Source of the DNA: Rubripirellula lacrimiformis
Lineage (GTDB): Bacteria; Planctomycetota; Planctomycetia; Pirellulales; Pirellulaceae
Direction: 5' to 3'
DNA: 64,000 nucleotides
NCBI RefSeq assembly: GCF_007741535.1
Contig: NZ_CP036525.1
Location: 744,001-808,000 of the forward strand
Part shown: positions 1-64,000 of the stretch, in pieces
Position numbering within the stretch: the stretch's first letter is position 1
How the letters are laid out: every line of letters begins with the position of its first letter
Made by a program: the position numbers and the translations under genes
Notes under the pieces: model-generated
Databases searched by the model: none
Seen by the model: the letters and a program-made list of their open reading frames with translations, nothing else
Told to the model about the DNA's origin: nothing

Positions 1-309
1 TTCGCCGAAGGTGTGCAGTCATGGTTCAACAACAATCGACAACCCGATCACGATCACAACCACGTCGATACGCGAAGCGAACTGCAGGAATACGATCCCG
101 GGCTGGCCGCGATTTGTAAAGAAGTTTTTGGACCGACACAGCTGGTCTATACCAAACCGGCAACTCGAATCTCGGGGCACCTTGAAGGTTACGATCCTGA
201 ACAATCGCCTCGTTTCCAGTGGCCAGCACGACTCAAGCAAGCCAAGTCGAAGATCCGGAACGATACGACGAAACGTGGCACGAATCGACAAAAAGAATAC
301 AAGAATTAG
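1..309 (+). CDS. C-terminal part of a large secreted protein (5' end outside window)
   Basis: The reading frame is open from base 1 to a TAG at 307-309, so only the last 102 residues are present. The visible part begins FAEGVQSWFNNNRQ and continues with HNHVDTRSELQEYDP. From memory, this AEGVQ...HNHV...YDP pattern closes several large planctomycete secreted proteins that resemble metallopeptidases, but I cannot name the family with certainty. The tail is lysine- and arginine-rich (QAKSKIRNDTTKRGTNRQKE), as in a disordered end. A sulfatase start follows 32 bases later on the same strand, so the two may be co-transcribed. Confidence 0.6.
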   Translation, partial: FAEGVQSWFNNNRQPDHDHNHVDTRSELQEYDPGLAAICKEVFGPTQLVYTKPATRISGHLEGYDPEQSPRFQWPARLKQAKSKIRNDTTKRGTNRQKEYKN

Positions 310-341
310 GTTCTGTCGAACTCTTTTGCGAGCCATTGCGA

Positions 342-634
342 ATGCACAAAGCAATCTTCTCGACCCTGGCAATGATGGGGCTGTGGCTATCGCCGGCGGT
401 CGCTGTTGCCGAGGCCGACAAGCCTAATGTCTTGTTCATCGCCGTCGACGACCTCAATGACTGGATCGGTTGCTTGGGCGGTCATCCCCAGGCAAAGACG
501 CCGAACATCGACCGGCTTGCGGCCAGCGGAGTGCTCTTTACGAATGCACATTGCCCCGCTCCTGCCTGCAATCCTTCACGCAGCGCGATCATGACCGGCA
601 TTTCGCCTCATGTGTCTGGGCTTTACGACAACCG
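342..634 (+). pseudogene. Sulfatase, 5' fragment carrying the active site (split by an IS)
   Basis: The ATG at 342 opens a signal peptide (MHKAIFSTLAMMGLWLSP, then AVAVAEA), then the sulfatase start PNVLFIAVDDLND with the metal-binding Asp pair, and CNPSRSAIMTG. This is the C-x-P-S-R signature whose Cys (residue 76) is matured to formylglycine. The frame is cut after LYDN by an insertion sequence and in situ runs into it until a stop near 716. Joining base 634 to 2374 restores one open frame of 574 codons, so this was a complete iduronate-2-sulfatase-like gene that was recently broken. In family members, catalytic metal and substrate residues also lie in the second half, so this fragment alone should be inactive. 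Confidence 0.88.
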
Positions 635-2364
635 CAGCAGTTCCCGGCGGTTGGCTAAATCCCGTAAAATACGGTGTGGTGATTTGCTAGCGTGTCGCGA
701 TTGGATGAAGCCTTGATTGGAGCCGGGGGTTGACGCTCCAATGGACGGCTTTCGCTCTCGTCCAAGGCGATCGATCATGACCCGTCCGGCGCCCCCGTTC
801 CCCAAGTTGCGGCGATTCCTTTGCGCTGATGCACTCATCGATACGTTACGCCGGAGATTTCAATCGGTCCCCGACGCGCGGGAACAATCCGGGACGGTTT
901 ATCCAATGGTGGATACTCTCTTGGCTGCGTTTGCGATGTTCTCACTCAAAGACCCATCACTGTTAGCTTTTGAAGAACGGTCCGGCGAACCTGCCATCAA
1001 ACGACTCTTCGGGATCGACGCTATTCCCAGCGATACGTCCATGCGAGAGATCCTTGATGGTATCGATACAAGTCATCTCAACGAAGCCTTTGCAGACATC
1101 TTCCACGAACTTCAACGCGGGAACGTCCTGCGAGAGTTCGCGTTCCACAACAATCATTACCTGCTAGCGATCGATGGCACTGGATACTTCTGTTCCTCAA
1201 AGATCCATTGCCCCGAGTGCTTGGAACGTAAAACCAGTGGTGGCAAGATTCAGTATGTGCATCAAGCGGTTGCCGCGGTGCTCGTTCATCCCGACCAGAA
1301 AGTCGTCATCCCACTGGCAATCGAACCCATCGTCAAACAAGACGGAGAAACCAAAAACGATTGCGAACGCAATGCGACACGACGCCTATTGAGGCGAATT
1401 CGCTTGCTCTATCCGAAGATCAAGCTGATCGTGGTCGAAGACGGACTGGCCAGCAACGCTCCGCACATCGCCGACCTGAAAGATCTGAAGATGAGTTACT
1501 TGCTCGGTGCAAAACCGGGTGACCACGCTCACTTGTTCGATCAAGTGATTGCTGCGGGCGACGAAGACCGAATCGAAACACTCACACGGGTTGACCCGAT
1601 CGGTAACCGCGTCATCCAAAGCGAGACCCAGTACGTCAGTGACCTGGCGCTCAATGCGTCGAATCAATCTCTGCGAGTGAATTTTCTGCAGCACTTTGAA
1701 TACGACAACGATAGCGGCGAAGTGAGCAAGCGATTCAGTTGGGTGACGAACGTCACGTTAGATCGTTCGCTGCTATCGAAATTCACCGCGGGAGGTCGTA
1801 GTCGCTGGCGGATTGAGAATGAGACGTTTAATACGCTCAAGAATCAAGGCTATCACTTTGAACACAACTACGGTCATGGAAAGCAAAACCTATCAACGGT
1901 ACTGATGCTGCTGATGTTTTTAGCGTTCATGGTTGACCAAGTACAGCAAGCATGCTGTCCGCTGTTTGCCTCGGTGCAGGAGAAGTTCAAGAGTCGCCGA
2001 GCGTTGTGGGAAAAGCTTCGCAGCCATGTGAATCACTTCGTGTTTGAATCGTTTGCCGAACTTTGGCAAGCGATGCTCAGTGGATCGGCGATGGGTGTTC
2101 CGCCGCCTCGTGGATAAGATCGGCCAGAAGTAGCGTAACCTCAGCGGTCTAAAACGTCGATTTTGGCCTCAGCACTGGTGACGCACGCGCCCAGCCGAGC
2201 ACTCTCACTCCGATTTGTCGTTAGGGACGCCCCACGAGCGTGGGACGTCAGTTCCGAAGGCACGAAATCACCATCGCAGCAGGCCACGACAACTCGACCA
2301 GCCTTCAAATGCACCTCCACTCCACGCTCACCACCCAATAGCGAAGGGCGACCGGGAACTGCTG
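635..2364 (+). mobile_element. 1730-bp insertion sequence in the sulfatase gene
   Basis: The ends are 13-bp perfect inverted repeats: CAGCAGTTCCCGG at 635-647 and its complement at 2352-2364. They are flanked by a direct 9-bp target duplication, CGACAACCG, at 626-634 and 2365-2373. Removing the element and one copy restores the sulfatase frame exactly, which fixes the boundaries. One DDE transposase gene fills most of it. Length, duplication size and CAG ends leave two options, ISAs1-like or the ISDol1 group of ISNCY; I cannot decide by eye. About 70-140 bases precede the transposase start and about 250 bases follow it, with no second gene seen. Confidence 0.92.
777..2117 (+). CDS. IS transposase (DDE, IS4-superfamily-like)
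   Basis: The protein has a RNase H-fold DDE layout. A first Asp lies in LLAIDGTGYF, a second in LIVVEDGLASNAPHI, and the Glu is in RWRIENETFNTLKNQGYH, the Y-(2)-R-(3)-E-(6)-K type region of IS4-like enzymes. A short Cys motif follows the first Asp (CPECLERK), a possible metal-binding insertion. The last third contains a hydrophobic stretch (LMLLMFLAFMVDQV). I use the ATG at 777 (MTRPAPPFPKL); in-frame alternatives are a TTG at 717 and an ATG at 741. The frame is intact and both IS ends are present, so the element could still be active. Confidence 0.88.
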   Translation: MTRPAPPFPKLRRFLCADALIDTLRRRFQSVPDAREQSGTVYPMVDTLLAAFAMFSLKDPSLLAFEERSGEPAIKRLFGIDAIPSDTSMREILDGIDTSHLNEAFADIFHELQRGNVLREFAFHNNHYLLAIDGTGYFCSSKIHCPECLERKTSGGKIQYVHQAVAAVLVHPDQKVVIPLAIEPIVKQDGETKNDCERNATRRLLRRIRLLYPKIKLIVVEDGLASNAPHIADLKDLKMSYLLGAKPGDHAHLFDQVIAAGDEDRIETLTRVDPIGNRVIQSETQYVSDLALNASNQSLRVNFLQHFEYDNDSGEVSKRFSWVTNVTLDRSLLSKFTAGGRSRWRIENETFNTLKNQGYHFEHNYGHGKQNLSTVLMLLMFLAFMVDQVQQACCPLFASVQEKFKSRRALWEKLRSHVNHFVFESFAELWQAMLSGSAMGVPPPRG

Positions 2365-2373
2365 CGACAACCG

Positions 2374-3805
2374 CCAAAAGATGCGCGAGTGGATGCCGGA
2401 TGCCGAGCTGATGTCCAAGTACTTTTCTAGCAACGGGTATTGGTCGGCTGGTTCCGGAAAGATCCTGCACTACTTCATTGATGCGCCGTCTTGGGATCAG
2501 TACTACCCGGCTAAGGAAACCGAGGACCCTTTTCCTCGCACGTTGTATCCCAAGGATCGGCCGGTCCACCTTCCGCTGGGTGGGCCATGGCAATACAGAG
2601 AAACCGATTGGGCCGCGCTGGATGCAACCGACGAACAGTATGGCGGCGATTGGCTGGTGTCCAAATGGATTTCACAGCAGCTGGCACAGAAGCATGACAA
2701 GCCGTTCTTTCTAGCCTGCGGAATCTATCGTCCGCATGAACCATGGTTTGTGCCGAAGAAATACTTCGATCCATTTCCGATCGACGAGATCCAATTACCG
2801 CCCGGCTACAAAGAAGACGATTTAGACGATCTGCCGCCAGCCGGCAAAAAGCACGGTCCCAATCGATACTTCCCACATATCCGTCGGCATGGCCAGTGGA
2901 AGCAAGCCATTCAGGGCTACCTCGCATCCATCGCCTTTGCCGATGCCATGGTCGGTCGCGTGATGGAAGCGTTGGATAACGGGCCGAATCACGAAAACAC
3001 GGTCGTCGTCTTGTTCAGTGATCATGGTTGGCATCTTGGCGAGAAACAGCATTGGCAAAAGTACACTCTTTGGCGAGTCTGTACGCGAGTGCCATTGATT
3101 GTTCGCGTTCCGGCGGGGACGGCTGGATTGCCTCAGGGCACACGGGCTGGGACCACGTGCGATGCACCGGTGAACCTATTAAGCCTTTACCCCACTCTGA
3201 CAAATCTCGCAGGTTTGCCCGACAAGCAGAGCAACGATGGACCGAGTCTTCTGCCGTTGCTTGCAGACACCGGAAGTGATTGGCCGCACGTTTCAATCAC
3301 TTATCTTGGCAAGCCCAGGAACTACGCAGTCAGCGACCGACGTTGGCGTTACATCGAATACGACAATGGCGATCGGGAGTTGTACGATGTGGACACTGAT
3401 CGGTTCGAATGGGTGAATCTGGCCGAAAGACCAGAACACGCAAGCACCGTGTCAGCCCTCCGATCACGTGCAACAACGGAGTATGCCAAGTTCGTGGCTG
3501 CGAGTGATCAGTCGCTGCCCAAACTGAAGTGGCACCCGGCTGTGGATTCGACAACGCTTGTGTCGAATCCGATCGGCGACCAGTTCGATCTCGTTGTGAC
3601 GAATGAACGCGCCGGTCCAGTCAAAGTGTTCTGGATGGATCGTCGCGGCAATCGCAAATCCTTCGGCACGCTCGAGGCGGGTTGGCGAAAGCCGATTCGG
3701 ACTCGTCCAGGATCGGTTTGGCTGGTGACCGACGCCGACGAAAAACCGATCGGGTACTTCCGAGTAGGCGACCGGACGGCGCACGCCATTGTTCCGGCTG
3801 AATGA
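2374..3805 (+). pseudogene. Sulfatase, 3' fragment (split by an IS)
   Basis: This is the continuation of the sulfatase interrupted at 634. It reads QKMREWMPDAEL directly after the second 9-bp target duplication; the first in-frame ATG is at 2381. It holds the remaining sulfatase landmarks: KILHYF, the FFLACGIYRPHEPW substrate-pocket region, VVVLFSDHGWHLGEKQHW (Asp-His metal site), and a C-terminal subdomain ending in GYFRVGDRTAHAIVPAE. These resemble iduronate-2-sulfatase-like enzymes of Planctomycetes. It lacks the signal peptide and the formylglycine Cys, so any product made from 2381 would be cytoplasmic and inactive. No other frameshift is seen, consistent with recent disruption. Confidence 0.85.
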
Positions 3806-4067
3806 ATGTTTTCAATCAACGTCCTAAACCGGGGGGCAGGGGGGGGGGCATCGCAGCCGGATCGATCGTGTGGCTGTGCGTTAGGGTCGTGAAAACGGGC
3901 AATGCGCGTCGTCCGATGGTGTCCGCTTTTCAATAACCGAATGTTGGAAACTGCAGGTCATTGGCAAGTATCATGAGCATGCTATCGTTGCGAAACAGGT
4001 TTTTTCGCGGTCTCCGTGAGACTCACCGATCGCCGCGTATGCCCATGTTGCCTCCTTCAAGAGACGA
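3806..4067. other. Intergenic region with a G-rich tract
   Basis: No gene is seen. A G6-CA-G10 tract lies at 3831-3848. The rest should hold the promoter of the hydrolase gene starting at 4068, but no clear -35/-10 pair could be picked. Confidence 0.4.
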
Positions 4068-5942
4068 ATGATGCTCCGACGTCGCCGCTTTTTTTCGATA
4101 TTTACACACTTTGGCGCTGTGGCCTTTGCCTTCGTGGGCAGTGTGACGTCCGGGGGCGCAGAGCCCGCCGTTCCTGTCTTCAAGGACGGAGAGGCTCAGG
4201 TCGTCAAAGCGTTTGAAGATTCCGACTACTGGATCCGACATGATCTGTGGGTCGAAACCGAATTCGACTCTGACGACGATGGCAAGCCCGATCGGATGCA
4301 CGTCAGCGTAACGCGGCCTCAGCAAACCGAAACCGAAGGTTTGAAGTTGCCGGTGGTGTATGTGTCGAGTCCGTACTTCGCCGGCACCGGCAAGAAAGGG
4401 CAAGAGTTCTTTTGGGACGTCAGACACGAACTGGGGGCTACCCCGCCGGAGCGTAAACACGTCCCGGGCGTCGAGCGAAAAGGATCGCGACCGATCATTT
4501 CAAAATCGCACGTCAAGGAATGGGTGCCGCGGGGATACATCGTCGTTCATTCGTCTTCACCTGGGACGGGCCTCTCGCAAGGCTGTCCTACCGTGGGCGG
4601 TGACAACGAATCGCTGGCGCCCAAGGCGGTGGTGGATTGGTTGTGTGGCCGTGCGCACGGATACACGACACCCGGTGGTGACGAAGAAGTCGTTGCCCAC
4701 TGGTGCACCGGAAAGGTCGGCATGACGGGAACCTCGTACAACGGCACCATCCCGTTGGCTGCGGCAACGACCGGAGTCGAAGGGCTGGAGGCGATCATTC
4801 CGGTGGCCCCCAATACGTCGTACTACCATTACTACCGATCCAACGGTTTGATCCGACATCCGTTTGGTTTCTTGGGCGAGGACATCGACTATCTGTACGA
4901 CTTCATTCATAGCGGCAATGAAGCGAGGCGTGATCACTGCGACTGTGAGGTGCGCGACAATCAGATGTTGGCAGGTTTTGATCGAGTCAGCGGCGACTAC
5001 AACGATTTCTGGGCCGGTCGTGATTACCTCAATGACCTAGAACCACTGAAGGCGGCTGTCTTGATGGCGCACGCGTTCAATGATTGGAATGTGGTTCCCG
5101 AGCATAGCGTGCGTATCTATGAAGCGTTGAAAGCGAAGGGAGTTCCGGCTCAGGCGTTCTTTCATCAAGGCGGGCATGGTGGTCCACCGCCGATGAAGAT
5201 GATGAATCGTTGGTTCACCCGTTACCTGCACGGTGTGGAAAATGATGTCGAGAAGGACCCGCGTGCCTGGATCGTTCGCGAAAACGATGAACGCGAGAAA
5301 CCGACTTCTTACGATGATTACCCCAATCCAGCCGCCTCGCCTGTCAGCTTTCATCTTGCTGCCGGTGCACCCCAGCGAGGACAGTTGACGACCGATCCGG
5401 CGGCCGATCAAGGAACCGAGACGCTGGTGGACAACTTTTCGTTCGATGGGGCATCGCTTGCACAAGCGGAATGGACCAAGCATCGCCTGATTTATGTGAC
5501 GCCAAAGTTGTCAAAGTCAGTGCATCTTTCAGGAACCCCACACATTTCCATCCGGCTGGCAAGCAACAAGCCTGCTGCCAACCTTTCGGTTTGGCTTGTC
5601 TCGTTGCCGTGGACTGAGGGCAAAGATTCGAAGATCACCGACAACATCATCACCCGTGGTTGGGCCGATCCGCAGAACCATCAATCGATCACAGATGGCC
5701 AGCCCCTCGTACCGGGTGACTTTTACGACGTCCGTTTCGATTTGCAACCCGATGACCAGGTGATTCCGAAAGGTCAGCAAATCGGGTTGATGATCTTTTC
5801 CAGCGATCGCGATTTTACCTTGTGGCCCGATCCCGGCACCGAGATCACGGTGGACTTGGACGCCACCTCGCTCAGCCTGCCAATCGTCGGCGGAAAAGAA
5901 GCTTTCACAGAGGCCGAACAAGAGTCTGCGGAAGCGAAGTAG
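4068..5942 (+). CDS. Secreted CocE/X-Pro dipeptidyl-peptidase-type hydrolase (S15-like)
   Basis: The 624-residue protein starts with an Arg-rich signal peptide (MMLRRRRFFSIFTH...SGGAEP), which suggests export. The N-terminal alpha/beta-hydrolase domain has the nucleophile in GMTGTSYNGT (G-x-S-Y-x-G, as in X-Pro peptidases). The acid Asp is in AHAFNDWNVVPEH and the His in FFHQGGHGG. The C-terminal beta-sandwich typical of CocE/PepX follows (LVDNFSFD, then LSKSVHLSGTPHISIRLAS), ending with an acidic tail. Together these mark a serine peptidase or acyl-esterase of the S15 family; the substrate cannot be read from the sequence. It stands alone on the plus strand, with a minus-strand gene ending 37 bases past its stop. 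Starts at 4068 and 4071 are both ATG. Confidence 0.85.
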   Translation: MMLRRRRFFSIFTHFGAVAFAFVGSVTSGGAEPAVPVFKDGEAQVVKAFEDSDYWIRHDLWVETEFDSDDDGKPDRMHVSVTRPQQTETEGLKLPVVYVSSPYFAGTGKKGQEFFWDVRHELGATPPERKHVPGVERKGSRPIISKSHVKEWVPRGYIVVHSSSPGTGLSQGCPTVGGDNESLAPKAVVDWLCGRAHGYTTPGGDEEVVAHWCTGKVGMTGTSYNGTIPLAAATTGVEGLEAIIPVAPNTSYYHYYRSNGLIRHPFGFLGEDIDYLYDFIHSGNEARRDHCDCEVRDNQMLAGFDRVSGDYNDFWAGRDYLNDLEPLKAAVLMAHAFNDWNVVPEHSVRIYEALKAKGVPAQAFFHQGGHGGPPPMKMMNRWFTRYLHGVENDVEKDPRAWIVRENDEREKPTSYDDYPNPAASPVSFHLAAGAPQRGQLTTDPAADQGTETLVDNFSFDGASLAQAEWTKHRLIYVTPKLSKSVHLSGTPHISIRLASNKPAANLSVWLVSLPWTEGKDSKITDNIITRGWADPQNHQSITDGQPLVPGDFYDVRFDLQPDDQVIPKGQQIGLMIFSSDRDFTLWPDPGTEITVDLDATSLSLPIVGGKEAFTEAEQESAEAK

Positions 5943-5979
5943 TCCCCAGAGACGTTCTCCACGCATCCGCTGTGCCCTG

Positions 5980-6366
5980 CTAGACCACGGCAACTCGCCC
6001 TCGTTCAGGTCCACGTTCAGCCACGCGGCAGTCGATGCAGCGGACGCAATCCACACCAAGATAGAATTGCAGCGTTTCGTACCAATAACGTTGCTCTTCG
6101 GCGAAGAACAGGAAAGGGCGATCGCAATCTCGGCATCGACGTTTCAGGTCAAAATAGTGCGTTACCGGAAATGTCGCGTTCGGTTGGCGTGCGGTGTTCG
6201 CGACGATAGCAGTATCGGGAACGCGTTCATCGGGCCGCGCGAGCCAACCCAGGTAGACTCTTCCCAACAGAAAGTCTTCTTTCGGATGAAGTCCGGTAAC
6301 GCGAGGAAGCTTTCCGTAGCGAGGGTGTTGGACAAAATCGGCGTAGGCTTCGGTGCGGCGTTTCAT
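5980..6366 (-). CDS. Small zinc-ribbon protein
   Basis: The 128-residue protein has two CxxC pairs, CRDCDRPFLFFAEEQRYWYE and CVRCIDCR. This fits the probable zinc-ribbon family of C-x-x-C...F-x-A-x-E-Q-x-x-Y/W...C-x-x-C type. The first half (ADFVQHPRYGKLPRVTGLHP, FPVTHYFDL) recalls planctomycete proteins in which this ribbon follows a short N-terminal region. The ATG at 6366 (MKRRTEAYAD) is the best start; the frame stays open upstream through a TTG at 6387 to a stop at 6430-6432. Function is unknown; binding of nucleic acid or protein is likely. It ends 37 bases from the convergent hydrolase gene. Confidence 0.7.
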   Translation of the reverse strand: MKRRTEAYADFVQHPRYGKLPRVTGLHPKEDFLLGRVYLGWLARPDERVPDTAIVANTARQPNATFPVTHYFDLKRRCRDCDRPFLFFAEEQRYWYETLQFYLGVDCVRCIDCRVAERGPERGRVAVV

Positions 6367-6510
6367 TGGATGGGCGTCGGTGAACAAAGGGGCGCTGATC
6401 GGAACATCGCGATCGCAACAACTGCAATGTCATGGAGCTCCTTCCAGGGCATGAGGTTCGCTCTGTCCGCTAACCCCCATTTCAAACTCGATTGACAGGC
6501 CACCCCAAAA

Positions 6511-8201
6511 TCAGCTTCCGATCCGCCGCATAAGGGGCAAGCCTATTTTCGGCACTCCAAGCTGATACAAGGCCGCGATCTCATCGCCCGATAGGGGTTC
6601 TTGGTAGATCAGGAATTCGTCTACGCGGCCGTTCAAGTTTCTGATTGGCAGCGGCGCGCCTTCGAGTGGCAAACCCCAGTTTCCAATTTCGCACGCTCCG
6701 AACGTTACTTTGCGTCCGTTTCGATGATGCTTGCTGTCTTCACGGCTGACTTCGTCTCCGTCGAAATACTGAACCGCTTCACCAGTCATTGCATCGAAAG
6801 TCACGGCGACGTGATGCCAACGCCTGTCGCTTGCGCCAAAGATGGGGGGGATTAGAAAACCTGGCTTTGGCGATCTTCCTGGTCGGGATTCCCGCCCGGA
6901 GGCAAGGCGCGATCGTAACTGACCGAGAACATCAAGCGTCCCGATTGGTCAATTTGCCAATGGGGTTCACCGTCTTCGTATCCGTCGGACATGAACAAAG
7001 CGTTGTACTTGCGATCGAGTCCGTCGACGCGAATCCAGGCCGCCATGGTTAAACCCTGATACTGATCATTCTTCAAATGGATCCGGACACGGTCACCGGG
7101 ACTTTTGAATTCCATCGCATCCTTCGTCGGCCAGCGACCTTCTACCTAGCGCGTCCCTACGGCAGATCCAGCATACGACCGGTTTTTGGGTAGTGCGAAG
7201 TTGTTGATCAGGCGATCCCACCGGCCGTCTTCCCGACGTTTGAACAGGTAGCACCCCAAGATGCGCGGATCCGAACGGTGGGGTTCCATGGAACCCCACC
7301 AATTAGCGGACTTTCGTTTATGAAAAGACTTGATGCGTTGCTCGAATTGCTCGGCACTCGGGAAATTGACTGGCGTCGCCTCGCCCGACACGAACGTTTG
7401 GGCTTCGGATGATTCCAGACTTTCGCCTTCGCGGATGATCTGCATTGGCGAACCCGGTACATGAGCCTCGACTTCACCGTCAAAGACGTGCAGAGACGAA
7501 TCTGCCCCGTCGACCTCGACACCGAACTCGGTCCCAAGATCGACGACCTTCATCCCCGGAAGCATTAGACGGGAACCGATGGCCGGTGGCGGCATGTGCA
7601 TCGTCACTTTTCCTCGAACACACTCGGCCTCCCATGAACTGACCAGGTTGACCTCGGTCGCTTCATCTATCAGCATCGTTGCGCCACTGAAAAAGTCGAC
7701 CTGCACGGCGCCAGAAATCAGCTTCAGCGGTCCCGGGGGAAGAGAGTCACCTTCGCGATAGACAGCTCCATCAGCAAACTTTGCATCAACGATGCGAGAC
7801 AACAACGCACACCCCGATTCGACGACTTCATTCGATTCGACTGCACGAGGATCCGAGAGGGCGATTTTTGTTTGTGGACGACGGTTGCCATCGCGTCCGA
7901 TTCCGTAGCCGATCGCGAGCAGCAATACGGCGGCGACAGCGGCGACTAGCCCCAGCCAACCCACAGCACGCATGCCCTTTGCTCTCGTCGGTGCTCGCAG
8001 AGGATCCGATGCAACAGGCGTTTCGATCTCGACGTCGCTCATCAACCGCTGGTCTGTTCGACAAACGCAAGACGCCCGACGAAGACAAGCAGGAATAGAA
8101 CGAACGTCAGGTATCGGCTGCGGTGTTGATTCATCCGGTGGTACCGCTGTGTGTTGCTGGAGGTGGTTGAGTCCAATAAAATGGCGGCGCCGTTGGCGCA
8201 C
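6511..8201 (-). pseudogene. FecR-LamG membrane protein, decayed
   Basis: Three pieces of one gene are visible. The first (8201-7146) has an N-terminal transmembrane helix (VGWLGLVAAVAAVLLLAIG) and a FecR-like domain (DFFSGATMLIDEATEVNL...MKVVDLGTEFGVEV...VFDGEVEAHV). The second (7145-6852, same frame) carries the first half of a LamG/concanavalin-like domain (LTMAAWIRVDGLDRKYNALF). The third (about 6835-6511, another frame) carries the rest (RRWHHVAVTFDAMTGEAVQY...NGRVDEFLIYQEPLSGDEI). The breaks are an in-frame TAG at 7146-7148 and a frameshift near the G7 run at 6844-6850. Planctomycete FecR-LamG proteins act with ECF sigma factors; no sigma gene lies beside it. The N-terminus before MSDVEIETP is unclear. 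Confidence 0.75.
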
Positions 8202-8498
8202 GATGCGTATCGGAAGTCGTCAGCGGTTTGTCGATTGAGTCGAAGTTTTCGACGCCAATGGTGAGCCACTGGCCGTCAGGTCACGGGCATTCTGGGGGGG
8301 ATTCCCGGCCGCTCACGCGATCACGGCTCACTCAATCGACGAACCCTCAAGACTTTCGCACATTGGCAATGCAATCGAAACTCTTGACGAGTTGCTGCAA
8401 ACAAGTTGCTGGCGATCAATCCAACGAGGGTTGTGATGGAAGCTCTATCGTGGACGTTCTGGCGGTTGTTTGTGTCGCTTCATTCTTTTCAGCCTTGT
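8202..8498. other. Intergenic region, nothing recognised
   Basis: This 297-base gap lies between the esterase gene and the FecR pseudogene. It may hold decayed 5' sequence of the FecR gene. No repeat or RNA gene is seen. Confidence 0.3.
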
Positions 8499-9491
8499 TC
8501 ACTCGGGCTTGTTTGCAAGACGTTCCACAAAGAACTGCACCGTGCGCTGAATGATCACTTCCCGCGATGGTTCGATGTCGGCATCCACTTTGCGCCAGTT
8601 GTGGCCGGCATTCTTGATGATCATGACCTCCAACGGTGCCTTCGTCGCGTCAGCTTTCTGTTGCATATGGTGCGCGTGCTTCACCGGTATGGTCGTGTCC
8701 TTGTCACCCTGAATCATCAACAGTGGCGGACTGTCTTTGCTGAGGTAGTTGATCGGACTGACTTCGCGATAGCGTTTCCGTTTGTCGGAAGGTCCGGTGT
8801 CGGATCCCAAAATGCGAGGGCCAAACCGGTCTCGGAAGTCGGCTCGGTCGTCATGGTTGAACAGGCCAGTTTTCTCGAAGTCGCTTGGTCCATACCACGA
8901 AACACCTGCCAACATTTTGTAGGATGCTGACGCAAGGTTTTTGTCTCCCGGCAATTGCTCGGCCGATGCAAGCAGCAGCATCTGTGCGATGTGGCCGCCC
9001 GCTGAATCCCCCATCACGCAGATTTTCCCTGCATCGATGCCAAGGGATTCGCTGTTTTTTGCGAGATAGCGAACTGCATCTTTGCAATCGATGACGCAGT
9101 CCCGCATCGCTACGTTGCTGTCTTTTTTTGCCAAGCGGTACGTCACGGGTGCGACGGCGAATCCTTCTTCGAGCAATCGCTGGAACACCACCGCAAAGGA
9201 TCCGCTGGCCGCCTTGTAGCGATTACCAGCGGCCCAGCCTCCGCCATGGGTGAAGACAACCACCGGGCATTTTTCGCCGGGTTTCGCGGTCGGGTAGTAC
9301 AGGTCTAGCTTCAATTCCTTGCGTCCAACCTTCTTGTAAACGACTTCAAGTTGGCGCTCCCCGTTGGTTTCAAGGTACTTGGCTGATTGAGGTCGGCGCG
9401 TTTCCTTCTGTTCGTCCGGGGCGTGCTGAGCTGTTGCTGCATTCGTCGACAGGACGGCAGTCAAAAGGGTGATGATCAGTCTGTTGTTCAT
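8499..9491 (-). CDS. Secreted alpha/beta-hydrolase (BD-FAE/acetyl-esterase type)
   Basis: The ATG at 9491 begins a signal peptide ([22 protein letters not shown]), which decides the start against a longer open frame. The fold shows the oxyanion motif [14 protein letters not shown], the nucleophile elbow GDSAGG, the acid Asp in [13 protein letters not shown] and the His in NAGHNW. This is the HGGG/GxSxG esterase class that includes feruloyl and acetyl-xylan esterases. In this neighbourhood of sulfatases and glycan hydrolases it probably deacylates a polysaccharide or an oligosaccharide in the periplasm. The beta-helix gene ends 115 bases upstream on the same strand. Confidence 0.85.
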
Positions 9492-9606
9492 GTTTTGTCC
9501 GGGAATTGATAAATGTTCCACATTGGCGATAGTCGACTTTGCCAGAAGTCTCGCCGGCTTTGATTGTTCGAACATCGTGATGCTGATGAATTCCACTGCG
9601 GTTGCT

Positions 9607-11787
9607 TTAGTTCTTTACCAATCCAACCTTGGACATGTCGAACTGCACTAGGCCCATCTTCAGTGCCGGTGAATCGGGCTTGAATCGGAAGTCGCCGTTT
9701 GCGGAATCAATAAACAGAGGGTCAATCGCAAGTCCGTGTGCATCAACTCCATCTCGTTGCTGTTTTTCCAGCATCTGTACGCCCAAATCGGGTTCGCTGG
9801 CGCAGAAGTAGATGTTGTAGTCCGTGTCGGCCTGCTTCGATGTGGCCAGTTGCCGTCCCCGACGATCCTCGGTTGTTCGCCGTTTGCCAGGTGGCAGCTC
9901 ATCGATGAAGGTACAGGCGTTGGACGACGAGTAAAAAATGTTCCGCTGAATCGTAGCCCCCGTCATCGGTCCTTCGCGCAGAGAGAGGTAATATCCACGC
10001 GGCGGAGCGATGATGTCGGCGACGATGTTGTTTTCGCAGCGATTGTTCAGCTTTAGAATGATTCCCTGCGACGTGCACTGGTAGATCAGGTTCTCGGCGA
10101 TCAGTGTATCTCGTTGCCCTCCGTCGGTACGTATCGCTGCCTGCATCAGCATGGGAGCCACGAGGTGATGGATGTAGTTGCGGCGAATCACGTTGCCCGC
10201 TCCGGCGCCGCGGATGTAGATTCCGTTGCCATCCCCAAGCATTTCCATCGCGTGATGAATTTCGTTCGATTCAATCCGATTGTCGTGGGTATGAAGATAG
10301 GGCCGCACGTCTTCGAGTTCCGGTTGCTTGGGCAAGCGAGGGATCTCATGCCGTCGGATCGTCCTGCCGAGTTCGCGCCCCTGGCGTTGGAAAAAATCCG
10401 TCATGCACCCGGAAATGATGATTCCGGTGTAGGGCGTATGGTGCACAAGGTTATTCATGATTCGATTCTGGCCACTTTGCCAGACCATGATTCCGGGTGA
10501 GTGCGAATAGATCTGACCGACATGATGGATGTGATTGTTGTAGACCAGATTCTTTTCGTTGACGTCTTTTGTCCCAGGGCCATAGCCGCATAGCAGGATG
10601 CCTGTTCCCCCAATGTGTTCGATCAGGTTCCCAGAGAACGTGTTCTGTCTGCCGTGCAGATCGACGCGAATCGCACTGCCGCCGCTGTCAGCGAACCGGC
10701 AGTTTTCGATGCGACACTTTTCTGTTCCCCGCAGACGAACCAGTGCATTGGCTTTGTCGTGCATGTCCCAGTCGTGCTGCAGGCCCGCATCCTTGTCGGT
10801 GATGCTGTAACGCTCGCCGTGCATGAACGTTAGACCTCGGAAATTCAGGTTCCGAACCGGCCGGTCGTTTGGACCTTCCTTGTCAATCTCCCCTTCGATG
10901 CGAATTAGTTCGGTCAGCTCGGGAACCAAGACTGGCGAGTCGTTTCGCGGCCAGAGATAGAGTTTGCCTTGCCGTGTATCCAGAGCCCACTCGCCCGGTT
11001 CATCAAGTTCCTCCAGTGCGTTCTCGACCCAGCACGACGCCGTTTGCTTCAGAAAATGGAGGTGGTTCATCGCGTAGGTTGCATCGATAGACGTGCGAGC
11101 GATCTGTCTCTGCTCGTCGACGGATTCCAGCGGCAAGATGTTTACAATCCAAGCATGATGCGGCCGAACGACAATTTCGACATCGTCAACATTCGGCCAG
11201 TTCTTCAGACGGCCAGCTGGAAAGTGAAGCTCGTTTCGACTTCCGCCCTCGAGTGGGATGAATCCCTCGGACCGAGCACGCGGCAGCATTCCGTCAGCAT
11301 CAAATAGCGAACGGAAACGCCCGGCGACATTCGCGACCTGCACCTTGCCGATGGCTTCTGTTGGCAGGCCATGCGGTGAATCCGCAAATGGCTTCCACTC
11401 GGTAACCTCCCGGCCAGAACTAAAGACCGGAGTCTCGCCGGGATAAGCGGCGTACGTGATGGTCGAATCACTTCGCGGAAAATCATGTATCCCAAACACA
11501 ACGGTTTGATTCAGGCGGTAGGTTCCCCCACGGATGAGAACGACGACATCGCCAGAGCGATCTTTACCTGATTCCCGTACGGCGTCACGCGCGTGCTGCA
11601 GCGTCGCAAACGGCCCATCCGTTCGTTGACCGTTCGGTTCTGGCAACGTCCCCGACCACGTGTCAGAACCGCTGGGCGACAAATAGAAGTCAGCGGTTGA
11701 CTCCGCGGCGCAATTTGCCCCTGCGGCCAGCATGGCACTGACCAAGAGGAGCGTGAAGATCCGTCGCGAAAATATGGGGTTCGTCAT
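9607..11787 (-). CDS. Secreted right-handed parallel beta-helix protein (GH141-like or related)
   Basis: The start at 11787 is supported by a signal peptide ([20 protein letters not shown]) and an AAAGGATT-like site just upstream; the frame is open further but without such support. The mature protein starts [18 protein letters not shown], the usual opening of secreted beta-helix carbohydrate-active enzymes. Many helix rungs of the NRI/NxI type follow ([70 protein letters not shown]-like). Family members cleave or debranch polysaccharides (GH141 includes fucosidase and xylanase activity). The precise activity is open. It lies downstream of the sulfatase and GH86-like genes and most likely works in the same degradation pathway. 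Confidence 0.8.
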
Positions 11788-11854
11788 TCGTAATCCTTTG
11801 GGCGATTCATTCGGTCGTGCCGTGGCACACTGATCGTTGGCAATATCAGTGAAG

Positions 11855-12232
11855 TCAAGTGTCTTTGTCAAATCGCACATAGACGCGTATAAAGCAGGTG
11901 TCGACACCTTTGTCCCATTGGATCTTGACGTCGCCGCCTTGGTCGACGTTTCTAGTCGCCGTAATCTGGACACAGCCTTTGCCGGTAAAAGCAATCTTGT
12001 CGTTTTGTAGGGCCACGACGCCTTTGCGTGCGATTTTGAACGGGGCATCAATCCCCGATTCAAAATCACTGGCGATGATAACGCGCTCGTCTTTGCTGAT
12101 GCCTTCGTCGTCAGGGTACTGTTCCGACAAGTTTCTTTCATCGGCGGCGTGCAGCGTGTCGCTCAATTGCACCGTTTCACTTCTGATTGTCTTTGCCTTT
12201 TCGCCCAACGCGATCGTTGTATCGAAGCTCAC
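11855..12232 (-). pseudogene. Truncated gene of a secreted, lectin-like planctomycete protein
   Basis: The frame contains DEGISKDERVIIASDFESG...VALQNDKIAFTGKGCVQITA...IQWDKGVDTCFIRVYVRFDKD and then stops. Planctomycete proteins that I recall with this pattern continue for hundreds of residues after the VRFD motif and start with a signal peptide. Here the N-terminus (MSFDTTIALGEKAKTI) is not a signal peptide and the C-terminus is missing. I read it as a remnant between the sulfatase (12253) and the beta-helix gene (11787). A short real gene is possible but less likely. Confidence 0.5.
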
Positions 12233-12252
12233 TTCCCATTGTCTGCCAATGC

Positions 12253-13824
12253 CTATTTGGCGGTTCGGTTGGCAGGCGTTTCGACGACAAGTGCGGCGGG
12301 AAACGCTGCTGCAGACTTTCCGCCAATGTCACTCCAGCGTTTGTTCTGCGACCCGCCACGGGGCTGGTTCATCGGGATGTCCATCCCTCCTGCATCCCCT
12401 AGCATTTTGTACAACTCATTTTCCATTTCGATCGCCACGGACTTGTACGCGGGATCGTGAAGCAGGTTGTTTTTCTCGGCGGGATCCTTGCTCAGATCGT
12501 ACAGCTCATCGGTATCCCAGACGCCGTAGTAAGTGATGTATTTGAAACGATCTCCGCGAAGAGCATACTGTGTTGGCGTTTGCGGGTAGTTCTTTTCCCA
12601 ATAGTAGACGTAGAGGAAATTCTTGCGCCACGTCATTCTGGGCGTGTTGGGCAGGTCCAGGAAACTTTGTCCGTCGATGTAGTCGGGCGTTTGCAATCCA
12701 GCAGCGTGCAAAATGGTGGGGCCGATATCAATGTTGCCGATCACATTGTCAACGACCTTGCCACCTTCGTAAAGATCTGGGCACTGCATCATCATCGGCA
12801 CTCGCATCGATTCTTCGTAGGAAACCCGCTTGTCAATCAGCCCGTGCTCGCCCCACATGAATCCGTTGTCACCCATGTAAATGACCAATGTCTCATCGTG
12901 AATTCCCATCTTCTTCAACTGATCCAGCACTCGACCGACGCTGTCGTCCACCGAAAGGACCAATTCGCAATAGCGCCGGTAAAGCGTGTCCAACCCGATG
13001 TCGCTGTGATAGCTAAATTCGATTCCGTGCCATGAGTTCTTTTGATCGCGAACCCAACGAGGCGAGTTCTTTTCAGCTGTGATGCCTTCGCCGCGAGGCA
13101 AAAAACTGAGATCCTTGTCCTCGTAGCGTCCGACATGACGCTGGGCCGGAATGTAGTGCCCGTGAACAGCCTTGTGCGATAGATACAGAAAGAACGGTTC
13201 GTCGCTGTGCTGCTGATCTTCCAGCCAATCGACTGCATAATCGGTTAGTTCATCGGTGATGTACCCCTTTTGCTTGACACGTTCACCATTGACGTTGAGC
13301 GTGTAGTTGGGATTCGGGGGCAGGTAGTGGCCTTGCCCACGAAATGAAACCCAGTGATCAAATCCCGAACGAGGCTCATCGGAATGCCCGCCCATGTGCC
13401 ATTTCCCAATGAACGCCGTCGCGTAACCGGCACGCTGCAGATATTCAGGAAAGAAAATGGTTCCCTCGGGCACAGCACGGTTGTTGTCGATCACACGATG
13501 CTTGTGCGTGTACAAGCCGGTCAAGATGGATGCTCGCGACGGTGAGCACAACGAAGTGGTGACAAACGCGTTCTTGAAGTGAACTCCATGGGATGCCAGT
13601 GAATCGAGATGGGGAGTCTCTAGGAACGGATGCCCCATGAATCCCATCGCATCGTAGCGGTGGTCATCGGTCAGGATAAAGACAACGTTGCGAGGCTTCA
13701 CCCCGTTCCGGCTAGCGGTTGCGGGCAATTCAGATGCCGACAGATCCGTCGCAGCGATAGCGAAGCTCACTTGGCTGATCATCAGACCGATCCGTAGGGC
13801 AGTCCATGTTGGAAAGTGATGCAT
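12253..13824 (-). CDS. Secreted sulfatase (formylglycine type)
   Basis: The 523-residue protein has an N-terminal signal-type segment (LRIGLMISQVSFAIAATDLSA), then NVVFILTDDHRYDAMGFMGH with the metal-binding Asp pair. The signature LCSPSRASILTG follows, with the Cys at residue 93 as formylglycine precursor. GKWHMGG and IYMGDNGFMWGEHG supply the remaining catalytic Lys/His/Asp residues. GAGGAA lies six bases upstream of the ATG at 13824, a good ribosome site. It differs from the two other sulfatases in the window in motif (CSPSR versus CNPSR and CTPSR) and size, so it probably removes sulfate from a different position. It sits between the GH86-like gene and the beta-helix gene on one strand. 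Confidence 0.92.
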   Translation of the reverse strand: MHHFPTWTALRIGLMISQVSFAIAATDLSASELPATASRNGVKPRNVVFILTDDHRYDAMGFMGHPFLETPHLDSLASHGVHFKNAFVTTSLCSPSRASILTGLYTHKHRVIDNNRAVPEGTIFFPEYLQRAGYATAFIGKWHMGGHSDEPRSGFDHWVSFRGQGHYLPPNPNYTLNVNGERVKQKGYITDELTDYAVDWLEDQQHSDEPFFLYLSHKAVHGHYIPAQRHVGRYEDKDLSFLPRGEGITAEKNSPRWVRDQKNSWHGIEFSYHSDIGLDTLYRRYCELVLSVDDSVGRVLDQLKKMGIHDETLVIYMGDNGFMWGEHGLIDKRVSYEESMRVPMMMQCPDLYEGGKVVDNVIGNIDIGPTILHAAGLQTPDYIDGQSFLDLPNTPRMTWRKNFLYVYYWEKNYPQTPTQYALRGDRFKYITYYGVWDTDELYDLSKDPAEKNNLLHDPAYKSVAIEMENELYKMLGDAGGMDIPMNQPRGGSQNKRWSDIGGKSAAAFPAALVVETPANRTAK

Positions 13825-14175
13825 CGAGTTCCTCGAGGTTGGTTGGGGATGATTGGGTCGGCAATGACCCTAGGTTCGATCAAGTGCCCGAATGTTGCAT
13901 GGCATGGCCAGGGATACGATACAGCATCGCTATCGGGGCAAACTGACGAACCATATTCGGCAGGATCATCCATCGAGGTGAGGGGCAGGGGGGGCCAAAC
14001 CGTTCACTGCCCAATGTTCATCCCGACGGACTGAATTGGAACGGTCCGGGAAATTCGCCATTCACGTCGTCTTGGTGACGACTTCCGGTTCGCTGTTCGA
14101 CGCATGGGGCAATGGCGAACCGGCACTCGTCGATTTGGCTCTGCTGATTCACTCTATCGGCAAGTGCGTCATTGC
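13825..14175. other. Intergenic region, no gene seen
   Basis: A 351-base gap lies between two minus-strand genes. It contains a G-rich patch near 13981-13996 (GGGGCAGGGGGGG-like) and presumably the promoter of the sulfatase gene. No RNA gene or strong hairpin was found. Confidence 0.35.
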
Positions 14176-16545
14176 TCATTCGATGAGGGTGACCAGTTGT
14201 ACGGAGGTGATCGTTGCTCCGCTTTGCGCTTCGATGATGATTTCGTTTTCGTCGCGCAAGATGTTTGCGGGGATTTCCAAATCCATCGGGGCGAAGAACT
14301 CGCTGAATTCGTTCGAGTCGCCGGTGTTGACCGTCAACCGCTTGCCGTTGATGCGAGCGGTTAGAGGCTGGGTCAAACCGCCTCGTCGATGGATCCCGAT
14401 GATCAGCTTCGCGGATTGAATGGATTTTACGTTTGGGACGCCGATTTGGAATTCAGCAAATTTGCCCTGGCTTGCAACCGCCGTTCTGCTGGCATACCAA
14501 CGATCCAGTCTCAGCGTTCCCGTGGGTGCGAGCGGTTGTTGCAGATTCAGGCGAATGATTGTGGTTTCGTTGACGTCGACTGGAATTGCCGTCGCGTCAA
14601 CCGAGTGTTCGGGCTCGAAGACGACCTCGCCCCGGTGATAATTCAGTCTCGTTTGGGTTGCCTCTTTGACGCTCAAGCGAGCGGCTACACCAGAAAGGTC
14701 GACGGCGATCTGTCGCCCGCCCATGTTCGTTACCGCCAGCGAGATTCGATTCCCGTCGTGAATCGCCACCACGTCCAACCAGTCGCGGTCGAACGAAACC
14801 GGAAGTCGTTGCCCGTCGAAGTCACGCCACAGTTCAAAGTAATTTGCGATCGTGGTCGGATCGAAATCGTCGATGTCGACGTGGCGGTCGCGATCCGCCT
14901 TGGGAGTGAACGCCGCATCACCGCTGAGCGGATTCCAGGACATGTGCAGGAAAATGAATGGCACAAACAGGTCGATCTGATCGGGACGCTGCATGGACTT
15001 GGTCAGGTAGGCGTTCCAAGCGTGCAGTCGTAGCCAGTTGTCGGATGGTTCACGACCGTTTTGCAGCGATCCGGTTTCGGTGATCAGAATCGGCAGCACG
15101 TTGTCAACGCGGTGCATGTCGGCGCGAAGCATATCCAGAATCGCTTCATATCGTCCGAGCAAGTAATTGGAGTAACCTTCGCCACGACGCTGGTGAGCCC
15201 CCAGCGTCAACGCGTTCTCGTAGAAGTGATGCGAGAAGAAGTCGAGACGGCCTCGTGTTTCCTCGATGAACCGGGCTTGTTGCTTATACAGGCCAAAGTC
15301 GTTCACTTGCACTTGCATGTAGGCAGACGACGGACCACCGACTTGGGTTGTTGGCGACTGTTCATGCACCGCGTCGGCAACGCGATTGTGAAAGTCGGCG
15401 AGCAAGCCCCAACCGTCGACATCCTTGTTTCCGTGGTGAGCCCACTCGGACGCCACGCTACTCTCGTTTTTGACTTCCCACCAAGCCGCCGTCGATCCTC
15501 CATCTGCGATCTGATCGGCGACGTACGCCGCAGCCAATTCGGCGGCGTCGTCGAAATGCTCCACTCGCGGCGTACCACGGCCCTTCAAGGGAACGGACAT
15601 GAACTCGGGCCAGTCGTTGAAACACAATGCGAAAGGCGTCTTCTGCCACGCGGGCAACGCTCGGCGTTGTCGTTCGCCTGCGTCATAGCTGTCGAAGAAG
15701 CTGAAATCCGCCGCACCCGGTTTGTCCGCACGCTCTTGCAACGTCTTGGCTCCTTTCTTCCAGCCACGGGTCAGCGCCGGGTTGAATTTGAACGCTCCTC
15801 GTCCCGGTCCAAAGTTGCGATCATTGGCCCACTTTTCAAAGGACTCGTGCACGACACCAGGCGTTTCATGAATGCGAAACCATTTGGTTCGTTGCAGGTC
15901 GGTCGTTCCACTGATCGAAAGTTCGTGCTGAGTGTCGACGTCAATGACGACCTGCTCACGAGGGAACTCGGAACCCAGGTCGCGATACGGGATGGTGTCA
16001 AAATCGGGTGGAATTTGCTTTTGAGCGTAGAAAACAAGATCGTCAATGCGACAAACAGATTGCGCATCCTTCATCACGAACCGAATCTTCATTCGCTCGA
16101 ACGGCTTGTCCGTCAGTGGCAACGACGGCATCTGAACGCGATAGAAGTCCTTGACCTGGACGCTGCGCGGGGGCGCCTTGTCGGGCGAGAACGGAAAGAC
16201 ACGAACTTCTTTGATCCGGTCGAGCCCCTCGCCGTGAAAACCGAAATGCCGAAACAGCCCCGCAATTTGCTCGGCTCCCGCGGGCAGCAACAGCTCGTCG
16301 CCATCGCCGATCTCGGAAACTTGCTCAAGAACGTTAAGGCTCTTAAGGCCTCGGTCGTGTCCCTGCCCGACGTATTCGGTCTTACGTCCCTCGGCAAACG
16401 TATCGAACAGGTAGTCGTGAACAGCCTTTCGTCGTTGTCCCTCGCGACTGAGCTCCTGAGCTTGCAGAATCGACACTTTGTCGGCCGTCAAACAGGTTGA
16501 CAGAATGCATAGCAAGCTGGCAACACAGAAGTGTTTTCCTATCAT
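14176..16545 (-). CDS. Secreted GH86-like beta-agarase/porphyranase
   Basis: The 789-residue protein has a short signal peptide (MIGKHFCVASLLCILSTC). An N-terminal carbohydrate-binding-like region follows (about 60-210). A TIM-barrel contains KWFRIHETPG, AAWWEVKNESSVASEWAHH (likely acid/base Glu in the E of KNE) and PILITETGS (likely nucleophile Glu at the barrel strand end). Two beta-sandwich domains close it, the last with IIGIHRRGGLTQPLTARING. This clan GH-A layout with a tryptophan-rich E-N-E site matches GH86 agarases and porphyranases. The family call comes from memory of the fold and motifs, not a search. It fits the adjacent sulfatases, since porphyran and agar of red algae are sulfated galactans. 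Confidence 0.65.
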   Translation of the reverse strand: MIGKHFCVASLLCILSTCLTADKVSILQAQELSREGQRRKAVHDYLFDTFAEGRKTEYVGQGHDRGLKSLNVLEQVSEIGDGDELLLPAGAEQIAGLFRHFGFHGEGLDRIKEVRVFPFSPDKAPPRSVQVKDFYRVQMPSLPLTDKPFERMKIRFVMKDAQSVCRIDDLVFYAQKQIPPDFDTIPYRDLGSEFPREQVVIDVDTQHELSISGTTDLQRTKWFRIHETPGVVHESFEKWANDRNFGPGRGAFKFNPALTRGWKKGAKTLQERADKPGAADFSFFDSYDAGERQRRALPAWQKTPFALCFNDWPEFMSVPLKGRGTPRVEHFDDAAELAAAYVADQIADGGSTAAWWEVKNESSVASEWAHHGNKDVDGWGLLADFHNRVADAVHEQSPTTQVGGPSSAYMQVQVNDFGLYKQQARFIEETRGRLDFFSHHFYENALTLGAHQRRGEGYSNYLLGRYEAILDMLRADMHRVDNVLPILITETGSLQNGREPSDNWLRLHAWNAYLTKSMQRPDQIDLFVPFIFLHMSWNPLSGDAAFTPKADRDRHVDIDDFDPTTIANYFELWRDFDGQRLPVSFDRDWLDVVAIHDGNRISLAVTNMGGRQIAVDLSGVAARLSVKEATQTRLNYHRGEVVFEPEHSVDATAIPVDVNETTIIRLNLQQPLAPTGTLRLDRWYASRTAVASQGKFAEFQIGVPNVKSIQSAKLIIGIHRRGGLTQPLTARINGKRLTVNTGDSNEFSEFFAPMDLEIPANILRDENEIIIEAQSGATITSVQLVTLIE

Positions 16546-16644
16546 GAGTTTGGAATCCGCTTAGAGTCTTGTGTTGGGTGAGTGTGAAACAACCTCTTCA
16601 TCGGCTGGCATTTCTTTGCGGGATGCGTCACTCGCGACTGCCAC

Positions 16645-17658
16645 TCACTGCTTGCTGACGACCGGTGCCAGATAGATGTCGCGGTACGACACGGTGGTGT
16701 GGTCGCCCTGTAGGTAGATCGGGCCCGGTGCGGCGGCGTTCGTGTAGATGGCTCCCGCCGTTGGGCCATCGATCGGTTGGTTGTCGATGACCTTCACACC
16801 ATTGAGGACAACGGTGACGTGCCGATCGACAAGAGTCAGGTCGTAGGTTTGCCATTGGCCACCGGGATTTCCCGCATTGACGGACGGTGCGATCGCACCG
16901 AAGATCGCGCCCACTCCCTGGATGCCTTGCATTCGGCTGTCGCGATCAACCACTTGCGCCTCGTACATCCCTCGCAAATAGATGCCGCTGTTTCGTGCTT
17001 CTTCGACCAGGAATTCGATGTGCAGCCAGAAGTCTTCAAACTCAGCCTCGGTTCGCAAATTTGCGTAGGAACCGGTCGGACTGAAGTCGGTCTTGGTGGT
17101 GGAGTTGACCAGCATTCCATCGATGACGCTCCATCCATTTGTCTTGTCGGACTCGTAAGTTCGCCAGCCGCTGATGTCTTTGCCGTTGAAGAGTGAGATC
17201 GGATGGCCGAATCGAACCTTCGACAATTCGGGAGCCGACTCGGGCATCGGTGGGACCCGCTTTCCTGTGAACGCATCACGCTGCGAAGTTCCATCGGCGA
17301 GTTGGCGATCAAGGACACCGTCGAGCTTGCCATCGTTGAGGCCAACATCCACTCGGGTAACCGACGCTTGTCCGTTCTTCTTTTTGGGGTTTCTGCGGAT
17401 TTCAAACTTCAAACGTCCGTCAACCTGCTCGGCTTTATAGGGGCCGGTTGGGCCGATATACAAACGCATGTAGACCAGCGACTGTCCATCCTCTTCGACC
17501 ACTCGCATCCAGGCGGGCAGGCCGGATTCGAGCTCAACAGACCAGTCGCCGCTGAGGTCTTCGGCTTGTGCGGTTGATAAGAAGCTTGCGACGATTGCCA
17601 ATGCGACGAGCCAGCCGCGATTGAAGCTGTTGAAGTCAGAGACTTGATTGTGATTCAT
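16645..17658 (-). CDS. Secreted DUF1080 (3-keto-disaccharide hydrolase-like) protein
   Basis: A signal peptide (WLVALAIVASFLSTAQAED) precedes an N-terminal beta-rich segment of about 110 residues. A DUF1080 domain follows from about 150 (ISLFNGKDISGWRTYESD...WSVIDGMLVNSTTKTDF...DFWLHIEFLVEEARNSGIYLRG...QWQTYDLTLVDRHVTVVLNG). DUF1080 has a concanavalin-like fold and includes enzymes acting on 3-keto sugars. It is greatly expanded in Planctomycetes and often sits beside sugar isomerases/epimerases, as here (gene at 17741). The exact substrate is unknown. The spacing of 82 bases to the upstream gene suggests the same transcription unit. Confidence 0.85.
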   Translation of the reverse strand: MNHNQVSDFNSFNRGWLVALAIVASFLSTAQAEDLSGDWSVELESGLPAWMRVVEEDGQSLVYMRLYIGPTGPYKAEQVDGRLKFEIRRNPKKKNGQASVTRVDVGLNDGKLDGVLDRQLADGTSQRDAFTGKRVPPMPESAPELSKVRFGHPISLFNGKDISGWRTYESDKTNGWSVIDGMLVNSTTKTDFSPTGSYANLRTEAEFEDFWLHIEFLVEEARNSGIYLRGMYEAQVVDRDSRMQGIQGVGAIFGAIAPSVNAGNPGGQWQTYDLTLVDRHVTVVLNGVKVIDNQPIDGPTAGAIYTNAAAPGPIYLQGDHTTVSYRDIYLAPVVSKQ

Positions 17659-17740
17659 CGTGTTCGGTTGTTGGTGTGGCTGGTGGATTGGTTCAACTGG
17701 GCAGGTTCGATCTCGTAAGCCGTCGGCTCAGGAGGGCGTG

Positions 17741-18706
17741 TTATTGACTTTTGTCTGTTTCGCTGGATTGAAGGGATGGATTGAACAGATCTAGGGCGTA
17801 AGTCGCGTTCTTTTCGGTGGCTTCCGCCCGATCCATCCGCTTGGGAAATGAGCCTTCGATGATCAACCATCCTTTGTACTGCATCGATTCGAGCAGATCT
17901 TTTACTTTTGCAAAGTCGATGTCGCCGTTGCCGAGCAAATCACCATTCTCTTTCAGGTGAATTTCGCAGATGTTCTCGCTGCCAAGGCTCTCGATCTCGC
18001 GATAGATGTCGTAGCCCATCCGCGACGCGTTCCCCGTGTCGTAATAGATTTTCACGGCGGGCGATCCGACGCTTGCAAGGATGTGGCGGTGGTCGGCTTC
18101 GTTCAGCAGCGTTTCCAAGGCCAGGGTGAAACCGTGCCTTTCCGCCAGCGGAGCGACTCGCTTCAGCTTTTCGATGACTGTCTGGATCAACTCCGGCTTG
18201 CCGTTGATGTCCGCTTTGCCGAAGAAGGCCAGCAATACGATGTTGGGTGAGACCTTGGCCGCCAGATCACGATCCTCCAGTTCAGCCGCTTCCTCTTGAA
18301 GCTTTGCCATCGTTTCGATGCACTCGACGACCAATCGTTCGGCTTCGTCCGTCGTCGCCAGCGGGACTCTGTTCAGCAGCCCGATGCCCAGCGAAGAAAT
18401 TCCGACTCCCGTTGTTTGGACTGTTTCGCGGATGATGTCGCGATTCTCTGGAAGACGCAGGTCAAGGCCTTCTTCTTTCGCATCGAATGAATATTGAATG
18501 CCTTGCAGTCCATTACGCCGAGCAAACTCAAACGACTCAACCGACAGCGGCATTTGGATCGACCAATCACAGGTGCCAATCTTGAAATGATGCGTGCTGT
18601 TATCGTCGGCGAAACACCTGGGCATCAACGATACAGCCGCCGCCAAGACAGCGCAAGCGATGACTGCCATTCGACGATTCATCCAAAGCAGACTTTTCTG
18701 ATGCAT
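17741..18706 (-). CDS. Exported sugar phosphate isomerase/epimerase-like TIM-barrel protein
   Basis: The protein has a signal-type N-terminus (MNRRMAVIACAVLAAAVSLM) and a xylose-isomerase-like barrel. The metal-site strands are FTLALETLLNEADH (Glu), AVKIYYDTGNASRMG (Asp), ICEIHLKENGDLLGNGDIDF (His) and WLIIEGSFPK (Glu). Members of this AP-endonuclease-2-like family isomerise or epimerise sugars. Planctomycetes have many exported members next to DUF1080 proteins, and the pair may handle oxidised sugars. The ATG at 18706 lies 6 bases after the stop of the esterase gene, so the two are translationally coupled. A second ATG at 18682 is possible. Confidence 0.82.
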   Translation of the reverse strand: MHQKSLLWMNRRMAVIACAVLAAAVSLMPRCFADDNSTHHFKIGTCDWSIQMPLSVESFEFARRNGLQGIQYSFDAKEEGLDLRLPENRDIIRETVQTTGVGISSLGIGLLNRVPLATTDEAERLVVECIETMAKLQEEAAELEDRDLAAKVSPNIVLLAFFGKADINGKPELIQTVIEKLKRVAPLAERHGFTLALETLLNEADHRHILASVGSPAVKIYYDTGNASRMGYDIYREIESLGSENICEIHLKENGDLLGNGDIDFAKVKDLLESMQYKGWLIIEGSFPKRMDRAEATEKNATYALDLFNPSLQSSETDKSQ

Positions 18707-18712
18707 GTTTTT

Positions 18713-19579
18713 CTATTTCAGTAAATGTTGATTGAACCAATTCACGAATTGCACTTCATCGGCTTCCTTGTTGGGCCAGCCGTGCTTGGCACCTTCTTTG
18801 ATCACCAGCTGGATCGGCACACCTTTGGACTCGGCGACCGTCTGGAAACTCTGCGACTGATACAGTGGCACGATCGGGTCCGCGTCGCCGTGGATGATGG
18901 ATACGGGCGGTGTCTTTTCGCTGACGTGGTAGATCGGCGACATGTGGCGTCCAAGCACTTGGCGAGTCTCGGCCGTTTTCGATTCATCACCGAACGCAGG
19001 CTGCCAACGTTGTTGCTTGCCGACGCCGACGCAGTCGTCGCCTGGTTCGCTCCAATTCAAGTAGTCGGTAGGCGGATAGAAAACGCAGGCGGCCTGGACG
19101 GCGCTACTGGCGCGATCGACCGGGTCGTTCGCTTTCGGATCGCCGGGTCCGCCCTTGGTGGCAAGAATCAGGCTGAGGTGGCCGCCTGCACTGCTGCCAG
19201 TGACACCAATGCGATCGGGATCAATGTTCCAGCGATCCGCGTTGGTGCGAATGAACCTGACGGCGCGATGCATGAATCCCATGATGTCGCGGACTTGGTA
19301 TCGCGGCTGAGAACCGTGAAAGACGGCAAAGACCGTGTACCCTTGATCGGTGTAGGGACTGGAAAAGCCGTCCTTCACTTTGGAGTGATTCGACTTCCAA
19401 CCGCCGCTAACAATCTTGATGATCCCGACGCCGTTCGGTTTCTCTGGCACAAACACATCCATCGTCAACGCAACACCTTCGGTTCGCTGATAGATGATGT
19501 CACGCTCGCGCAGCGTTTGGGCTGACAATAGCCCAGGCGAGAAGAGTGCAATCACGAAGGCGAAGATTGGTTTGTTCAT
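18713..19579 (-). CDS. Secreted alpha/beta-hydrolase esterase
   Basis: The start at 19579 is set by a signal peptide (MNKPIFAFVIALFSPGLLSAQ); the longer open frame has no such support. Catalytic landmarks are the nucleophile elbow VTGSSAGGHLSL (G-x-S-x-G), acid Asp in VSIIHGDADPIVPL and His in EGAKHGWPN. A GGW oxyanion-type motif occurs (IVSGGWKSN), different from the HGGG of the esterase at 8499. Likely a carbohydrate acyl-esterase. It appears to be the first gene of the minus-strand glycan-degradation cluster, directly followed by the isomerase/epimerase gene. Confidence 0.85.
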   Translation of the reverse strand: MNKPIFAFVIALFSPGLLSAQTLRERDIIYQRTEGVALTMDVFVPEKPNGVGIIKIVSGGWKSNHSKVKDGFSSPYTDQGYTVFAVFHGSQPRYQVRDIMGFMHRAVRFIRTNADRWNIDPDRIGVTGSSAGGHLSLILATKGGPGDPKANDPVDRASSAVQAACVFYPPTDYLNWSEPGDDCVGVGKQQRWQPAFGDESKTAETRQVLGRHMSPIYHVSEKTPPVSIIHGDADPIVPLYQSQSFQTVAESKGVPIQLVIKEGAKHGWPNKEADEVQFVNWFNQHLLK

Positions 19580-19647
19580 CCGGTTTGGCTCGCTATGGGG
19601 TGGGTCGAGTAGCTTGTCAGTCAGGCAAATCGAGAGGTCAGGCAAAT

Positions 19648-19778
19648 TCAAACGATCGTCCATCCTCCATCCACGACCAGCGTGTGTCCGGTGATCATCG
19701 ATGCGGCAGAGGAGACCAGGGGAGAACTGCTGCGGATGTCCGTTCGGGTTCAGCAAGATCACGCCGCAATGGATGCTT
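19648..19778 (-). pseudogene. 3' relic of an SDR dehydrogenase gene
   Basis: Bases 19740-19648 on the minus strand translate to DIRSSSPLVSSAASMITGHT and then LVVDGGWTIV plus stop. The TGHTLVVDGGW end is the classic C-terminus of short-chain dehydrogenases. One frame over, bases about 19775-19720 read HPLRRDLAEPERTSAAVL, the segment that normally precedes it, so a frameshift separates the two. Nothing SDR-like is seen further upstream, so the rest of the gene is gone. Confidence 0.75.
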
Positions 19779-19980
19779 AGTCTTAACAGATTCTGCAAGC
19801 TCCGGCTTCTGTTTCATGGCCTGCCTCGCCAGCGGGCGAACGCGTCACAGTCGGATCCGCAGCATCGATACGTATGCCGTGCGGCGACCCTTCGCCCGCC
19901 ATGGTTTCAGCGAGATTCGCGTCGTCCGCAGTGCGCACGGGACTTGCGTCGTCTGCTGCGCGCGTCTTTGTCTTCGCCCC

Positions 19981-20044
19981 CATCGTGTTCGCTGGCGCTG
20001 CATCGCCAGCGGGCCGTCGTCCTTGACGTCGGCGTCGTCATCAG
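19981..20044 (-). pseudogene. Scrap of a tyrosine integrase gene
   Basis: About 62 bases align with the intact island integrase gene at 50187-50250 with roughly 84 percent identity, counted by eye. On the minus strand they read DGPLAMQRQRTRW, against YGPLALQRQRKRW in the integrase. The surrounding frames are broken. This copy lies outside the island's left end, so it could come from an earlier element at the same tRNA. Confidence 0.5.
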
Positions 20045-20176
20045 CTTGTCGAGCAGTGTGGCTGAATGCTTACAACAAGGAGACGTGGATGCCTCCGTTT
20101 CCTGTGCCAGACGATAAGAAAGATTGCGTTGGTGCTGGACGATCTGGCCTACGTCGGTCGAAGTTTCCCGCATCCC

Positions 20177-20255
20177 CTGAGCCGCAGGGCGATAGCCCCG
20201 GTTCGGGAGCCAGAACCGCCATGCCGAAAACCGGGGCTATCTCCCTGCGGCTCAG
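20177..20255. repeat. Long palindrome (27-bp arms, 25-base loop)
   Basis: The left arm at 20177-20203 starts CTGAGCCGCAGGGCGATAGC. The right arm at 20229-20255 is its reverse complement with one mismatch in 27. The spacer contains a CGGGAGCC...GCCATG sequence. Such structures in intergenic planctomycete DNA are REP-like or miniature elements; only one copy is seen here. Confidence 0.8.
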
Positions 20256-20628
20256 ACGCCGGTTGAACCGAACCGCCGCTTTGCAATCGCGCAGCGGGGC
20301 AGGGCAGGGCTGTTCCGCGGATACCTACTTGATGCTGCCTAAGTGATCGGGCGGTACCGCGGCACAAAAAACAATTTGCGAACGACATTCAAGAGAATCA
20401 TTGGCCGAGCTGGGTTGCCAGTCTTCCTCAGGTCGTTCAGAGAATTTCACGCAAGCCGCCGCACCCGATGGGAGCATTGCGGAGCGATTGCGGAAGCCCA
20501 CTACCTGCCCGCGGTCGCGGGCTGTCAGGGGGTGACTTCGACCGGGCGATAGCCCTACCGAGCTTCGGTGGAGGGCAGTCCGTAGGCCAATCCACGGGGG
20601 CCACAGGAATCAGCAGCCATCAACCCAC

Positions 20629-20652
20629 AAAAAAAGCCCGGTAAAACCGAGC
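20629..20652 (-). terminator. Rho-independent terminator, probably of the original tRNA-Arg
   Basis: On the minus strand, CTCGGT-TTT-ACCGGG forms a 6-bp stem (one G-U pair) followed by C and seven Ts. It lies about 38 bases past the tRNA 3'-end fragment at 20691. Before the island inserted, this would have terminated the tRNA-Arg transcript; it is now 30 kb away from the intact tRNA. Confidence 0.65.
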
Positions 20653-20686
20653 TCGTGATGTCCACTGACGGGCCAGGGGAGGCCGC

Positions 20687-20732
20687 AAAATACACCCGGC
20701 AGGATTCGAACCTGCAACCCTCGGTTCCGAAG
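20687..20732 (-). repeat. attL: 46-bp copy of the tRNA-Arg 3' region
   Basis: Identical to 50762-50807. It begins AAAATACACCCGGCAGGATT and ends in the anticodon-loop region (...TTCCGAAG). Beyond it the sequence departs from the tRNA (TTCAGAATT), so no functional tRNA can be made here. Confidence 0.92.
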
Positions 20733-21158
20733 TTCAGAATTGCCACCAGCCGTTTATCGCTAAAAACCCCGTTTCTTCGTGTTTTCAATGTACTGCGATC
20801 GTTGCACCTGTCTAGATCAGTTGCATTGAATCGCAGTATTGAGAGGTTGTTCGGTATTGTTAGGTAACACGCCGGCCAACCGTTAGCGGCAGGTCGTTAG
20901 CGCAGGAATTCGTGATGAGCTTCGTCGAGGCGAGGCAGCAGGAAAGTATGAATGGCCTTTGGGGAGCTAACTGGCTCGACGCTTCGGTTTCCTCGATGGG
21001 AGCAGAATCCGAAGCCGGCGCCGAAGATAAGAGGCGAATTCCAACTGCGTGAAAATGGATTTGCGCACCGTGCCTTTAGCAAGCCAGACGATCGCCCCTG
21101 AGTTTGAGTCCTGAAACCTATTCTTCGTTCTATGCAAAACTTTCGAGCGAATCCTCAG
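20733..21158. other. Island left end, no gene seen
   Basis: A stretch of 426 bases between attL and the RES gene end. No convincing coding frame, RNA gene or large repeat was found; arm-type integrase sites could lie here. Confidence 0.35.
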
Positions 21159-21557
21159 TTAATCGCCGCTGCTTTTCATTACATTGCTATCGGCTTTCCA
21201 TTCCACTTCGTGGCTAACCGATTCCACACGACAAAGTCGCGTTGACATAATCTCAACGTTGTTTTTTGCAAATATCACGCAGTTGTGGCCGTTCGGATTC
21301 ATGGCGCTTGAGTACAAAAGACCATCAATGCCAGCCGCATGGAGATGCGCACTAAGGACCTGCGTCGTCGCGTATGCAGCCGCATCCTCGGGATGCATCG
21401 GTTCGGAAAAGTTCAGGCAGATGACTCTGTTCCAGAATGTCGAAAAACTCTCGTTCTCTGCTTCATTCTTGAACACGTTCCCCAGATATCCAAGACGCAA
21501 ATCTGCGACTCGCAGCTCCTTGTTCGTCTTTATTTTCGCAGTCGTTAGGTATGCTCC
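21159..21557 (-). pseudogene. RES-domain protein, C-terminal fragment
   Basis: Bases 21557-21159 read AYLTTAKIKTNKELRVADLR...FWNRVICLNFSEPMHPEDAAAY...LHAAGIDGLLYSSAMNP...NCVIFAKNNVEIMS and stop. This is the second half of a RES domain. It continues exactly the fragment at 22851-23246 once the IS and one 4-bp duplication are removed. The in-situ frame starting MDQLLGSTPG includes IS sequence. RES proteins are toxins that degrade NAD+; the split should inactivate it. Confidence 0.85.
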
Positions 21558-21631
21558 TGGCGTGCTCCCCAAAAGCTGATCCATGAGTTATGAGAGTTTA
21601 CCGGCCGATGGTGGCCTTGGAGATTCTTGAA

Positions 21632-21916
21632 ATGACGAATGCACGAAAACGACGAAAGCCTGAACAGATCGTGAAGGCGTTGGCTGAGGGCGAGGCGATG
21701 TTGGCCGCTGGCAAGACTGCTGCGGAGGTCTACCAGAAGCTTGGGGTTGCCGAATCGACTTGGATGCGTTGGAAGAAGCAGTTTGGCGGCATGAAGTCCG
21801 ATGAAGCCAAACGACTCCGCGAGCTCGAGATTGAGAATCAACGACTCAAGGAACTGCTCGCCGAAGCAGAGCTCGACAAGAAGATGTTGAAGATGATCGC
21901 AGAGGGAAACTTCTGA
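21632..21916 (+). CDS. IS3-family OrfA (HTH protein)
   Basis: The 94-residue protein starts MTNARKRRKPEQIVKALAEG. It has the HTH_Tnp_1 pattern (AAEVYQKLGVAESTWMRWKKQFGG-like) and a leucine-zipper-like tail (RLRELEIENQRLKELLAEAE). A GGAG precedes the ATG at 21632. It ends with TGA at 21914-21916 inside the start of orfB, as expected for programmed -1 frameshifting in IS3 elements. Confidence 0.92.
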   Translation: MTNARKRRKPEQIVKALAEGEAMLAAGKTAAEVYQKLGVAESTWMRWKKQFGGMKSDEAKRLRELEIENQRLKELLAEAELDKKMLKMIAEGNF

Positions 21917-22818
21917 GCCCGGCGCGACGACGCGACGCAGTCTGTAAGTTACAGCACAGTTTCGCCGTCTCGGAGCGTCGGGCTTGCAGGACGCTCGGCC
22001 AGCCACGTAGTAGCCAACGCTACGCGGCAAAAACCAATGAAGAAGAACCGCGTCTGATCGCGCGGATTCTTGAGCTCGTGGGTGAATTCCCTCGCTACGG
22101 ATATCGACAGATTACACGCTTGCTCCGGCAGGAAGGTTGGCGTGTGAACTTCAAACGTGTTTATCGACTTTGGAAGCAAGAGGGACTCAAAGTACCCGTG
22201 AAAAAGGCAAAGAAGCGACGGATGGGAAATGCAGACGGGGGTATCAATCGCCGAGCAGCTGAGCGTCCTAATCATGTTTGGTCGATCGACTTCATCTTCG
22301 ACCGAACCGAGAACGGTCGATCACTGAAAATTCTTTCGTTGATCGACGAGTTCACTCGCGAGTGCATTGCCCTGGAGGTTGGTCGGAAGTTTACCGGCGA
22401 TGACTTGGTGCATTTACTGAGCGAGTTATTTGTGATCCGCGGCGTCCCGTCATTCATTCGTAGCGACAACGGGCCGGAGTTCATCAGCAAGTCGGTTCGC
22501 TCGTTTCTCGACTTCATCGAGGTAGGCACGTCTTACATCGAACCGGGAAGCCCCTGGCAGAACGGATACGTCGAAAGCTTCCACAGTCGGTTCCGCGACG
22601 AGTGTTTGGCCTGCGAGTTGTTCGGCAGCCTAGCTGAGGCTCAGGCCGTGATTGAATCCTGGCGTCAAACGTACAACCACCGTCGTCCACACAGTGGTCT
22701 TGGTGGTCTCACCCCGGCGGAGTTTGCCTCGCAGTGGGCTGCTTCCGCTACGGTCGCTGCGCTCCCTCCGCGGAAGCAGCCCACTGCGAATTCTGTTACC
22801 CAATCCCTACTCTCATAA
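21913..22818 (+). CDS. IS3-family OrfB (DDE integrase core)
   Basis: The frame opens at about 21913 (LLSPARRRDAVCKLQHSF), overlapping the orfA stop, and has no early ATG. The first ATG/GTG near 22078 lies well inside conserved sequence (GEFPRYGYRQITRLL), so expression by -1 frameshift as OrfAB is likely. The rve core holds WSIDFIFDRT (D), FIRSDNGPEFIS (D) and WQNGYVESFHSRFRDECL (E). The frame is complete, so the element may be mobile. Confidence 0.92.
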   Translation: MSPARRRDAVCKLQHSFAVSERRACRTLGQPRSSQRYAAKTNEEEPRLIARILELVGEFPRYGYRQITRLLRQEGWRVNFKRVYRLWKQEGLKVPVKKAKKRRMGNADGGINRRAAERPNHVWSIDFIFDRTENGRSLKILSLIDEFTRECIALEVGRKFTGDDLVHLLSELFVIRGVPSFIRSDNGPEFISKSVRSFLDFIEVGTSYIEPGSPWQNGYVESFHSRFRDECLACELFGSLAEAQAVIESWRQTYNHRRPHSGLGGLTPAEFASQWAASATVAALPPRKQPTANSVTQSLLS

Positions 22819-22850
22819 CACTGGACCAGGAATTGGGGGCATTCCACTCC

Positions 22851-23246
22851 GACCCAAGGCCGAATTTCCGCGATCGCGGTTTTTTCGTCGGAAGCAACGT
22901 ATAGCACTGGCAGTCCTGCCGGGCTGATTCTGCCCGGCTTAGCTAGTTGTTCCGGTGGAGCGAGCATTTGATCCGCTGGAAACTTCGTGGGCTTGTATTC
23001 GTAGCCGAGGTACGGCACGTGGGTTGCCGTAGATTGTGCGGGGTGCACTCGAGCTCGAAAGAATTCTGTTCCAGAGTCGATTGCGTCACTGCAATGTTCG
23101 TTCGCAATTTTGACGATTGATTGAACATACTCCCGATCACGCTCATCGAGTACGAAACGATTCTGGAATTGGACATGCTTCTCAAACGAAACGTGGCGAA
23201 TCAGCCAATTCAATTGGAGAGGTGCGAGTTTCAGTTTTTCTGACAT
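22851..23246 (-). pseudogene. RES-domain toxin-like protein, N-terminal fragment
   Basis: The ATG at 23246 gives MSEKLKLAPLQLNWLIRHVS, then GTEFFRARVHP (the conserved R of the RES fold), YLGYEYKPTKFPADQMLAPP and GRISPAGLPVLYVASDEKTA, the R-E-S family signature region. It ends in AEIRPWVG at the IS junction. With 21159-21557 it formed a 264-residue protein. RES proteins usually pair with an Xre/MbcA-type antitoxin, but no antitoxin frame is seen next to this gene. Loss of the toxin could be tolerated or selected. Confidence 0.85.
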
Positions 23247-23514
23247 GCTACTACTCGTGCGGCTAGATTCAAGTTGCGGGCTGTGTGGACGTGCTACACA
23301 AAGACCTTGACATCAAAAAGTGACTGGAAGTTCCGAATGATCGGCGTCAGCACACGAACGAAACTACCTGAACTCGCATCGCTCTGCGATAGCTCCTAAC
23401 CGCCCCACAGAGCTCCCCGATGGACCAAAAAATTGCGATATGCGGCATGGTGGATCGAAGCCCACCCCTCTAGAATGCCGCCCCCTTTAGCTTTCAATCT
23501 TGGAGCCGCCCAAA
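23247..23514. promoter_or_regulatory. Divergent intergenic region before the ParA operon
   Basis: The 268 bases separate the minus-strand RES gene from the plus-strand parA gene, so promoters for both should lie here. A TTGACA occurs at about 23308-23313 on the plus strand, but a matching -10 is not convincing. Confidence 0.3.
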
Positions 23515-24453
23515 ATGGATGTCGTTTCGGTAATAAACTACAAAGGTGGCGTTGGTAAAACCACCACCACAGCGAATCTCGCTGCGGAATTGGCTGTGCG
23601 TGGACATGACGTGCTGGTTCTCGACCTAGATGCTCAAGCCAGCTTGACATTTTCTTTTGTTAGCCCAGACATCTGGCAAGAGAAATTGTCGAAAGACAAG
23701 ACGATCAAAGCTTGGTTCGATTCGGCCTCGAGCAGTAGCCCGATTCCTCTAAAATCACTGATTTTTGAACCACCAAAGGTGAAAGCCAGACTTGAAAAGG
23801 TGAACAAAGATGCGGGAAAGCTTCATTTGGTCCCATCTCATCTGGGTTTGATCAACGTGGACCTGGAGTTAGCGACAGAGCTTGGTGGCGCCACTATGTC
23901 TCAAGCAAAAGCGAAGTTTCTAAAACTGCATCGCCGATTGTCTGATGAACTCGCGAACCTTGATCCAGACGAATATGACATCGTGCTAATTGACTGTCCG
24001 CCAAATTTCAATATCACCACGAAGACAGCCATCGTTGCAAGCAATCGAATTCTGATTCCCGCAAAGCCGGACTACCTCTCAACGCTAGGCATTAGCTACC
24101 TGATCCGCAACCTGAACGCGTTAGTGAGAGACTACAACGAATATGCGACGCATGATCCAGATGATGGAGAAGAGATCATTGAGCCAGAAATTCTGGGTGT
24201 TGTTTTTACCATGATCCAAATTACTTCGGGGCGCCCGATCTCAGCACAGCGACCGTTCATTGCAAGAACAGAGAGTCTCGGTATCAAAGTATTCCGATCA
24301 CTAATTCGCGAGAACAAGACGATATTTGCCGACGCAGCAGAGCAAGGAGTGCCTGTCGTCTTAAACCAATATAGCGGGACGACACATCCGGATGTTGTAG
24401 CCGAGATTGAAAACTTCGTAACGGAATTTGAGGGGCTTGTTGGCCTTGAGTAG
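23515..24453 (+). CDS. ParA/Soj-family ATPase
   Basis: The 312-residue protein has the deviant Walker A INYKGGVGKTTTTANLAAEL at the N-terminus, LDLDAQASLTFSF (Walker A') and IVLIDCPPNFNI (Walker B). It is a ParA-type dimerising ATPase that binds DNA non-specifically and positions cargo. The ATG at 23515 follows GGAG; a TTG at 23500 is possible. No ParB is encoded nearby; the following gene begins 10 bases after the stop and takes the place of a partner. On an island with its own primase it may stabilise an excised form or act in another positioning process. Confidence 0.88.
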   Translation: MDVVSVINYKGGVGKTTTTANLAAELAVRGHDVLVLDLDAQASLTFSFVSPDIWQEKLSKDKTIKAWFDSASSSSPIPLKSLIFEPPKVKARLEKVNKDAGKLHLVPSHLGLINVDLELATELGGATMSQAKAKFLKLHRRLSDELANLDPDEYDIVLIDCPPNFNITTKTAIVASNRILIPAKPDYLSTLGISYLIRNLNALVRDYNEYATHDPDDGEEIIEPEILGVVFTMIQITSGRPISAQRPFIARTESLGIKVFRSLIRENKTIFADAAEQGVPVVLNQYSGTTHPDVVAEIENFVTEFEGLVGLE

Positions 24454-24463
24454 GAATAAAAAA

Positions 24464-24892
24464 ATGGCACGTTCGGATAAAGATCTATTTGTTTCGATTC
24501 TCCGAGATCTAGCTCGTCAAGTGGCCGCCCTCGATGATGCAGATTTCGAAGATATTGCAAGTGGTGCAGCAAAACTTCAGCTGGGCTTGCAGGGTCGTCG
24601 TGGTCAGGCTACCGCCAAGCCTGCAGCGAAGTCGACAGAAGAGGACTTTCGCGAGCTCATCAAACAGCTCCAAACTGTCGCCACTCGGGAAGAAGGCGAG
24701 AAACTGCTAAACGAAGAAGCGGCGTTGAAAGACGAGCTGACACGACTAGCAAAATGCATTGATGTTCCCGTTCGCAAGGGTGACCAACTCGATCTAATTC
24801 GTTCACGAATAATCGAAGCGACCATCGGTTACCGCCTGAGCTCAGCAGCCATTCAAGGCTCGCATGAACCTGACGAGTCGTCTACCGAGTAA
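24464..24892 (+). CDS. Small partner of ParA, function unknown
   Basis: The 142-residue protein starts at ATG 24464, after GGA in the spacer. It begins MARSDKDLFVSILRDLARQV, has a basic linker (GRRGQATAKPAAKS), a coiled-coil-like stretch (EEDFRELIKQLQTVATREEG) and a C-terminal helical segment (RKGDQLDLIRSRIIEATIGY), which resembles a SAP-like or DNA-binding helix pair. I do not recognise the family. Its place directly behind parA suggests an adaptor or centromere-binding role in place of ParB. Confidence 0.7.
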   Translation: MARSDKDLFVSILRDLARQVAALDDADFEDIASGAAKLQLGLQGRRGQATAKPAAKSTEEDFRELIKQLQTVATREEGEKLLNEEAALKDELTRLAKCIDVPVRKGDQLDLIRSRIIEATIGYRLSSAAIQGSHEPDESSTE

Positions 24893-25270
24893 GGGAAATG
24901 CAGGTTCAGCTTTGGGAGTGTCACGCACCGGACGCGCCAAGCTGGCTTCCGACAAACTTCTATTTTGCGTTTTAGAGCAACATCTTCATCGCTTAACTTA
25001 TCACAGCCTGTACCGAAGGCGGTCGCTTGCCAGCAGCTTCTTCTGAACGGACATGCTTATTCGAATTGGGCCATTCACTACAGCAAGAAGCGAACGCCTT
25101 CGGTCTAGCGTTTCCCGAAATCCAAGTTTTGGCAGCGGATTCGCCTCGGCACTCTAGAGCAGTGGACGGGAATCTTGCTGAGGTGTACGGATTGTGACCC
25201 GGTGGCGAGCTGAACGCGGCCACTATTCGTGGCTAGCGAATTGCGATTCCTAAAGGTGGGCACATTTCTC
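24893..25270. other. Intergenic region between convergent ParA and BREX operons
   Basis: No gene is seen in 378 bases. It holds a pair of inverted 17-bp arms (25012-25104) that may help end transcription from both sides. Confidence 0.4.
25012..25104. repeat. Inverted repeat between convergent operons
   Basis: ACCGAAGGCGGTCGCTT at 25012-25028 pairs with 25088-25104 with one mismatch, with a 59-base loop. No T-run follows, so it is not a standard terminator. Confidence 0.6.
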
Positions 25271-27301
25271 CTAGTTTGCCAAGGCTCGACGTAACGCTCT
25301 ATCCGGATCGCCGTAGAAGACCAATTCGAGGTTCTCGACAACTTCCTCTGGTAAAGCAGCAAACTGGTTTTTGTTCGCGATGGGGACCAATGCTCTAGTC
25401 GCTCCGTTGTCTACCGCGACTTGAAGTGGTTCGAGGATGGAACTGAGCCCTTTGATGTTCCCTTGGATTGTGAGATCTCCAAGGATCACCATGCTGGTAT
25501 CGACGGGACGATCATGGATGGCCGACATCATGGCGATAAAGAACGGAATACCACAGCCGGCTTCAACTCTTCCGCCCGTAAGCTCGACAGCTTCAATCAT
25601 CAGGTCTTTCTGGGCGATCGATGTCGTTAGGCCCATTTTGTCTTGATTGACCTGCAGGTAGGAAAACGCGCGTTGAAGTGACTCCTTCAACGTCTTCTCC
25701 ATGCTGGCCGGTGATTTCAGTTTCCCAGTGCCCGGCAAGCAATTGACTTCGATCCGGTACAGACCAACATTGGCTTCCAAGTCGATCACACCGGCATAGA
25801 CAGAACCTGCCGGCAATGGATCTTGGCTGATTGAACCAGTTCCACTTTGTTCGGGAACAGCGACCACAACTTCGTGATTGGTTTCATTGTCGATGTACGA
25901 AAAGCTGGTCTTGTGAAATTCCGTGAAGTGTCGCTTCTTCAGCTGTTCTTTCACGCGACGGCGACCTTCTAGCGCCAACTCAACGTACTCTCGCACCTCT
26001 TCCTTCTCGTACTTTCCGTCTGGATGTAACAGCTTCACGAAGCCGCTCACCGTTCGTCGGACAGCTCTGGCATCTCGGCCCTCGACGTGATTGCCCAGCC
26101 GGTAGAACTTCTCTGTTGTGTCTGTCTGGTTGCTCTTTGCCAGATGGCGAAAAGCTTCAGCCAGATAGTCTGTCACGAATCCGTAATGCTTAGTCAGGAT
26201 GTCCGTTGAATTCTTCGGCACTTCCCAGCCGGGCAGGTAAAAGTGCAATCGGTCGATCAATGCCAAGTCGAATTCTTTGGGCAATGGCTGGAACAGGTCG
26301 GTAGCGGAATTTGCGACCAAAGATTCCACCGGCTGATTAAGGTTGCCGACGAAAACCAGCGATGCCTCGGCGGTAATCTGAGCCACGCCCCGACTGAATC
26401 GTCCATTTGCCGCATAATCCTTCATGATCTGCATCACATCAGGATCACTGACCTTCATGCCGCCCACTTCGTCAAACGCAACAACATCCCAGTAGCCAAC
26501 TAACCCGACTTTCCGCCGAGCATTGTTGTAGAACAGGTTTGCACTGCTGGCTTTGCCACCTGAAATAAGAATGCAGTACGGGGAGAACTCGCTGTATGCG
26601 TATGACTTGCCTGTGCCGCGCGGCCCGAGTTCAATAAAGTTGTAGTTGTGTTCGACGAATGGGATCAGACGCGACAACAACAGGAGCTTTAGCCGACGAT
26701 CAAACGTCTGCGGTTCCAAGCCGACGCTACGAATCAGGATGTCAATCCATTCATCGGTGCTGAACTCTGAACGAAGCTGGGCATATTCCTCGAAGTCGAA
26801 TCGAGCAAGCTGGACGGGTTTGATTGCCGCGATGTGAAAAGGACTGCCTTTTGGTCCGTCGTCATTTGCGTGGTATTCGACATCTGTGATTGCCCAGATG
26901 CCACCTTCAAGCAAGCGCTCATAGCGGCGGTAGTATTCCTGTGCGACGTGGATACGGTTGAATCCAAAGTTGTCCATCGAAGCCCAATACTTCGATTCGC
27001 TTGCCAAGAATCGAACGTCGATGCGATCGATAAAGCGATACTTCCCTTTCTGCTCGACAAGCGACTGCGCCTTGTTGGCTTCGTCGTGGCGGAAGTAGTT
27101 CCGAGTCAGCGTATCCTTGACGGCCTCGATTCCAAGTTTGATTTCCTGCTCGTCATCGGACGCGCAATATTTTCCGAGCAGGTACTCAAGCACGTACGAA
27201 GGAACGTTCTCTCCACCTTTGAGTTGATGTAGCAGATCCTTACGCACGACTTTGCCGGCGAATATGCGAGTAACTTTTTGATCAAGTGCGTCCATCGACA
27301 C
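25271..27301 (-). CDS. brxL: BREX protein BrxL (Lon-like)
   Basis: The 676-residue protein begins with FAGKVVRKDLLHQLKGGENV then PSYVLEYLLGKYC, the standard BrxL opening. It has a AAA+ core with Walker A ELGPRGTGKSY and VVAFDEVGGMKV (Walker B). The C-terminal Lon-like domain contains GCGIPFFIAMMSA and MVILGDLTIQGNI. BrxL forms DNA-bound rings needed for phage exclusion in type 1 BREX. Where I recall a Ser-Gly in other BrxL proteins, this one has Cys-Gly. The GTG at 27301 has GGGAA upstream; an ATG at 27295 is equally plausible. It is the last gene of the operon, 10 bases after pglZ. Confidence 0.92.
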   Translation of the reverse strand: MSMDALDQKVTRIFAGKVVRKDLLHQLKGGENVPSYVLEYLLGKYCASDDEQEIKLGIEAVKDTLTRNYFRHDEANKAQSLVEQKGKYRFIDRIDVRFLASESKYWASMDNFGFNRIHVAQEYYRRYERLLEGGIWAITDVEYHANDDGPKGSPFHIAAIKPVQLARFDFEEYAQLRSEFSTDEWIDILIRSVGLEPQTFDRRLKLLLLSRLIPFVEHNYNFIELGPRGTGKSYAYSEFSPYCILISGGKASSANLFYNNARRKVGLVGYWDVVAFDEVGGMKVSDPDVMQIMKDYAANGRFSRGVAQITAEASLVFVGNLNQPVESLVANSATDLFQPLPKEFDLALIDRLHFYLPGWEVPKNSTDILTKHYGFVTDYLAEAFRHLAKSNQTDTTEKFYRLGNHVEGRDARAVRRTVSGFVKLLHPDGKYEKEEVREYVELALEGRRRVKEQLKKRHFTEFHKTSFSYIDNETNHEVVVAVPEQSGTGSISQDPLPAGSVYAGVIDLEANVGLYRIEVNCLPGTGKLKSPASMEKTLKESLQRAFSYLQVNQDKMGLTTSIAQKDLMIEAVELTGGRVEAGCGIPFFIAMMSAIHDRPVDTSMVILGDLTIQGNIKGLSSILEPLQVAVDNGATRALVPIANKNQFAALPEEVVENLELVFYGDPDRALRRALAN

Positions 27302-27311
27302 GGTATTTTCC

Positions 27312-29849
27312 CTACATCAACATTTTGTTTTTCAGTGTTTTTCTTGCCAGAACGACACCCGGTCCATCGGCGGCGATCACACGCACTTCAATTTGCTTTC
27401 CTTCAAAGTCATCATCAACTCGCAGAGGAACCTGAGTCTCGCCTTTGCCCAGCGTAATCAAACCTGTATTCGGGTCACGTGCGTCACAGTCGGCTGCTTC
27501 ACCAATGGAATTGGCCTTCGCACCGGTCCCATCATACGCTTCGAGTCGAATAAGCAACGCCTCATCAAACAAACTATTGTGAAACAACTTCAGTCCGATG
27601 ATCGGACTGGTGAAGCTGTCGGTTCGGTAGCGGATCTGTATGTCCGTCGAACTTGATGTTTCTTGTTTGGCCTTGGTTGATGTCAAAACAACGATCGGAA
27701 GAACGCACTCCTGCAGTGATATCCCTTCATGGAAGTATCCGGCACCTGCTTTGAAGACGCGGAAACCCGATGCGACGGCCATTTCTGGAACAGGGACATC
27801 AATGCCCAACTTTTCTGTCTTGATGATCGTCACCCCGCTGGCCGGCCCGGTACTGTGACCGAGCAGGCAACGTCGCTTCTCAAGTTTCCATTCTCCCGGA
27901 GGTTTCTTGATTGCGTCACCAGCAGCGATCTCGGGAAGAAGTACATGACCGTGATCCGCCACGTACACGAAGTGCGTGTAACCCAGCTTCGCTAGGCGGT
28001 TGGTTGCAGTCACCAATTCACCAAGAATACCACTCATGTGCTTACGAGCCTGATACAGCGGCATCACTTCACCGTAGGCATCCATCTCCTGAGTACGAAC
28101 AACGACCAAATCTGCATTGGCAATCTGTTTTGGAGGCCGCTTGTCTTTGATCGTAAGCACGCTCTCCAGTGTGGCATCAGCAAAACGGTCACCGAATCGA
28201 CTTTTGAGCAGTGACTTTCTCTCTGTCACTCCCGGCATCACATCATCGCCAAGGGCAGGCAGCAGGTCGTTCTTCTTTTCGATGATCTTCCACGCGGCTT
28301 CAGCACCGGGCATGAGTGCGGACATTCCGAATGGCGTCACCGTAGGCAGAATGCTGACTGAGGACTCCACGCGGACGTTACCGTGACCTTCCAAGCTGGC
28401 TCCCAGATCATGACCCATTTCGTAACGCATAGAGTCAACAAGGAAGTAGGCGACTCGTCCGCCTTCTGCCAGAAGAGGTGCAACATGCTTATCAAATGTT
28501 TGCGTGTGCCGGCTCGTTGCTTCAGGGGGCCATCCGTCGCGGGCGACAGCTTCCAAGAACGAGTCCTGTGCCTTGCCGGCGATCGCGAAATACTCTTTGC
28601 GACACAAATCCACCAACGGTTCGATTTCCTCGTCTTCCGAACAACTCGCTGAGCCATGTTCTACTAATCGCTGGTGTTGGTCGATCAACCACAGCCCGTT
28701 ATCGCGACTGACATAATTCTCGACGTGCTGTTTGGGACTTTGCGATGGTGGCAGGATCTTCTTGGCACATACCTTGGCTATTCGCAGGAAATCGACACAC
28801 CTCTCTGCGACCTTCCACAACAGGGCCCGTTCCCCCAGAGATGACCAAACCGAACTGCGTCTTGCGTTGATTATATTGGCAGCAGCATCCAAGTCACCTG
28901 ACTTGACCAGTTCCGGCAGACGCTTCAGGAACCTTTGTTCCTCGAAAGGGAACGTGTCACGAACTCCAAGTTGGTCGCAGTCTGCAAACGATTCACGAAG
29001 CTTCAATTCGTCTTCCAACCGCTGAGCCAAACTAATGTAGCCCTCACGGAAATCATCGTTTCTTCGCATTCGATCGCAGACTGCAAAGATTCGGTCTCGG
29101 TGAGCAGTGTCGGCAACGGTTAGGTCGCTCAGTCCATCCGGCACTGCAGTCTGCAAGTCGAATACAAATTCTGACAACAGCACATACGCACCCAACGGGG
29201 CTAGCTTCGCTTCGACTTTGGCCTTGCGCGGTGGAGGCGAATAGCCGTACTCGTCGTGCAACATCCTCTGCAGTTCATCAATAACGCCGGCAGTCCCTTC
29301 TATCTTGCCGACAATTCCCTTTTCACAAAGAACCTTGGCGACCACATCCATCGGTGAATCGGTGCCCAGACAATCCTTGATGAGCGGAAACGACTGTCCG
29401 ACTTTTAGATTGTCGAGCATGGTAAGCGTTGGCTGACCCTCATCGAACAGTCGATCGATTTCACCAGATCGATCGGGCATTGCCTGCCGTGCCAACGATT
29501 GCAGCTTGTCACCTTCGTCGTCACCAAAGGCCGCGCCAATAACAGCGAAGACCTCAAACGGGTCTTCGTACCTTTCTTCTTCTCGTTTGCCACGACCTCT
29601 AGGACAGTAAACCAGCAAATGTTTGTGCTTCAGTTCCGAATCATCCGGGTTGTTGATCCCAGCCAGAACACGATCGGATTCACGTCGAGACTGGAGAGTT
29701 GACAGCGATGTATCGACGACGATGCAGTTGGGTACGGTGAGTTTCGCGACCAATTCCGTGAAGGACTGTTCTGCGTCATACCAGACGACGACACGCTGCT
29801 CTTCAAGCAGATCGACCAGTCGGCGGTGAATGAATGTGCTTACGCTCAT
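27312..29849 (-). CDS. pglZ: BREX protein PglZ (alkaline-phosphatase-like)
   Basis: The ATG at 29849 (MSVSTFIHRRLVDLLEEQRV) lies 7 bases after the pglX stop; a longer open frame overlaps pglX and is not needed. An N-terminal helical region is followed by the PglZ domain: VAYFLVDSMRYEMGHDL (metal-binding Asp), TVTPFGMSALMPGA and FVYVADHGHVLLPE (Asp-His metal site). A beta-sandwich end contains RYRTDSFTSPIIGLKLFHNS. PglZ is a metal-dependent nuclease or phosphatase, essential in BREX and physically paired with BrxB. About 845 residues is normal for type 1-like PglZ. Confidence 0.93.
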   Translation of the reverse strand: MSVSTFIHRRLVDLLEEQRVVVWYDAEQSFTELVAKLTVPNCIVVDTSLSTLQSRRESDRVLAGINNPDDSELKHKHLLVYCPRGRGKREEERYEDPFEVFAVIGAAFGDDEGDKLQSLARQAMPDRSGEIDRLFDEGQPTLTMLDNLKVGQSFPLIKDCLGTDSPMDVVAKVLCEKGIVGKIEGTAGVIDELQRMLHDEYGYSPPPRKAKVEAKLAPLGAYVLLSEFVFDLQTAVPDGLSDLTVADTAHRDRIFAVCDRMRRNDDFREGYISLAQRLEDELKLRESFADCDQLGVRDTFPFEEQRFLKRLPELVKSGDLDAAANIINARRSSVWSSLGERALLWKVAERCVDFLRIAKVCAKKILPPSQSPKQHVENYVSRDNGLWLIDQHQRLVEHGSASCSEDEEIEPLVDLCRKEYFAIAGKAQDSFLEAVARDGWPPEATSRHTQTFDKHVAPLLAEGGRVAYFLVDSMRYEMGHDLGASLEGHGNVRVESSVSILPTVTPFGMSALMPGAEAAWKIIEKKNDLLPALGDDVMPGVTERKSLLKSRFGDRFADATLESVLTIKDKRPPKQIANADLVVVRTQEMDAYGEVMPLYQARKHMSGILGELVTATNRLAKLGYTHFVYVADHGHVLLPEIAAGDAIKKPPGEWKLEKRRCLLGHSTGPASGVTIIKTEKLGIDVPVPEMAVASGFRVFKAGAGYFHEGISLQECVLPIVVLTSTKAKQETSSSTDIQIRYRTDSFTSPIIGLKLFHNSLFDEALLIRLEAYDGTGAKANSIGEAADCDARDPNTGLITLGKGETQVPLRVDDDFEGKQIEVRVIAADGPGVVLARKTLKNKMLM

Positions 29850-29856
29850 ATTGCCT

Positions 29857-32800
29857 CTACGCCTTTTTCTTTCGTGATCGTTTCGGTGCCGCACTTGCCA
29901 CGAACAGTTCTTCTCGATCATGCGCAATGGCAAGCGAACGATCCGATCGGCATTTTTCTGTTACTTCGTCGGTGCGAATGTTGAACGCCAAATGCGACCA
30001 GTCATATTCACCACTCTCAATCGACTGCCAGCATTCTTCGCAGTCATTGGACCAAGGCCGGTGACGAAACAGTTCATGAAGTGGCGCGGCGTTGATGATC
30101 ACACCATCGTTTAAGTCTGGGCGGTAAGGCAGATCAGCGATCCGAAGCAATTCGGTCTTCAAATCATTGAGTTCATTCAGAAATGCCTGCTGTTCAGTAA
30201 GTTGATCTTTCAGACGCGTTTGCTCAGCACCGCTCGCCCCAGCCAGTTCTTCTTCCGTTCGTGTTACTGCTCGCTGAACCTCGTCAATCTTTCCCAATTC
30301 CAGATATTGGTTGACGATGGTGTAAATGGTCTGATCGGTAAGCCGGTGATAGTAAACCCAAACCGTGTATGAGCCCGATGCAGTAGACAAAGGCCAGTAA
30401 ATGGGAGCCTGACGCCGGCTCTTCTTGTATCGTGAAAGATGATGAGCAAAGAAATGACTTGGCGTCCGAAAGAACTCTCGGATTGATTGCACACCAAGCG
30501 TTTGGCAAATTTCCAGTTCAATCGCTTCTGCGTGATGCGGCCAAATCTGAGCGATGCCATCTCGCACGCGGCTCACAATATCCGAGTCATGAGGGCGGTG
30601 TCCGTCCAGTCCGGGATCATCGACAAGAATGCCGTTGTCGGCGATTGTAATGGGGTAGCTTGCAGGTGCCGCCGTGAGCGGCAAGCCGTCATCGCCGACG
30701 AGCATACCCGGTGAACACGCAGGAAGTTCTGCAAACGGATCAGCAAGGTCGGGACGAAGATTAGGATCAATTGCTTTCCGTAAGTCCCACCGTCCGAATG
30801 CAGCACCAACCAAGTAACTCAGCGTCCCTGCCGCTACTTCCTGCAAATCTTCTGAACGCAGAAGTTCAGCTTCCTGACGAAGTTCAGCAAAGCGTGCTGG
30901 TGTGATCTCGAACAAACGGCAGATTGTTGCTTCGGAACGAAGTGATTGTTGCTTCTTACGACGAGATTCCACTCGGACATCCGCAGAAGCATCTTCTCCA
31001 CCGGGAAGACGGTCGCCGGGCAACACCTTTTTGGTCAGGTACGCGTCGCGGAACACGTCAGCATCAATGGCTTCAACGCATTCGAGTTGGTTGAGTGGGA
31101 ACTCCAACTCCTCACTCATTATCTCAAAGTCGCTCTCCGTAAATCCGAAGGCTGCGGCTACGACACGATCGAGTCCTTGCTCAGACTCAGACCATTGAAT
31201 CAGTCGGTGTTCACGTTCCACTACCCATTGCATAGTAGATTGACGAATTGTATTTGCAGAAAACTTGACTGCAGGTGGAACGGTGAAACCGGTCGTCGTT
31301 TCATCGACATCAAACTGCGCGATACGGACTGCATCAATTGCTTGATTAGTCAACTCTCCGATTCGTCGTTCCGCATCATCAGACAAATCCGGGTATGGGA
31401 GAGCCCCGATTAGTCCCACTTCATATGATTTAGAGGCCGAGCCGGGCGCGTTGTCGCCAGCACCAAGGCGGACTGAGAGAAGTAGCCTGCTCGGACGGGT
31501 CGTGAGGATTCCAAGTAAAACGGCTGGCGAATAGCCTGCTTTTGTGATTGCGGCTGGGCCCTTATCGCCGAAGGCGCACCCTCTGGAGAACACTCTTGGC
31601 CCAAACGGACTTGTTGTGCGGCGAGGCCACGTAATACCACTTGACCCAAAGAACTGCGTGTTCTGTGGGCGTCCACTACCTAACGCGATAAGTTCTTCGC
31701 CATTGCGAATCCACTTTAGGGTGAGATGAATGTCGTCAAAGAAAGGCGAGTATTCACCGCCTTTTGCAAATCTGGGCCAAGTACCCTGCAGTGACAACTC
31801 CGACGGAGGAACTTCCCAAGCCAAACGCAGGAAACGAAAATCTTTTCCGCTTGCGAGTCCCTGCTTAACATCCGCAACATCTGGTTTGATCGCATGTTTT
31901 GGGGAATATAGTTCGATCAATTCGGTTGACATCCAGTATCCATAGACGGCTTTCGGCATGTCCAAGAACCGTTTCGCGTTTGCGATAAACGCGGATGGAT
32001 GCAACGTGCCATTTTGCACCTGCAAAATAATTTCGGACAGCATCTCCTCTTTTCGTCGAGTCTTTAAGAGTCGCGTCCATATCGCTTCCGTTTCCTCGGT
32101 CGCACCTTTGCCAATTATTGTCGCAATCGTTTCTACCTGTGCCTCCAGTACGAAAGAGCCGAGGTCTGCAGCAGTTTCGATGGCCCCAAGTTTGGTGAAT
32201 ACGTTCGTGCGGAGTTCCTCAAACGTGGGTAAGCCCAGCCAAGTACGATTGGTAATTGCGCCTACCTTGCCCCCCTCGGAAAGCCATTGAAGTGTTCGTT
32301 CAAAGAACATTCCGTAGAGATCGTTGCTCGTTAAAGTAAATGCGTCATCAAAGAACTTTTCGCACTTCACCGGGGGCTCACCAAAGGGAGGATTCATTAG
32401 AACGACATCGTATCGATTCCGACACACGTCGATGAACGCGAACCCCTGAGCGGCATCCTCTTGAAACAACCCACGACGAACCGATGCTCCATTTGTAGCC
32501 TGATCAGCGTACCGACGAAGTGCATCGACAATCCGGCTCTCTGCTTCGTGCCAAAATTGGTCATCTGTGACATCAGAAAAATCCAATGTTTGCTGCTTGT
32601 CCTCTTTGATGGCGTCCAACTCGCCGACGGAGAACAACAGCTCATTTCCTTGTTTGTCTCTTGCTTTCTCCCATTGGTTCGTCCATTCTTTTTGCGCGGC
32701 AGCGATCGATTCGCTGATCAACTCGTCCACTTTCAAAAGTGAACCTGCTTCGCCGGCAAGTTCCATCGACTCGAAGACACGTTCAACCAGTTGTCCGAGT

Positions 32801-34161
32801 AGTGGTGGCTGTAGCGTTGCAATAAACTCAGCACGCAGGTCTTCTTCTCCGGGCATCGGCTCAGCAGTCACAATGTTCGACTTGCCGATTCGCGGACGAT
32901 CCGCTGGCGATATTTGCAGTTTTTCATAGCTGCGTTGGGCTCGCAGCCAAAGTGCGAGAGAGGCAATCTGACATGCGCGTGAATCAACATCGATGCCATG
33001 CAGGTTATGACGAAGGATCAATTCTGGTATCGCACGTCGCAGCTCGTCTTCGGTCGGGTAATCGACCTTTAACGTCCGCCCCGTCGCTTCGGATGCCGGT
33101 GGCCGTTGATCTTCCCATGCTTCAAGATAAATCGTCTCCAACAAGTCGAATGCATACAGCAAGAAATGCCCGGAGCCACAAGCAGGATCGAGCACTTTTA
33201 GATCGCGAGGATCTTTCTTTGCACGATACGGAACGAAAAAGTCATCTTCGAGGGATGGCTCCGTGTCATCGTCGTCTGACGCAGGTGGTTGTTGCCCCGA
33301 TGAAAGGAACACTTCATTCATTCGACGCACGAGAAATTCACATTCATCGGTGATTGCCGTTTGACCAGTACGCATCTCGTACCAGATTCGGCCCAGAGTA
33401 TTGTCCGTCAAAAACTTGACAACGTATCGTGGCGTAAAGAACTGATTCCGCACCGCCAGTTCGCGTGAGTTGCGAGGCGCAGAAACTTTACGCATCTCCC
33501 GCCGCTCTTTTTCGTCATTAAAGTCCTGATAGATCCAGCCGATGGTTTCATCCAACTTCCAAAGGTTGGCAACGTCAGGTTTGTTGAGTTCCGTGACGAC
33601 GGCCTTCAGGCAGTCTGGACCCGGAAAGATCAGTGATTGAACGGCTCGACGATCGAAGAGCAACCCGAGATCAATCGCCAGCTCGTCGAACATGTGTTCA
33701 AGGAAAACTCGATAGGTCGTCTCTCGATCACCGATGGCATTCCTTGCCAACTGCTCATACAGCTGAAACCCTGCCGATTCCATCCCCTTCGAGACACATT
33801 CGATGATCAGGCCACGCCGTCCGTCCCCACGTTCGGGACATTCGCACGTCCGCATGGCGGCAAGTCGATTGAGAAAAGTAAATGCGGTTTCGTGCTTGAT
33901 ACGAAACACAGCATTTTTCCGGCGTGTTGCCTCATCGCCAGACGAATCTGAAACTGCCAAGTGGTCGAGCCACTGCCGAAGCGCGGTAGCGATCTCTCGT
34001 CCTCGATCATCAAGTCGAAGTTTCGTTACATCCGATGCCGTACCATCCGGCTGAATGCCGTAAACCGACTGCAGTTGCGTACCGATATCAGCGGAGAGAA
34101 GCCGCCTGCATTCAGCGACCATTCCTGCGAGGTGGTTTCGAGTTGTCTTGTCAAATGCCAT
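29857..34161 (-). CDS. pglX: BREX adenine methyltransferase PglX
   Basis: The 1434-residue protein has the N6-adenine methyltransferase motifs VLDPACGSGHFLLYAFD (SAM binding) and VVLMNPPFGEP (catalytic N-P-P-F). It is followed by a target-recognition half and the typical PglX C-terminus (FFAHHLSRYKKSRRQAPIYW, SYTVWVYYHRLTDQTIY). In BREX this enzyme methylates one strand of an asymmetric site and so marks self DNA. Length and end motifs exclude an ordinary type II or type I HsdM. The start lies 1 base after the stop of the DUF4276 gene, showing that the inserted pair is fused into the operon. Confidence 0.94.
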   Translation of the reverse strand: MAFDKTTRNHLAGMVAECRRLLSADIGTQLQSVYGIQPDGTASDVTKLRLDDRGREIATALRQWLDHLAVSDSSGDEATRRKNAVFRIKHETAFTFLNRLAAMRTCECPERGDGRRGLIIECVSKGMESAGFQLYEQLARNAIGDRETTYRVFLEHMFDELAIDLGLLFDRRAVQSLIFPGPDCLKAVVTELNKPDVANLWKLDETIGWIYQDFNDEKERREMRKVSAPRNSRELAVRNQFFTPRYVVKFLTDNTLGRIWYEMRTGQTAITDECEFLVRRMNEVFLSSGQQPPASDDDDTEPSLEDDFFVPYRAKKDPRDLKVLDPACGSGHFLLYAFDLLETIYLEAWEDQRPPASEATGRTLKVDYPTEDELRRAIPELILRHNLHGIDVDSRACQIASLALWLRAQRSYEKLQISPADRPRIGKSNIVTAEPMPGEEDLRAEFIATLQPPLLGQLVERVFESMELAGEAGSLLKVDELISESIAAAQKEWTNQWEKARDKQGNELLFSVGELDAIKEDKQQTLDFSDVTDDQFWHEAESRIVDALRRYADQATNGASVRRGLFQEDAAQGFAFIDVCRNRYDVVLMNPPFGEPPVKCEKFFDDAFTLTSNDLYGMFFERTLQWLSEGGKVGAITNRTWLGLPTFEELRTNVFTKLGAIETAADLGSFVLEAQVETIATIIGKGATEETEAIWTRLLKTRRKEEMLSEIILQVQNGTLHPSAFIANAKRFLDMPKAVYGYWMSTELIELYSPKHAIKPDVADVKQGLASGKDFRFLRLAWEVPPSELSLQGTWPRFAKGGEYSPFFDDIHLTLKWIRNGEELIALGSGRPQNTQFFGSSGITWPRRTTSPFGPRVFSRGCAFGDKGPAAITKAGYSPAVLLGILTTRPSRLLLSVRLGAGDNAPGSASKSYEVGLIGALPYPDLSDDAERRIGELTNQAIDAVRIAQFDVDETTTGFTVPPAVKFSANTIRQSTMQWVVEREHRLIQWSESEQGLDRVVAAAFGFTESDFEIMSEELEFPLNQLECVEAIDADVFRDAYLTKKVLPGDRLPGGEDASADVRVESRRKKQQSLRSEATICRLFEITPARFAELRQEAELLRSEDLQEVAAGTLSYLVGAAFGRWDLRKAIDPNLRPDLADPFAELPACSPGMLVGDDGLPLTAAPASYPITIADNGILVDDPGLDGHRPHDSDIVSRVRDGIAQIWPHHAEAIELEICQTLGVQSIREFFRTPSHFFAHHLSRYKKSRRQAPIYWPLSTASGSYTVWVYYHRLTDQTIYTIVNQYLELGKIDEVQRAVTRTEEELAGASGAEQTRLKDQLTEQQAFLNELNDLKTELLRIADLPYRPDLNDGVIINAAPLHELFRHRPWSNDCEECWQSIESGEYDWSHLAFNIRTDEVTEKCRSDRSLAIAHDREELFVASAAPKRSRKKKA

Positions 34162-34162
34162 G

Positions 34163-34837
34163 CTAACGTCTCGCCCTGCGGTTTCTTCGCGCTTGCTGTG
34201 TGATGCGTTCCAGACGACTCAACAGTTTTCCGTACGACGGCGAGTAGCCTGCCATGTACGATCCAAAACCGAGTGCCGCCGTCAGTTGCGGCTGATGCGC
34301 AGTTGGTGAATAGGGCTTCGTTGTTGCCATGCACTCGGATACCTTGCGTTTCGAGCCACCAGGTTCTTCGACATCGTAACCATCGCGGAACTTCACCTGA
34401 GTGTGAAAAACGCCGCGTTGCTTCAGTCGGCGGTAGCCTGCGAGAAACCATGCTTCGTATTCACGATTCGCAACAACAACCTCTACCGGAATTCCATCCG
34501 CTGCCGCTTGCGCTCGGCGCGTCAGTTCTGGGCCAAGTTGTTGGTCAGCAGGTTTCCCCCGACGCTGAATGCACTCTTTGTCGGAATCCAATATGACCAA
34601 GATTGCATCTGGCCGTGCAGCACGAGCCCGTCGCACATAGTGCTCAATGCCGTTTTCACGTTCCGCATCGTACGGAGCGATCATCGCACTTTGCGGTGCG
34701 AAAACAGCTTCGTCGGTCGTGTGGAAATTGAAGAAACGCCGGAACTTGAACCAATTCTTCAGGAGGATCGGCACTGCGTCTTTTTCCCCGTCGCCTTCCA
34801 CGATTGGAATGATCAAGTACCTAGTCCTTCCCGTCAT
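34163..34837 (-). CDS. DUF4276 TOPRIM-like protein nested in BREX
   Basis: The 224-residue protein shows the DUF4276 pattern. LIIPIVEGDGEKDAV supplies the TOPRIM-type Glu near residue 14, AILVILDSDKECIQ the D-x-D, and ANREYEAWFLAG a conserved later site. A basic tail follows (ITQQARRNRRARR). TOPRIM-like folds of this class in OLD, PARIS (AriB) and Gabija systems act as nucleases, switched by an ABC-type ATPase. The start overlaps the end of the ATPase gene by 17 bases, so both are made together. Nuclease action is an inference; the metal-binding residues appear present. Confidence 0.8.
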   Translation of the reverse strand: MTGRTRYLIIPIVEGDGEKDAVPILLKNWFKFRRFFNFHTTDEAVFAPQSAMIAPYDAERENGIEHYVRRARAARPDAILVILDSDKECIQRRGKPADQQLGPELTRRAQAAADGIPVEVVVANREYEAWFLAGYRRLKQRGVFHTQVKFRDGYDVEEPGGSKRKVSECMATTKPYSPTAHQPQLTAALGFGSYMAGYSPSYGKLLSRLERITQQARRNRRARR

Positions 34838-36089
34838 CGGTGCCCACCTGAAAAAGATCTCCTATAACTTCTGAAGGCTGGTCTTCCTTCCAAAGCGAAT
34901 TAGAACGAAGCAACCGACCCACGGTTTCAGGCGGTTCCAGTAATTCACGCGTGCCTTCACCAATCCCAAAGACGTAACTCCTATCCGACTGCCAATCAAC
35001 AATTCGCACATTGTCGGCGTTGACAGTTTCATGTGACAGTGCGTCCGTGCTGTGTGAAGAAACGACAACTTGGCAATGATCAGTGCTGGTTGCTTTAGCA
35101 GCATTCATTAGCGATGAAAGCGCCGCTGTATGAATGGAGGCTTCAATTTCGTCAATGAAAACCAGCGATGGTGCCGGCTTCTGCCGCAACGCGACTAGCA
35201 CTCCCAAACTGTGAAGTGTTCCGCTTGACATGTCAGTCGCCACGAACTCGGTGTCTTTCCCGCCCATCGTCTGTGTGAAACGAACAACACGCCTTCCCGC
35301 CGAAGCGCCTGCCCGGATTCGACAAATATCGCGCGTCACGGCATTCATGTGAGCGATGATCCAGTCCATCTCTTCTTTGTCGTCGTCTAAGCGTCGCAAC
35401 ACGTCGCCAAGATTTGATCCATCGCGAGCGAGCGACTCCTGACTTCCAATCCGCGGCTCTGACTGCATGATTTGCGGTGAAAGATCGTATACGAGCATGC
35501 GTCGCAGAACGTCAAGCGTCATCTGCCAGACGTCCTCTTCCCCAGCCACGAGCGGAAGGACTAACGACTCGCGATGCACCGATGGCTTTGCTGATCTGAT
35601 CTCCGAGTTGAAGGTTCGACCCTCCCGATAAAACGAAAACGATTCTTTCGGATACGTTCTGAGATACTCTCGCTTGACCTGAAACCCCGAACGTCCGCGA
35701 TAAGGACTAAGCGTGAAGCCATACAGCACATTCGTATGCGTTGTTGGTGTCAGCGGGATCTGTAGGTCGATTGCAATTTCCAAGTCTTTGCCAACGGAAC
35801 GTTTAGTGCCTTCGACCGTTTCGACACTTTCTGGGATATCGCCGGAACTGCTCGGGCGATGCAGAATCGAGTTAATGCCACCACGGCGTTCCAACGCCGT
35901 CAATACGGAATGCGTCACTGCGTCCTGCACAAAGTCAATCGCTTCCATCAGCGTGGACTTACCGGCCCCATTTCGACCAACAATCACCGTGAAATCGTTA
36001 AGCACCAAACGTGCATTCTCGAAGCCACGAAATCGTCGAAGCCGCAATTCACGAATATGCGGTCGCGTCAGTTTCTTTTCGTTTTCCAT
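34821..36089 (-). CDS. AAA (ABC/SMC-type) ATPase nested in BREX
   Basis: The 422-residue protein contains an N-terminal RLRRFRGFENARLVL, Walker A IVGRNGAGKSTLMEA, signature-type VATDMSSGTLHSLGVLVAL, Walker B SLVFIDEIEASIH and the switch VVVSSHSTDAL. It belongs to the AAA_21/OLD-like ATPases, not to BrxC or BrxD. It begins 9 bases after brxC and overlaps the DUF4276 gene. Such ATPase-TOPRIM pairs (OLD, Gabija, PARIS) sense phage proteins or DNA ends and trigger the nuclease. In this place it may guard BREX against phage inhibitors or add an abortive response. Confidence 0.82.
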   Translation of the reverse strand: MENEKKLTRPHIRELRLRRFRGFENARLVLNDFTVIVGRNGAGKSTLMEAIDFVQDAVTHSVLTALERRGGINSILHRPSSSGDIPESVETVEGTKRSVGKDLEIAIDLQIPLTPTTHTNVLYGFTLSPYRGRSGFQVKREYLRTYPKESFSFYREGRTFNSEIRSAKPSVHRESLVLPLVAGEEDVWQMTLDVLRRMLVYDLSPQIMQSEPRIGSQESLARDGSNLGDVLRRLDDDKEEMDWIIAHMNAVTRDICRIRAGASAGRRVVRFTQTMGGKDTEFVATDMSSGTLHSLGVLVALRQKPAPSLVFIDEIEASIHTAALSSLMNAAKATSTDHCQVVVSSHSTDALSHETVNADNVRIVDWQSDRSYVFGIGEGTRELLEPPETVGRLLRSNSLWKEDQPSEVIGDLFQVGTDDGKD

Positions 36090-36098
36090 AATGCCCCG

Positions 36099-39000
36099 CT
36101 AATCCTTGAAATGGATTTCTTTGTATTCACTCAAGAGCGTCACCAATCTCTCTCGAAGATCACTGATCCACTCGTCAAGGTTTTCCGACGTGATCGTCAC
36201 CGGCTCTACAAGTTCCTTTGACGAGATGTTGACGATTGTTTCAGACTCTTCTTCACTCAACTCTTCTTCGGGTTGCTCTTCGGGAACACGTTGTTGAACC
36301 TCATGCGATAACGTGTCCATCAGACCTGCAAGGCCCATTCGACGCGTGAGCAACAATCGCAGGTCGGCGAGTTCTCTGTCTGGTCGAGGTTGGGATGGCA
36401 ATTCCGATGATGTCATTCGACCAGCAATATCCTGACGATCATCGGGACTCAATTTGACCCAATCCGGCAAGCCTTCTAATTCGTTGCGAGAGTCTTCAAG
36501 TTGATCGTCGAACTGCTGTCGCAGTTCTGTAAATCGTGCGGAAATGTTGTCATTGATTCGACGGACGGCTCCACGTAACGCAGGCAACTGTTCAAAGAAG
36601 TTCTCACTCTGCTTGATTGTCTCAACCGTCTGACGCTGATCTTCTTCAAGAATCACCGAGGACTCGCCTTTGAACAGTTCGTCCAACTCGTCAATCGCGT
36701 CGAGTTGTTTTTGTGCTTCCCGGATAAGCCGTTCTCCGTCGTCGGACAGAGCTTTCAGCACCAACTTGGACCACTCGATGTCAGCTGGCAGTTTGCAGTC
36801 AGAAGCCCCTAAGACCATCGCCGCACCGCTTGCGTCTTCTTTCAAAAGGTCTGCACACGTTTGAAGCAATTGCTGAGCCCGATCCCGTCCCGGAAGTTGC
36901 AGCAAACGGAGTCGATCTGGCAGCGAGCCAACACTTTCGAGAACTGTTGGGATGTGTGTGCGTACGGCTCGACTGATGTGTTCTTCCAATGGAAGAACTT
37001 CGATGGCGAACAGTTCTTCCAGTCTTCGAGCAGCTCTGTCCATTGCATCAAGTGGCGGACGACTATCTCGAATCGAAACACCAGCTCGATTGAACGATGT
37101 GGTTGACTTGAAGGCTTCAATTGCCTGTGGGCCGGGAGTTGTGACTGTCCCTTCCCCCGTGTGCAGTTGAACTTCACCTGCTCGAAACAGGGCCGCGAAG
37201 ATGTATCGTGTTGCATCCTTCGTCCAACCGTACTCCGATTGGAAAAAGCGATCCTGAAGGACTTTGCCTTGAATGCGACCAGACCCGGATGCTTCGGCAA
37301 GCTCGGCAAAACAGCGTAGTGCTTCAACCAAGACATCCTTAGTTGTCTGAACGGCATATTTGCCACCAACTTTTGCAACGAGTTGCAGTGGATCTTTCTC
37401 GCTGGGCATCCGGTCAAGACGCTCGACTTCCAAAAACTTTGCCGCGATGTCAGTGTTTGGACGAATCGGAGCATCTTTGAATTTGGGAAAGACTGTTTTG
37501 GCAACTTCACCCACGATCTGCCGGCAAGCTGCATCGAGAGTGCTGCCAAGCTCTTTCACCGGCTTTGGTTGTGATTTGAAGATGAATAGGCCCTGCTGCA
37601 ACAGCGTCTGCTCAATCAGCTTTTGAGCATCCTCCTGACTCTTGTTCATCAGGGCGCGTTCACTTCTCAGGAACTGTGCTACGTCTTTATCGGCGTCACG
37701 TTCAGGGATGGTGCCGATGATGAAGTCGGAACGCCGAGCTTCGATGAGTTTCTCCTCAATCTCTTCCGGGAGCGTGACCAAGAGTGCCACAGTGTTCTCA
37801 AATTCACGCGTGTTGTTCGTAGAGAGCAACAGATCTTCACGACGAGTATCAAAGCTCTCGGCAGAAGCCGGCTCAATGCGAATCTGAATATCGTTGCCTT
37901 CGCCCACAACCGGCGTCTTTTGGTAGCAAATCCCAGCTTCAACCTTCTTGATATTCTCCAGCATTGATGACGGCAGCTGTTCAAATATCCGTGCCAGTAA
38001 CTGCGAACGAAGGCGATTGATCTCACCGCCTGTCGGGTTGTATTCGTTTCGCTTGTCGCGATAGACCTTGATTCCTTCGCTGAGAAATCCGTAGCCCCCG
38101 GTCTGAGGATCGTTTACCAGTCCCGATTCTTTCTCTCTAATCAGCTTGGCAAGTGAATCCTTAACTGGTTGGTCTTGAGGTTGCTCACCCAATTCTGGAT
38201 ACAGCAGCGCGGCAATGTTCTCTTCGGTTCTTGGGAAGTGTTCCTGCAAGGGCTGAAGTGCTGCAATGGCCTTCGCAACACGAACGGTAAAGGGATCGCT
38301 GGCGAAGATTCTCTCAACCTTTTCAATCCCGTTAAGAACGTGTGGAAGCACCTTGCCGATATCGTTACGCAACGTATCAAAGAAATCGTCAGCGCAAGCG
38401 AGTGTTCCCACGGGCCGATCTGCCAATGGCTTTTTTCCAGCTGGCATTGGAGTTCGACTGACATTAACCAACAAGTCTTGGATTACTCGAATTGCCGATC
38501 GCAAGCCTACACCGCCGGTCGAGCGTGCCAGCGTTCGGATCAACTCCATCAGCAAATCAAAGTGCTGCGGAAGGAATGGGTAGAAGCGGGCAAACGTATC
38601 TGGGTCCAGATCCGCTTTGAATTGCGACCACCCTTCGAGCTTGGTCGCAGCGATCAGCTTCTGACCTTGCTTGCCAAACCTTTCCTTGAGTGCTTTGTGT
38701 GAATCTGGATCTTTGGTGAGAAGACGTAGGTACGTGATTTCCTTGATGTCACGAGCGTCCAGCTGGATGCTGATTGGAAATCGATCTCGCAGTTTGTTGA
38801 GTTCCGCAGAGTTGTATGCCGCTTGTTCGACAATTTCCTGAAGCGTTTGCTGACCGGTAGCCGCAATCCAAACACGCCCTTTGCCAAGCTCCTTCAAGTT
38901 TCGAGCAAGACCATCAAGGTTGAGAATCAACTCACCACGCGGAGCAACATACTGGCCGGCTTCGTCAATCAGGAATAGCACGTTTTGGTGCTTGAAGTGC

Positions 39001-39758
39001 CGACGAACCAAATCCACCATTCGCTCAGCAAGCTCACGAACGTTCAATTCCAACTCGAACTTTGTGCTTCGGAATTCGCCCGGTTCGTACTCAATGAAAA
39101 ACTGTGGCACCAACTGGTCAGCGCGTGCCATTGCGATCAAAGGGTCGTTATGGATGTCACTCCACTCACCTTTGTTCGGGAACTTCTTTCGGTATGCTTC
39201 CTGAAAGTCCGCGTATCGACCTTCTTTGTCGAGGCGAAATTCCAGCTCTGCGAGTTTCTTTTCCTTCGAGAAACCGATCTTTTGCAGCACCTTCCAATAC
39301 AGAACTTTTGTGACCGGGGCCGTTGCTGTGTCGGCCAACTGTTCCGCTCCGAGGTCGAGCATGATGACAGCGGTAGGCTCGTTTTTTGCAAGAGTCTTAA
39401 GTTCAGACTCAACTGCAGGTGAGTTGAGGCGTTCGCTCAGAAGATCAATGAACGGTGTGCCATTGATCTTCCGATCTGGATCAAGCGCAAAGCCAAGGTA
39501 CTTAGTAAACGAACTCTTACCAGATCCATAGAAGCCGGAAACCCAAATCCCAACTTCTGTAATGTCACCGGTGCGCACGCCGGCACCAAAGTGCTCGACA
39601 AACTTGCTGAAGCAAGCCTCAACATTGTCGGTGACTTCGTACTCTTTGATTTCTCGTTCGAGCCAGTCGGGATCATCACGCTGATAATCAATGACCTTCT
39701 CAATTTCCCGATCGATCTTGCGATCAGTTGAAAATAGCTGCCGAATCGTTTCGCTCAT
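36099..39758 (-). CDS. brxC: BREX protein BrxC (large P-loop ATPase)
   Basis: The 1219-residue protein begins IRQLFSTDRKIDREIEKVID. It has a P-loop SGFYGSGKSSFTKYLGFALD at about residues 74-93 and NVLFLIDEAGQYVAPRGE as Walker B. The long helical C-terminal half ends in an acidic stretch (EEQPEEELSEEESETI). Size and motifs match BrxC/PglY, the AAA+ component found in every BREX type. Its ATG overlaps the TGA of brxB (ATGA). The following ATPase begins 9 bases past its stop. Confidence 0.94.
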   Translation of the reverse strand: MSETIRQLFSTDRKIDREIEKVIDYQRDDPDWLEREIKEYEVTDNVEACFSKFVEHFGAGVRTGDITEVGIWVSGFYGSGKSSFTKYLGFALDPDRKINGTPFIDLLSERLNSPAVESELKTLAKNEPTAVIMLDLGAEQLADTATAPVTKVLYWKVLQKIGFSKEKKLAELEFRLDKEGRYADFQEAYRKKFPNKGEWSDIHNDPLIAMARADQLVPQFFIEYEPGEFRSTKFELELNVRELAERMVDLVRRHFKHQNVLFLIDEAGQYVAPRGELILNLDGLARNLKELGKGRVWIAATGQQTLQEIVEQAAYNSAELNKLRDRFPISIQLDARDIKEITYLRLLTKDPDSHKALKERFGKQGQKLIAATKLEGWSQFKADLDPDTFARFYPFLPQHFDLLMELIRTLARSTGGVGLRSAIRVIQDLLVNVSRTPMPAGKKPLADRPVGTLACADDFFDTLRNDIGKVLPHVLNGIEKVERIFASDPFTVRVAKAIAALQPLQEHFPRTEENIAALLYPELGEQPQDQPVKDSLAKLIREKESGLVNDPQTGGYGFLSEGIKVYRDKRNEYNPTGGEINRLRSQLLARIFEQLPSSMLENIKKVEAGICYQKTPVVGEGNDIQIRIEPASAESFDTRREDLLLSTNNTREFENTVALLVTLPEEIEEKLIEARRSDFIIGTIPERDADKDVAQFLRSERALMNKSQEDAQKLIEQTLLQQGLFIFKSQPKPVKELGSTLDAACRQIVGEVAKTVFPKFKDAPIRPNTDIAAKFLEVERLDRMPSEKDPLQLVAKVGGKYAVQTTKDVLVEALRCFAELAEASGSGRIQGKVLQDRFFQSEYGWTKDATRYIFAALFRAGEVQLHTGEGTVTTPGPQAIEAFKSTTSFNRAGVSIRDSRPPLDAMDRAARRLEELFAIEVLPLEEHISRAVRTHIPTVLESVGSLPDRLRLLQLPGRDRAQQLLQTCADLLKEDASGAAMVLGASDCKLPADIEWSKLVLKALSDDGERLIREAQKQLDAIDELDELFKGESSVILEEDQRQTVETIKQSENFFEQLPALRGAVRRINDNISARFTELRQQFDDQLEDSRNELEGLPDWVKLSPDDRQDIAGRMTSSELPSQPRPDRELADLRLLLTRRMGLAGLMDTLSHEVQQRVPEEQPEEELSEEESETIVNISSKELVEPVTITSENLDEWISDLRERLVTLLSEYKEIHFKD

Positions 39759-40324
39759 GCTGTTCCTCCGACCAACGTTGATCGGTAGTTTCCGTCAACT
39801 GAGTAAAACCCAAGAAATTTGAGGCCATACTGCCCCGATCTCTTTCCCGGATAGAAGATGACCATTGGCACTTTCACTCGATCGTGAAGTCCGCTTTCCA
39901 ATGTGCGAACTCGAAAGTACGGGTGCAGCAGTCCGGTGTCCGTGAGAAACAGAACGCGATTCTCAACTGGTTCCGAGACCAATGCAGCGACTTCCCCTAT
40001 CAGTCCGTCATCTCCGCGCAACACATCTCTCATGGCACTGTTGATCTCTGTCGGTTCAGCATCTGGTTCTGCTTCCAGCCAAGATTCCCAGCGCCCCGAC
40101 TGGTCGATGATCTTCCAAGCCAATTCGGCCATCGATGCGGTTTGTACTTGCAAGTCGTCCTGCCGCAGTTTCGCCGCCCAGAGAGGCAGCTTCTGCTTTA
40201 GTTCGAGAGTCTCTTCTGGCGCATGGATGAAGTAAAAGACAGGATCACTCTTTGCTGGATTGAGTGCGTCTGTCCCCTTCAGTTGCGACCGAAGAAGTTC
40301 AAATGTTGATTCCAACGAGGACAT
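39755..40324 (-). CDS. brxB: BREX protein BrxB (DUF1788)
   Basis: The ATG at 40324 (MSSLESTFELLRSQLKG) is chosen because the upstream extension overlaps brxA fully. The 189-residue protein carries DPVFYFIHAPEETLELKQKL, ELAWKIIDQSGRW, FLTDTGLLHPYFRVRTLESG and FYPGKRSGQYGLKFLGFY. These are the DUF1788 landmarks; BrxB binds PglZ in studied systems. It overlaps brxA by 26 bases and brxC by 4. Confidence 0.92.
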   Translation of the reverse strand: MSSLESTFELLRSQLKGTDALNPAKSDPVFYFIHAPEETLELKQKLPLWAAKLRQDDLQVQTASMAELAWKIIDQSGRWESWLEAEPDAEPTEINSAMRDVLRGDDGLIGEVAALVSEPVENRVLFLTDTGLLHPYFRVRTLESGLHDRVKVPMVIFYPGKRSGQYGLKFLGFYSVDGNYRSTLVGGTA

Positions 40325-41117
40325 CGACTGCCTCCTCCATCGTTGATGCGTTCCACGTGATACGAACGACATTGCCCGCAGCCTGAAAGACCCAGAGTCC
40401 GTGTCTGCTGAGTTCATCAAGACTTTCACGAACAACTGCTTTGTTGCACTGCCAAATCGACCAGTCTTGATGAGACGCAACGCCGGCATCTGACTTGCCT
40501 GAAAAGTGCAGGTCATAAGCCAAATAGGCAACAGCGATAGGATGTGGTCGAAACGAAAGGATCTCACGAGGCTTACGTGAGTTGGTAGACAAGAGACCGA
40601 ACTCTGCTAGTGCTTTGAGCACCCCGCGAGAAACCTTCTTCTTCGTTTCTGCCGCCCATGGCGATTCCATCATGCCTTTTTCTTCGGCTTCGCAAAGAAA
40701 TGCAGTTGCCGTATCTACCGTGACTGACAGCCGTCCTTCGTTAATGGCGTCCGTCAAAAACACAGTGATCGAATCCCGGAGAAGACGATCTGCGCGTGCG
40801 GAATACAGTAGGCACAGATCTCGGAACCAATCGTTTGAAGATCGGTTCTCAACCAGACGCTTCATGTGACGAGCTGGACAGCCGGCGGGGCTCAGCAACC
40901 TTGGAGCGAAACATCGCTGAACGATGTCTCGAACCCGACGAGCCGTTGCCTTACCGAGCAAGTCCGCTTCAAGAACTCGTTCCGCGAGGCTTGCCGCATC
41001 TTCATCAACTTTCCATTCGCGCAATAGCATCCGGGTCTCTGGAAGAAGGGCCGCTCCTTTCGAGATGCGAATCGTATAGGGATCGCTTACCGTTTTTGCC
41101 ATTACGCTACTCATCAT
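40299..41117 (-). CDS. brxA: BREX protein BrxA (DUF1819)
   Basis: The protein starts with YTIRISKGAALLPETRMLLR after a short lead, the standard BrxA N-terminus. The rest is a two-domain winged-helix-like protein (EILSFRPHPIAVAYLAYDLH, NKAVVRESLDELSRHGLWVF). BrxA binds DNA and is needed for some BREX systems. GAGGCGG, 6 bases upstream, favours the ATG pair at 41117/41114, which overlaps the stop of the preceding gene; an ATG at 41102 is also possible. Confidence 0.9.
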   Translation of the reverse strand: MMSSVMAKTVSDPYTIRISKGAALLPETRMLLREWKVDEDAASLAERVLEADLLGKATARRVRDIVQRCFAPRLLSPAGCPARHMKRLVENRSSNDWFRDLCLLYSARADRLLRDSITVFLTDAINEGRLSVTVDTATAFLCEAEEKGMMESPWAAETKKKVSRGVLKALAEFGLLSTNSRKPREILSFRPHPIAVAYLAYDLHFSGKSDAGVASHQDWSIWQCNKAVVRESLDELSRHGLWVFQAAGNVVRITWNASTMEEAVDVLVGINI

Positions 41118-41613
41118 CCGCCGCCTCGAAGTAGGGATACACTCGCTGGTTCTTCGCGATAGACGCGGCGTACAGCGAAGCAATATCCCTTGGCGTCGAA
41201 GCCTTTTGTATCTCTGTGATTTTTCCTAGCGACTTCGGTCCCTTGGAAAACTTGATGTCGCTTCCTTCAGACATCTCCTGCAGTAATTGAACAATGTCCG
41301 TAGATTCTGTTGGCAGCGTCCAGTCAGCCAGTTCATTCGCAACGTCAACGAGCTGGTGCTCAATGCTCGATGGGAATCTGAACAGATGAAATGAGCGGAG
41401 GCCGGTCTTGTCGTCATGATCCTTGCGAGCAGCGACCGTCGCAGACGAAAGAGCGGCCACTCCGGTGCTTCTAGGGAAGATGCGTTGACCGATGTTCATT
41501 CCCGCTGGTGTAAGAAACTGACTCTTCCACCAAGGTTCACTGATACGCTCACCCAATGCCGCGACCAGCAGTCGTGCTTTCAAGAGTCCGTCGATAATTG
41601 AATTGTTCGCCAT
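41107..41613 (-). CDS. BrxE-like protein
   Basis: The 168-residue protein reads LLKARLLVAALGERISEPWW, then PAGMNIGQRIFPRSTGVAAL, AARKDHDDKTGLRSFHLFRF and PSSIEHQLVDVANEL. The order L-R-L-L-V-x-x-L-G-E...W-W...F-P-R-T/S...H-L-F-R matches the BrxE family as I remember it. BrxE heads type 6 BREX loci; its role is unknown. AGGAA precedes the ATG at 41613. It is the second gene of the operon, before brxA. Confidence 0.65.
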   Translation of the reverse strand: MANNSIIDGLLKARLLVAALGERISEPWWKSQFLTPAGMNIGQRIFPRSTGVAALSSATVAARKDHDDKTGLRSFHLFRFPSSIEHQLVDVANELADWTLPTESTDIVQLLQEMSEGSDIKFSKGPKSLGKITEIQKASTPRDIASLYAASIAKNQRVYPYFEAADDE

Positions 41614-41631
41614 TGCTGTTTCCTGCCGGTC

Positions 41632-41835
41632 TCACTCATCGTCCGAGAGCGATGGGCTTTCCAGTTTCTGCCGCAGTTCTTCCAAATCAGCCCGCTTGTA
41701 CAGGCGGTAGTTGTTCACTGCGTGCCGATACTCCGCAATCTTTTTGGCCGCGCCCCAGCTTCGGAGCGTGTTCGGTGACACGCCCAAAAACTCAGCCGCT
41801 TCTTTTACTGTCATGAACTCGCTGTCGGTGCTCAT
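41632..41835 (-). CDS. Small MerR/excisionase-type HTH protein heading the BREX operon
   Basis: The 67-residue protein reads MTVKEAAEFLGVSPNTLRSW, then NYRLYKRADLEELRQKL. This is the helix-turn-helix plus wing of MerR and excisionase-like DNA-binding proteins. It ends 18 bases before the BrxE-like gene, so it is the first gene of the operon and a likely autoregulator. An ATG at 41814 would give a shorter form. Confidence 0.82.
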   Translation of the reverse strand: MSTDSEFMTVKEAAEFLGVSPNTLRSWGAAKKIAEYRHAVNNYRLYKRADLEELRQKLESPSLSDDE

Positions 41836-41881
41836 GTTTCCCCCATTTCGGGATGGAATGAGTTAATCCGTCCAATGCCAC

Positions 41882-41899
41882 GAACCTTACCAAAGGTTC
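41882..41899. promoter_or_regulatory. Possible operator upstream of the BREX operon
   Basis: GAACCTT-ACCA-AAGGTTC is a palindrome with 7-bp perfect arms, 47 bases before the HTH start. A binding site for the HTH protein is plausible but not shown. Confidence 0.4.
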
Positions 41900-42016
41900 C
41901 GAACATTGGCCATCCGACGGAAAGTTTCGGCGAGGTGTTTACGGGCAATAAAACGGTTTTGCGTGCTGTGCTGAATGACTCCGGTAACATTCCCGATTGA
42001 GCAGGATTTCGCAGTT

Positions 42017-42388
42017 CTAGGGAGTGTCCGCCTGAAACTTGGAACCAGCCAATAGATCGCAGGCTTGGCATTGGTGGGGTCGTTGCGGAAACAGAAATGC
42101 GGCTTGCAGAACACATGACCTCAATTGGAAGCCCCGACCGTACGACGACACATCGACAATGTCCGCAAAGCCGATGATCGCACCAAAGTTGAACGCGTCG
42201 CGATGAACGGAATCGGATCCTGTCGTCTTTCGAATCGCGTTGACGACTTGGGCTGATGTCGAGGCATGGATCGCGATTCGGCCTCGGTGCTGTGTCGTCC
42301 AGGTTCGGTTCTCGACAGTTTTGATTCCCGCACAGATGCCCCACGCCCAGGGCTGGCGAACCGATAGGCAGCGGATTTCCGGGGACAT
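42017..42388 (-). pseudogene. ASCH-domain protein, frameshifted
   Basis: The ATG at 42388, with AGGTG upstream, opens an ASCH domain: IRCLSVRQPWAWGICAGIKT, VENRTWTTQHRGRIAIHAST and GAIIGFADIVDVSSYG. After this the frame reads FQLRSCVLQAAFLFPQRP, while the next frame reads HVFCKPHFCFRNDPTNAKP, which fits the usual F-C-F-x-x-N-P continuation better. A frameshift near 42105-42120 is therefore likely. ASCH proteins bind or modify RNA nucleosides. It lies beyond the BREX operon on the same strand. Confidence 0.55.
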
Positions 42389-42743
42389 GCATCACCTGCG
42401 ATAGCGAGAACATTTTTAGAACGGGGCGCGATTCGGCAAACTCAAAATGTATCAAGCCGCTTAATTCGAACCCACTAGGCTGTCGCGAAGGCGACAAACC
42501 TCATGCATTGGATCATTGAGGATCCGAGGTACCGCTTCAATCCGGCTGGAGTTTGGTCATCGAACGGGGCTGATGTCCATCGCCGCTAGAGAATGTGACG
42601 CTGCAGGATCGCATTTAACACGACGCCCGCCGGCAATGGTGAAATCAGCGACGGGCGTTCGAGTGGTGGAGTACGATGCGAGAATCGCAGACATTGATTG
42701 AATTGGGGGATTGAAGCGTCCCTGTCAGTAAGCAGGACCGGAA
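42389..42743. other. Intergenic region, no gene seen
   Basis: This 355-base gap lies between divergent genes. No convincing coding frame or RNA was found; it should hold promoters in both directions. Confidence 0.35.
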
Positions 42744-43559
42744 ATGGCATCACACGATTGGTTCCTTCGCCACAACGACGGCGAGGTTCACGGCCCCTTC
42801 ACGCTGCAGCAACTGATCGACGCTGCTTTGGTCGGAAGCGTTGCGTTCGATACCGAAGTGATGAGTGAACGGCACACAAGCGGCAGATGGATTCTCGCGA
42901 GCCGGATCAAGCAGATTGCGGCCGCGATGGCGTCGATGAACGTTCCTCAGGCGCCGCCGGCAGAACCTCGACCGGCCGGCAATCGTGAATCCGATGGGCA
43001 GCCGGACGTTGATAGTTTTCACGTTAAAACTGTCGATCGACCGCGGCACGCACCGATGATTGTTCCGTCGACAATCGGTGCGGCGTTCTTTGCGATATTC
43101 GACTTTCGCTTCCGCTACTACATCACGCCATGGATCATTCGTATTCAGTGGGCTGTTTTTGTGACGGCGGTCGTTCTCCTGATGGCCATCGTGACATTCA
43201 CTACGATTGTCGCACCGTTTGCCGAGTCGCTTTCATCAAACCTTCCAGACACTGCCAGCAGTCGAGCTTCACGTGACAATACCGACGCCGGAAGTCGATC
43301 CTCGTCAGCATGGGCGCCACAACCACCGTCTCCGTCGGTATTGCCAGGTTGGATTGGTGGCGTTGGCAAGTTTGTAGCTAGCAAGCTGGGGCAGGCCGCT
43401 GTTCTGCTTTTTTTCTTCGGTGGATGCATCGCCTCACTGCTCTACGTGCGATTGATACTTGAATCGGCGATCGTTTTCTTCCGTATCGCTGAAGATATCG
43501 CGAACGTGCACGACATCGCCAAGAGATTTCGGAAAGAGACCAGGCGATCGAGCGAATGA
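42744..43559 (+). CDS. GYF_2/DUF4282-like membrane protein
   Basis: The 271-residue protein has an N-terminal GYF_2 domain (DWFLRHNDGEVHGPFTLQQL, then ALVGSVAFDTEVMSE). A disordered Pro-rich linker follows, then IFDFRFRYYITPWIIRIQWA with a first membrane helix (VFVTAVVLLMAIVTFTTIV), a second disordered loop and a second helix (AAVLLFFFGGCIASLLYVRL). The core resembles DUF4282 (two helices with F-x-F...P-x-I-I and R-x-x-x-E). Function is unknown. Its presence on the island suggests cargo; it is transcribed away from BREX. Confidence 0.75.
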   Translation: MASHDWFLRHNDGEVHGPFTLQQLIDAALVGSVAFDTEVMSERHTSGRWILASRIKQIAAAMASMNVPQAPPAEPRPAGNRESDGQPDVDSFHVKTVDRPRHAPMIVPSTIGAAFFAIFDFRFRYYITPWIIRIQWAVFVTAVVLLMAIVTFTTIVAPFAESLSSNLPDTASSRASRDNTDAGSRSSSAWAPQPPSPSVLPGWIGGVGKFVASKLGQAAVLLFFFGGCIASLLYVRLILESAIVFFRIAEDIANVHDIAKRFRKETRRSSE

Positions 43560-43628
43560 GACAGCTCTGTCGCGGAGTTGTTGCATGGTGAAACGGACGG
43601 GACGGGACGGGCCAGTGCGAGCCGGCAA

Positions 43629-43838
43629 TTAGCGATGCATGGGACGCGTGACGTGCAGCAAATCACGCTGTTTTGCTTCTTTTTTGGGCCGCTGGTACGT
43701 CACCGTCAGCCGCCCGCCCGACGCCGAGGCCAGTGCAGCGAGAACGGCCAGTGATGGACGTTTAACGCCCGTCTGCTGCCGTTGCAGATGGAGCCGCTTC
43801 TGCGTTTGTTGCACGCTGGGCGTCGCCGCCGGTTTCAT
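43629..43838 (-). CDS. Possible small HTH-related fragment
   Basis: The 69-residue frame contains KRPSLAVLAALASASGGRLT, which looks like the last helices of an XRE repressor (P-S-L-x-x-L-x-x-L-A). The N-terminal helices are not present. It overlaps the end of the next gene by 77 bases. It may be a remnant or spurious. Confidence 0.25.
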   Translation of the reverse strand: MKPAATPSVQQTQKRLHLQRQQTGVKRPSLAVLAALASASGGRLTVTYQRPKKEAKQRDLLHVTRPMHR

Positions 43839-44175
43839 AGTCGCTCGATCCGTACAGGGATTCCTCTAGCCGCCAAAAAAATTCAGTTCGCCGATCGAAA
43901 TCTAGCACGGCGGATTCTTCTTTCGCTTTTCGATGTACCCCCGGGAGCTTCTTCAGGTCCCGATGAATCGTTGCGCGATCGACATTCAGTGATTCGGCCA
44001 GTCTCGATTGCCAGCCACGTTCACCGACGTTGACGTTGCGAAGCAGGGCAGCAAGTTTGGATAGCCGAAGTTCCGCGGCGACCTGCCGACGTCGGTTGTA
44101 GGCATCGCGGGCAGCGTTTCGGCGAATCTTTCGATCGCGTTCACTCAAATTGTTTGTTGCACACTCATGTCTCAT
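43762..44175 (-). CDS. Putative HTH DNA-binding protein
   Basis: With the ATG at 44175 (MRHECATNNLSERDRKIRRN), preceded by CAGGGG, the protein has 137 residues. The basic helix (RKIRRNAARDAYNRRRQVAA) is followed by GWQSRLAESLNVDRATIHRD, a helix-turn-helix of DeoR/winged type. The C-terminus is polar and Ala-rich. I do not recognise the family. It lies downstream of the primase gene on the same strand and may regulate island genes. Confidence 0.55.
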   Translation of the reverse strand: MRHECATNNLSERDRKIRRNAARDAYNRRRQVAAELRLSKLAALLRNVNVGERGWQSRLAESLNVDRATIHRDLKKLPGVHRKAKEESAVLDFDRRTEFFWRLEESLYGSSDYETGGDAQRATNAEAAPSATAADGR

Positions 44176-44518
44176 CGGGTTGAGCCCCTGCAGGAGTAGA
44201 GTTCGATCGCCAAGCTGTAGCCAACGCAAGCCGGCAAAGCGGACCAATCCCATCCAGGCGACGTGCCGAATCGATCGTTTGGCGTTTCGTTGGTTTGGAA
44301 GTTCATTTGTTTTGCTCGCTAGTTCTTTCGGGTAGATTTCTTTAATAGGTATTCTTTTTGTTTTCTCCGTTCTTTTGAATCTATTTCCCCACTTGGTCCT
44401 CTAGGTCCCTACTTTTCGACAAAGAATCTCACATAAGAGAATAATAGTAATGGTTCTTGTGTTCCCTTCCCTATGTATCGAGTTACTCCCGCAGAATTCT
44501 TGGACCGTGTGGACCGGA
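44176..44518. other. AT-rich intergenic region after the primase gene
   Basis: 343 bases, clearly richer in A and T than the neighbourhood (for example 44330-44460), with a repeated CAGAATTCTT at about 44493 and 44536. In P4-like elements the origin lies near the primase; this is a candidate, without proof. Confidence 0.35.
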
Positions 44519-47266
44519 CTATGATTCGCCTCCCAGAATTCTTTTGAGCGAAATTCCTTCCATATGCCTCGGTCTATTTGGCATCTCTGTTCTAGGGCGC
44601 GTGATACGGATTCCTGGGATCGCGTCGCGGACCTTCTGCGAAAACGCCTGAACGCCTAGCTTCCACGCGATGTGATTTTCACGAGCCCAGTTGCACCACG
44701 CTTCGTGCAGGTCTTCGATCGCGACCGATCCTTCTAGTGCACAGCATTCGTCCATGAACGAGCTCACTGGGGCCACCATGCGTTGCATTTGGTCCTTGGT
44801 GTCCTTGCCCGACTCAGGTTGGATGAATTCGCCGACTTGCGTCAGCGATGCCCTGCCAGCAATTGCCCAGTTAAGAATCCCGGGTAGCTCCGATTCGACC
44901 TTCGTCCCTAACGTGCGATCTTCTCGGCCGTAGTACGTGTTCGGCATCGAAAGGAACAAGAATCGCGACATCAGTGCCGCCGATGAATCACTCAACTTCG
45001 GGAGCATGTTCGAGGATATCGTGAACCGAATGTTGAACTTGTGACTGTGGATCGTTTCCAGGTACTTCCGCTGCACGTCCAACGCATCCTCGCCGCTGAT
45101 TGCCAGAAGCTTCTCAGTGATCTGTGTGTCGTCCACACGACCGCTCAGACGCAAATCACCGATGATGGCCGCGGACTTGTCCATCATGCCTTGGAGCGCG
45201 TACTGGTTTGCCAAGTCTCCGAGGCAAGGGTTGGCGACCGATTCGCGGCCTAGCATGTCCATCAAGGCACGCATGATGGTCCCTTTGCCTGATCGCTTCT
45301 GCCCGATCACAAACAGCATTTTTTGCTGCGAAGTGTCGGGCAAGAGCATGTAGCCAAACCATTGCTGCAGAAGAACGATTGAATCTCGGTCCTGGTTGAA
45401 AACATCTTCCAGAAAAGCTTTCCAGATAGGGCAATCCGCTTTGTGATCGAAGTCGTAGGGGAGTTTCATCGGCGAAAACCAGTCTGCCGAATGCGGCAGC
45501 AGGATTTTTTCGGGGTCGGGGGTTTCCGAGAACATTTCGTCGAACGAAAGCATCCCGTTTTTCATCGACAAGTAGTTTCGTTTCGTCCGATCCGGCAACC
45601 AGCAAGGCATTTTTATGCTGTTGGATAGCAAGCACAACGATTTCATCGCGTCGATGACGTTCGAAGTCAAAACCCGTTTGACCGGCCGAACCTTCGGCGG
45701 CCCCTTGTCCAACTTTTCGTCGAAGTCTGGCGATTCCAACCAAGCGTTGTAGTTTTCGAGTTCTTCGTCATAGAGCGACTCGAATTCGCGGCGGATCGAT
45801 GCGTGAACTTTGGCCGATACTTCGCTGTCCGAAACATGACGGTGAACGCCTTCGCGGTATTTCCACCACTGTTGCCTCCAGAATCGCAATTCCCCGCCGT
45901 GATCATCGCGGTAGTTGTTCATGTTCATCACAGCCAGGCGATTGGGGTCGTCGGCGGCTTCCAGTCGCTCGGCCGCGGCCGGTTCGTCGGTGGCTTCTTC
46001 GTCGTCATCGTCGAATTGATCTTCCAGCGTTGCGCCATCATCTTCGTCTCCGTCGTTGGATTCGACGCTGGAAGGGGATTCCCCCGCCGGCAAAACGAGC
46101 GGTGATTCCATGGCCAGCCTAAACAATTCTTCGTAGATTTCGACTGGATCCAGGCCGGCTTTCTTTTGTTCCTCGATCCAGTCTTTCAGGTCTTTGCCTT
46201 TGGATTCTTCGATCGGGTACGGCAAAACAACGTTCCTCACCGATTTCGCGTGCTTTGCAATTTCGGGTGCCCAACCTGGATGGCGTTTCCCGTTTCCCAT
46301 CGCACCCTTTTGGCCGGGCTCGTCGCAATCGTGAACAACAATCACCTCTTTGCCGGCCAGTGCCCGCATGAAGCCAAGAGTGTCGGGCTTGTCCGGCCGT
46401 TCCCCGGCGCCGCAAGCGTTGCAACACACCGCATGGCCTGCCGGCAATCCAAGCCCGGCAAGAGCTAACGCATCCGGCAACCCTTCGGTTTTCCAGACGA
46501 CAGTGTCCGTGTCGGCGATATTTCCGATGTATCCAAATGATTTGTTCCGATCCCCGGTGTCCGATTCTTTGATCGTTTTGACTTTGAGTTGTTCTTCTTT
46601 CTGGATTCTCGCGTTCCATTTCGGAATGCATCCTCCCCACGCGTCGTAGATCGTCCGGCCAATGGTAGGCCCGCCTTCTTCGCCCTTGATTGGGAACGCA
46701 ACGACGTATTGGCGGTCTCTGTACTTCGCCGGGACTCCGCCCAACTGCTTCACGGCTTCTTGTGTCGTTTTCTTGTAGTAAGTGAAGTATCTAAGTATCA
46801 CTTCCGGCTTTGGAAGATCGAACTCCAGTTGCTCTGTTGCTTTGTTCCGCTTGGGTTCTGGTTTCGGTTCCGTCCCTCTTTCGGCCGGCTTCCGGTTGGC
46901 CTTGGCCGCTGGGTTGTTGGCAGCTTTGTTGGATGCCTTCCGCCGTATCCCTTTCTTCTCGACTCCCAGGAAGTCGCCGACTTTTTTCAGCGCTTGCAGG
47001 AATCCGATTCCCAGGACTTCCTGGATGACTGCAATCCCGTCTCCAAATTTTCCGCAGTGGCTGCAGACTGCGCCGCCGGTTTCGTCGAAGTCGTCAAACA
47101 CTCGCCAACGGGTGTTTCCCTTGCACATCGGGCACGGTCCGTGACTGGTAGATAGATACTCGTCTCCGACCCCGCCAACTCGGCCAACGATCCTTGGCCA
47201 ATGTCCGGCCGCGGCGTCTTTGACGTCGCTTAGTTCGTATCCCGATGAAGTTTGTTTATTCGCCAT
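44519..47266 (-). CDS. TOPRIM primase / SF3 helicase (P4/D5-like)
   Basis: The ATG at 47266 with GGGAG upstream gives 915 residues; the longer frame overlaps the preceding gene. A zinc ribbon (CPMCKGNTRWRVFDDF...CSHCGKFG) is followed by a TOPRIM domain (TVVWKTEGLPDALALAGLGL, EVIVVHDCDEPGQKGA). An acidic linker (DDGATLEDQFDDDDEEATDE) leads to a D5-N-like region and an SF3 helicase with FVIGQKRSGKGTIMRALMD (Walker A) and a GDLRLSGRVDD region. It should prime and unwind DNA at the element's own origin. This suggests the excised island replicates, as P4 satellites do. Confidence 0.88.
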   Translation of the reverse strand: MANKQTSSGYELSDVKDAAAGHWPRIVGRVGGVGDEYLSTSHGPCPMCKGNTRWRVFDDFDETGGAVCSHCGKFGDGIAVIQEVLGIGFLQALKKVGDFLGVEKKGIRRKASNKAANNPAAKANRKPAERGTEPKPEPKRNKATEQLEFDLPKPEVILRYFTYYKKTTQEAVKQLGGVPAKYRDRQYVVAFPIKGEEGGPTIGRTIYDAWGGCIPKWNARIQKEEQLKVKTIKESDTGDRNKSFGYIGNIADTDTVVWKTEGLPDALALAGLGLPAGHAVCCNACGAGERPDKPDTLGFMRALAGKEVIVVHDCDEPGQKGAMGNGKRHPGWAPEIAKHAKSVRNVVLPYPIEESKGKDLKDWIEEQKKAGLDPVEIYEELFRLAMESPLVLPAGESPSSVESNDGDEDDGATLEDQFDDDDEEATDEPAAAERLEAADDPNRLAVMNMNNYRDDHGGELRFWRQQWWKYREGVHRHVSDSEVSAKVHASIRREFESLYDEELENYNAWLESPDFDEKLDKGPPKVRPVKRVLTSNVIDAMKSLCLLSNSIKMPCWLPDRTKRNYLSMKNGMLSFDEMFSETPDPEKILLPHSADWFSPMKLPYDFDHKADCPIWKAFLEDVFNQDRDSIVLLQQWFGYMLLPDTSQQKMLFVIGQKRSGKGTIMRALMDMLGRESVANPCLGDLANQYALQGMMDKSAAIIGDLRLSGRVDDTQITEKLLAISGEDALDVQRKYLETIHSHKFNIRFTISSNMLPKLSDSSAALMSRFLFLSMPNTYYGREDRTLGTKVESELPGILNWAIAGRASLTQVGEFIQPESGKDTKDQMQRMVAPVSSFMDECCALEGSVAIEDLHEAWCNWARENHIAWKLGVQAFSQKVRDAIPGIRITRPRTEMPNRPRHMEGISLKRILGGES

Positions 47267-47792
47267 GGTGAAAGCTCCCTGTGGGACTAGGAGCAAGCAT
47301 GTCGGTGCCATGGCTTGCGCAACACGCTGGCCATGGTGTGTCGGTCCGATGCATCCAGTCAGCCTCGGGCAACTTCCGACACGAATTGGCAACGCTGACT
47401 AGCGTGCTCAGGGTTCCGTCTACTTCCTGCGGTATCTGCAAACGGGAAGCGGCTGCGATCATGGCGCCATCGGAGATATAAAAGCCGGCCCAGTTTTCGG
47501 CCAGATGCTTTAATAAGTACGAGTCGACCTTCGGCGACCGTGAAGGCTCGGCACGACTGGTCAGCCAGTCCATCGCCATCGCAATCTCAAGCTCGGTTGG
47601 CGGCGGCGAAAAAGAACGGAGCCGACCGGGCCCGACAATACCGATACTATCGACGAGGAATTCACGCCCGAGGAGAGACTGATGTCCGGCCTCCGAAATG
47701 ACCGTCGGGTGGCTAGGGTACTTGTGTCGGCCGGCCGCCATTGGGGCAATGGGCGGATAACTATTTGACTCGCCGGAACCATGCGTTAGCAT
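47256..47792 (-). CDS. Planctomycete mobile-element protein, function unknown
   Basis: The ATG at 47792, with AGAAGGA upstream, gives 178 residues. The middle reads SYLLKHLAENWAGFYISDGA then MIAAASRLQIP, a pattern (Y-x-L-K-H-x-x-E...Y-I/V-S-x-G-A-x-I-A-A) that I recall from small proteins near primases in planctomycete islands. The end is Cys/His-containing (MHRTDTPWPACCASHGTDM). It overlaps the primase start by 11 bases, so they are coupled. Confidence 0.65.
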   Translation of the reverse strand: MLTHGSGESNSYPPIAPMAAGRHKYPSHPTVISEAGHQSLLGREFLVDSIGIVGPGRLRSFSPPPTELEIAMAMDWLTSRAEPSRSPKVDSYLLKHLAENWAGFYISDGAMIAAASRLQIPQEVDGTLSTLVSVANSCRKLPEADWMHRTDTPWPACCASHGTDMLAPSPTGSFHHGE

Positions 47793-48005
47793 TAGGAAAT
47801 CCTTCTGGTAGTGGGGGGGCGCAGCAATACTTTGGTCAGTGGTCGCTGCGATAGAAAACAGGCCGTTGTTTGTCGTGCATCGACAGGCAGCGGTTTTTTT
47901 GTGATTTAGCAAAAGCCATATATCCAACGATCAATCGGCGAAAGCATGGCTGCGTTGGTCTCTCGCCGGATTCAGGCTATGCCCGTGGCTAGAGACCTCT
48001 CCTGC
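47793..48005. other. Intergenic region, nothing recognised
   Basis: 213 bases between the DUF1580 gene and the next minus-strand gene, with a G8 run near 47812-47819. Confidence 0.25.
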
Positions 48006-48254
48006 TCAGCTACCCGATTGCCGGGTGCGAGCTTCGATGAAGCGGGTTAACGCTTGGCGAGAGACCAAGATTTGGTTTCCTAGCCGGACATGCTCAAGCT
48101 TGGTTCCACCGACACCGTGGTGGATCCAGCGAGTAAGGGTGCTCTTATCTGGACGGCGTCCAGTGGCTCGGAATAGCTCGGTGCGAGCTTCCGGTAAGGT
48201 CAAAACGTCCTCGATTAAGATTCGGGACGTCGAGGTAGCGGTTGAAACAGGCAT
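48006..48254 (-). CDS. DUF1580 protein, excisionase-like
   Basis: The 82-residue protein (from MPVSTATSTSR) reads LIEDVLTLPEARTELFRATG, KSTLTRWIHHGVGGTKLEHV and ILVSRQALTRFIEAR. This is DUF1580, a domain restricted to Planctomycetes, with a MerR/excisionase-like winged HTH. Position between integrase and primase is where P4-like elements encode an excisionase or regulator, so a recombination-directionality role is likely. An ATG at 48293 is possible. Confidence 0.82.
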   Translation of the reverse strand: MPVSTATSTSRILIEDVLTLPEARTELFRATGRRPDKSTLTRWIHHGVGGTKLEHVRLGNQILVSRQALTRFIEARTRQSGS

Positions 48255-48326
48255 TGAAAATCTCAAAAAGCGGTGCGGATACGGGCAACGCAAATGAGTG
48301 TCTGTTGTTTTTTTCGTAGCGTCGGA

Positions 48327-49157
48327 TCAGGTGTCGTCTTTTTGTGTCGTCTTCCACTGGTCCGGGTTGTCATTTAGGACACGATGAATAGAAGTGATGC
48401 TTCCACCTTGCTCGTCCACGTATTCGGCAATGACGTGCTTTAGCGGCGTTCTGCCTTTGTCCGCTTTGTAGCGTCTCGCGCAGTCTGCCGCTGCAGCGTT
48501 CATCGAACGTCGAGGTGTCTTTTTTTTGCGTGTCGTCTTTGGTGTCGGGTCATGTCGCTTTTCCACACCTCGATGCTCAGTTGACACACCTGCCCCGTTA
48601 GCCCCGCCAAGTGCTTTTTCGTCGTCAGATTCGCTCACCAAAATCATCGATGAGACAGTTCGAAGCATCTGTGCCCACGCAAGTGATTGCCGCTTGTACC
48701 ACTCCCGGAGTTCATCTGGTGTTCGATCGGCAGTGACGTGCGTTGCATCGGATTTCACCCAAGTCCTGCCATCCGATTTTGAAGTCCATTCGGATTGCTC
48801 TTTTCCAGCCTCCGTATCATCGCCGGAAATGCTTATCGGCTTAAAGACTCTCCGTTTGTGCGGTGGGGCGCTGTCTGGGTCAAATTCTGCGGTCCAATGA
48901 TCACGATGGATTCCAGTCACCAGCCGTAGTCCATGCCAGTTCAGATGCTTTCCATTCCAGGTTGCAATGCCGCTCGCAGATTCGCTTTCTGAAGGGAAGA
49001 GCCCCGTAGATATCGCCAAGTGCATTCGGCTAGCAATCACGGCCTTAACGTGTTGGTTCGTGGCTCGTAGATCAACCCACGAAAGGCACTGTCGCGAGTG
49101 GTTTTCCAGCCAGTCGGCCCACTCTTCAGCGTCTGCTTTAAATTCGGTCGCGTTCAT
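48327..49157 (-). CDS. Island protein of unknown function
   Basis: The 276-residue protein starts MNATEFKADAEEWADWLENH. It has a central region with HLAISTGLFPSESESA and WNGKHLNWHGLRLVTGIHRD, a basic linker (KTTRKKKTPRRSMNAAA) and a C-terminal segment (GRTPLKHVIAEYVDEQGGSI) that looks like a winged helix. I do not know the family. The arrangement suggests a DNA-binding regulator or replication accessory. A hairpin-forming repeat lies about 30 bases upstream of its start. Confidence 0.65.
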   Translation of the reverse strand: MNATEFKADAEEWADWLENHSRQCLSWVDLRATNQHVKAVIASRMHLAISTGLFPSESESASGIATWNGKHLNWHGLRLVTGIHRDHWTAEFDPDSAPPHKRRVFKPISISGDDTEAGKEQSEWTSKSDGRTWVKSDATHVTADRTPDELREWYKRQSLAWAQMLRTVSSMILVSESDDEKALGGANGAGVSTEHRGVEKRHDPTPKTTRKKKTPRRSMNAAAADCARRYKADKGRTPLKHVIAEYVDEQGGSITSIHRVLNDNPDQWKTTQKDDT

Positions 49158-49187
49158 CGAGATACCCTTGATTTTCGGGCCGATCCA

Positions 49188-49218
49188 ACCAGCCAGGTAT
49201 AGGGTTCACCTGGCTGGT
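49188..49218. repeat. 11-bp perfect inverted repeat upstream of the unknown gene
   Basis: ACCAGCCAGGT at 49188-49198 and ACCTGGCTGGT at 49208-49218, with a 9-base loop. No T-run follows on either strand. It lies in the 206-base gap between integrase and the next gene, so an operator or recombinase/excisionase arm site is possible. Confidence 0.7.
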
Positions 49219-49363
49219 CGTATCGCTCGGCGAGGATCAGTCGCCTGCCCGTCGATCGCCGCACCGTCGCGCAGCGATGTTTGATTTGGTTCGCCGACCG
49301 TCGCCGGCGAACGGGTTCGCCACATCAGCCGTCACCGATGTGGTCGTTGTCATTGTTGGCGAA

Positions 49364-50623
49364 TCAAAGTTTCGGGGCAACCTTCGCCGCTTCGATGGAG
49401 CGCTGCAGGCTCCTTTTGGCGTAGTGTTCGCTCATGGCTCGTTTGGAGTGTCCATGCATCGCTTGTACTGCTTCGATACCGAGTGCGTCACAGATCACCG
49501 TCGCTGCGAGGTGGCGGATTTGGTACGGGTGCCATCGTTCAACTCCGGCTCGTTTGGCAGCACGTTGGATCGATTGCCGGTAGCTATGAGACGTGAAGCA
49601 TTCGCCTGGTTGCTTCTTGGGATTCGGCTTTGCCCGGTTGATTTGGCTCGGCTGCACCTTTGATTTCCGATTCGCTCTCTTGTTTGATTGGACCCACGCA
49701 ATTGATTCGCGAGGCGAAAAGCAGGGCGCCTCGGGGGCTCGCTGTAGGTAGTCCGTCACGGCATCTCGCACATCACCGACAAGCGGTACGGCTTTCGTCT
49801 TTCCTTGGTTGGCAGTTTTGTGTTTGGCCAGTCGGTACACCCATACTTCGCCCGTTCGGTCGATGTCGCACGGACGCATCCTGCAGACCTCGCTCGGTCT
49901 CATCCCCGTTCCGACCTGAATGCGGATCATGGCTTTGAGGATCGGAGACAGTTCGGCAGCTGTTCGCCGCACCACGTCGATGTCTACGGGTTCCACATCG
50001 GCGACTTCGGGAGCTTCCGTTTGGCCCATTCGGAGCGGGTCGACGGACCGCAGGCGGAGCCAGCACGATTCATCGACTAATTCTTGCGATACGGCATACT
50101 TCCAGATCCGCACAATTAGCTTCGTTAGCGTGTTGCAGTACACGCGGGAGTAGCGTCGTCCGCTGCGAGCGTCTTTCGACTCGACCCATCGTTTTCGCTG
50201 GCGTTGCAACGCCAGCGGGCCGTAGTCTTTGGCGTCGGTGTCGCCGTCATTCGCGTCCAGGGCGGCGCAAACTTGGGTCAGTCGGTGCAATTCGGAATGG
50301 CTGTCCCGGTATCGAACGTTCGCCATTTCCAGATAGTTTGCCGTGACATGGCGCACCAAGATCGGTTGGCCGGTTTGCAGCGACGTCGTCGCGGTGGCGT
50401 GGCCCAGCAGTGCGGCTACTCGGTCTTCCAGGGATGCCAGTTCGAAATCGTCGGGCAGAGAGAGCCCGCCAGCCTGGTAGGTTCCGATCAGAACCGCATA
50501 TCGAGCGATCGCTTCGGGGCTGTCGTGGGGGCCAAGATAGAAGTCGTTGCCAGCAATGGTGACAACGGATTGGCCGCTCAAGTGGTAGCGGCGGGCAGGT
50601 GCTTTTGCTTTTGGACGTGCCAT
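49364..50623 (-). CDS. int: Tyrosine recombinase (island integrase)
   Basis: The ATG at 50623 (MARPKAKAPARRYHLSGQSV) gives 419 residues. An N-terminal SAM-like DNA-binding region precedes the catalytic domain: TGMRPSEVCRMR (Arg I), AKHKTANQGKTKAV (Lys), HPYQIRHLAATVI (His-x-x-Arg) and HGHSKRAMSEHYAK (His and the Tyr nucleophile). A Lys-rich insertion (NKRANRKSKVQPSQINRAKP) sits in the catalytic part. It begins about 140 bases from the attR/tRNA, the usual place. It should integrate and, with an excisionase, excise the island at the tRNA-Arg site. Confidence 0.93.
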   Translation of the reverse strand: MARPKAKAPARRYHLSGQSVVTIAGNDFYLGPHDSPEAIARYAVLIGTYQAGGLSLPDDFELASLEDRVAALLGHATATTSLQTGQPILVRHVTANYLEMANVRYRDSHSELHRLTQVCAALDANDGDTDAKDYGPLALQRQRKRWVESKDARSGRRYSRVYCNTLTKLIVRIWKYAVSQELVDESCWLRLRSVDPLRMGQTEAPEVADVEPVDIDVVRRTAAELSPILKAMIRIQVGTGMRPSEVCRMRPCDIDRTGEVWVYRLAKHKTANQGKTKAVPLVGDVRDAVTDYLQRAPEAPCFSPRESIAWVQSNKRANRKSKVQPSQINRAKPNPKKQPGECFTSHSYRQSIQRAAKRAGVERWHPYQIRHLAATVICDALGIEAVQAMHGHSKRAMSEHYAKRSLQRSIEAAKVAPKL

Positions 50624-50761
50624 TTGCGGAACTCCCGTTTGGAAGGTGTACCCGTCGGTTAGGACAGTTTTTCGGTACAACTTCGATTTGAAACGGGGCC
50701 GCTCGTCGCTGAGACGGTAACGCTTGGAGGCGTTCCAGCCGGTAAATCACGGTCTTTTCTG

Positions 50762-50807
50762 AAAATACACCCGGCAGGATTCGAACCTGCAACCCTCGGT
50801 TCCGAAG
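50762..50807 (-). repeat. attR: 46-bp repeat within tRNA-Arg
   Basis: Identical to 20687-20732. It covers the tRNA 3' half from the anticodon loop to the end plus four flanking bases. Confidence 0.92.
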
Positions 50808-50839
50808 ACCGATGCGCTATCCAATTGTGCCACGGGTGC
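50766..50839 (-). tRNA. tRNA-Arg (anticodon TCG), island target
   Basis: The 74-base cloverleaf on the minus strand has acceptor GCACCCG pairing with CGGGTGT (G1-U72 wobble), anticodon stem TCGGT/ACCGA with loop CTTCGGA, and T-arm GCAGG-TTCGAAT-CCTGC. The discriminator is A and no CCA is encoded. The anticodon TCG reads CGA (CGN) codons. The D-stem GCAC/GCGC has one A-C mismatch at position 12-23. Its 3' half is the attR core, so the island supplied this 3' end. Confidence 0.95.
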
Positions 50840-50896
50840 CTTTGTGCGGACAGTTTAGCGTGCTTTGGGCTGTGGTTCTAGAGGCCAAAGTGGATG

Positions 50897-52777
50897 CTAT
50901 TTGGCGGCTGGGGGGGAGGCTTGTGGGGCGATTGTTCGGTCGAACTGGGATTTGGTCGATGCGGTGAGGCTCTCTTGCAGCAGGATCGCCGTGTAGGCGG
51001 CCAGGTGCCCGAGGACCAGAAAACCCGCTGTTTCTCGCAGTGTTGGGCACAGCAGCATCCCCGCAAGGCCCGCCATCGCACCCAGAATCATGGGGTGGGG
51101 GAGGGTGCCATAGGGAAATCGCGATATCGCTCGCGGCGCATCGAAGCCCAGTTCGGCTGAAAAATAGCTGCGGCGAAAACCCAGCACCCACGTCGAGTAG
51201 GTCGCCAGAGTGAATCCGCCCACCACGACCGGGATCGAAACGGGGGTTTCGAGGGCATATCTGGCGTAGATCACCGCCAGGATCGACATCGCGATCGTTT
51301 TGAAGAACACGGCGTTGCGTGCAAATTCGCCAAACGCGATGGATTGCCGATGCCGAAAAGTGGCGGCATAGATCCAATAGTGCACAAAGCTGCAGCCGAT
51401 CACGAAAATCCAAGTGTTCTGGGCAACCAGGCTGGCGATCGCCAGGGTGGCCACGTAGGCCAGATTGGTCCAACCTGCGAAGCGGGCGATCCATTCAAAA
51501 ATCTTGGTCCAGCCCAGCACCCAACAGGCTTTCATTTTCTGCCAGCCACTGTTCGGGTTGATCGTTTGCAGAAACAGTTGTCGAGCACGGATGTCGTAGT
51601 GCGTCGTCAGGCTGTCCAGCCATCGGCCGTACCAGGGCAGCTGTTTGGGGTAGGCGACAAAGTGCAGTTTCAAATTGATTCGCGGCTGGGTCTGCTGAGG
51701 GGCAGGCTGCCGGGTGATGTAATGCAGTTCGCGGTTGAAGTCAAAAGCGACCGCGTCGCCAGTCTGCATTTGGTAGCTGACTGGTTGGCGGTAGTCAGGC
51801 CCCAGCATGGGGAAGTGAGTGGTGACCTCGGTGTTGGGGCTGGCGGCCAGCATGCAGCGGTACAGACGGACGCCCGGAAAAACCGCCCACGGTCCATCCA
51901 CATGCGGCATGTAGAACACCGTATCCGAGCTGGCCGTTTTGGGCGGCCCGGTAACGTACAGTTCATTCATCCCCAGCACCGGGCGAACGGTGTAGCCGCT
52001 GCCATGGAACCGCCCGATCATCGACAGCAGCGAATCATGATGGCTAAGCCGATCATACGCCGCCCCCGCATCATCGCCGAGTTCATGTTGCCACCAATGG
52101 GTGCTCTGTCGCAGTGTGGGATGTTCCCGTCGCACCCAGTCGCAGATCGAATGGAGGTCTGCCCGCGAACCGCAGTCAGACAACTTGGTTGGCAGCACTG
52201 CTGAACGCGACACCAGTAAACGCAGCGGAGATTGCCGAGTCCGACTGCAGGCCATCAAGATCAGCGGCAGCAGCAGGATCGTGTGTTCGACCAACCTTGT
52301 GATGTTTCCCCGTTGTCCGATGTATGTGCTCTGCAGCGTCGGCTCGCCGGCCATCCAGTGAGCGGCTTCCTGCGCGGTATAGCCGGCTGCAAACATCGCG
52401 ACTGAAGGAATCCACCCAACTGGAAGTGAAAGGCTGGCAATCCCGATCAGTGAAAGGACAATCGCCGTTGCGAGCCAAACCCATCGCGGCACCAGCGTTG
52501 CAAGGATGCCTAGATATCCGACCACCGCACCCAGCATTAGCAGTGGATTGACGAGATTGGCAAGGCAGCACAATCCCAGCAGTGCTAGCGGTGTGGTGAC
52601 TGCGTGCAGGGCGACGTTGATCGGACGTCGATGGCACCGAATGAATTCGCGGCACAGTCGGACCCACGGCGATACGGCGGTCTTGCCGCGATGGTCAGTC
52701 GGGCTGTCGCAGTAAGGCCGGTCATGCGTCATCCGGTAGCCGGCAATGCGTTCATCGACCCAGGTATCAGTGGACAC
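50897..52777 (-). CDS. Tri-partite membrane protein: Mpo1-like + 2OG-dioxygenase-like + PEMT-like
   Basis: Residues about 40-185 resemble DUF962/Mpo1: CREFIRCHRRPINVALHAVT, several membrane helices, then GYTAQEAAHWMAGEPTLQ. His49, His58 and His140 are possible iron ligands. Residues about 230-380 look like a soluble 2-oxoglutarate/Fe dioxygenase: FYMPHVDGPWAVF (H-x-D), LHYITR (distal His), PRINLKLHFV (Arg). Residues about 430-605 are membrane-spanning and end FPYGTLPHPMILGAMAGLAG, as in PEMT/isoprenylcysteine methyltransferases. It overlaps btaB by 11 bases and is the last gene of a lipid operon. A role in modifying betaine lipid (hydroxylation, alpha-oxidation or methylation) is an inference. 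Confidence 0.7.
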   Translation of the reverse strand: MSTDTWVDERIAGYRMTHDRPYCDSPTDHRGKTAVSPWVRLCREFIRCHRRPINVALHAVTTPLALLGLCCLANLVNPLLMLGAVVGYLGILATLVPRWVWLATAIVLSLIGIASLSLPVGWIPSVAMFAAGYTAQEAAHWMAGEPTLQSTYIGQRGNITRLVEHTILLLPLILMACSRTRQSPLRLLVSRSAVLPTKLSDCGSRADLHSICDWVRREHPTLRQSTHWWQHELGDDAGAAYDRLSHHDSLLSMIGRFHGSGYTVRPVLGMNELYVTGPPKTASSDTVFYMPHVDGPWAVFPGVRLYRCMLAASPNTEVTTHFPMLGPDYRQPVSYQMQTGDAVAFDFNRELHYITRQPAPQQTQPRINLKLHFVAYPKQLPWYGRWLDSLTTHYDIRARQLFLQTINPNSGWQKMKACWVLGWTKIFEWIARFAGWTNLAYVATLAIASLVAQNTWIFVIGCSFVHYWIYAATFRHRQSIAFGEFARNAVFFKTIAMSILAVIYARYALETPVSIPVVVGGFTLATYSTWVLGFRRSYFSAELGFDAPRAISRFPYGTLPHPMILGAMAGLAGMLLCPTLRETAGFLVLGHLAAYTAILLQESLTASTKSQFDRTIAPQASPPAAK

Positions 52778-53600
52778 GATCTGGCCTATTGGGTGCAGAG
52801 AGGTTTGTGTCGGCGGAGACTTGCAAGGTTGGAGTCGCGATGGGTGTCGAGTCCGCTTTGCGCCCCATGAATAGGTAGTAGGGGGCTCGGGCCATCGGCA
52901 GGTAAGGCACGCTTCCGAGCCGTTCTTCGCATCGCTGGATTTCGAATCGTCGGTCTAGCATTGCCAGGTGGTCGCCGTTTAGAAAGACGTTGTCGGCGGC
53001 GAACCAAAGCGACCAGAACGATCGACGTAGCCAGCCGTGTTGACGGCGATCCGTATCGGCATGTTTACGAGAAACATAGAAGTCCGTCACCGCGATCAAC
53101 CCACCAGGTTTCAGGATTCGGTGGGCGGTTTCGATGGCCGCAAACCAATCCGGGATCATGGTCAGTGAATACGAGAACGTGACCACATCGACGCTAGCGT
53201 CGGGCAGGTCCAACAGGGTCGCATCGGTGTGGTGAATCTGGGCGTTGTCGATCTGGTTGGCTTGGATGCGTTGCTGAGCGACCTGCAGTAGCGACGACGA
53301 CAGATCGACCAGGTGGATCTGGTTCATTTTTACAGCTCGGGGGCCCGCAGCGAACAAGTTGTGTCCGGTGCCAGCACCCATGTCGACCCAAATCCCCTGG
53401 TCGGGAAACGGGATCCAAGCGATGAGGTCCGATCGGCCGTGCAACATGCGGGCACGGAACGAATCGTAGTCGTTGGCCTGGCCTCGATAGAAATTCTCTA
53501 GCCGCCGTTCGTGCGTGTCCCCGTGGACCGGACTGCACAGCAGATGCCACAGGATTCGCAGGTCGGACCAACGCGAGATCGGTTTGCTGAGGTCGATCAT
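52767..53600 (-). CDS. btaB: BtaB-like SAM methyltransferase (betaine lipid)
   Basis: The 277-residue class I methyltransferase has GIWVDMGAGTGHNLFAAG (SAM motif I), IHLVDLSSSLLQVAQQRI (acidic motif II) and DVVTFSYSLTMIPDW, then ILKPGGLIAVTDFYVSRKH. In Rhodobacter, BtaB trimethylates the homoserine lipid made by BtaA to DGTS. The assignment rests on the fold plus overlap with btaA (ATGA, 4 bases). The N-terminal RLENFYRGQANDYDSFR is the typical BtaB opening. Confidence 0.85.
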   Translation of the reverse strand: MIDLSKPISRWSDLRILWHLLCSPVHGDTHERRLENFYRGQANDYDSFRARMLHGRSDLIAWIPFPDQGIWVDMGAGTGHNLFAAGPRAVKMNQIHLVDLSSSLLQVAQQRIQANQIDNAQIHHTDATLLDLPDASVDVVTFSYSLTMIPDWFAAIETAHRILKPGGLIAVTDFYVSRKHADTDRRQHGWLRRSFWSLWFAADNVFLNGDHLAMLDRRFEIQRCEERLGSVPYLPMARAPYYLFMGRKADSTPIATPTLQVSADTNLSAPNRPDRVH

Positions 53601-54874
53601 GCGGCGACTCCCGCATCGGTGCTGCTTGGGTGGGTTCCGTCGCGATGCAGGTCGGCGATATAGAAACTGCCGTAGGTATGGACTCGATCGCGGGCATGCA
53701 GTTCGCTGGCCAGTTGGGTTTGGTAGCGGAGTAGTTCGCCCATCCGCATCGATTTGCCGCAGTCACGGATCCATAGTGGATCCACGAAATCGACGTTCAG
53801 CGCGGCGCTGCGCCACAGGATTCGGGCACCCGGTGCGGCGCGATCCAGAATGCTCTGCCACTCGGACGCCAGTCGGTCGGGGAAGCGGTCATAAAGCCAG
53901 TCCATGTGGTCCAGCAAAACAAAGCGGCTGATTGGCGAGTGGTGTTTGGAGAGGAATCCTTCGACGGTATTGGTGATGGTCTGGACGCTGTCGACTAGTC
54001 CAGACTGCAGCCGATCGAATCCGTCGGCGGTTAGGTATTCGGGACAGCAGTCCGGGGTGTAGCTGCCGGTCAGGTAGACTCGCCAGAAATAGTTCTCACG
54101 CAGCGGCAGCTTCTTGAATACCGCTTCGATGCGATCTTGGATAAAGCGGCCGATCCCACCTGGGTAGCCACGGTCAAGTTGTGCCCGTTGGCTGGCGGGA
54201 ACGCCAAGCATTGCGAGCGTGGTGTCGCGGCGGAGTGCCCAGCGAAGTGGCTTGCTCCACAGCAGGTCGTTGATGCCTCGGTCGTCGTAGATCTGTTGTT
54301 GTTGCTGGACCGATTCTGCATTCAGGATTTCGTCGATGGCATCCTTTAGACCGGCGGGACGCTTCAAATATCCGTTCATCATCCAGGCAAAAAGTCCGGA
54401 CGTGCCGCGGAAATAGAAGCTTTTTCGGCGTGTCGATCCATCAAAGAAATCCGCTCGCCGATCCCAGGTCGATTGATAGGCCTGAGGCAGATGGGGGCGA
54501 ATTTGTTTCTGGTACAGGGATTCCCAGTCGGGGTGGAAGCCGCGGCCGAAGATTTGGAAAAAGTCGTCGTGGTCCAGGCCGCGAATCGCCGCCATCTTGA
54601 GTTCTAGCAAAGCGTTCTGCAGCGGGTTCATGTCGACCGCAAAGACGTCTTTGGGACCCTGCAATGCGTAGTCCAACGCGTTGCAGCCGGCCGAGGTGAT
54701 CACCAGCACCGAATCTTTCGTTGTCAGGTCGAGTGCCTGGCGGTCGATCCGAGGGTCTTCCCAGCAGGTGTTGTAGACGAGGTTCTTTTGGTGAACGACC
54801 GAGAAGCATTTGTTGCCAAGCCACTGGGTGACCATGCCATTATCTTTCGTAAAGAGCGTGAGTGAACGAAACAA
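53597..54874 (-). CDS. btaA: BtaA: SAM:diacylglycerol 3-amino-3-carboxypropyltransferase
   Basis: The 425-residue DUF3419 protein shows NLVYNTCWEDPRIDRQALD, VLVITSAGCNALDYALQGP, VFAVDMNPLQNALLELKMAA, then FFQIFGRG and late DHMDWLYDRFPDRLASEW with GARILWRSAA. BtaA transfers the 3-amino-3-carboxypropyl group of SAM to diacylglycerol, the first step of betaine-lipid synthesis. It begins 2 bases after the stop of the phospholipase-like gene, which would supply the diacylglycerol. Confidence 0.92.
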   Translation of the reverse strand: MFRSLTLFTKDNGMVTQWLGNKCFSVVHQKNLVYNTCWEDPRIDRQALDLTTKDSVLVITSAGCNALDYALQGPKDVFAVDMNPLQNALLELKMAAIRGLDHDDFFQIFGRGFHPDWESLYQKQIRPHLPQAYQSTWDRRADFFDGSTRRKSFYFRGTSGLFAWMMNGYLKRPAGLKDAIDEILNAESVQQQQQIYDDRGINDLLWSKPLRWALRRDTTLAMLGVPASQRAQLDRGYPGGIGRFIQDRIEAVFKKLPLRENYFWRVYLTGSYTPDCCPEYLTADGFDRLQSGLVDSVQTITNTVEGFLSKHHSPISRFVLLDHMDWLYDRFPDRLASEWQSILDRAAPGARILWRSAALNVDFVDPLWIRDCGKSMRMGELLRYQTQLASELHARDRVHTYGSFYIADLHRDGTHPSSTDAGVAA

Positions 54875-54876
54875 GT

Positions 54877-55779
54877 TCAGACGGCAAATTCTTTGGCCGC
54901 TGCTTCAAAGTTGGGTGCAGAAGAGAAACCAGGTTCGGTAAGGACGAGGCCCGGATCGATGGCTATCGGCAAGGGGTGATCCGGGGATTGCCGTGCGGGC
55001 AGGTCCAGAATGATGTCTTCGTCATAGCGACGGACCAGCTGGATCTGGCCATCGTGGCATTCCACCAAACCGGTACAGTTTTCGACCCAGTCGCCGGTGT
55101 TGCAGTACCACATCGAATCGGTGGTAACGATGTCGGGGGTATGGATATGGCCACAGACAATCCCGTCACAGTCGCGGAGGCGGGCATGGTCCAGGATTTT
55201 AGATTCGAAGTTGCTGATGAATCGGATGGACCGTTTCACGCGATCCTTCAGCACGGCACATACGCCGTAGGGGTTGCAGGATTCGGCGAACGTATATCGG
55301 TGCAGCCACCAGTTCAGGCTAAGGCAGGCGTCGTACAGAGCCGATGTGCCCTTGGAAAGCCACTGGGCCTGCATCTCGACACAATCGAAAAGGTCACCGT
55401 GAGTGACCAGGAAACGCCAGCCGGCGAGGGTTTCGAACACAAATTCGTTGGCGACTTCGACCCTCGAAAATTCATCGGGCAAGGCGCTTCGCAGCACCGA
55501 ACTGCGAAGAAAGGCATCATGGTTGCCCGGTACGTAGAACACTTTGGTGCCGCGTCGGGTCAGCTCGATCAGGTGCGAAATCACGTTGTCGCAATCCTGG
55601 GTCCAATGCCAGCCGGTGTTGATCTTCCAGCCGTCGATGAAGTCGCCCACCAGGTAGATGTTCTCCGGTGCGAAGCCTTGCAGGAAGTTCAGGAATTCTT
55701 TTGATTGCGAGTGTTTGCATCCGAGATGGACGTCGCTGACCAGCAGCGTACGGACAGGTTTCGCATCAGCCTGGTCCAT
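54877..55779 (-). CDS. plcP: PlcP-type metallophosphoesterase (phospholipase C)
   Basis: The 300-residue calcineurin-like enzyme carries LLVSDVHLGCKHSQSKEF (D-x-H), NIYLVGDFIDGWKI (GD-x-x-D), VFYVPGNHDAFLR (GNH-D), FLVTHGDLFDCVEM and CDGIVCGHIHTPDI. Relatives are often labelled UDP-2,3-diacylglucosamine pyrophosphatase. The W-x-I/L-x-x-x-W-x-W and F-E-x-K-I-L regions and the bta neighbours point to PlcP, which cleaves phospholipids to diacylglycerol on phosphate starvation in Sinorhizobium. It appears to be the first gene of the operon. Confidence 0.82.
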   Translation of the reverse strand: MDQADAKPVRTLLVSDVHLGCKHSQSKEFLNFLQGFAPENIYLVGDFIDGWKINTGWHWTQDCDNVISHLIELTRRGTKVFYVPGNHDAFLRSSVLRSALPDEFSRVEVANEFVFETLAGWRFLVTHGDLFDCVEMQAQWLSKGTSALYDACLSLNWWLHRYTFAESCNPYGVCAVLKDRVKRSIRFISNFESKILDHARLRDCDGIVCGHIHTPDIVTTDSMWYCNTGDWVENCTGLVECHDGQIQLVRRYDEDIILDLPARQSPDHPLPIAIDPGLVLTEPGFSSAPNFEAAAKEFAV

Positions 55780-56124
55780 GGCAGCTTTTCCTTTCTCATT
55801 GGTGGCAAACGCTTGTCGTGGAGATCGGTCTCCGGCTTGGAAATCGGCCTCACTGGCGACTCGGTCAGCAGCCTAGCAATGGGGTATGTGAATTGAGTTA
55901 AGTCCAGTCGCAGGTTGCCAGAAGTTTTTGCGACGGGGCGGGAACGTCGGGGTGGGAACGTCGGGGTGGGAACGTCGGGGTGGGAACGTCGGGGTGGGAA
56001 CGTCGGGGTGGGAGACGGCGATTCGGGGGGGCGTTGGGGGTGGACTCTCTATCTGCGGTCGAATTGCTACAATTTGCCGTTTGGATTCCTGCTGACGACT
56101 TGTTTCACCGCGAAGGATTTTTTG
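55780..56124. promoter_or_regulatory. Divergent intergenic region before plcP and the DinB-like gene
   Basis: 345 bases hold promoters for both directions. I looked for a Pho-box-like pair of CTGTCAT repeats before plcP and found none that is convincing. The 14-bp tandem repeat lies within. Confidence 0.4.
55940..56009. repeat. Five tandem copies of a 14-bp unit
   Basis: GGGAACGTCGGGGT repeats perfectly five times. It lies between divergent genes, 115 bases before the DinB-like start. Copy number could vary by slippage. Confidence 0.9.
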
Positions 56125-56646
56125 ATGTCGACGATCGGACCTATGTTTGCTGCCTCTGCCAACTTGGGCTTGGCGAATGCGGAACGCATGTTGAAGGGCA
56201 TCGCGGCCAGCGACTTTGGTCGTTTCGCGCGGCCAGGGGGGCAGGTGATCGTTTCCAACCATCCGGCATTCATTTGCGGGCACCTCAGTTTGTACGTGCC
56301 GAAGGTTTTGAATGATCTGCAGCAGGACGCATCCGCTTTCGAACCGAGCGCAAAGTACGAGGAATTGTTTTCCAAGCATGCCACCTGCACCGACGACCCT
56401 GATTGCACGATCTATCCTGGGAAGGATGAATTGGTCGACCGTTTGCTGGGCGGCTATCAGGCGGCGGCAGCGGCGTTGATGACCGCTCCTGACGAACTGT
56501 TCACGGCCGAGTATCCCGACGAAGCGATGCGGGCCAAGGTTCCGACCGTTGGCGCCGCGGACAATTTCTATGTTGGTGGCCACTTCATGCTGCACATCGG
56601 CCAGTTGAGCGCGTGGCGGCGAGCGATGGGCATGGCACCGGCCTAA
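56125..56646 (+). CDS. DinB-like protein
   Basis: The 173-residue protein (start ATG 56125 after AAGGA) begins STIGPMFAASANLGLANAER. It has helices with RPGGQVIVSNHPAFICGHLS and ends GGHFMLHIGQLSAWRRAMGM. The H-x-x-x-G-Q-L...W-R-R ending and an earlier His-x-x-x-H-L type site are the three-His metal pattern of DinB/YfiT proteins. Many are thiol-dependent transferases; the role here is unknown. It is transcribed away from the lipid operon. Confidence 0.75.
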   Translation: MSTIGPMFAASANLGLANAERMLKGIAASDFGRFARPGGQVIVSNHPAFICGHLSLYVPKVLNDLQQDASAFEPSAKYEELFSKHATCTDDPDCTIYPGKDELVDRLLGGYQAAAAALMTAPDELFTAEYPDEAMRAKVPTVGAADNFYVGGHFMLHIGQLSAWRRAMGMAPA

Positions 56647-56709
56647 CCCGCGGTGCTAGCGACGAGACTGATGGGTTAACGACACTGGTACTTTGCAGAG
56701 ACTGAATCT

Positions 56710-58050
56710 ATGAACGAATGGCAGCCATCATCGTGGCGGAGCAAGACGGCGTTGCAGCAACCGATTTACGCCGACCCGCAAGAACTGGATGCCGTCGTCG
56801 ATGAACTCTCTACGCGTCCACCTTTGGTCACCAGTTGGGAAGTCGAGCGGCTGAAAACTCAGTTGGCTTCGGCCGCGCGTGGCGATGCGTTCTTGTTGCA
56901 GGGCGGCGATTGCAGCGAGAGTTTCGATGCCTGCCGGGCGGACCCGATCGAAAAGAAGTTGAAGGTCTTGCTGCAGATGAGCTTGGTGCTGGTGTACGGG
57001 ATGCGCAAGCCCGTGATCCGGGTCGGGCGTATCGCAGGCCAGTACGCCAAGCCGCGTTCGAGCGACTTGGAAACTCGCGATGGAGTTGAGTTGCCGTCCT
57101 ATCGTGGCGACTGTGTCAATCGAAGTCCGTTCACTGCACAGGATCGGTGTCCACAGCCCGCGAATCTGATCGGTGCATTCGATCGTTCGGCACAGACGTT
57201 GAACTATTTGCGAGCGCTCACCGAGGGTGGGTTTGCGGACATCAAGCATCCGGAAAATTGGGAGCTCGATTTCGTGACTCAGTCGTCGCGATCAGGCCAA
57301 TATCATCAGATGGTCCGTGGCATCAGCGATTCGTTGGATCTGTTGGGGGTGATCGGTGGGGTGTCGCGGTCGGACCTGTCGCGGGTCGATTTTTACACTT
57401 CGCACGAAGCCCTGTTGTTGCCGTACGAACAAGCGTTGACCCGGCGGGCGATCGCACGGGACGGTTGGTACAACCTGGGCACGCACTATCCGTGGATCGG
57501 TGATCGCACGCGGCAAATCGACGGAGCCCACGTCGAGTACTGTCGTGGCATTCGCAACCCGATCGGCGTGAAGGTTGGTCCCAGCACCACGGCCGATGGG
57601 TTGATCGAATTGTTGGACGTTCTGAACCCGTCACGCGAGGCCGGTCGGATGACGTTGATCTGCCGCTTTGGTGCCAGCAAGATCGCGGGCTGCTTGCCCG
57701 CGTTGATCGATGCCGTTGTCGCTTCGAAGCATCCCGTTTTGTGGTCCGTTGATCCGATGCACGGGAACACGATCACGACCGACCAGGGCATCAAAACAAG
57801 GCATTTTGATCAGATTCTGGACGAGGTCCGGCAGGCGTTTGCGATTCACGCCGAACAGGGGACCGTGGTCGGCGGGATTCACCTGGAATTGACCGGAAAT
57901 GAAGTGACCGAGTGCATCGGCGGATCGGGTGGGCTGGGAAGCGGAGATTTGGTGCGAGCGTACGAGAGCAGCGTCGACCCGCGGTTGAACTACGAACAGG
58001 CGATGGAGATCGCGTTTTTGATCGCCGGCCAGGCTCGCGAATCGAGCTGA
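56710..58050 (+). CDS. 3-deoxy-7-phosphoheptulonate synthase, class II
   Basis: The 446-residue protein has WQPSSWRSKTALQQPIYADP, LLQGGDCSESFDACRADPIE, VIRVGRIAGQYAKPRSSDLE, RIANPIG-like NPIGVKVGPSTTADGLIEL and LWSVDPMHGNTITTDQGIKT. These are the landmark blocks of class II (plant/Mycobacterium-type) DAHP synthase, with the metal site Cys in QGGDCSE, His, Glu and Asp. It catalyses the first step of the shikimate pathway from PEP and erythrose-4-phosphate. It is complete and of normal length. Confidence 0.95.
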   Translation: MNEWQPSSWRSKTALQQPIYADPQELDAVVDELSTRPPLVTSWEVERLKTQLASAARGDAFLLQGGDCSESFDACRADPIEKKLKVLLQMSLVLVYGMRKPVIRVGRIAGQYAKPRSSDLETRDGVELPSYRGDCVNRSPFTAQDRCPQPANLIGAFDRSAQTLNYLRALTEGGFADIKHPENWELDFVTQSSRSGQYHQMVRGISDSLDLLGVIGGVSRSDLSRVDFYTSHEALLLPYEQALTRRAIARDGWYNLGTHYPWIGDRTRQIDGAHVEYCRGIRNPIGVKVGPSTTADGLIELLDVLNPSREAGRMTLICRFGASKIAGCLPALIDAVVASKHPVLWSVDPMHGNTITTDQGIKTRHFDQILDEVRQAFAIHAEQGTVVGGIHLELTGNEVTECIGGSGGLGSGDLVRAYESSVDPRLNYEQAMEIAFLIAGQARESS

Positions 58051-58179
58051 ATGGACGGTGATCGCGGCTTTCGTCGCCGATTACTGTAACCTTGTCGGCC
58101 CGTAGCGGTAATCAGAGTTGGACCGGTGTAGAATTGGTCCCCGTGCTGACTCTGATCGCCCCACTAACCGTGTTCCGCT

Positions 58180-59871
58180 ATGAATTGCCGAATTTTCTTG
58201 CTGCCCTTGGTCGTTTGGGTGCCAGCCGTTTGGATGCTGGCTGCGTCGTCGCCTGCCGAAGCCCAGCAGTCCTCTGGCAGCGACCGTCCCAACATCCTGT
58301 TCATCATGTCGGACGACCATACGGCCCAGGCCGTGGGGGCCTACGCGACGTTGTTGAAAGAGATCGATCCGACGCCGAATATTGATACCTTGGCCGCCGA
58401 AGGGATCTGTTTTGACAACGCGTTCTGCACGAATGCGATTTGCACGCCATCACGGGCCTGCATCATCACGGGCCAATACGATCACATCAACGGCGTCTTT
58501 GACCTGAACGGCAAGATCAAAGGCCCCGATCAAATGTTGCCCATCGCAATGCGAAAGGCCGGCTATCAAACCGCCATGATCGGCAAATGGCATTTGAAGG
58601 AAGAACCGAACTACGACTACTACAAGGTGCTGCCAGGTCAGGGCAAGTATTTTGATACCGAGTTCCGAATCCAGGGTGACAAGGATTGGCCGAAGAACAC
58701 GGTCGCGTATCCCGGTTCCCATTCGACCGACGTGATCACCGACGCGGCGCTGGATTGGTTGAAGAACCAACGAGATCCCAGCAAGCCGTTCTTCATGTCG
58801 CACCACTACAAGGCACCGCACGATTATTTCGAAAGCAACCCTCGCTACGATGACTACTTGGCCGATGTCGATATCCCCGAGCCCAAGTCGTTGTGGGAAC
58901 TGCCCGAGACCTGGGGGTCGATTGCGACACGCGGTTATCGCGACGAACTGACCCGGCACATTGGCACATCGATTGGACGCAGAAACCTTCGTCGTTCTTA
59001 TGCCGAAGATTTGCCCAAGCAATTCCCCAACGAATTCAAGTGGGATTTCAATGATCCGAATCTGTCGGACGACCAGATCAAACGGATGGCCTATCAGGCA
59101 TACTTGAAAAAGTACCTTCGCTGCGTCAAAGGCGTCGATGAAAACCTAAAGCGATTGTTCGACTATCTGAAAGCCGAAGACCTGTTCGACAACACCTTGA
59201 TTGTCTACACCGGCGATCAAGGATTCTGGTTGGGCGAAAAGGATTTTCAAGACAAACGTTGGGCGTACGATCCGTCCGAGCGGATGCCATTCATCGTCCG
59301 CTACCCCAAGGCGATCCCGGCTGGCATTCGCAGCGATGCGATCATCGAAAATGTCGACTTTCCTGCCATGCTGTTGGATTTCGCCGGAGCCGAGGTCCCT
59401 GCGTCGGTGCAAGGTCAGTCGTTTCGACGGATCTGTGAAACGGGCAAGGAACCAGAGGATTGGAAACAGGCCACGTACTATCGCTACTGGATGCACATGG
59501 CCCACCATGACAATCCGGGCGAGATGGCCATCCGCACCAAGACGCACAAGCTGATCTATTTCTACGGCTGTAACTATGAAGGTGGCGATCAGACGCCGCC
59601 GGCTTGGGAACTGTATGACTTGGTCAAGGATCCAGAGGAACTCAACAACGTCTATGACGACCCTCGCTATGTCGAAGTGCGTGATCAATTGAAGTCCCAG
59701 TTTGCTGAACTTCGTCAAGCCGTCGGCGATGACGGATCGCACTATCCGGCCTGTGAAGAGGTGGTCCAAGAGTTTTGGGACTACGATGATGCGGACCGCA
59801 AGAAGGCGATCGAAATCTCAGCCGACTTTCGCCAGCGCCGCGAAGCTCAGTTGAAGAAGAAAAAGAAGTAG
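58180..59871 (+). CDS. Secreted sulfatase (formylglycine type)
   Basis: A signal peptide (MNCRIFLLPLVVWVPAVWML) precedes NILFIMSDDHTAQAVGAY. The signature AICTPSRACIITG has its Cys at residue 88. GKWHLKEEPNYDYY and YTGDQGFWLGEKDFQDKRWA supply other catalytic residues, and PERMPFIVRYPKAIP lies in the second half. The C-terminal tail is lysine-rich (REAQLKKKKK). The CTPSR form and the LGEKDFQDK region resemble the subfamily often labelled heparan or glucosamine-type sulfatases in Planctomycetes; substrate is open. The gene downstream begins 36 bases later, a probable operon with a lyase. Confidence 0.93.
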   Translation: MNCRIFLLPLVVWVPAVWMLAASSPAEAQQSSGSDRPNILFIMSDDHTAQAVGAYATLLKEIDPTPNIDTLAAEGICFDNAFCTNAICTPSRACIITGQYDHINGVFDLNGKIKGPDQMLPIAMRKAGYQTAMIGKWHLKEEPNYDYYKVLPGQGKYFDTEFRIQGDKDWPKNTVAYPGSHSTDVITDAALDWLKNQRDPSKPFFMSHHYKAPHDYFESNPRYDDYLADVDIPEPKSLWELPETWGSIATRGYRDELTRHIGTSIGRRNLRRSYAEDLPKQFPNEFKWDFNDPNLSDDQIKRMAYQAYLKKYLRCVKGVDENLKRLFDYLKAEDLFDNTLIVYTGDQGFWLGEKDFQDKRWAYDPSERMPFIVRYPKAIPAGIRSDAIIENVDFPAMLLDFAGAEVPASVQGQSFRRICETGKEPEDWKQATYYRYWMHMAHHDNPGEMAIRTKTHKLIYFYGCNYEGGDQTPPAWELYDLVKDPEELNNVYDDPRYVEVRDQLKSQFAELRQAVGDDGSHYPACEEVVQEFWDYDDADRKKAIEISADFRQRREAQLKKKKK

Positions 59872-59907
59872 TCCTCTTTCTCTCTCTCTCTGTGAAAGCA
59901 CGTGTCC

Positions 59908-61485
59908 ATGCGATGGGGAACCCTTGCCGCGTTGTGTCTGGCCGTGTCGTGTTCGGCCGCCTTGTCTTTGGTCGTGGTGGATGCGATTGCCGATGACGGC
60001 GCCACGCCCGGCAGGGCGGGGGCGGTTGACCGTGATTCGGTCCAACCCGAGGGCGCGTCGCGTGCGATCGACGCGATGCGTAAGGCGGCGGGTTACTACC
60101 ACGGTACCGTCCAATCGCATGGCGGGTACGTGTATCACTATGCGTTGGATCTGCAGAAGCGTTGGGGCGAAGGCGAGGCTAGCAAGGATCAGATTTGGGT
60201 TCAGCCGCCGGGGACGCCCACCGTGGGGATGGCCTACCTAGATGCATGGTCCGCCACCGGCGACGCGTTCTATCGGCAGGCGGCCTTGGACGCCGGGCAT
60301 GCGATCGTTTATGGACAGCTGAAATCGGGCGGATGGACCAACGCGATCGACTTTGATCCCAGCGGTGGTCGCGTGGCGGCCTATCGAAACGGTCGCGGCC
60401 GCGGTCGTGACCATTCAACGCTAGACGATGGGATCAGCCAGTCGGCGATGCTGTTTCTGATTCGATTGGATGAAGCGGTCGATCGCTCGGACACATCGGT
60501 TCACGGCGCGGTCCAGATCGCTCTGAAATCGCTGGTTGCGGCCCAGTTGCCCAATGGCGGATTTCCTCAGGTGTGGACCAGTGATCCGCCGCTACGTGAT
60601 CAGCAAGCGGCGGCTGGGGTGTCGGCCAGCTATCCAAAGTACGATTGGCGAACCGAGAACCACGTCAAAGAATATTGGAACCACGCGACGTTGAATGACA
60701 ACGTCTGTGGGTATGTTGCACAGGTGTTGATCGAAGCCCACCGGGTGTATGGCGACCAACGGTATCTGGCTTCGTTGAAGCGCCTGGGCGACTTTATGTT
60801 GCTCGCTCAGATGCCTCTGCCCCAGCCGGGATTCGCACAGCAGTACAGCAAGGAAATGCATCCCGCGTGGGCACGTAAGTTCGAGCCGCCGGCGATGGCG
60901 AGCGACGAAACTCAAGAAGCGATCGCGACCTTGATCTTGATCGCCGAAACCACTGGCCAGCCGAAGTACCTGCAGGGGATTCCGGCGGCACTGCAATGGC
61001 TTGGGAAGTCACGTCTGCCCGATGGATCGCTGGCTAGGTACTACGAACTTCAGACCAATCGCCCCTTGTACATGAATCGAAATGGCAAGCGGTATTTCCT
61101 GACCTATGACGATTCCGATTTGCCGCGACACTATGGATGGAAGATCGATTGGAAGGTGGATGCGTTGACGAAATCGTATCGCCGCGCGGTCCAGGGCATG
61201 GCATCCCCCGTAGATCAGGGCAGGGTGGATCAGGGCAGTACAGATCAGGGCAGTGCAGAGCAGGGGACGCGGCCCCTGGATTCGGTGTCGCGATCGGGTT
61301 TGCAGAAACAGGCTGCTGAGGTCATCGATGCCATGGATTCTTCGCATCGTTGGGTCGACCGGTTTGACGGACGCCGGTTGGTGGGACAGATGAAACTGCC
61401 GGTGGGGACCGAGTACCTTTCCAGCGAAACGTTTGCCAACAACTTGACGCTGTTGAGCCGATGGGTGTCGGCGTCAAAACCGTAG
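59908..61485 (+). CDS. Secreted pectate-lyase-like protein (PL10-type alpha/alpha barrel)
   Basis: A signal peptide (MRWGTLAALCLAVSCSAALS) is followed by helical repeats with GVYVYHY-like GGYVYHYALDLQKRWGE, LKSGGWTNAIDFDP, LPNGGFPQVWTSDPP and ATLNDNVCGYVAQVLIEAH. The P-N-G-G-F/W-P-Q and N-D-N/G-x pattern is that of PL10 pectate lyases. The GTG at 59902 is an alternative start. Near residue 435 lies a repetitive insertion (VDQGRVDQGSTDQGSAEQG). With the upstream sulfatase it forms a small polysaccharide-degradation unit. Confidence 0.78.
   Translation: MRWGTLAALCLAVSCSAALSLVVVDAIADDGATPGRAGAVDRDSVQPEGASRAIDAMRKAAGYYHGTVQSHGGYVYHYALDLQKRWGEGEASKDQIWVQPPGTPTVGMAYLDAWSATGDAFYRQAALDAGHAIVYGQLKSGGWTNAIDFDPSGGRVAAYRNGRGRGRDHSTLDDGISQSAMLFLIRLDEAVDRSDTSVHGAVQIALKSLVAAQLPNGGFPQVWTSDPPLRDQQAAAGVSASYPKYDWRTENHVKEYWNHATLNDNVCGYVAQVLIEAHRVYGDQRYLASLKRLGDFMLLAQMPLPQPGFAQQYSKEMHPAWARKFEPPAMASDETQEAIATLILIAETTGQPKYLQGIPAALQWLGKSRLPDGSLARYYELQTNRPLYMNRNGKRYFLTYDDSDLPRHYGWKIDWKVDALTKSYRRAVQGMASPVDQGRVDQGSTDQGSAEQGTRPLDSVSRSGLQKQAAEVIDAMDSSHRWVDRFDGRRLVGQMKLPVGTEYLSSETFANNLTLLSRWVSASKP
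61213..61272 (+). repeat. 15-bp tandem repeat in the lyase gene
   Basis: GATCAGGGCAG-xxxx occurs about four times, coding for DQG(R/S)-(V/T/A) units. The repeat keeps the frame, since 15 is divisible by three. Confidence 0.75.
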
Positions 61486-61497
61486 CCGAGCCGTCAC

Positions 61498-62391
61498 TTA
61501 CGCGGACGCTTGATCGTAAAACGATTGGTCTTTGCTGGTCGCGCCGTGGATCGTGCAAACCTGCGATGCAAACTTGGCAGCCTTGGGCAGGATTTCGCGG
61601 ATCGGGACGTTGCGAATCAGGCCCGCGATGGTCGCGGCGGCGAATGAGTCACCCGCTCCGACGGTGTCCGCGAGCGAATCGACGGGAGCCACGGGCGAAA
61701 ATTCGTGCGACCCGGCGCTGCATGCGTGGGCGCCTTCGGATCCGCAGGTGACCAGCACTGTGTCAATGTCGAAGCGGCCTCGCAAAGTTTCGCATCCCGC
61801 CGCGATTTGTGACTGATCGTTGCAGGGGGCGTCCACCAATCGGCTCAGTTCGGCTTCGCTTAGTTTGACCCATCGGGCACCGCCCAATAGCGTGTCGAGC
61901 CAAGCGACGTCAAAGAACGGATCGCGGATATTGATGTCGACGAAACGGTCCAGGCCGGATTGTTGGATCAGGTCGGTCAGTGTGCGCCGAGTCGTGGGGC
62001 AGCGGAATGCTAGGCTGCCGTAGCAGAGCATCGAGAATTCGTTGGCGGTGATCGGGAACGAGGGTGGTTGGATGAAGTCGAACGCGACTTCGTTGACAAT
62101 GTCGTATTCGGGCTGTCCATCGACCATCGTGACCGACACACGGCCAGTGGGGTGGTCAACGATCTGCAATCCCCGGGTGCTCATTCCCCAGGATGTCATT
62201 TCCTGTTGAATCAATTCGCCTTCGCTGTCTTTGCCGACTGCCGAAATGAAGATCGACGGTACGCCAAGTCCTTGCAGATTCCAGGCCAGATTCAGGGGAG
62301 CCCCGCCAAGGACCCGGTTGCCGTCCGGGAAATGGTCAAACAAGACTTCGCCTACGACAACAGGCGGCAGCAGCGGTGAGGTGGAAGGCAT
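61498..62391 (-). CDS. PfkB-family sugar kinase (fructokinase-like)
   Basis: The start MPSTSPLLPPVVVGEVLFDH at 62391 begins at the family's first strand. The protein holds NRVLGGAPLNLAWNLQGLGV (the GG substrate motif), FVDINIRDPFF, WVKLSEAELSRL and SLADTVGAGDSFAAATIAGL (D-T-x-G-A-G-D, catalytic Asp). This is a ribokinase-fold kinase, most like bacterial fructokinases. It would phosphorylate a monosaccharide in the cytoplasm. It ends 12 bases from the convergent lyase gene. An ATG at 62427 is possible. Confidence 0.88.
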   Translation of the reverse strand: MPSTSPLLPPVVVGEVLFDHFPDGNRVLGGAPLNLAWNLQGLGVPSIFISAVGKDSEGELIQQEMTSWGMSTRGLQIVDHPTGRVSVTMVDGQPEYDIVNEVAFDFIQPPSFPITANEFSMLCYGSLAFRCPTTRRTLTDLIQQSGLDRFVDINIRDPFFDVAWLDTLLGGARWVKLSEAELSRLVDAPCNDQSQIAAGCETLRGRFDIDTVLVTCGSEGAHACSAGSHEFSPVAPVDSLADTVGAGDSFAAATIAGLIRNVPIREILPKAAKFASQVCTIHGATSKDQSFYDQASA

Positions 62392-62568
62392 GATTGGCGG
62401 TGCAATGGTGAGGGATCGTAGGCGCAAGATCAGCAGTTCCCCTAGCGTCTACGCATCGGGTGTGGGGGTCAACCCATTTCTTGCGACCATGCGAGTGGAC
62501 TTGGCAGTGAATGCCCCAAACGCGATGAACGTGGTTTGGGACGCGGCGAACAGGACGCCTGCGCCCGG

Positions 62569-63501
62569 TCAGTGCAGCTTTTTGCGAAGGATCGTCGCGA
62601 CATCTTCGGTTGCCAGGACGCCGGTGTCGAACAGTCCGGCAAAGTGGATGAATCCGTGCAGCATGCCGTCGTACCGTCGCAGGGTTGTCGGTACGCCATC
62701 GTCAGAGAGTAATCGAGCGAACGATTCGCCTTCGTCGCGAAGAACGTCGTACTCGGCCGTGACAACATGAGTGGGCGGGAGCCCTGCCAGCGAAATCGCT
62801 TTGGAGGGTACCGCCAGCGGCATTTTCGATGCTGGCGATTCACCGGGGGCGGCCCCCAAATACTGTTGCCAAAAATACTGCATCGTCGCACGCGTCAAAC
62901 CGTATCCTTGTGCGAATTGGACGTACGTTTGCGTTTCGAATTTGGGTTCAATGACGGGGTACAACAGCAACTGAAATTGGAGGGTCGGCCCATCTTCGTC
63001 ACGTGCTTTCATGGCGACAGCGATCGCCAAGTTCGCCCCGGCGCTGTCACCGGCAACCGCGATCCGATTCGGATCGATCGAAAGGGCATCGCAGTGATCG
63101 ACGATATGTTTCAGCGCGGCGTAGCAATCGTCCACCGGGCCGGGGAAAGGGTTTTCAGGCGCCAGACGGTAGTCGACGGCAACGACGGTGCATTTGGAAA
63201 AAGCCGCCAAGCGTCGGCAGACTGCATCGTGCGATTCAAGATTCCCAAGCACCCAACCGCCACCATGAAAGAAAACGACTGCGGCGGAAGGGCTATCCGC
63301 GTCGTGGCCGTACACGCGAATTCGAACACCGTCGCCAGCATCATGGTCTTCAACGCGAGCCAAGTCGGGGGCGTCTCCGAACCGCTCGGTCATTCCGGCA
63401 AAGGCGATGCGTGCTTCCTCGGGACGCTGGTCTTCCCAGCCCGCTGAATCCTGCTGGGCAACCATGTCCGCGAATGCTTGGGCCTGCGGATGAAGCGGCA
63501 T
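62569..63501 (-). CDS. HSL/Aes-family carboxylesterase
   Basis: The start MPLHPQAQAFADMVAQQDSA at 63501 is standard for the family. The protein has AVVFFHGGGWVLGNLESHD (HGGG oxyanion hole), RIAVAGDSAGANLAIAVAMK (nucleophile Ser), VVTAEYDVLRDEGE (Asp) and MLHGFIHF (His). It is a cytoplasmic hormone-sensitive-lipase-like esterase acting on short acyl esters. No signal peptide from this start; an upstream start at 63561 would add a hydrophobic stretch (FHRSLFLILSFSW) that I think is not translated. Confidence 0.87.
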   Translation of the reverse strand: MPLHPQAQAFADMVAQQDSAGWEDQRPEEARIAFAGMTERFGDAPDLARVEDHDAGDGVRIRVYGHDADSPSAAVVFFHGGGWVLGNLESHDAVCRRLAAFSKCTVVAVDYRLAPENPFPGPVDDCYAALKHIVDHCDALSIDPNRIAVAGDSAGANLAIAVAMKARDEDGPTLQFQLLLYPVIEPKFETQTYVQFAQGYGLTRATMQYFWQQYLGAAPGESPASKMPLAVPSKAISLAGLPPTHVVTAEYDVLRDEGESFARLLSDDGVPTTLRRYDGMLHGFIHFAGLFDTGVLATEDVATILRKKLH

Positions 63502-63596
63502 CGTAGGTGTCCATGAAAAGGAGAGGATCAAGAAAAGCGACCGATGGAAAGCGATCGGCACCCATTTTAGACGAAATCGATGGGCGATGCGGGGGT

Positions 63597-64000
63597 CTAG
63601 CCCAGCAGCAATGCGACAGTGGTGATGACGATGGATGCGTAGATATTGAGCGCGAAACCATTTCGTGCCATGTCGGCGGTGCGAATTCCGCCTGCACCAA
63701 AGATGATCACATTGGGGGCTGTCGCCACCGGCAACATGAACGCGCAGGACGCGCTGATGGTTCCCGGGATCAGGACGGACTGCGGGGACATGTTGGTCGC
63801 GTCGGCGAGGCCCGCCAGGATTGGCATCATCAGCATCGCCGTTGCGGTACTGCTGGTCATTTCAGTCAGAAAGGTCACCAGCAGGCAGACCGAAAGCACG
63901 ACCACCCACGACGGGGCTGTGTTGAAGATCGTCAATTGGTTGCCGATCGATTCGCTTAGGCCCGTCGATTTGAATCCGTCGGCAAGTGCGATGCCGCCAC
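63597..64000 (-). CDS. SLC13-family Na+/anion transporter, C-terminal part (5' end outside window)
   Basis: The minus-strand frame is open to base 64000. Visible are GGIALADGFKSTGLSESIG, then membrane segments WVVVLSVCLLVTFLTEMTSS, TAMLMMPILAGL, then GTISASCAFMLPVATAPNVI and a last helix (YASIVITTVALLLG). The T-E-x-x-S-N/S-x-A-T and M-L-P-V-x-T-x-P-N motifs are the second sodium/substrate site of SLC13/DASS carriers (sulfate or dicarboxylates). With three sulfatase genes in the window, sulfate export or uptake is a thought, but the substrate cannot be read here. Confidence 0.88.
   Translation of the reverse strand, partial: GGIALADGFKSTGLSESIGNQLTIFNTAPSWVVVLSVCLLVTFLTEMTSSTATAMLMMPILAGLADATNMSPQSVLIPGTISASCAFMLPVATAPNVIIFGAGGIRTADMARNGFALNIYASIVITTVALLLG

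Follow-up and report, generated by a model that had tools for sequence, protein, structure and literature searches.

A three-part membrane protein encoded behind btaB in a plcP-btaA-btaB operon of Rubripirellula lacrimiformis: a possible betaine-lipid-tailoring enzyme

Introduction

The betaine lipid DGTS is made in three steps, in which PlcP removes the head group of phospholipids to give diacylglycerol, BtaA adds to it the homoserine group of S-adenosylmethionine, and BtaB trimethylates the product of BtaA. In type-1 plcP clusters, such as that of Phaeobacter sp. MED193, btaA and btaB are located downstream of plcP, which is induced by phosphate starvation and required for DGTS (PMC4796936). 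A second source treats DGTS as the inferred precursor of DGTA and cites decarboxylation and recarboxylation between both lipids in algae (PMC6383925), while the DGTA route of marine heterotrophic bacteria was described as awaiting characterisation in 2015 (PMC4796936). For DGTS, the second source makes use of a head-group fragment of m/z 236 (PMC6383925). Here we analyze a stretch of 64,000 nucleotides (the window) that contains a cluster of this kind followed by a fourth gene.

The operon and its three known genes

The reading of the open reading frames gives, on the minus strand and in the order plcP, btaA, btaB and a gene of 626 residues, the following features:

54877..55779, minus strand: plcP, PlcP-type phospholipase C (calcineurin-like metallophosphoesterase), 300 aa; Pfam Metallophos, E 1.7e-12
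53597..54874, minus strand: btaA, DUF3419, diacylglyceryl-homoserine synthase, 425 aa, TTG start; Pfam DUF3419, E 2.7e-118
52767..53600, minus strand: btaB, class-I SAM N-methyltransferase, 277 aa; Pfam Methyltransf_31, E 8.7e-18
50897..52777, minus strand: fourth gene, three-part membrane protein, 626 aa, GTG start; alignment of 10 sequences, present in 13 genomes

Membership in the plcP-btaA-btaB betaine-lipid operons is indicated by the DUF3419 (BtaA) gene (E 2.7e-118), which shares its operon with genes for a PlcP-like phosphoesterase and a class-I methyltransferase, arranged as in those operons. The earlier note had described four overlapping genes: order and strand stand, as do the overlaps of 4 nt between btaA and btaB and of 11 nt between btaB and the fourth gene, but plcP and btaA lie 2 nt apart, without overlap. 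Its assignment of the first three genes to PlcP, BtaA and BtaB agrees with the Pfam family matches and with the gene order of the published type-1 cluster (PMC4796936). Judged by these marks in the sequence, the three genes are the known phosphate-starvation betaine-lipid (DGTS) cluster type. Among the ten linked relatives, whose BtaA proteins show 64-72% identity to that of the window, plcP always precedes btaA and the order plcP/btaA/btaB is always kept.

Conservation and distribution of the fourth gene

The fourth protein aligns end to end with nine homologues of 45-53% identity to it, none of them interrupted by stops, and the Nei-Gojobori dN/dS values of four pairs of relatives, calculated over the full length and part by part, range from 0.06 to 0.17 wherever they are not saturated, one of the pairs being saturated everywhere but in the C-terminal part. 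The gene is thus not a chance reading frame, and these ratios indicate that purifying selection acts on all three parts.

Among the genomes sampled from the order, 13 (host genome counted) contain the whole fusion; all of them carry btaA, and in 11 the fusion lies directly behind btaB, with a start between -11 and +80 nt relative to the btaB stop. Stieleria tagensis is one species with a linked fusion. The unlinked copies are those of genomes G028, where pstS is the convergent neighbour, and G540. As the earlier note had proposed, the gene appears tied to the betaine-lipid pathway, on account of this linkage, of the constant company of btaA and of a plcP promoter motif in one of the two unlinked cases (see below). 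Of the 149 genomes in the family sample, 103 have btaA and 11 have the fourth gene (10 whole copies and a truncated one, after btaB in genome G131); the fourth gene is therefore accessory to btaAB, being absent from 92 of the 103 genomes with btaA. On a btaA tree built quickly from 34 rows, its presence requires 7 changes, 4 of them forced by starred branches, which suggests that the linkage to btaB has been maintained across repeated gain or loss.

No relatives of the fourth protein were detected in viral contigs, nor did tblastn give real matches, plasmids being searched with the entire fourth protein, with its middle part and with the G763 protein described below, and phages with the G763 protein. 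Two Rhizobium plasmid matches to the middle part (E 0.08-0.09) were rejected, the one inspected being antisense to an aldolase gene, and a match in genome G399 (E 0.0496) was dismissed once its reading frame had been read. In genome G045, which lacks the fourth gene, plcP-btaA-btaB is followed immediately by genes for a PBP_like_2 binding protein and a permease.

The three parts of the fourth protein

The protein can be divided as follows:

52322..52666, minus strand: Mpo1-like membrane part, residues 38-152 (H49, N54, H58, P63, Q136, H140, E145); hhalign and Pfam
51542..52228, minus strand: middle part, residues 184-412, an orphan domain and candidate Fe(II)/2-oxoglutarate oxygenase (H292-x-D294, H352, R366)
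50963..51505, minus strand: PEMT-like membrane methyltransferase part, residues 425-605 (H561-P562, G566, E602); Pfam PEMT

Pfam Mpo1-like matches fall under the cut-off of 24 bits in the window protein (E 0.024, 15.2 bits) and in the G540 fusion (13.3 bits), and occur in five of the ten fusion members, the best at E 0.024. In a one-to-one hhalign comparison, the N-terminal part matched five Mpo1 members (taken from 5 of 7 Mpo1 loci) at 96.6% with E 5.7e-10, while three control pairs each remained under 1%. H49, H58 and H140, histidines of a type that we take to be iron ligands in Mpo1, are invariant in the ten fusion members and have matching positions in the Mpo1 members. A phylum scan for the Mpo1-like family (PF06127) gave a match in 6 of 59 genomes and none in the host genome.

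The C-terminal part matches Pfam PEMT in all ten members, at best with E 3.7e-7; the window protein lies just below the cut-off of 25 bits (E 4.8e-5, 24.2 bits) and the G540 fusion above it (33.4 bits). Methyl transfer would be its probable activity.

As for the middle part, H292, D294, H352 and R366 are invariant in 12 aligned rows, one of which is a stand-alone homologue of 28% identity. They make up a 2-His-1-carboxylate triad with a basic residue behind its second His, a pattern weak by itself, with a spacing that is presumably plausible for Fe(II)/2OG oxygenases. No significant match was found in Pfam, NCBIfam, PHROGs or PDB sequences, the last searches giving nothing at E 10 or chance matches at E 0.23 or worse. 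Comparisons by hhalign also stayed under 1% each against PhyH, 2OG-FeII_Oxy_3 and AspH/PF05118, in sets that a stop and length filter had left with 18 of 27, 7 of 9 and 3 of 4 rows, the Oxy_3 set being weakened by a row (L117) that resembles a wrong-strand read. AlphaFold2 models from only 3 and 4 sequences were unusable (mean pLDDT 41 and 43.5), so that the lack of a Foldseek match at E 0.001 or better with the second model is meaningless. Isolated Pfam matches in single fusion members to T2SSL, DNA_meth_N, DUF6837 and Secretin_N (E of at least 0.019) were rejected as chance. The middle part would be a putative Fe(II)/2OG oxygenase, its use of metal and 2-oxoglutarate being deduced from the motif.

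The only stand-alone middle-domain protein found is encoded in genome G763, where its gene overlaps that of an OlsE-like lipid hydroxylase (114 bits against the OlsE profile NF052566, far below the cut-off of 475). No btaA was found in this assembly, which is 69% complete.

In summary, the tripartite architecture proposed in the earlier note holds for the PEMT-like part and for the Mpo1-like part, though the latter remains below the Pfam cut-off, whereas its 2OG-dioxygenase-like part keeps the invariant HxD...H...R pattern but gave no significant match in the libraries searched or to the three small oxygenase sets. In line with the remark of the note that the three parts are not known to have been described together, no such fusion is described in open-access titles and abstract openings among the matches listed.

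A promoter-like motif

55868..55903, minus strand: promoter-like motif upstream of plcP, TTAACT...TTCACA...TGCTA; matrix from relatives only

A TTAACA motif (TTAACA-N5-TTCACA) was spotted by eye in 18 upstream regions and tested on the same 18 (L015 lies outside them), which makes that test post hoc. The matrix was built on 8 of 11 sites after thinning three near-copies, and the window motif is its top match in the whole 64 kb (score 16.8, next 12.2), with 3 nt between half-sites instead of 5. Besides near-copies, plcP promoters outside the matrix scoring at least 13 are those of L014, L055, L057, L059 and the window, of which only L014 falls outside the regions inspected by eye. At the threshold there was no match in L020 and L021 (both linked) or in L062, and four matches fall at unrelated or unclear places. 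In G028, whose unlinked copy played no part in the discovery of the motif, this sequence ends 12 nt before the first possible start of the fourth gene and is the top match in its 15 kb (score 14.1, next 6.7); the unlinked copy of G540 has no such motif. The classical PhoB box (CTGTCAT repeats) found no support, only one of the 18 upstream regions standing out (L059; 4 of 200 shuffles equal). Phosphate may control the operon, and the shared motif is a pointer in that direction.

Proposed function and alternatives

The reading that we favour, tentatively and at somewhat less than even odds, is that the fourth protein combines oxygenase and methyltransferase activity in the membrane and modifies the betaine lipid when phosphate is scarce. 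The locus would be a phosphate-starvation lipid-remodelling operon, in which PlcP would supply diacylglycerol, BtaA the homoserine group and BtaB the methyl groups that complete DGTS. The fourth gene would be expressed with the operon, and its membrane-embedded product would tailor the finished lipid: its oxidation would fall to the Mpo1-like part, a His-rich putative non-haem iron oxygenase, and to the middle part, a putative Fe(II)/2OG oxygenase, while the PEMT-like part would add a methyl group. From its motifs, the enzyme looks designed for lipid oxidation and methylation. DGTS would be its substrate, more probably at the head group than at the acyl chain.

This proposal is favoured by the position behind btaB, the presence of btaA with every whole fusion, the G028 motif and the purifying selection, as well as by the pstS neighbour in G028, the binding-protein and permease genes of G045 and the OlsE-like overlap in G763. 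It is weakened by the orphan nature of the middle domain, the absence of the motif from G540, L020 and L021, the failure to find btaA in the incomplete G763 assembly and the many btaA genomes without the fourth gene. A PEMT-like methylation is also hard to fit with a head group that BtaB has already trimethylated, which counts against DGTS tailoring.

A phosphate-starvation role on another lipid, such as an ornithine or other amino lipid or the PE being replaced, is rather unlikely, yet it would account for the unlinked copies of G028, adjoining pstS, and G540, and for the stand-alone domain of G763 beside a gene of the ornithine-lipid-hydroxylase type; the linkage to btaB and the presence of btaA with every whole fusion speak against it. 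Tailoring of acyl chains seems unlikely too. LpxO and OlsC hydroxylate acyl chains at C-2 and Mpo1, as its Pfam family name also indicates, acts on 2-hydroxy fatty acids, so that a C-2-hydroxylating middle part and an Mpo1-like part cleaving the 2-hydroxy acid would be a logical pair, with the motif histidines retained, yielding shortened or odd-chain acyl groups, while the PEMT part would methylate a carboxyl or hydroxyl. Nevertheless, the middle part has no HMM-HMM match to the small AspH-family profile (three sequences), the linked genes are head-group genes, and the PEMT part is left unexplained.

Doubtful as well is the most far-reaching proposal, a new family of membrane lipid oxygenases that would turn DGTS into a different betaine lipid through oxidative C-C cleavage or decarboxylation, together with hydroxylation and methyl transfer at the head group; such a protein could be a missing step toward DGTA. 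Degradation or recycling of the betaine lipid or of free betaine head groups, with no new membrane lipid, is improbable: Mpo1-like enzymes are degradative and betaine catabolism also uses oxygenases, but the near-zero spacing behind synthesis genes and the plcP motif of one unlinked copy argue otherwise. An inactive or structural protein with relic domains, suggested by the truncated G131 copy and the patchy presence, can hardly be reconciled with the low dN/dS where not saturated and the invariant motif residues in all parts.

The fourth protein may make a new membrane lipid. If it tailors DGTS, bacterial betaine lipids would extend beyond plain DGTS, and the gene would offer a genetic handle on those modified betaine lipids that serve as markers of phosphate stress. 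As an orphan family whose pattern, resembling a metal site, is invariant, the middle domain could, once solved, add a new group of oxygenases.

Comparison with known systems

The middle part resembles the Fe(II)/2OG oxygenases (PhyH, 2OG-FeII_Oxy_3, AspH/LpxO) in its HxD...H...R pattern, but differs from them in having no sequence or profile match. The OlsE-type ornithine lipid hydroxylases (NF052566) are the lipid hydroxylase family that adjoins the stand-alone domain, although they belong to an unrelated family (Pfam FA_hydroxylase). With the Mpo1-like family (PF06127), the N-terminal part shares the membrane helices, the H-x4-N-x3-H-x4-P and Q-x3-H motifs and the HMM-HMM likeness, whereas here some 70 residues separate the motifs, and the domain is fused and under the Pfam cut-off. 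The PEMT phospholipid methyltransferases (PF04191) have in common with the C-terminal membrane domain the HP-x3-G and Glu pattern, but here this domain is fused to oxygenase-like parts and stands beside the trimethylating BtaB. Finally, the type-1 plcP cluster of Phaeobacter sp. MED193 (PMC4796936) shares the three genes, with btaA and btaB downstream of plcP. This type of cluster is already known, and what differs here is the three-part fourth gene attached at the end of the operon.

Operon structure

The operon spans 50897-55779 and comprises the following genes:

54877-55779, minus strand: plcP, phospholipase C (calcineurin-like phosphoesterase, E 1.7e-12)
53597-54874, minus strand: btaA (DUF3419, E 2.7e-118)
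52767-53600, minus strand: btaB (class-I methyltransferase, E 8.7e-18)
50897-52777, minus strand: fourth gene, encoding a three-part membrane protein of 626 aa

The family matches, together with a gene order that is the same as in the type-1 plcP cluster described in the accessible text of PMC4796936, uphold the assignment of PlcP, BtaA and BtaB made in the earlier note, and the first three genes are therefore ordinary. The four genes had also been described as overlapping, which holds for btaA/btaB (4 nt) and btaB/fourth gene (11 nt) but not for plcP/btaA, where a 2-nt gap was found. Eight family genomes have, in addition to btaA, a second, distant BtaA/DUF3419-like match (25-29% identical; e.g. 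G131:C287, G028:C1:288994). In G037 (locus L055), a genome without the fourth gene, btaB is followed on its own strand, after about 470 nt, by another class-I methyltransferase (3556-4341). The region 20687-50807 (some 30 kb) is probably an integrative element, flanked by a 46-bp direct repeat (20687-20732 and 50762-50807), whose second copy covers the 3′ end of a tRNA-Arg (50766-50839). The element carries a tyrosine integrase (49364-50680), and the fourth gene falls immediately beyond its edge.

Distribution of the fourth gene

The fourth gene is a real gene. Matches to its protein occur in 11 of the 149 genomes of the family sample. Ten of these are whole and can be aligned over their full length; nine of them share 45-53% identity with the tenth, the window protein. 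The remaining match, directly behind btaB in genome G131 of the same genus (locus L022, 1595-2080), ends at about residue 109-110 and is followed by unrelated sequence. In the order sample (396 genomes), the middle domain was found in 14: 13 whole fusions, namely those ten plus G815, G824 and G540, the last from another family, and one stand-alone homologue (G763). In the phylum sample, the whole-protein profile matched 2 of 392 genomes (G000 and G038) and the middle profile, at E 0.05, 3 of 294, the third by chance, with no further convincing member in either search; since few first-look candidates were scored per genome (at most 3, 10 and 7 in the listed rows for the sets of 392, 294 and 396 genomes), weak relatives could be missed. 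Stieleria tagensis (Pirellulaceae, Pirellulales according to NCBI), in the family sample, has the gene in identical form in loci L013 and L023. A further, shortened copy in Stieleria sedimenti (L014, 5973-8359) was left out of the fusion counts; two internal deletions, either real or an assembly artefact, make plcP run into btaB and remove about residues 123-289 of the fourth gene.

Association with betaine-lipid genes

The reading tentatively preferred here is that the fourth protein would be a membrane-bound tailoring enzyme, which may oxidise and methylate the betaine lipid made by BtaA and BtaB during phosphate starvation. All 13 genomes with a whole fusion contain btaA, whereas across the family sample btaA is present in 103 of the 149 genomes. 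The fusion lies directly behind btaB in 11 of the 13, with its start between -11 and +80 nt relative to the stop codon of btaB, and away from btaB in G028 and G540; action on some other lipid within the same phosphate-starvation response is a less probable reading. The surroundings of btaA were also read in 16 other cases, the one in G028 and 15 in genomes where the fourth gene had no match: the fourth gene is near btaA in none of them, and plcP adjoins btaA in seven. In a quickly built btaA tree with 34 rows (the 30 best family loci plus four, with the truncated G131 copy scored as present; 13 of 31 inner branches starred, G540 and G141 on long branches), the presence or absence of the fourth gene takes 7 changes to explain, 4 of them forced by starred branches, and as few were obtained in 5 of 500 shuffles.

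A promoter motif upstream of plcP

TTAACA-N5-TTCACA, mostly followed by a GCTA/GATA block, occurs upstream of plcP with at least 10 of 12 matches in 11 of 18 loci (0.2 expected from shuffles), a count that is post hoc because the motif was first spotted by eye in the same loci. The window motif reaches 8/12 at N5 spacing and 11/12 with 3 nt between the halves; a 14-bp tandem repeat (5.7 copies, 98% matches) lies just upstream, at 55934-56013. Of the 11 sites, 8 were used to build a matrix, which gave 23 matches scoring at least 13 in 84 loci (648,675 bases, duplicate regions included). Of these matches, 14 fall at the sites of the matrix itself, near-copies, duplicates or the plcP of L014; four mark plcP promoters that the matrix did not include (L057, the window, L055 and L059); one precedes the unlinked fourth gene of G028; and four (L110, L059 at 7181, L068 and L063) have no evident link. 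The window site is the top score within the 64 kb (16.8; next 12.2). The G028 match, in a locus that played no part in defining the motif, scores 14.1 (next 6.7 in the same 15 kb), only modestly above noise given maxima of 9.7-13.2 in three shuffled 64-kb sequences; its position, ending 12 nt before the first possible start, is the stronger point. Matches of at least 13 were found neither at the plcP promoters of L020, L021 and L062 nor at the unlinked fourth gene of G540.

The motif resembles the TTAACA-type Pho boxes of Bacillus, and phosphate may control the genes that bear it. The neighbours point the same way: the G028 fourth gene adjoins a convergent pstS (TIGR00975 over cut-off; 506 nt apart), and in G045, which has no fourth gene, btaB is followed after about 100 nt by genes for a PBP_like_2 binding protein and a permease. 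No motif was seen upstream of the G028 pstS among the best matches listed.

The three parts of the fourth protein

The proposed three-part make-up stands for the two ends, whereas the dioxygenase-like middle is recognised at motif level and not by profiles. The N-terminal part (about residues 38-152) has hydrophobic segments and, in the alignment of ten, CHRRPxNxxxHxxTTP-like and Gx3Qx3Hx4E motifs; Pfam Mpo1-like matches are sub-threshold in five of ten members, and an hhalign comparison with five Mpo1 members reaches 96.6%, compared with less than 1% for three control pairs. The C-terminal part (residues 425-605) matches PEMT in ten of ten, over cut-off in G540. The middle (residues 184-412) is the most conserved part (71% mean column identity versus 60% for the whole protein) and had no significant match in the sequence and profile libraries searched. 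Its motif HVDGPW...FDFNRELHYI...RINLKLHF looks like that of an Fe(II)/2OG oxygenase; H292, D294, H352 and R366 do not vary across 12 rows, one of which is the stand-alone G763 protein (28% identity). HMM-HMM comparison with three small 2OG-oxygenase sets gave no match, and structure prediction, a check proposed in the earlier note, yielded two models, neither usable, so that assignment to this class is a hypothesis. We likewise infer the substrate, the transfer of a methyl group and the use of a metal and of 2OG.

In G763 (L137, 7206-9301; 69% complete, no btaA found), the middle domain is a 300-aa gene of its own with a hydrophobic C-terminus, and its ATG start codon overlaps the TGA with which a gene of the fatty-acid-hydroxylase superfamily (Pfam E 4.6e-28) ends. 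The sole NCBIfam match of this neighbour is the ornithine lipid hydroxylase OlsE (114 bits, cut-off 475), and the overlap thus places the middle domain next to lipid oxidation in a different context. Tailoring of acyl chains by the fourth protein is rather unlikely, a degradative role is improbable, and a protein without activity is very improbable; dN/dS in four pairs of relatives is 0.06-0.17 wherever unsaturated (G111/G086 is saturated everywhere except the C-terminal part, G111/G815 in that part). The preferred reading is oxidation and methylation of the betaine lipid.

Comparison with known systems

That the three parts had not previously been described together agrees with the accessible open-access literature, in which no description of the fusion was found (subscription journals mostly lay outside this scope); the available portions of PMC9892843 and PMC12493201 describe no enzyme like the fourth protein. 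According to the accessible text of PMC4796936, DGTA synthesis in marine heterotrophic bacteria awaits characterisation. In a fungus, DGTA production depends on Bta1, as the accessible part of PMC6383925 states, and decarboxylation and recarboxylation between DGTS and DGTA in algae are cited there.
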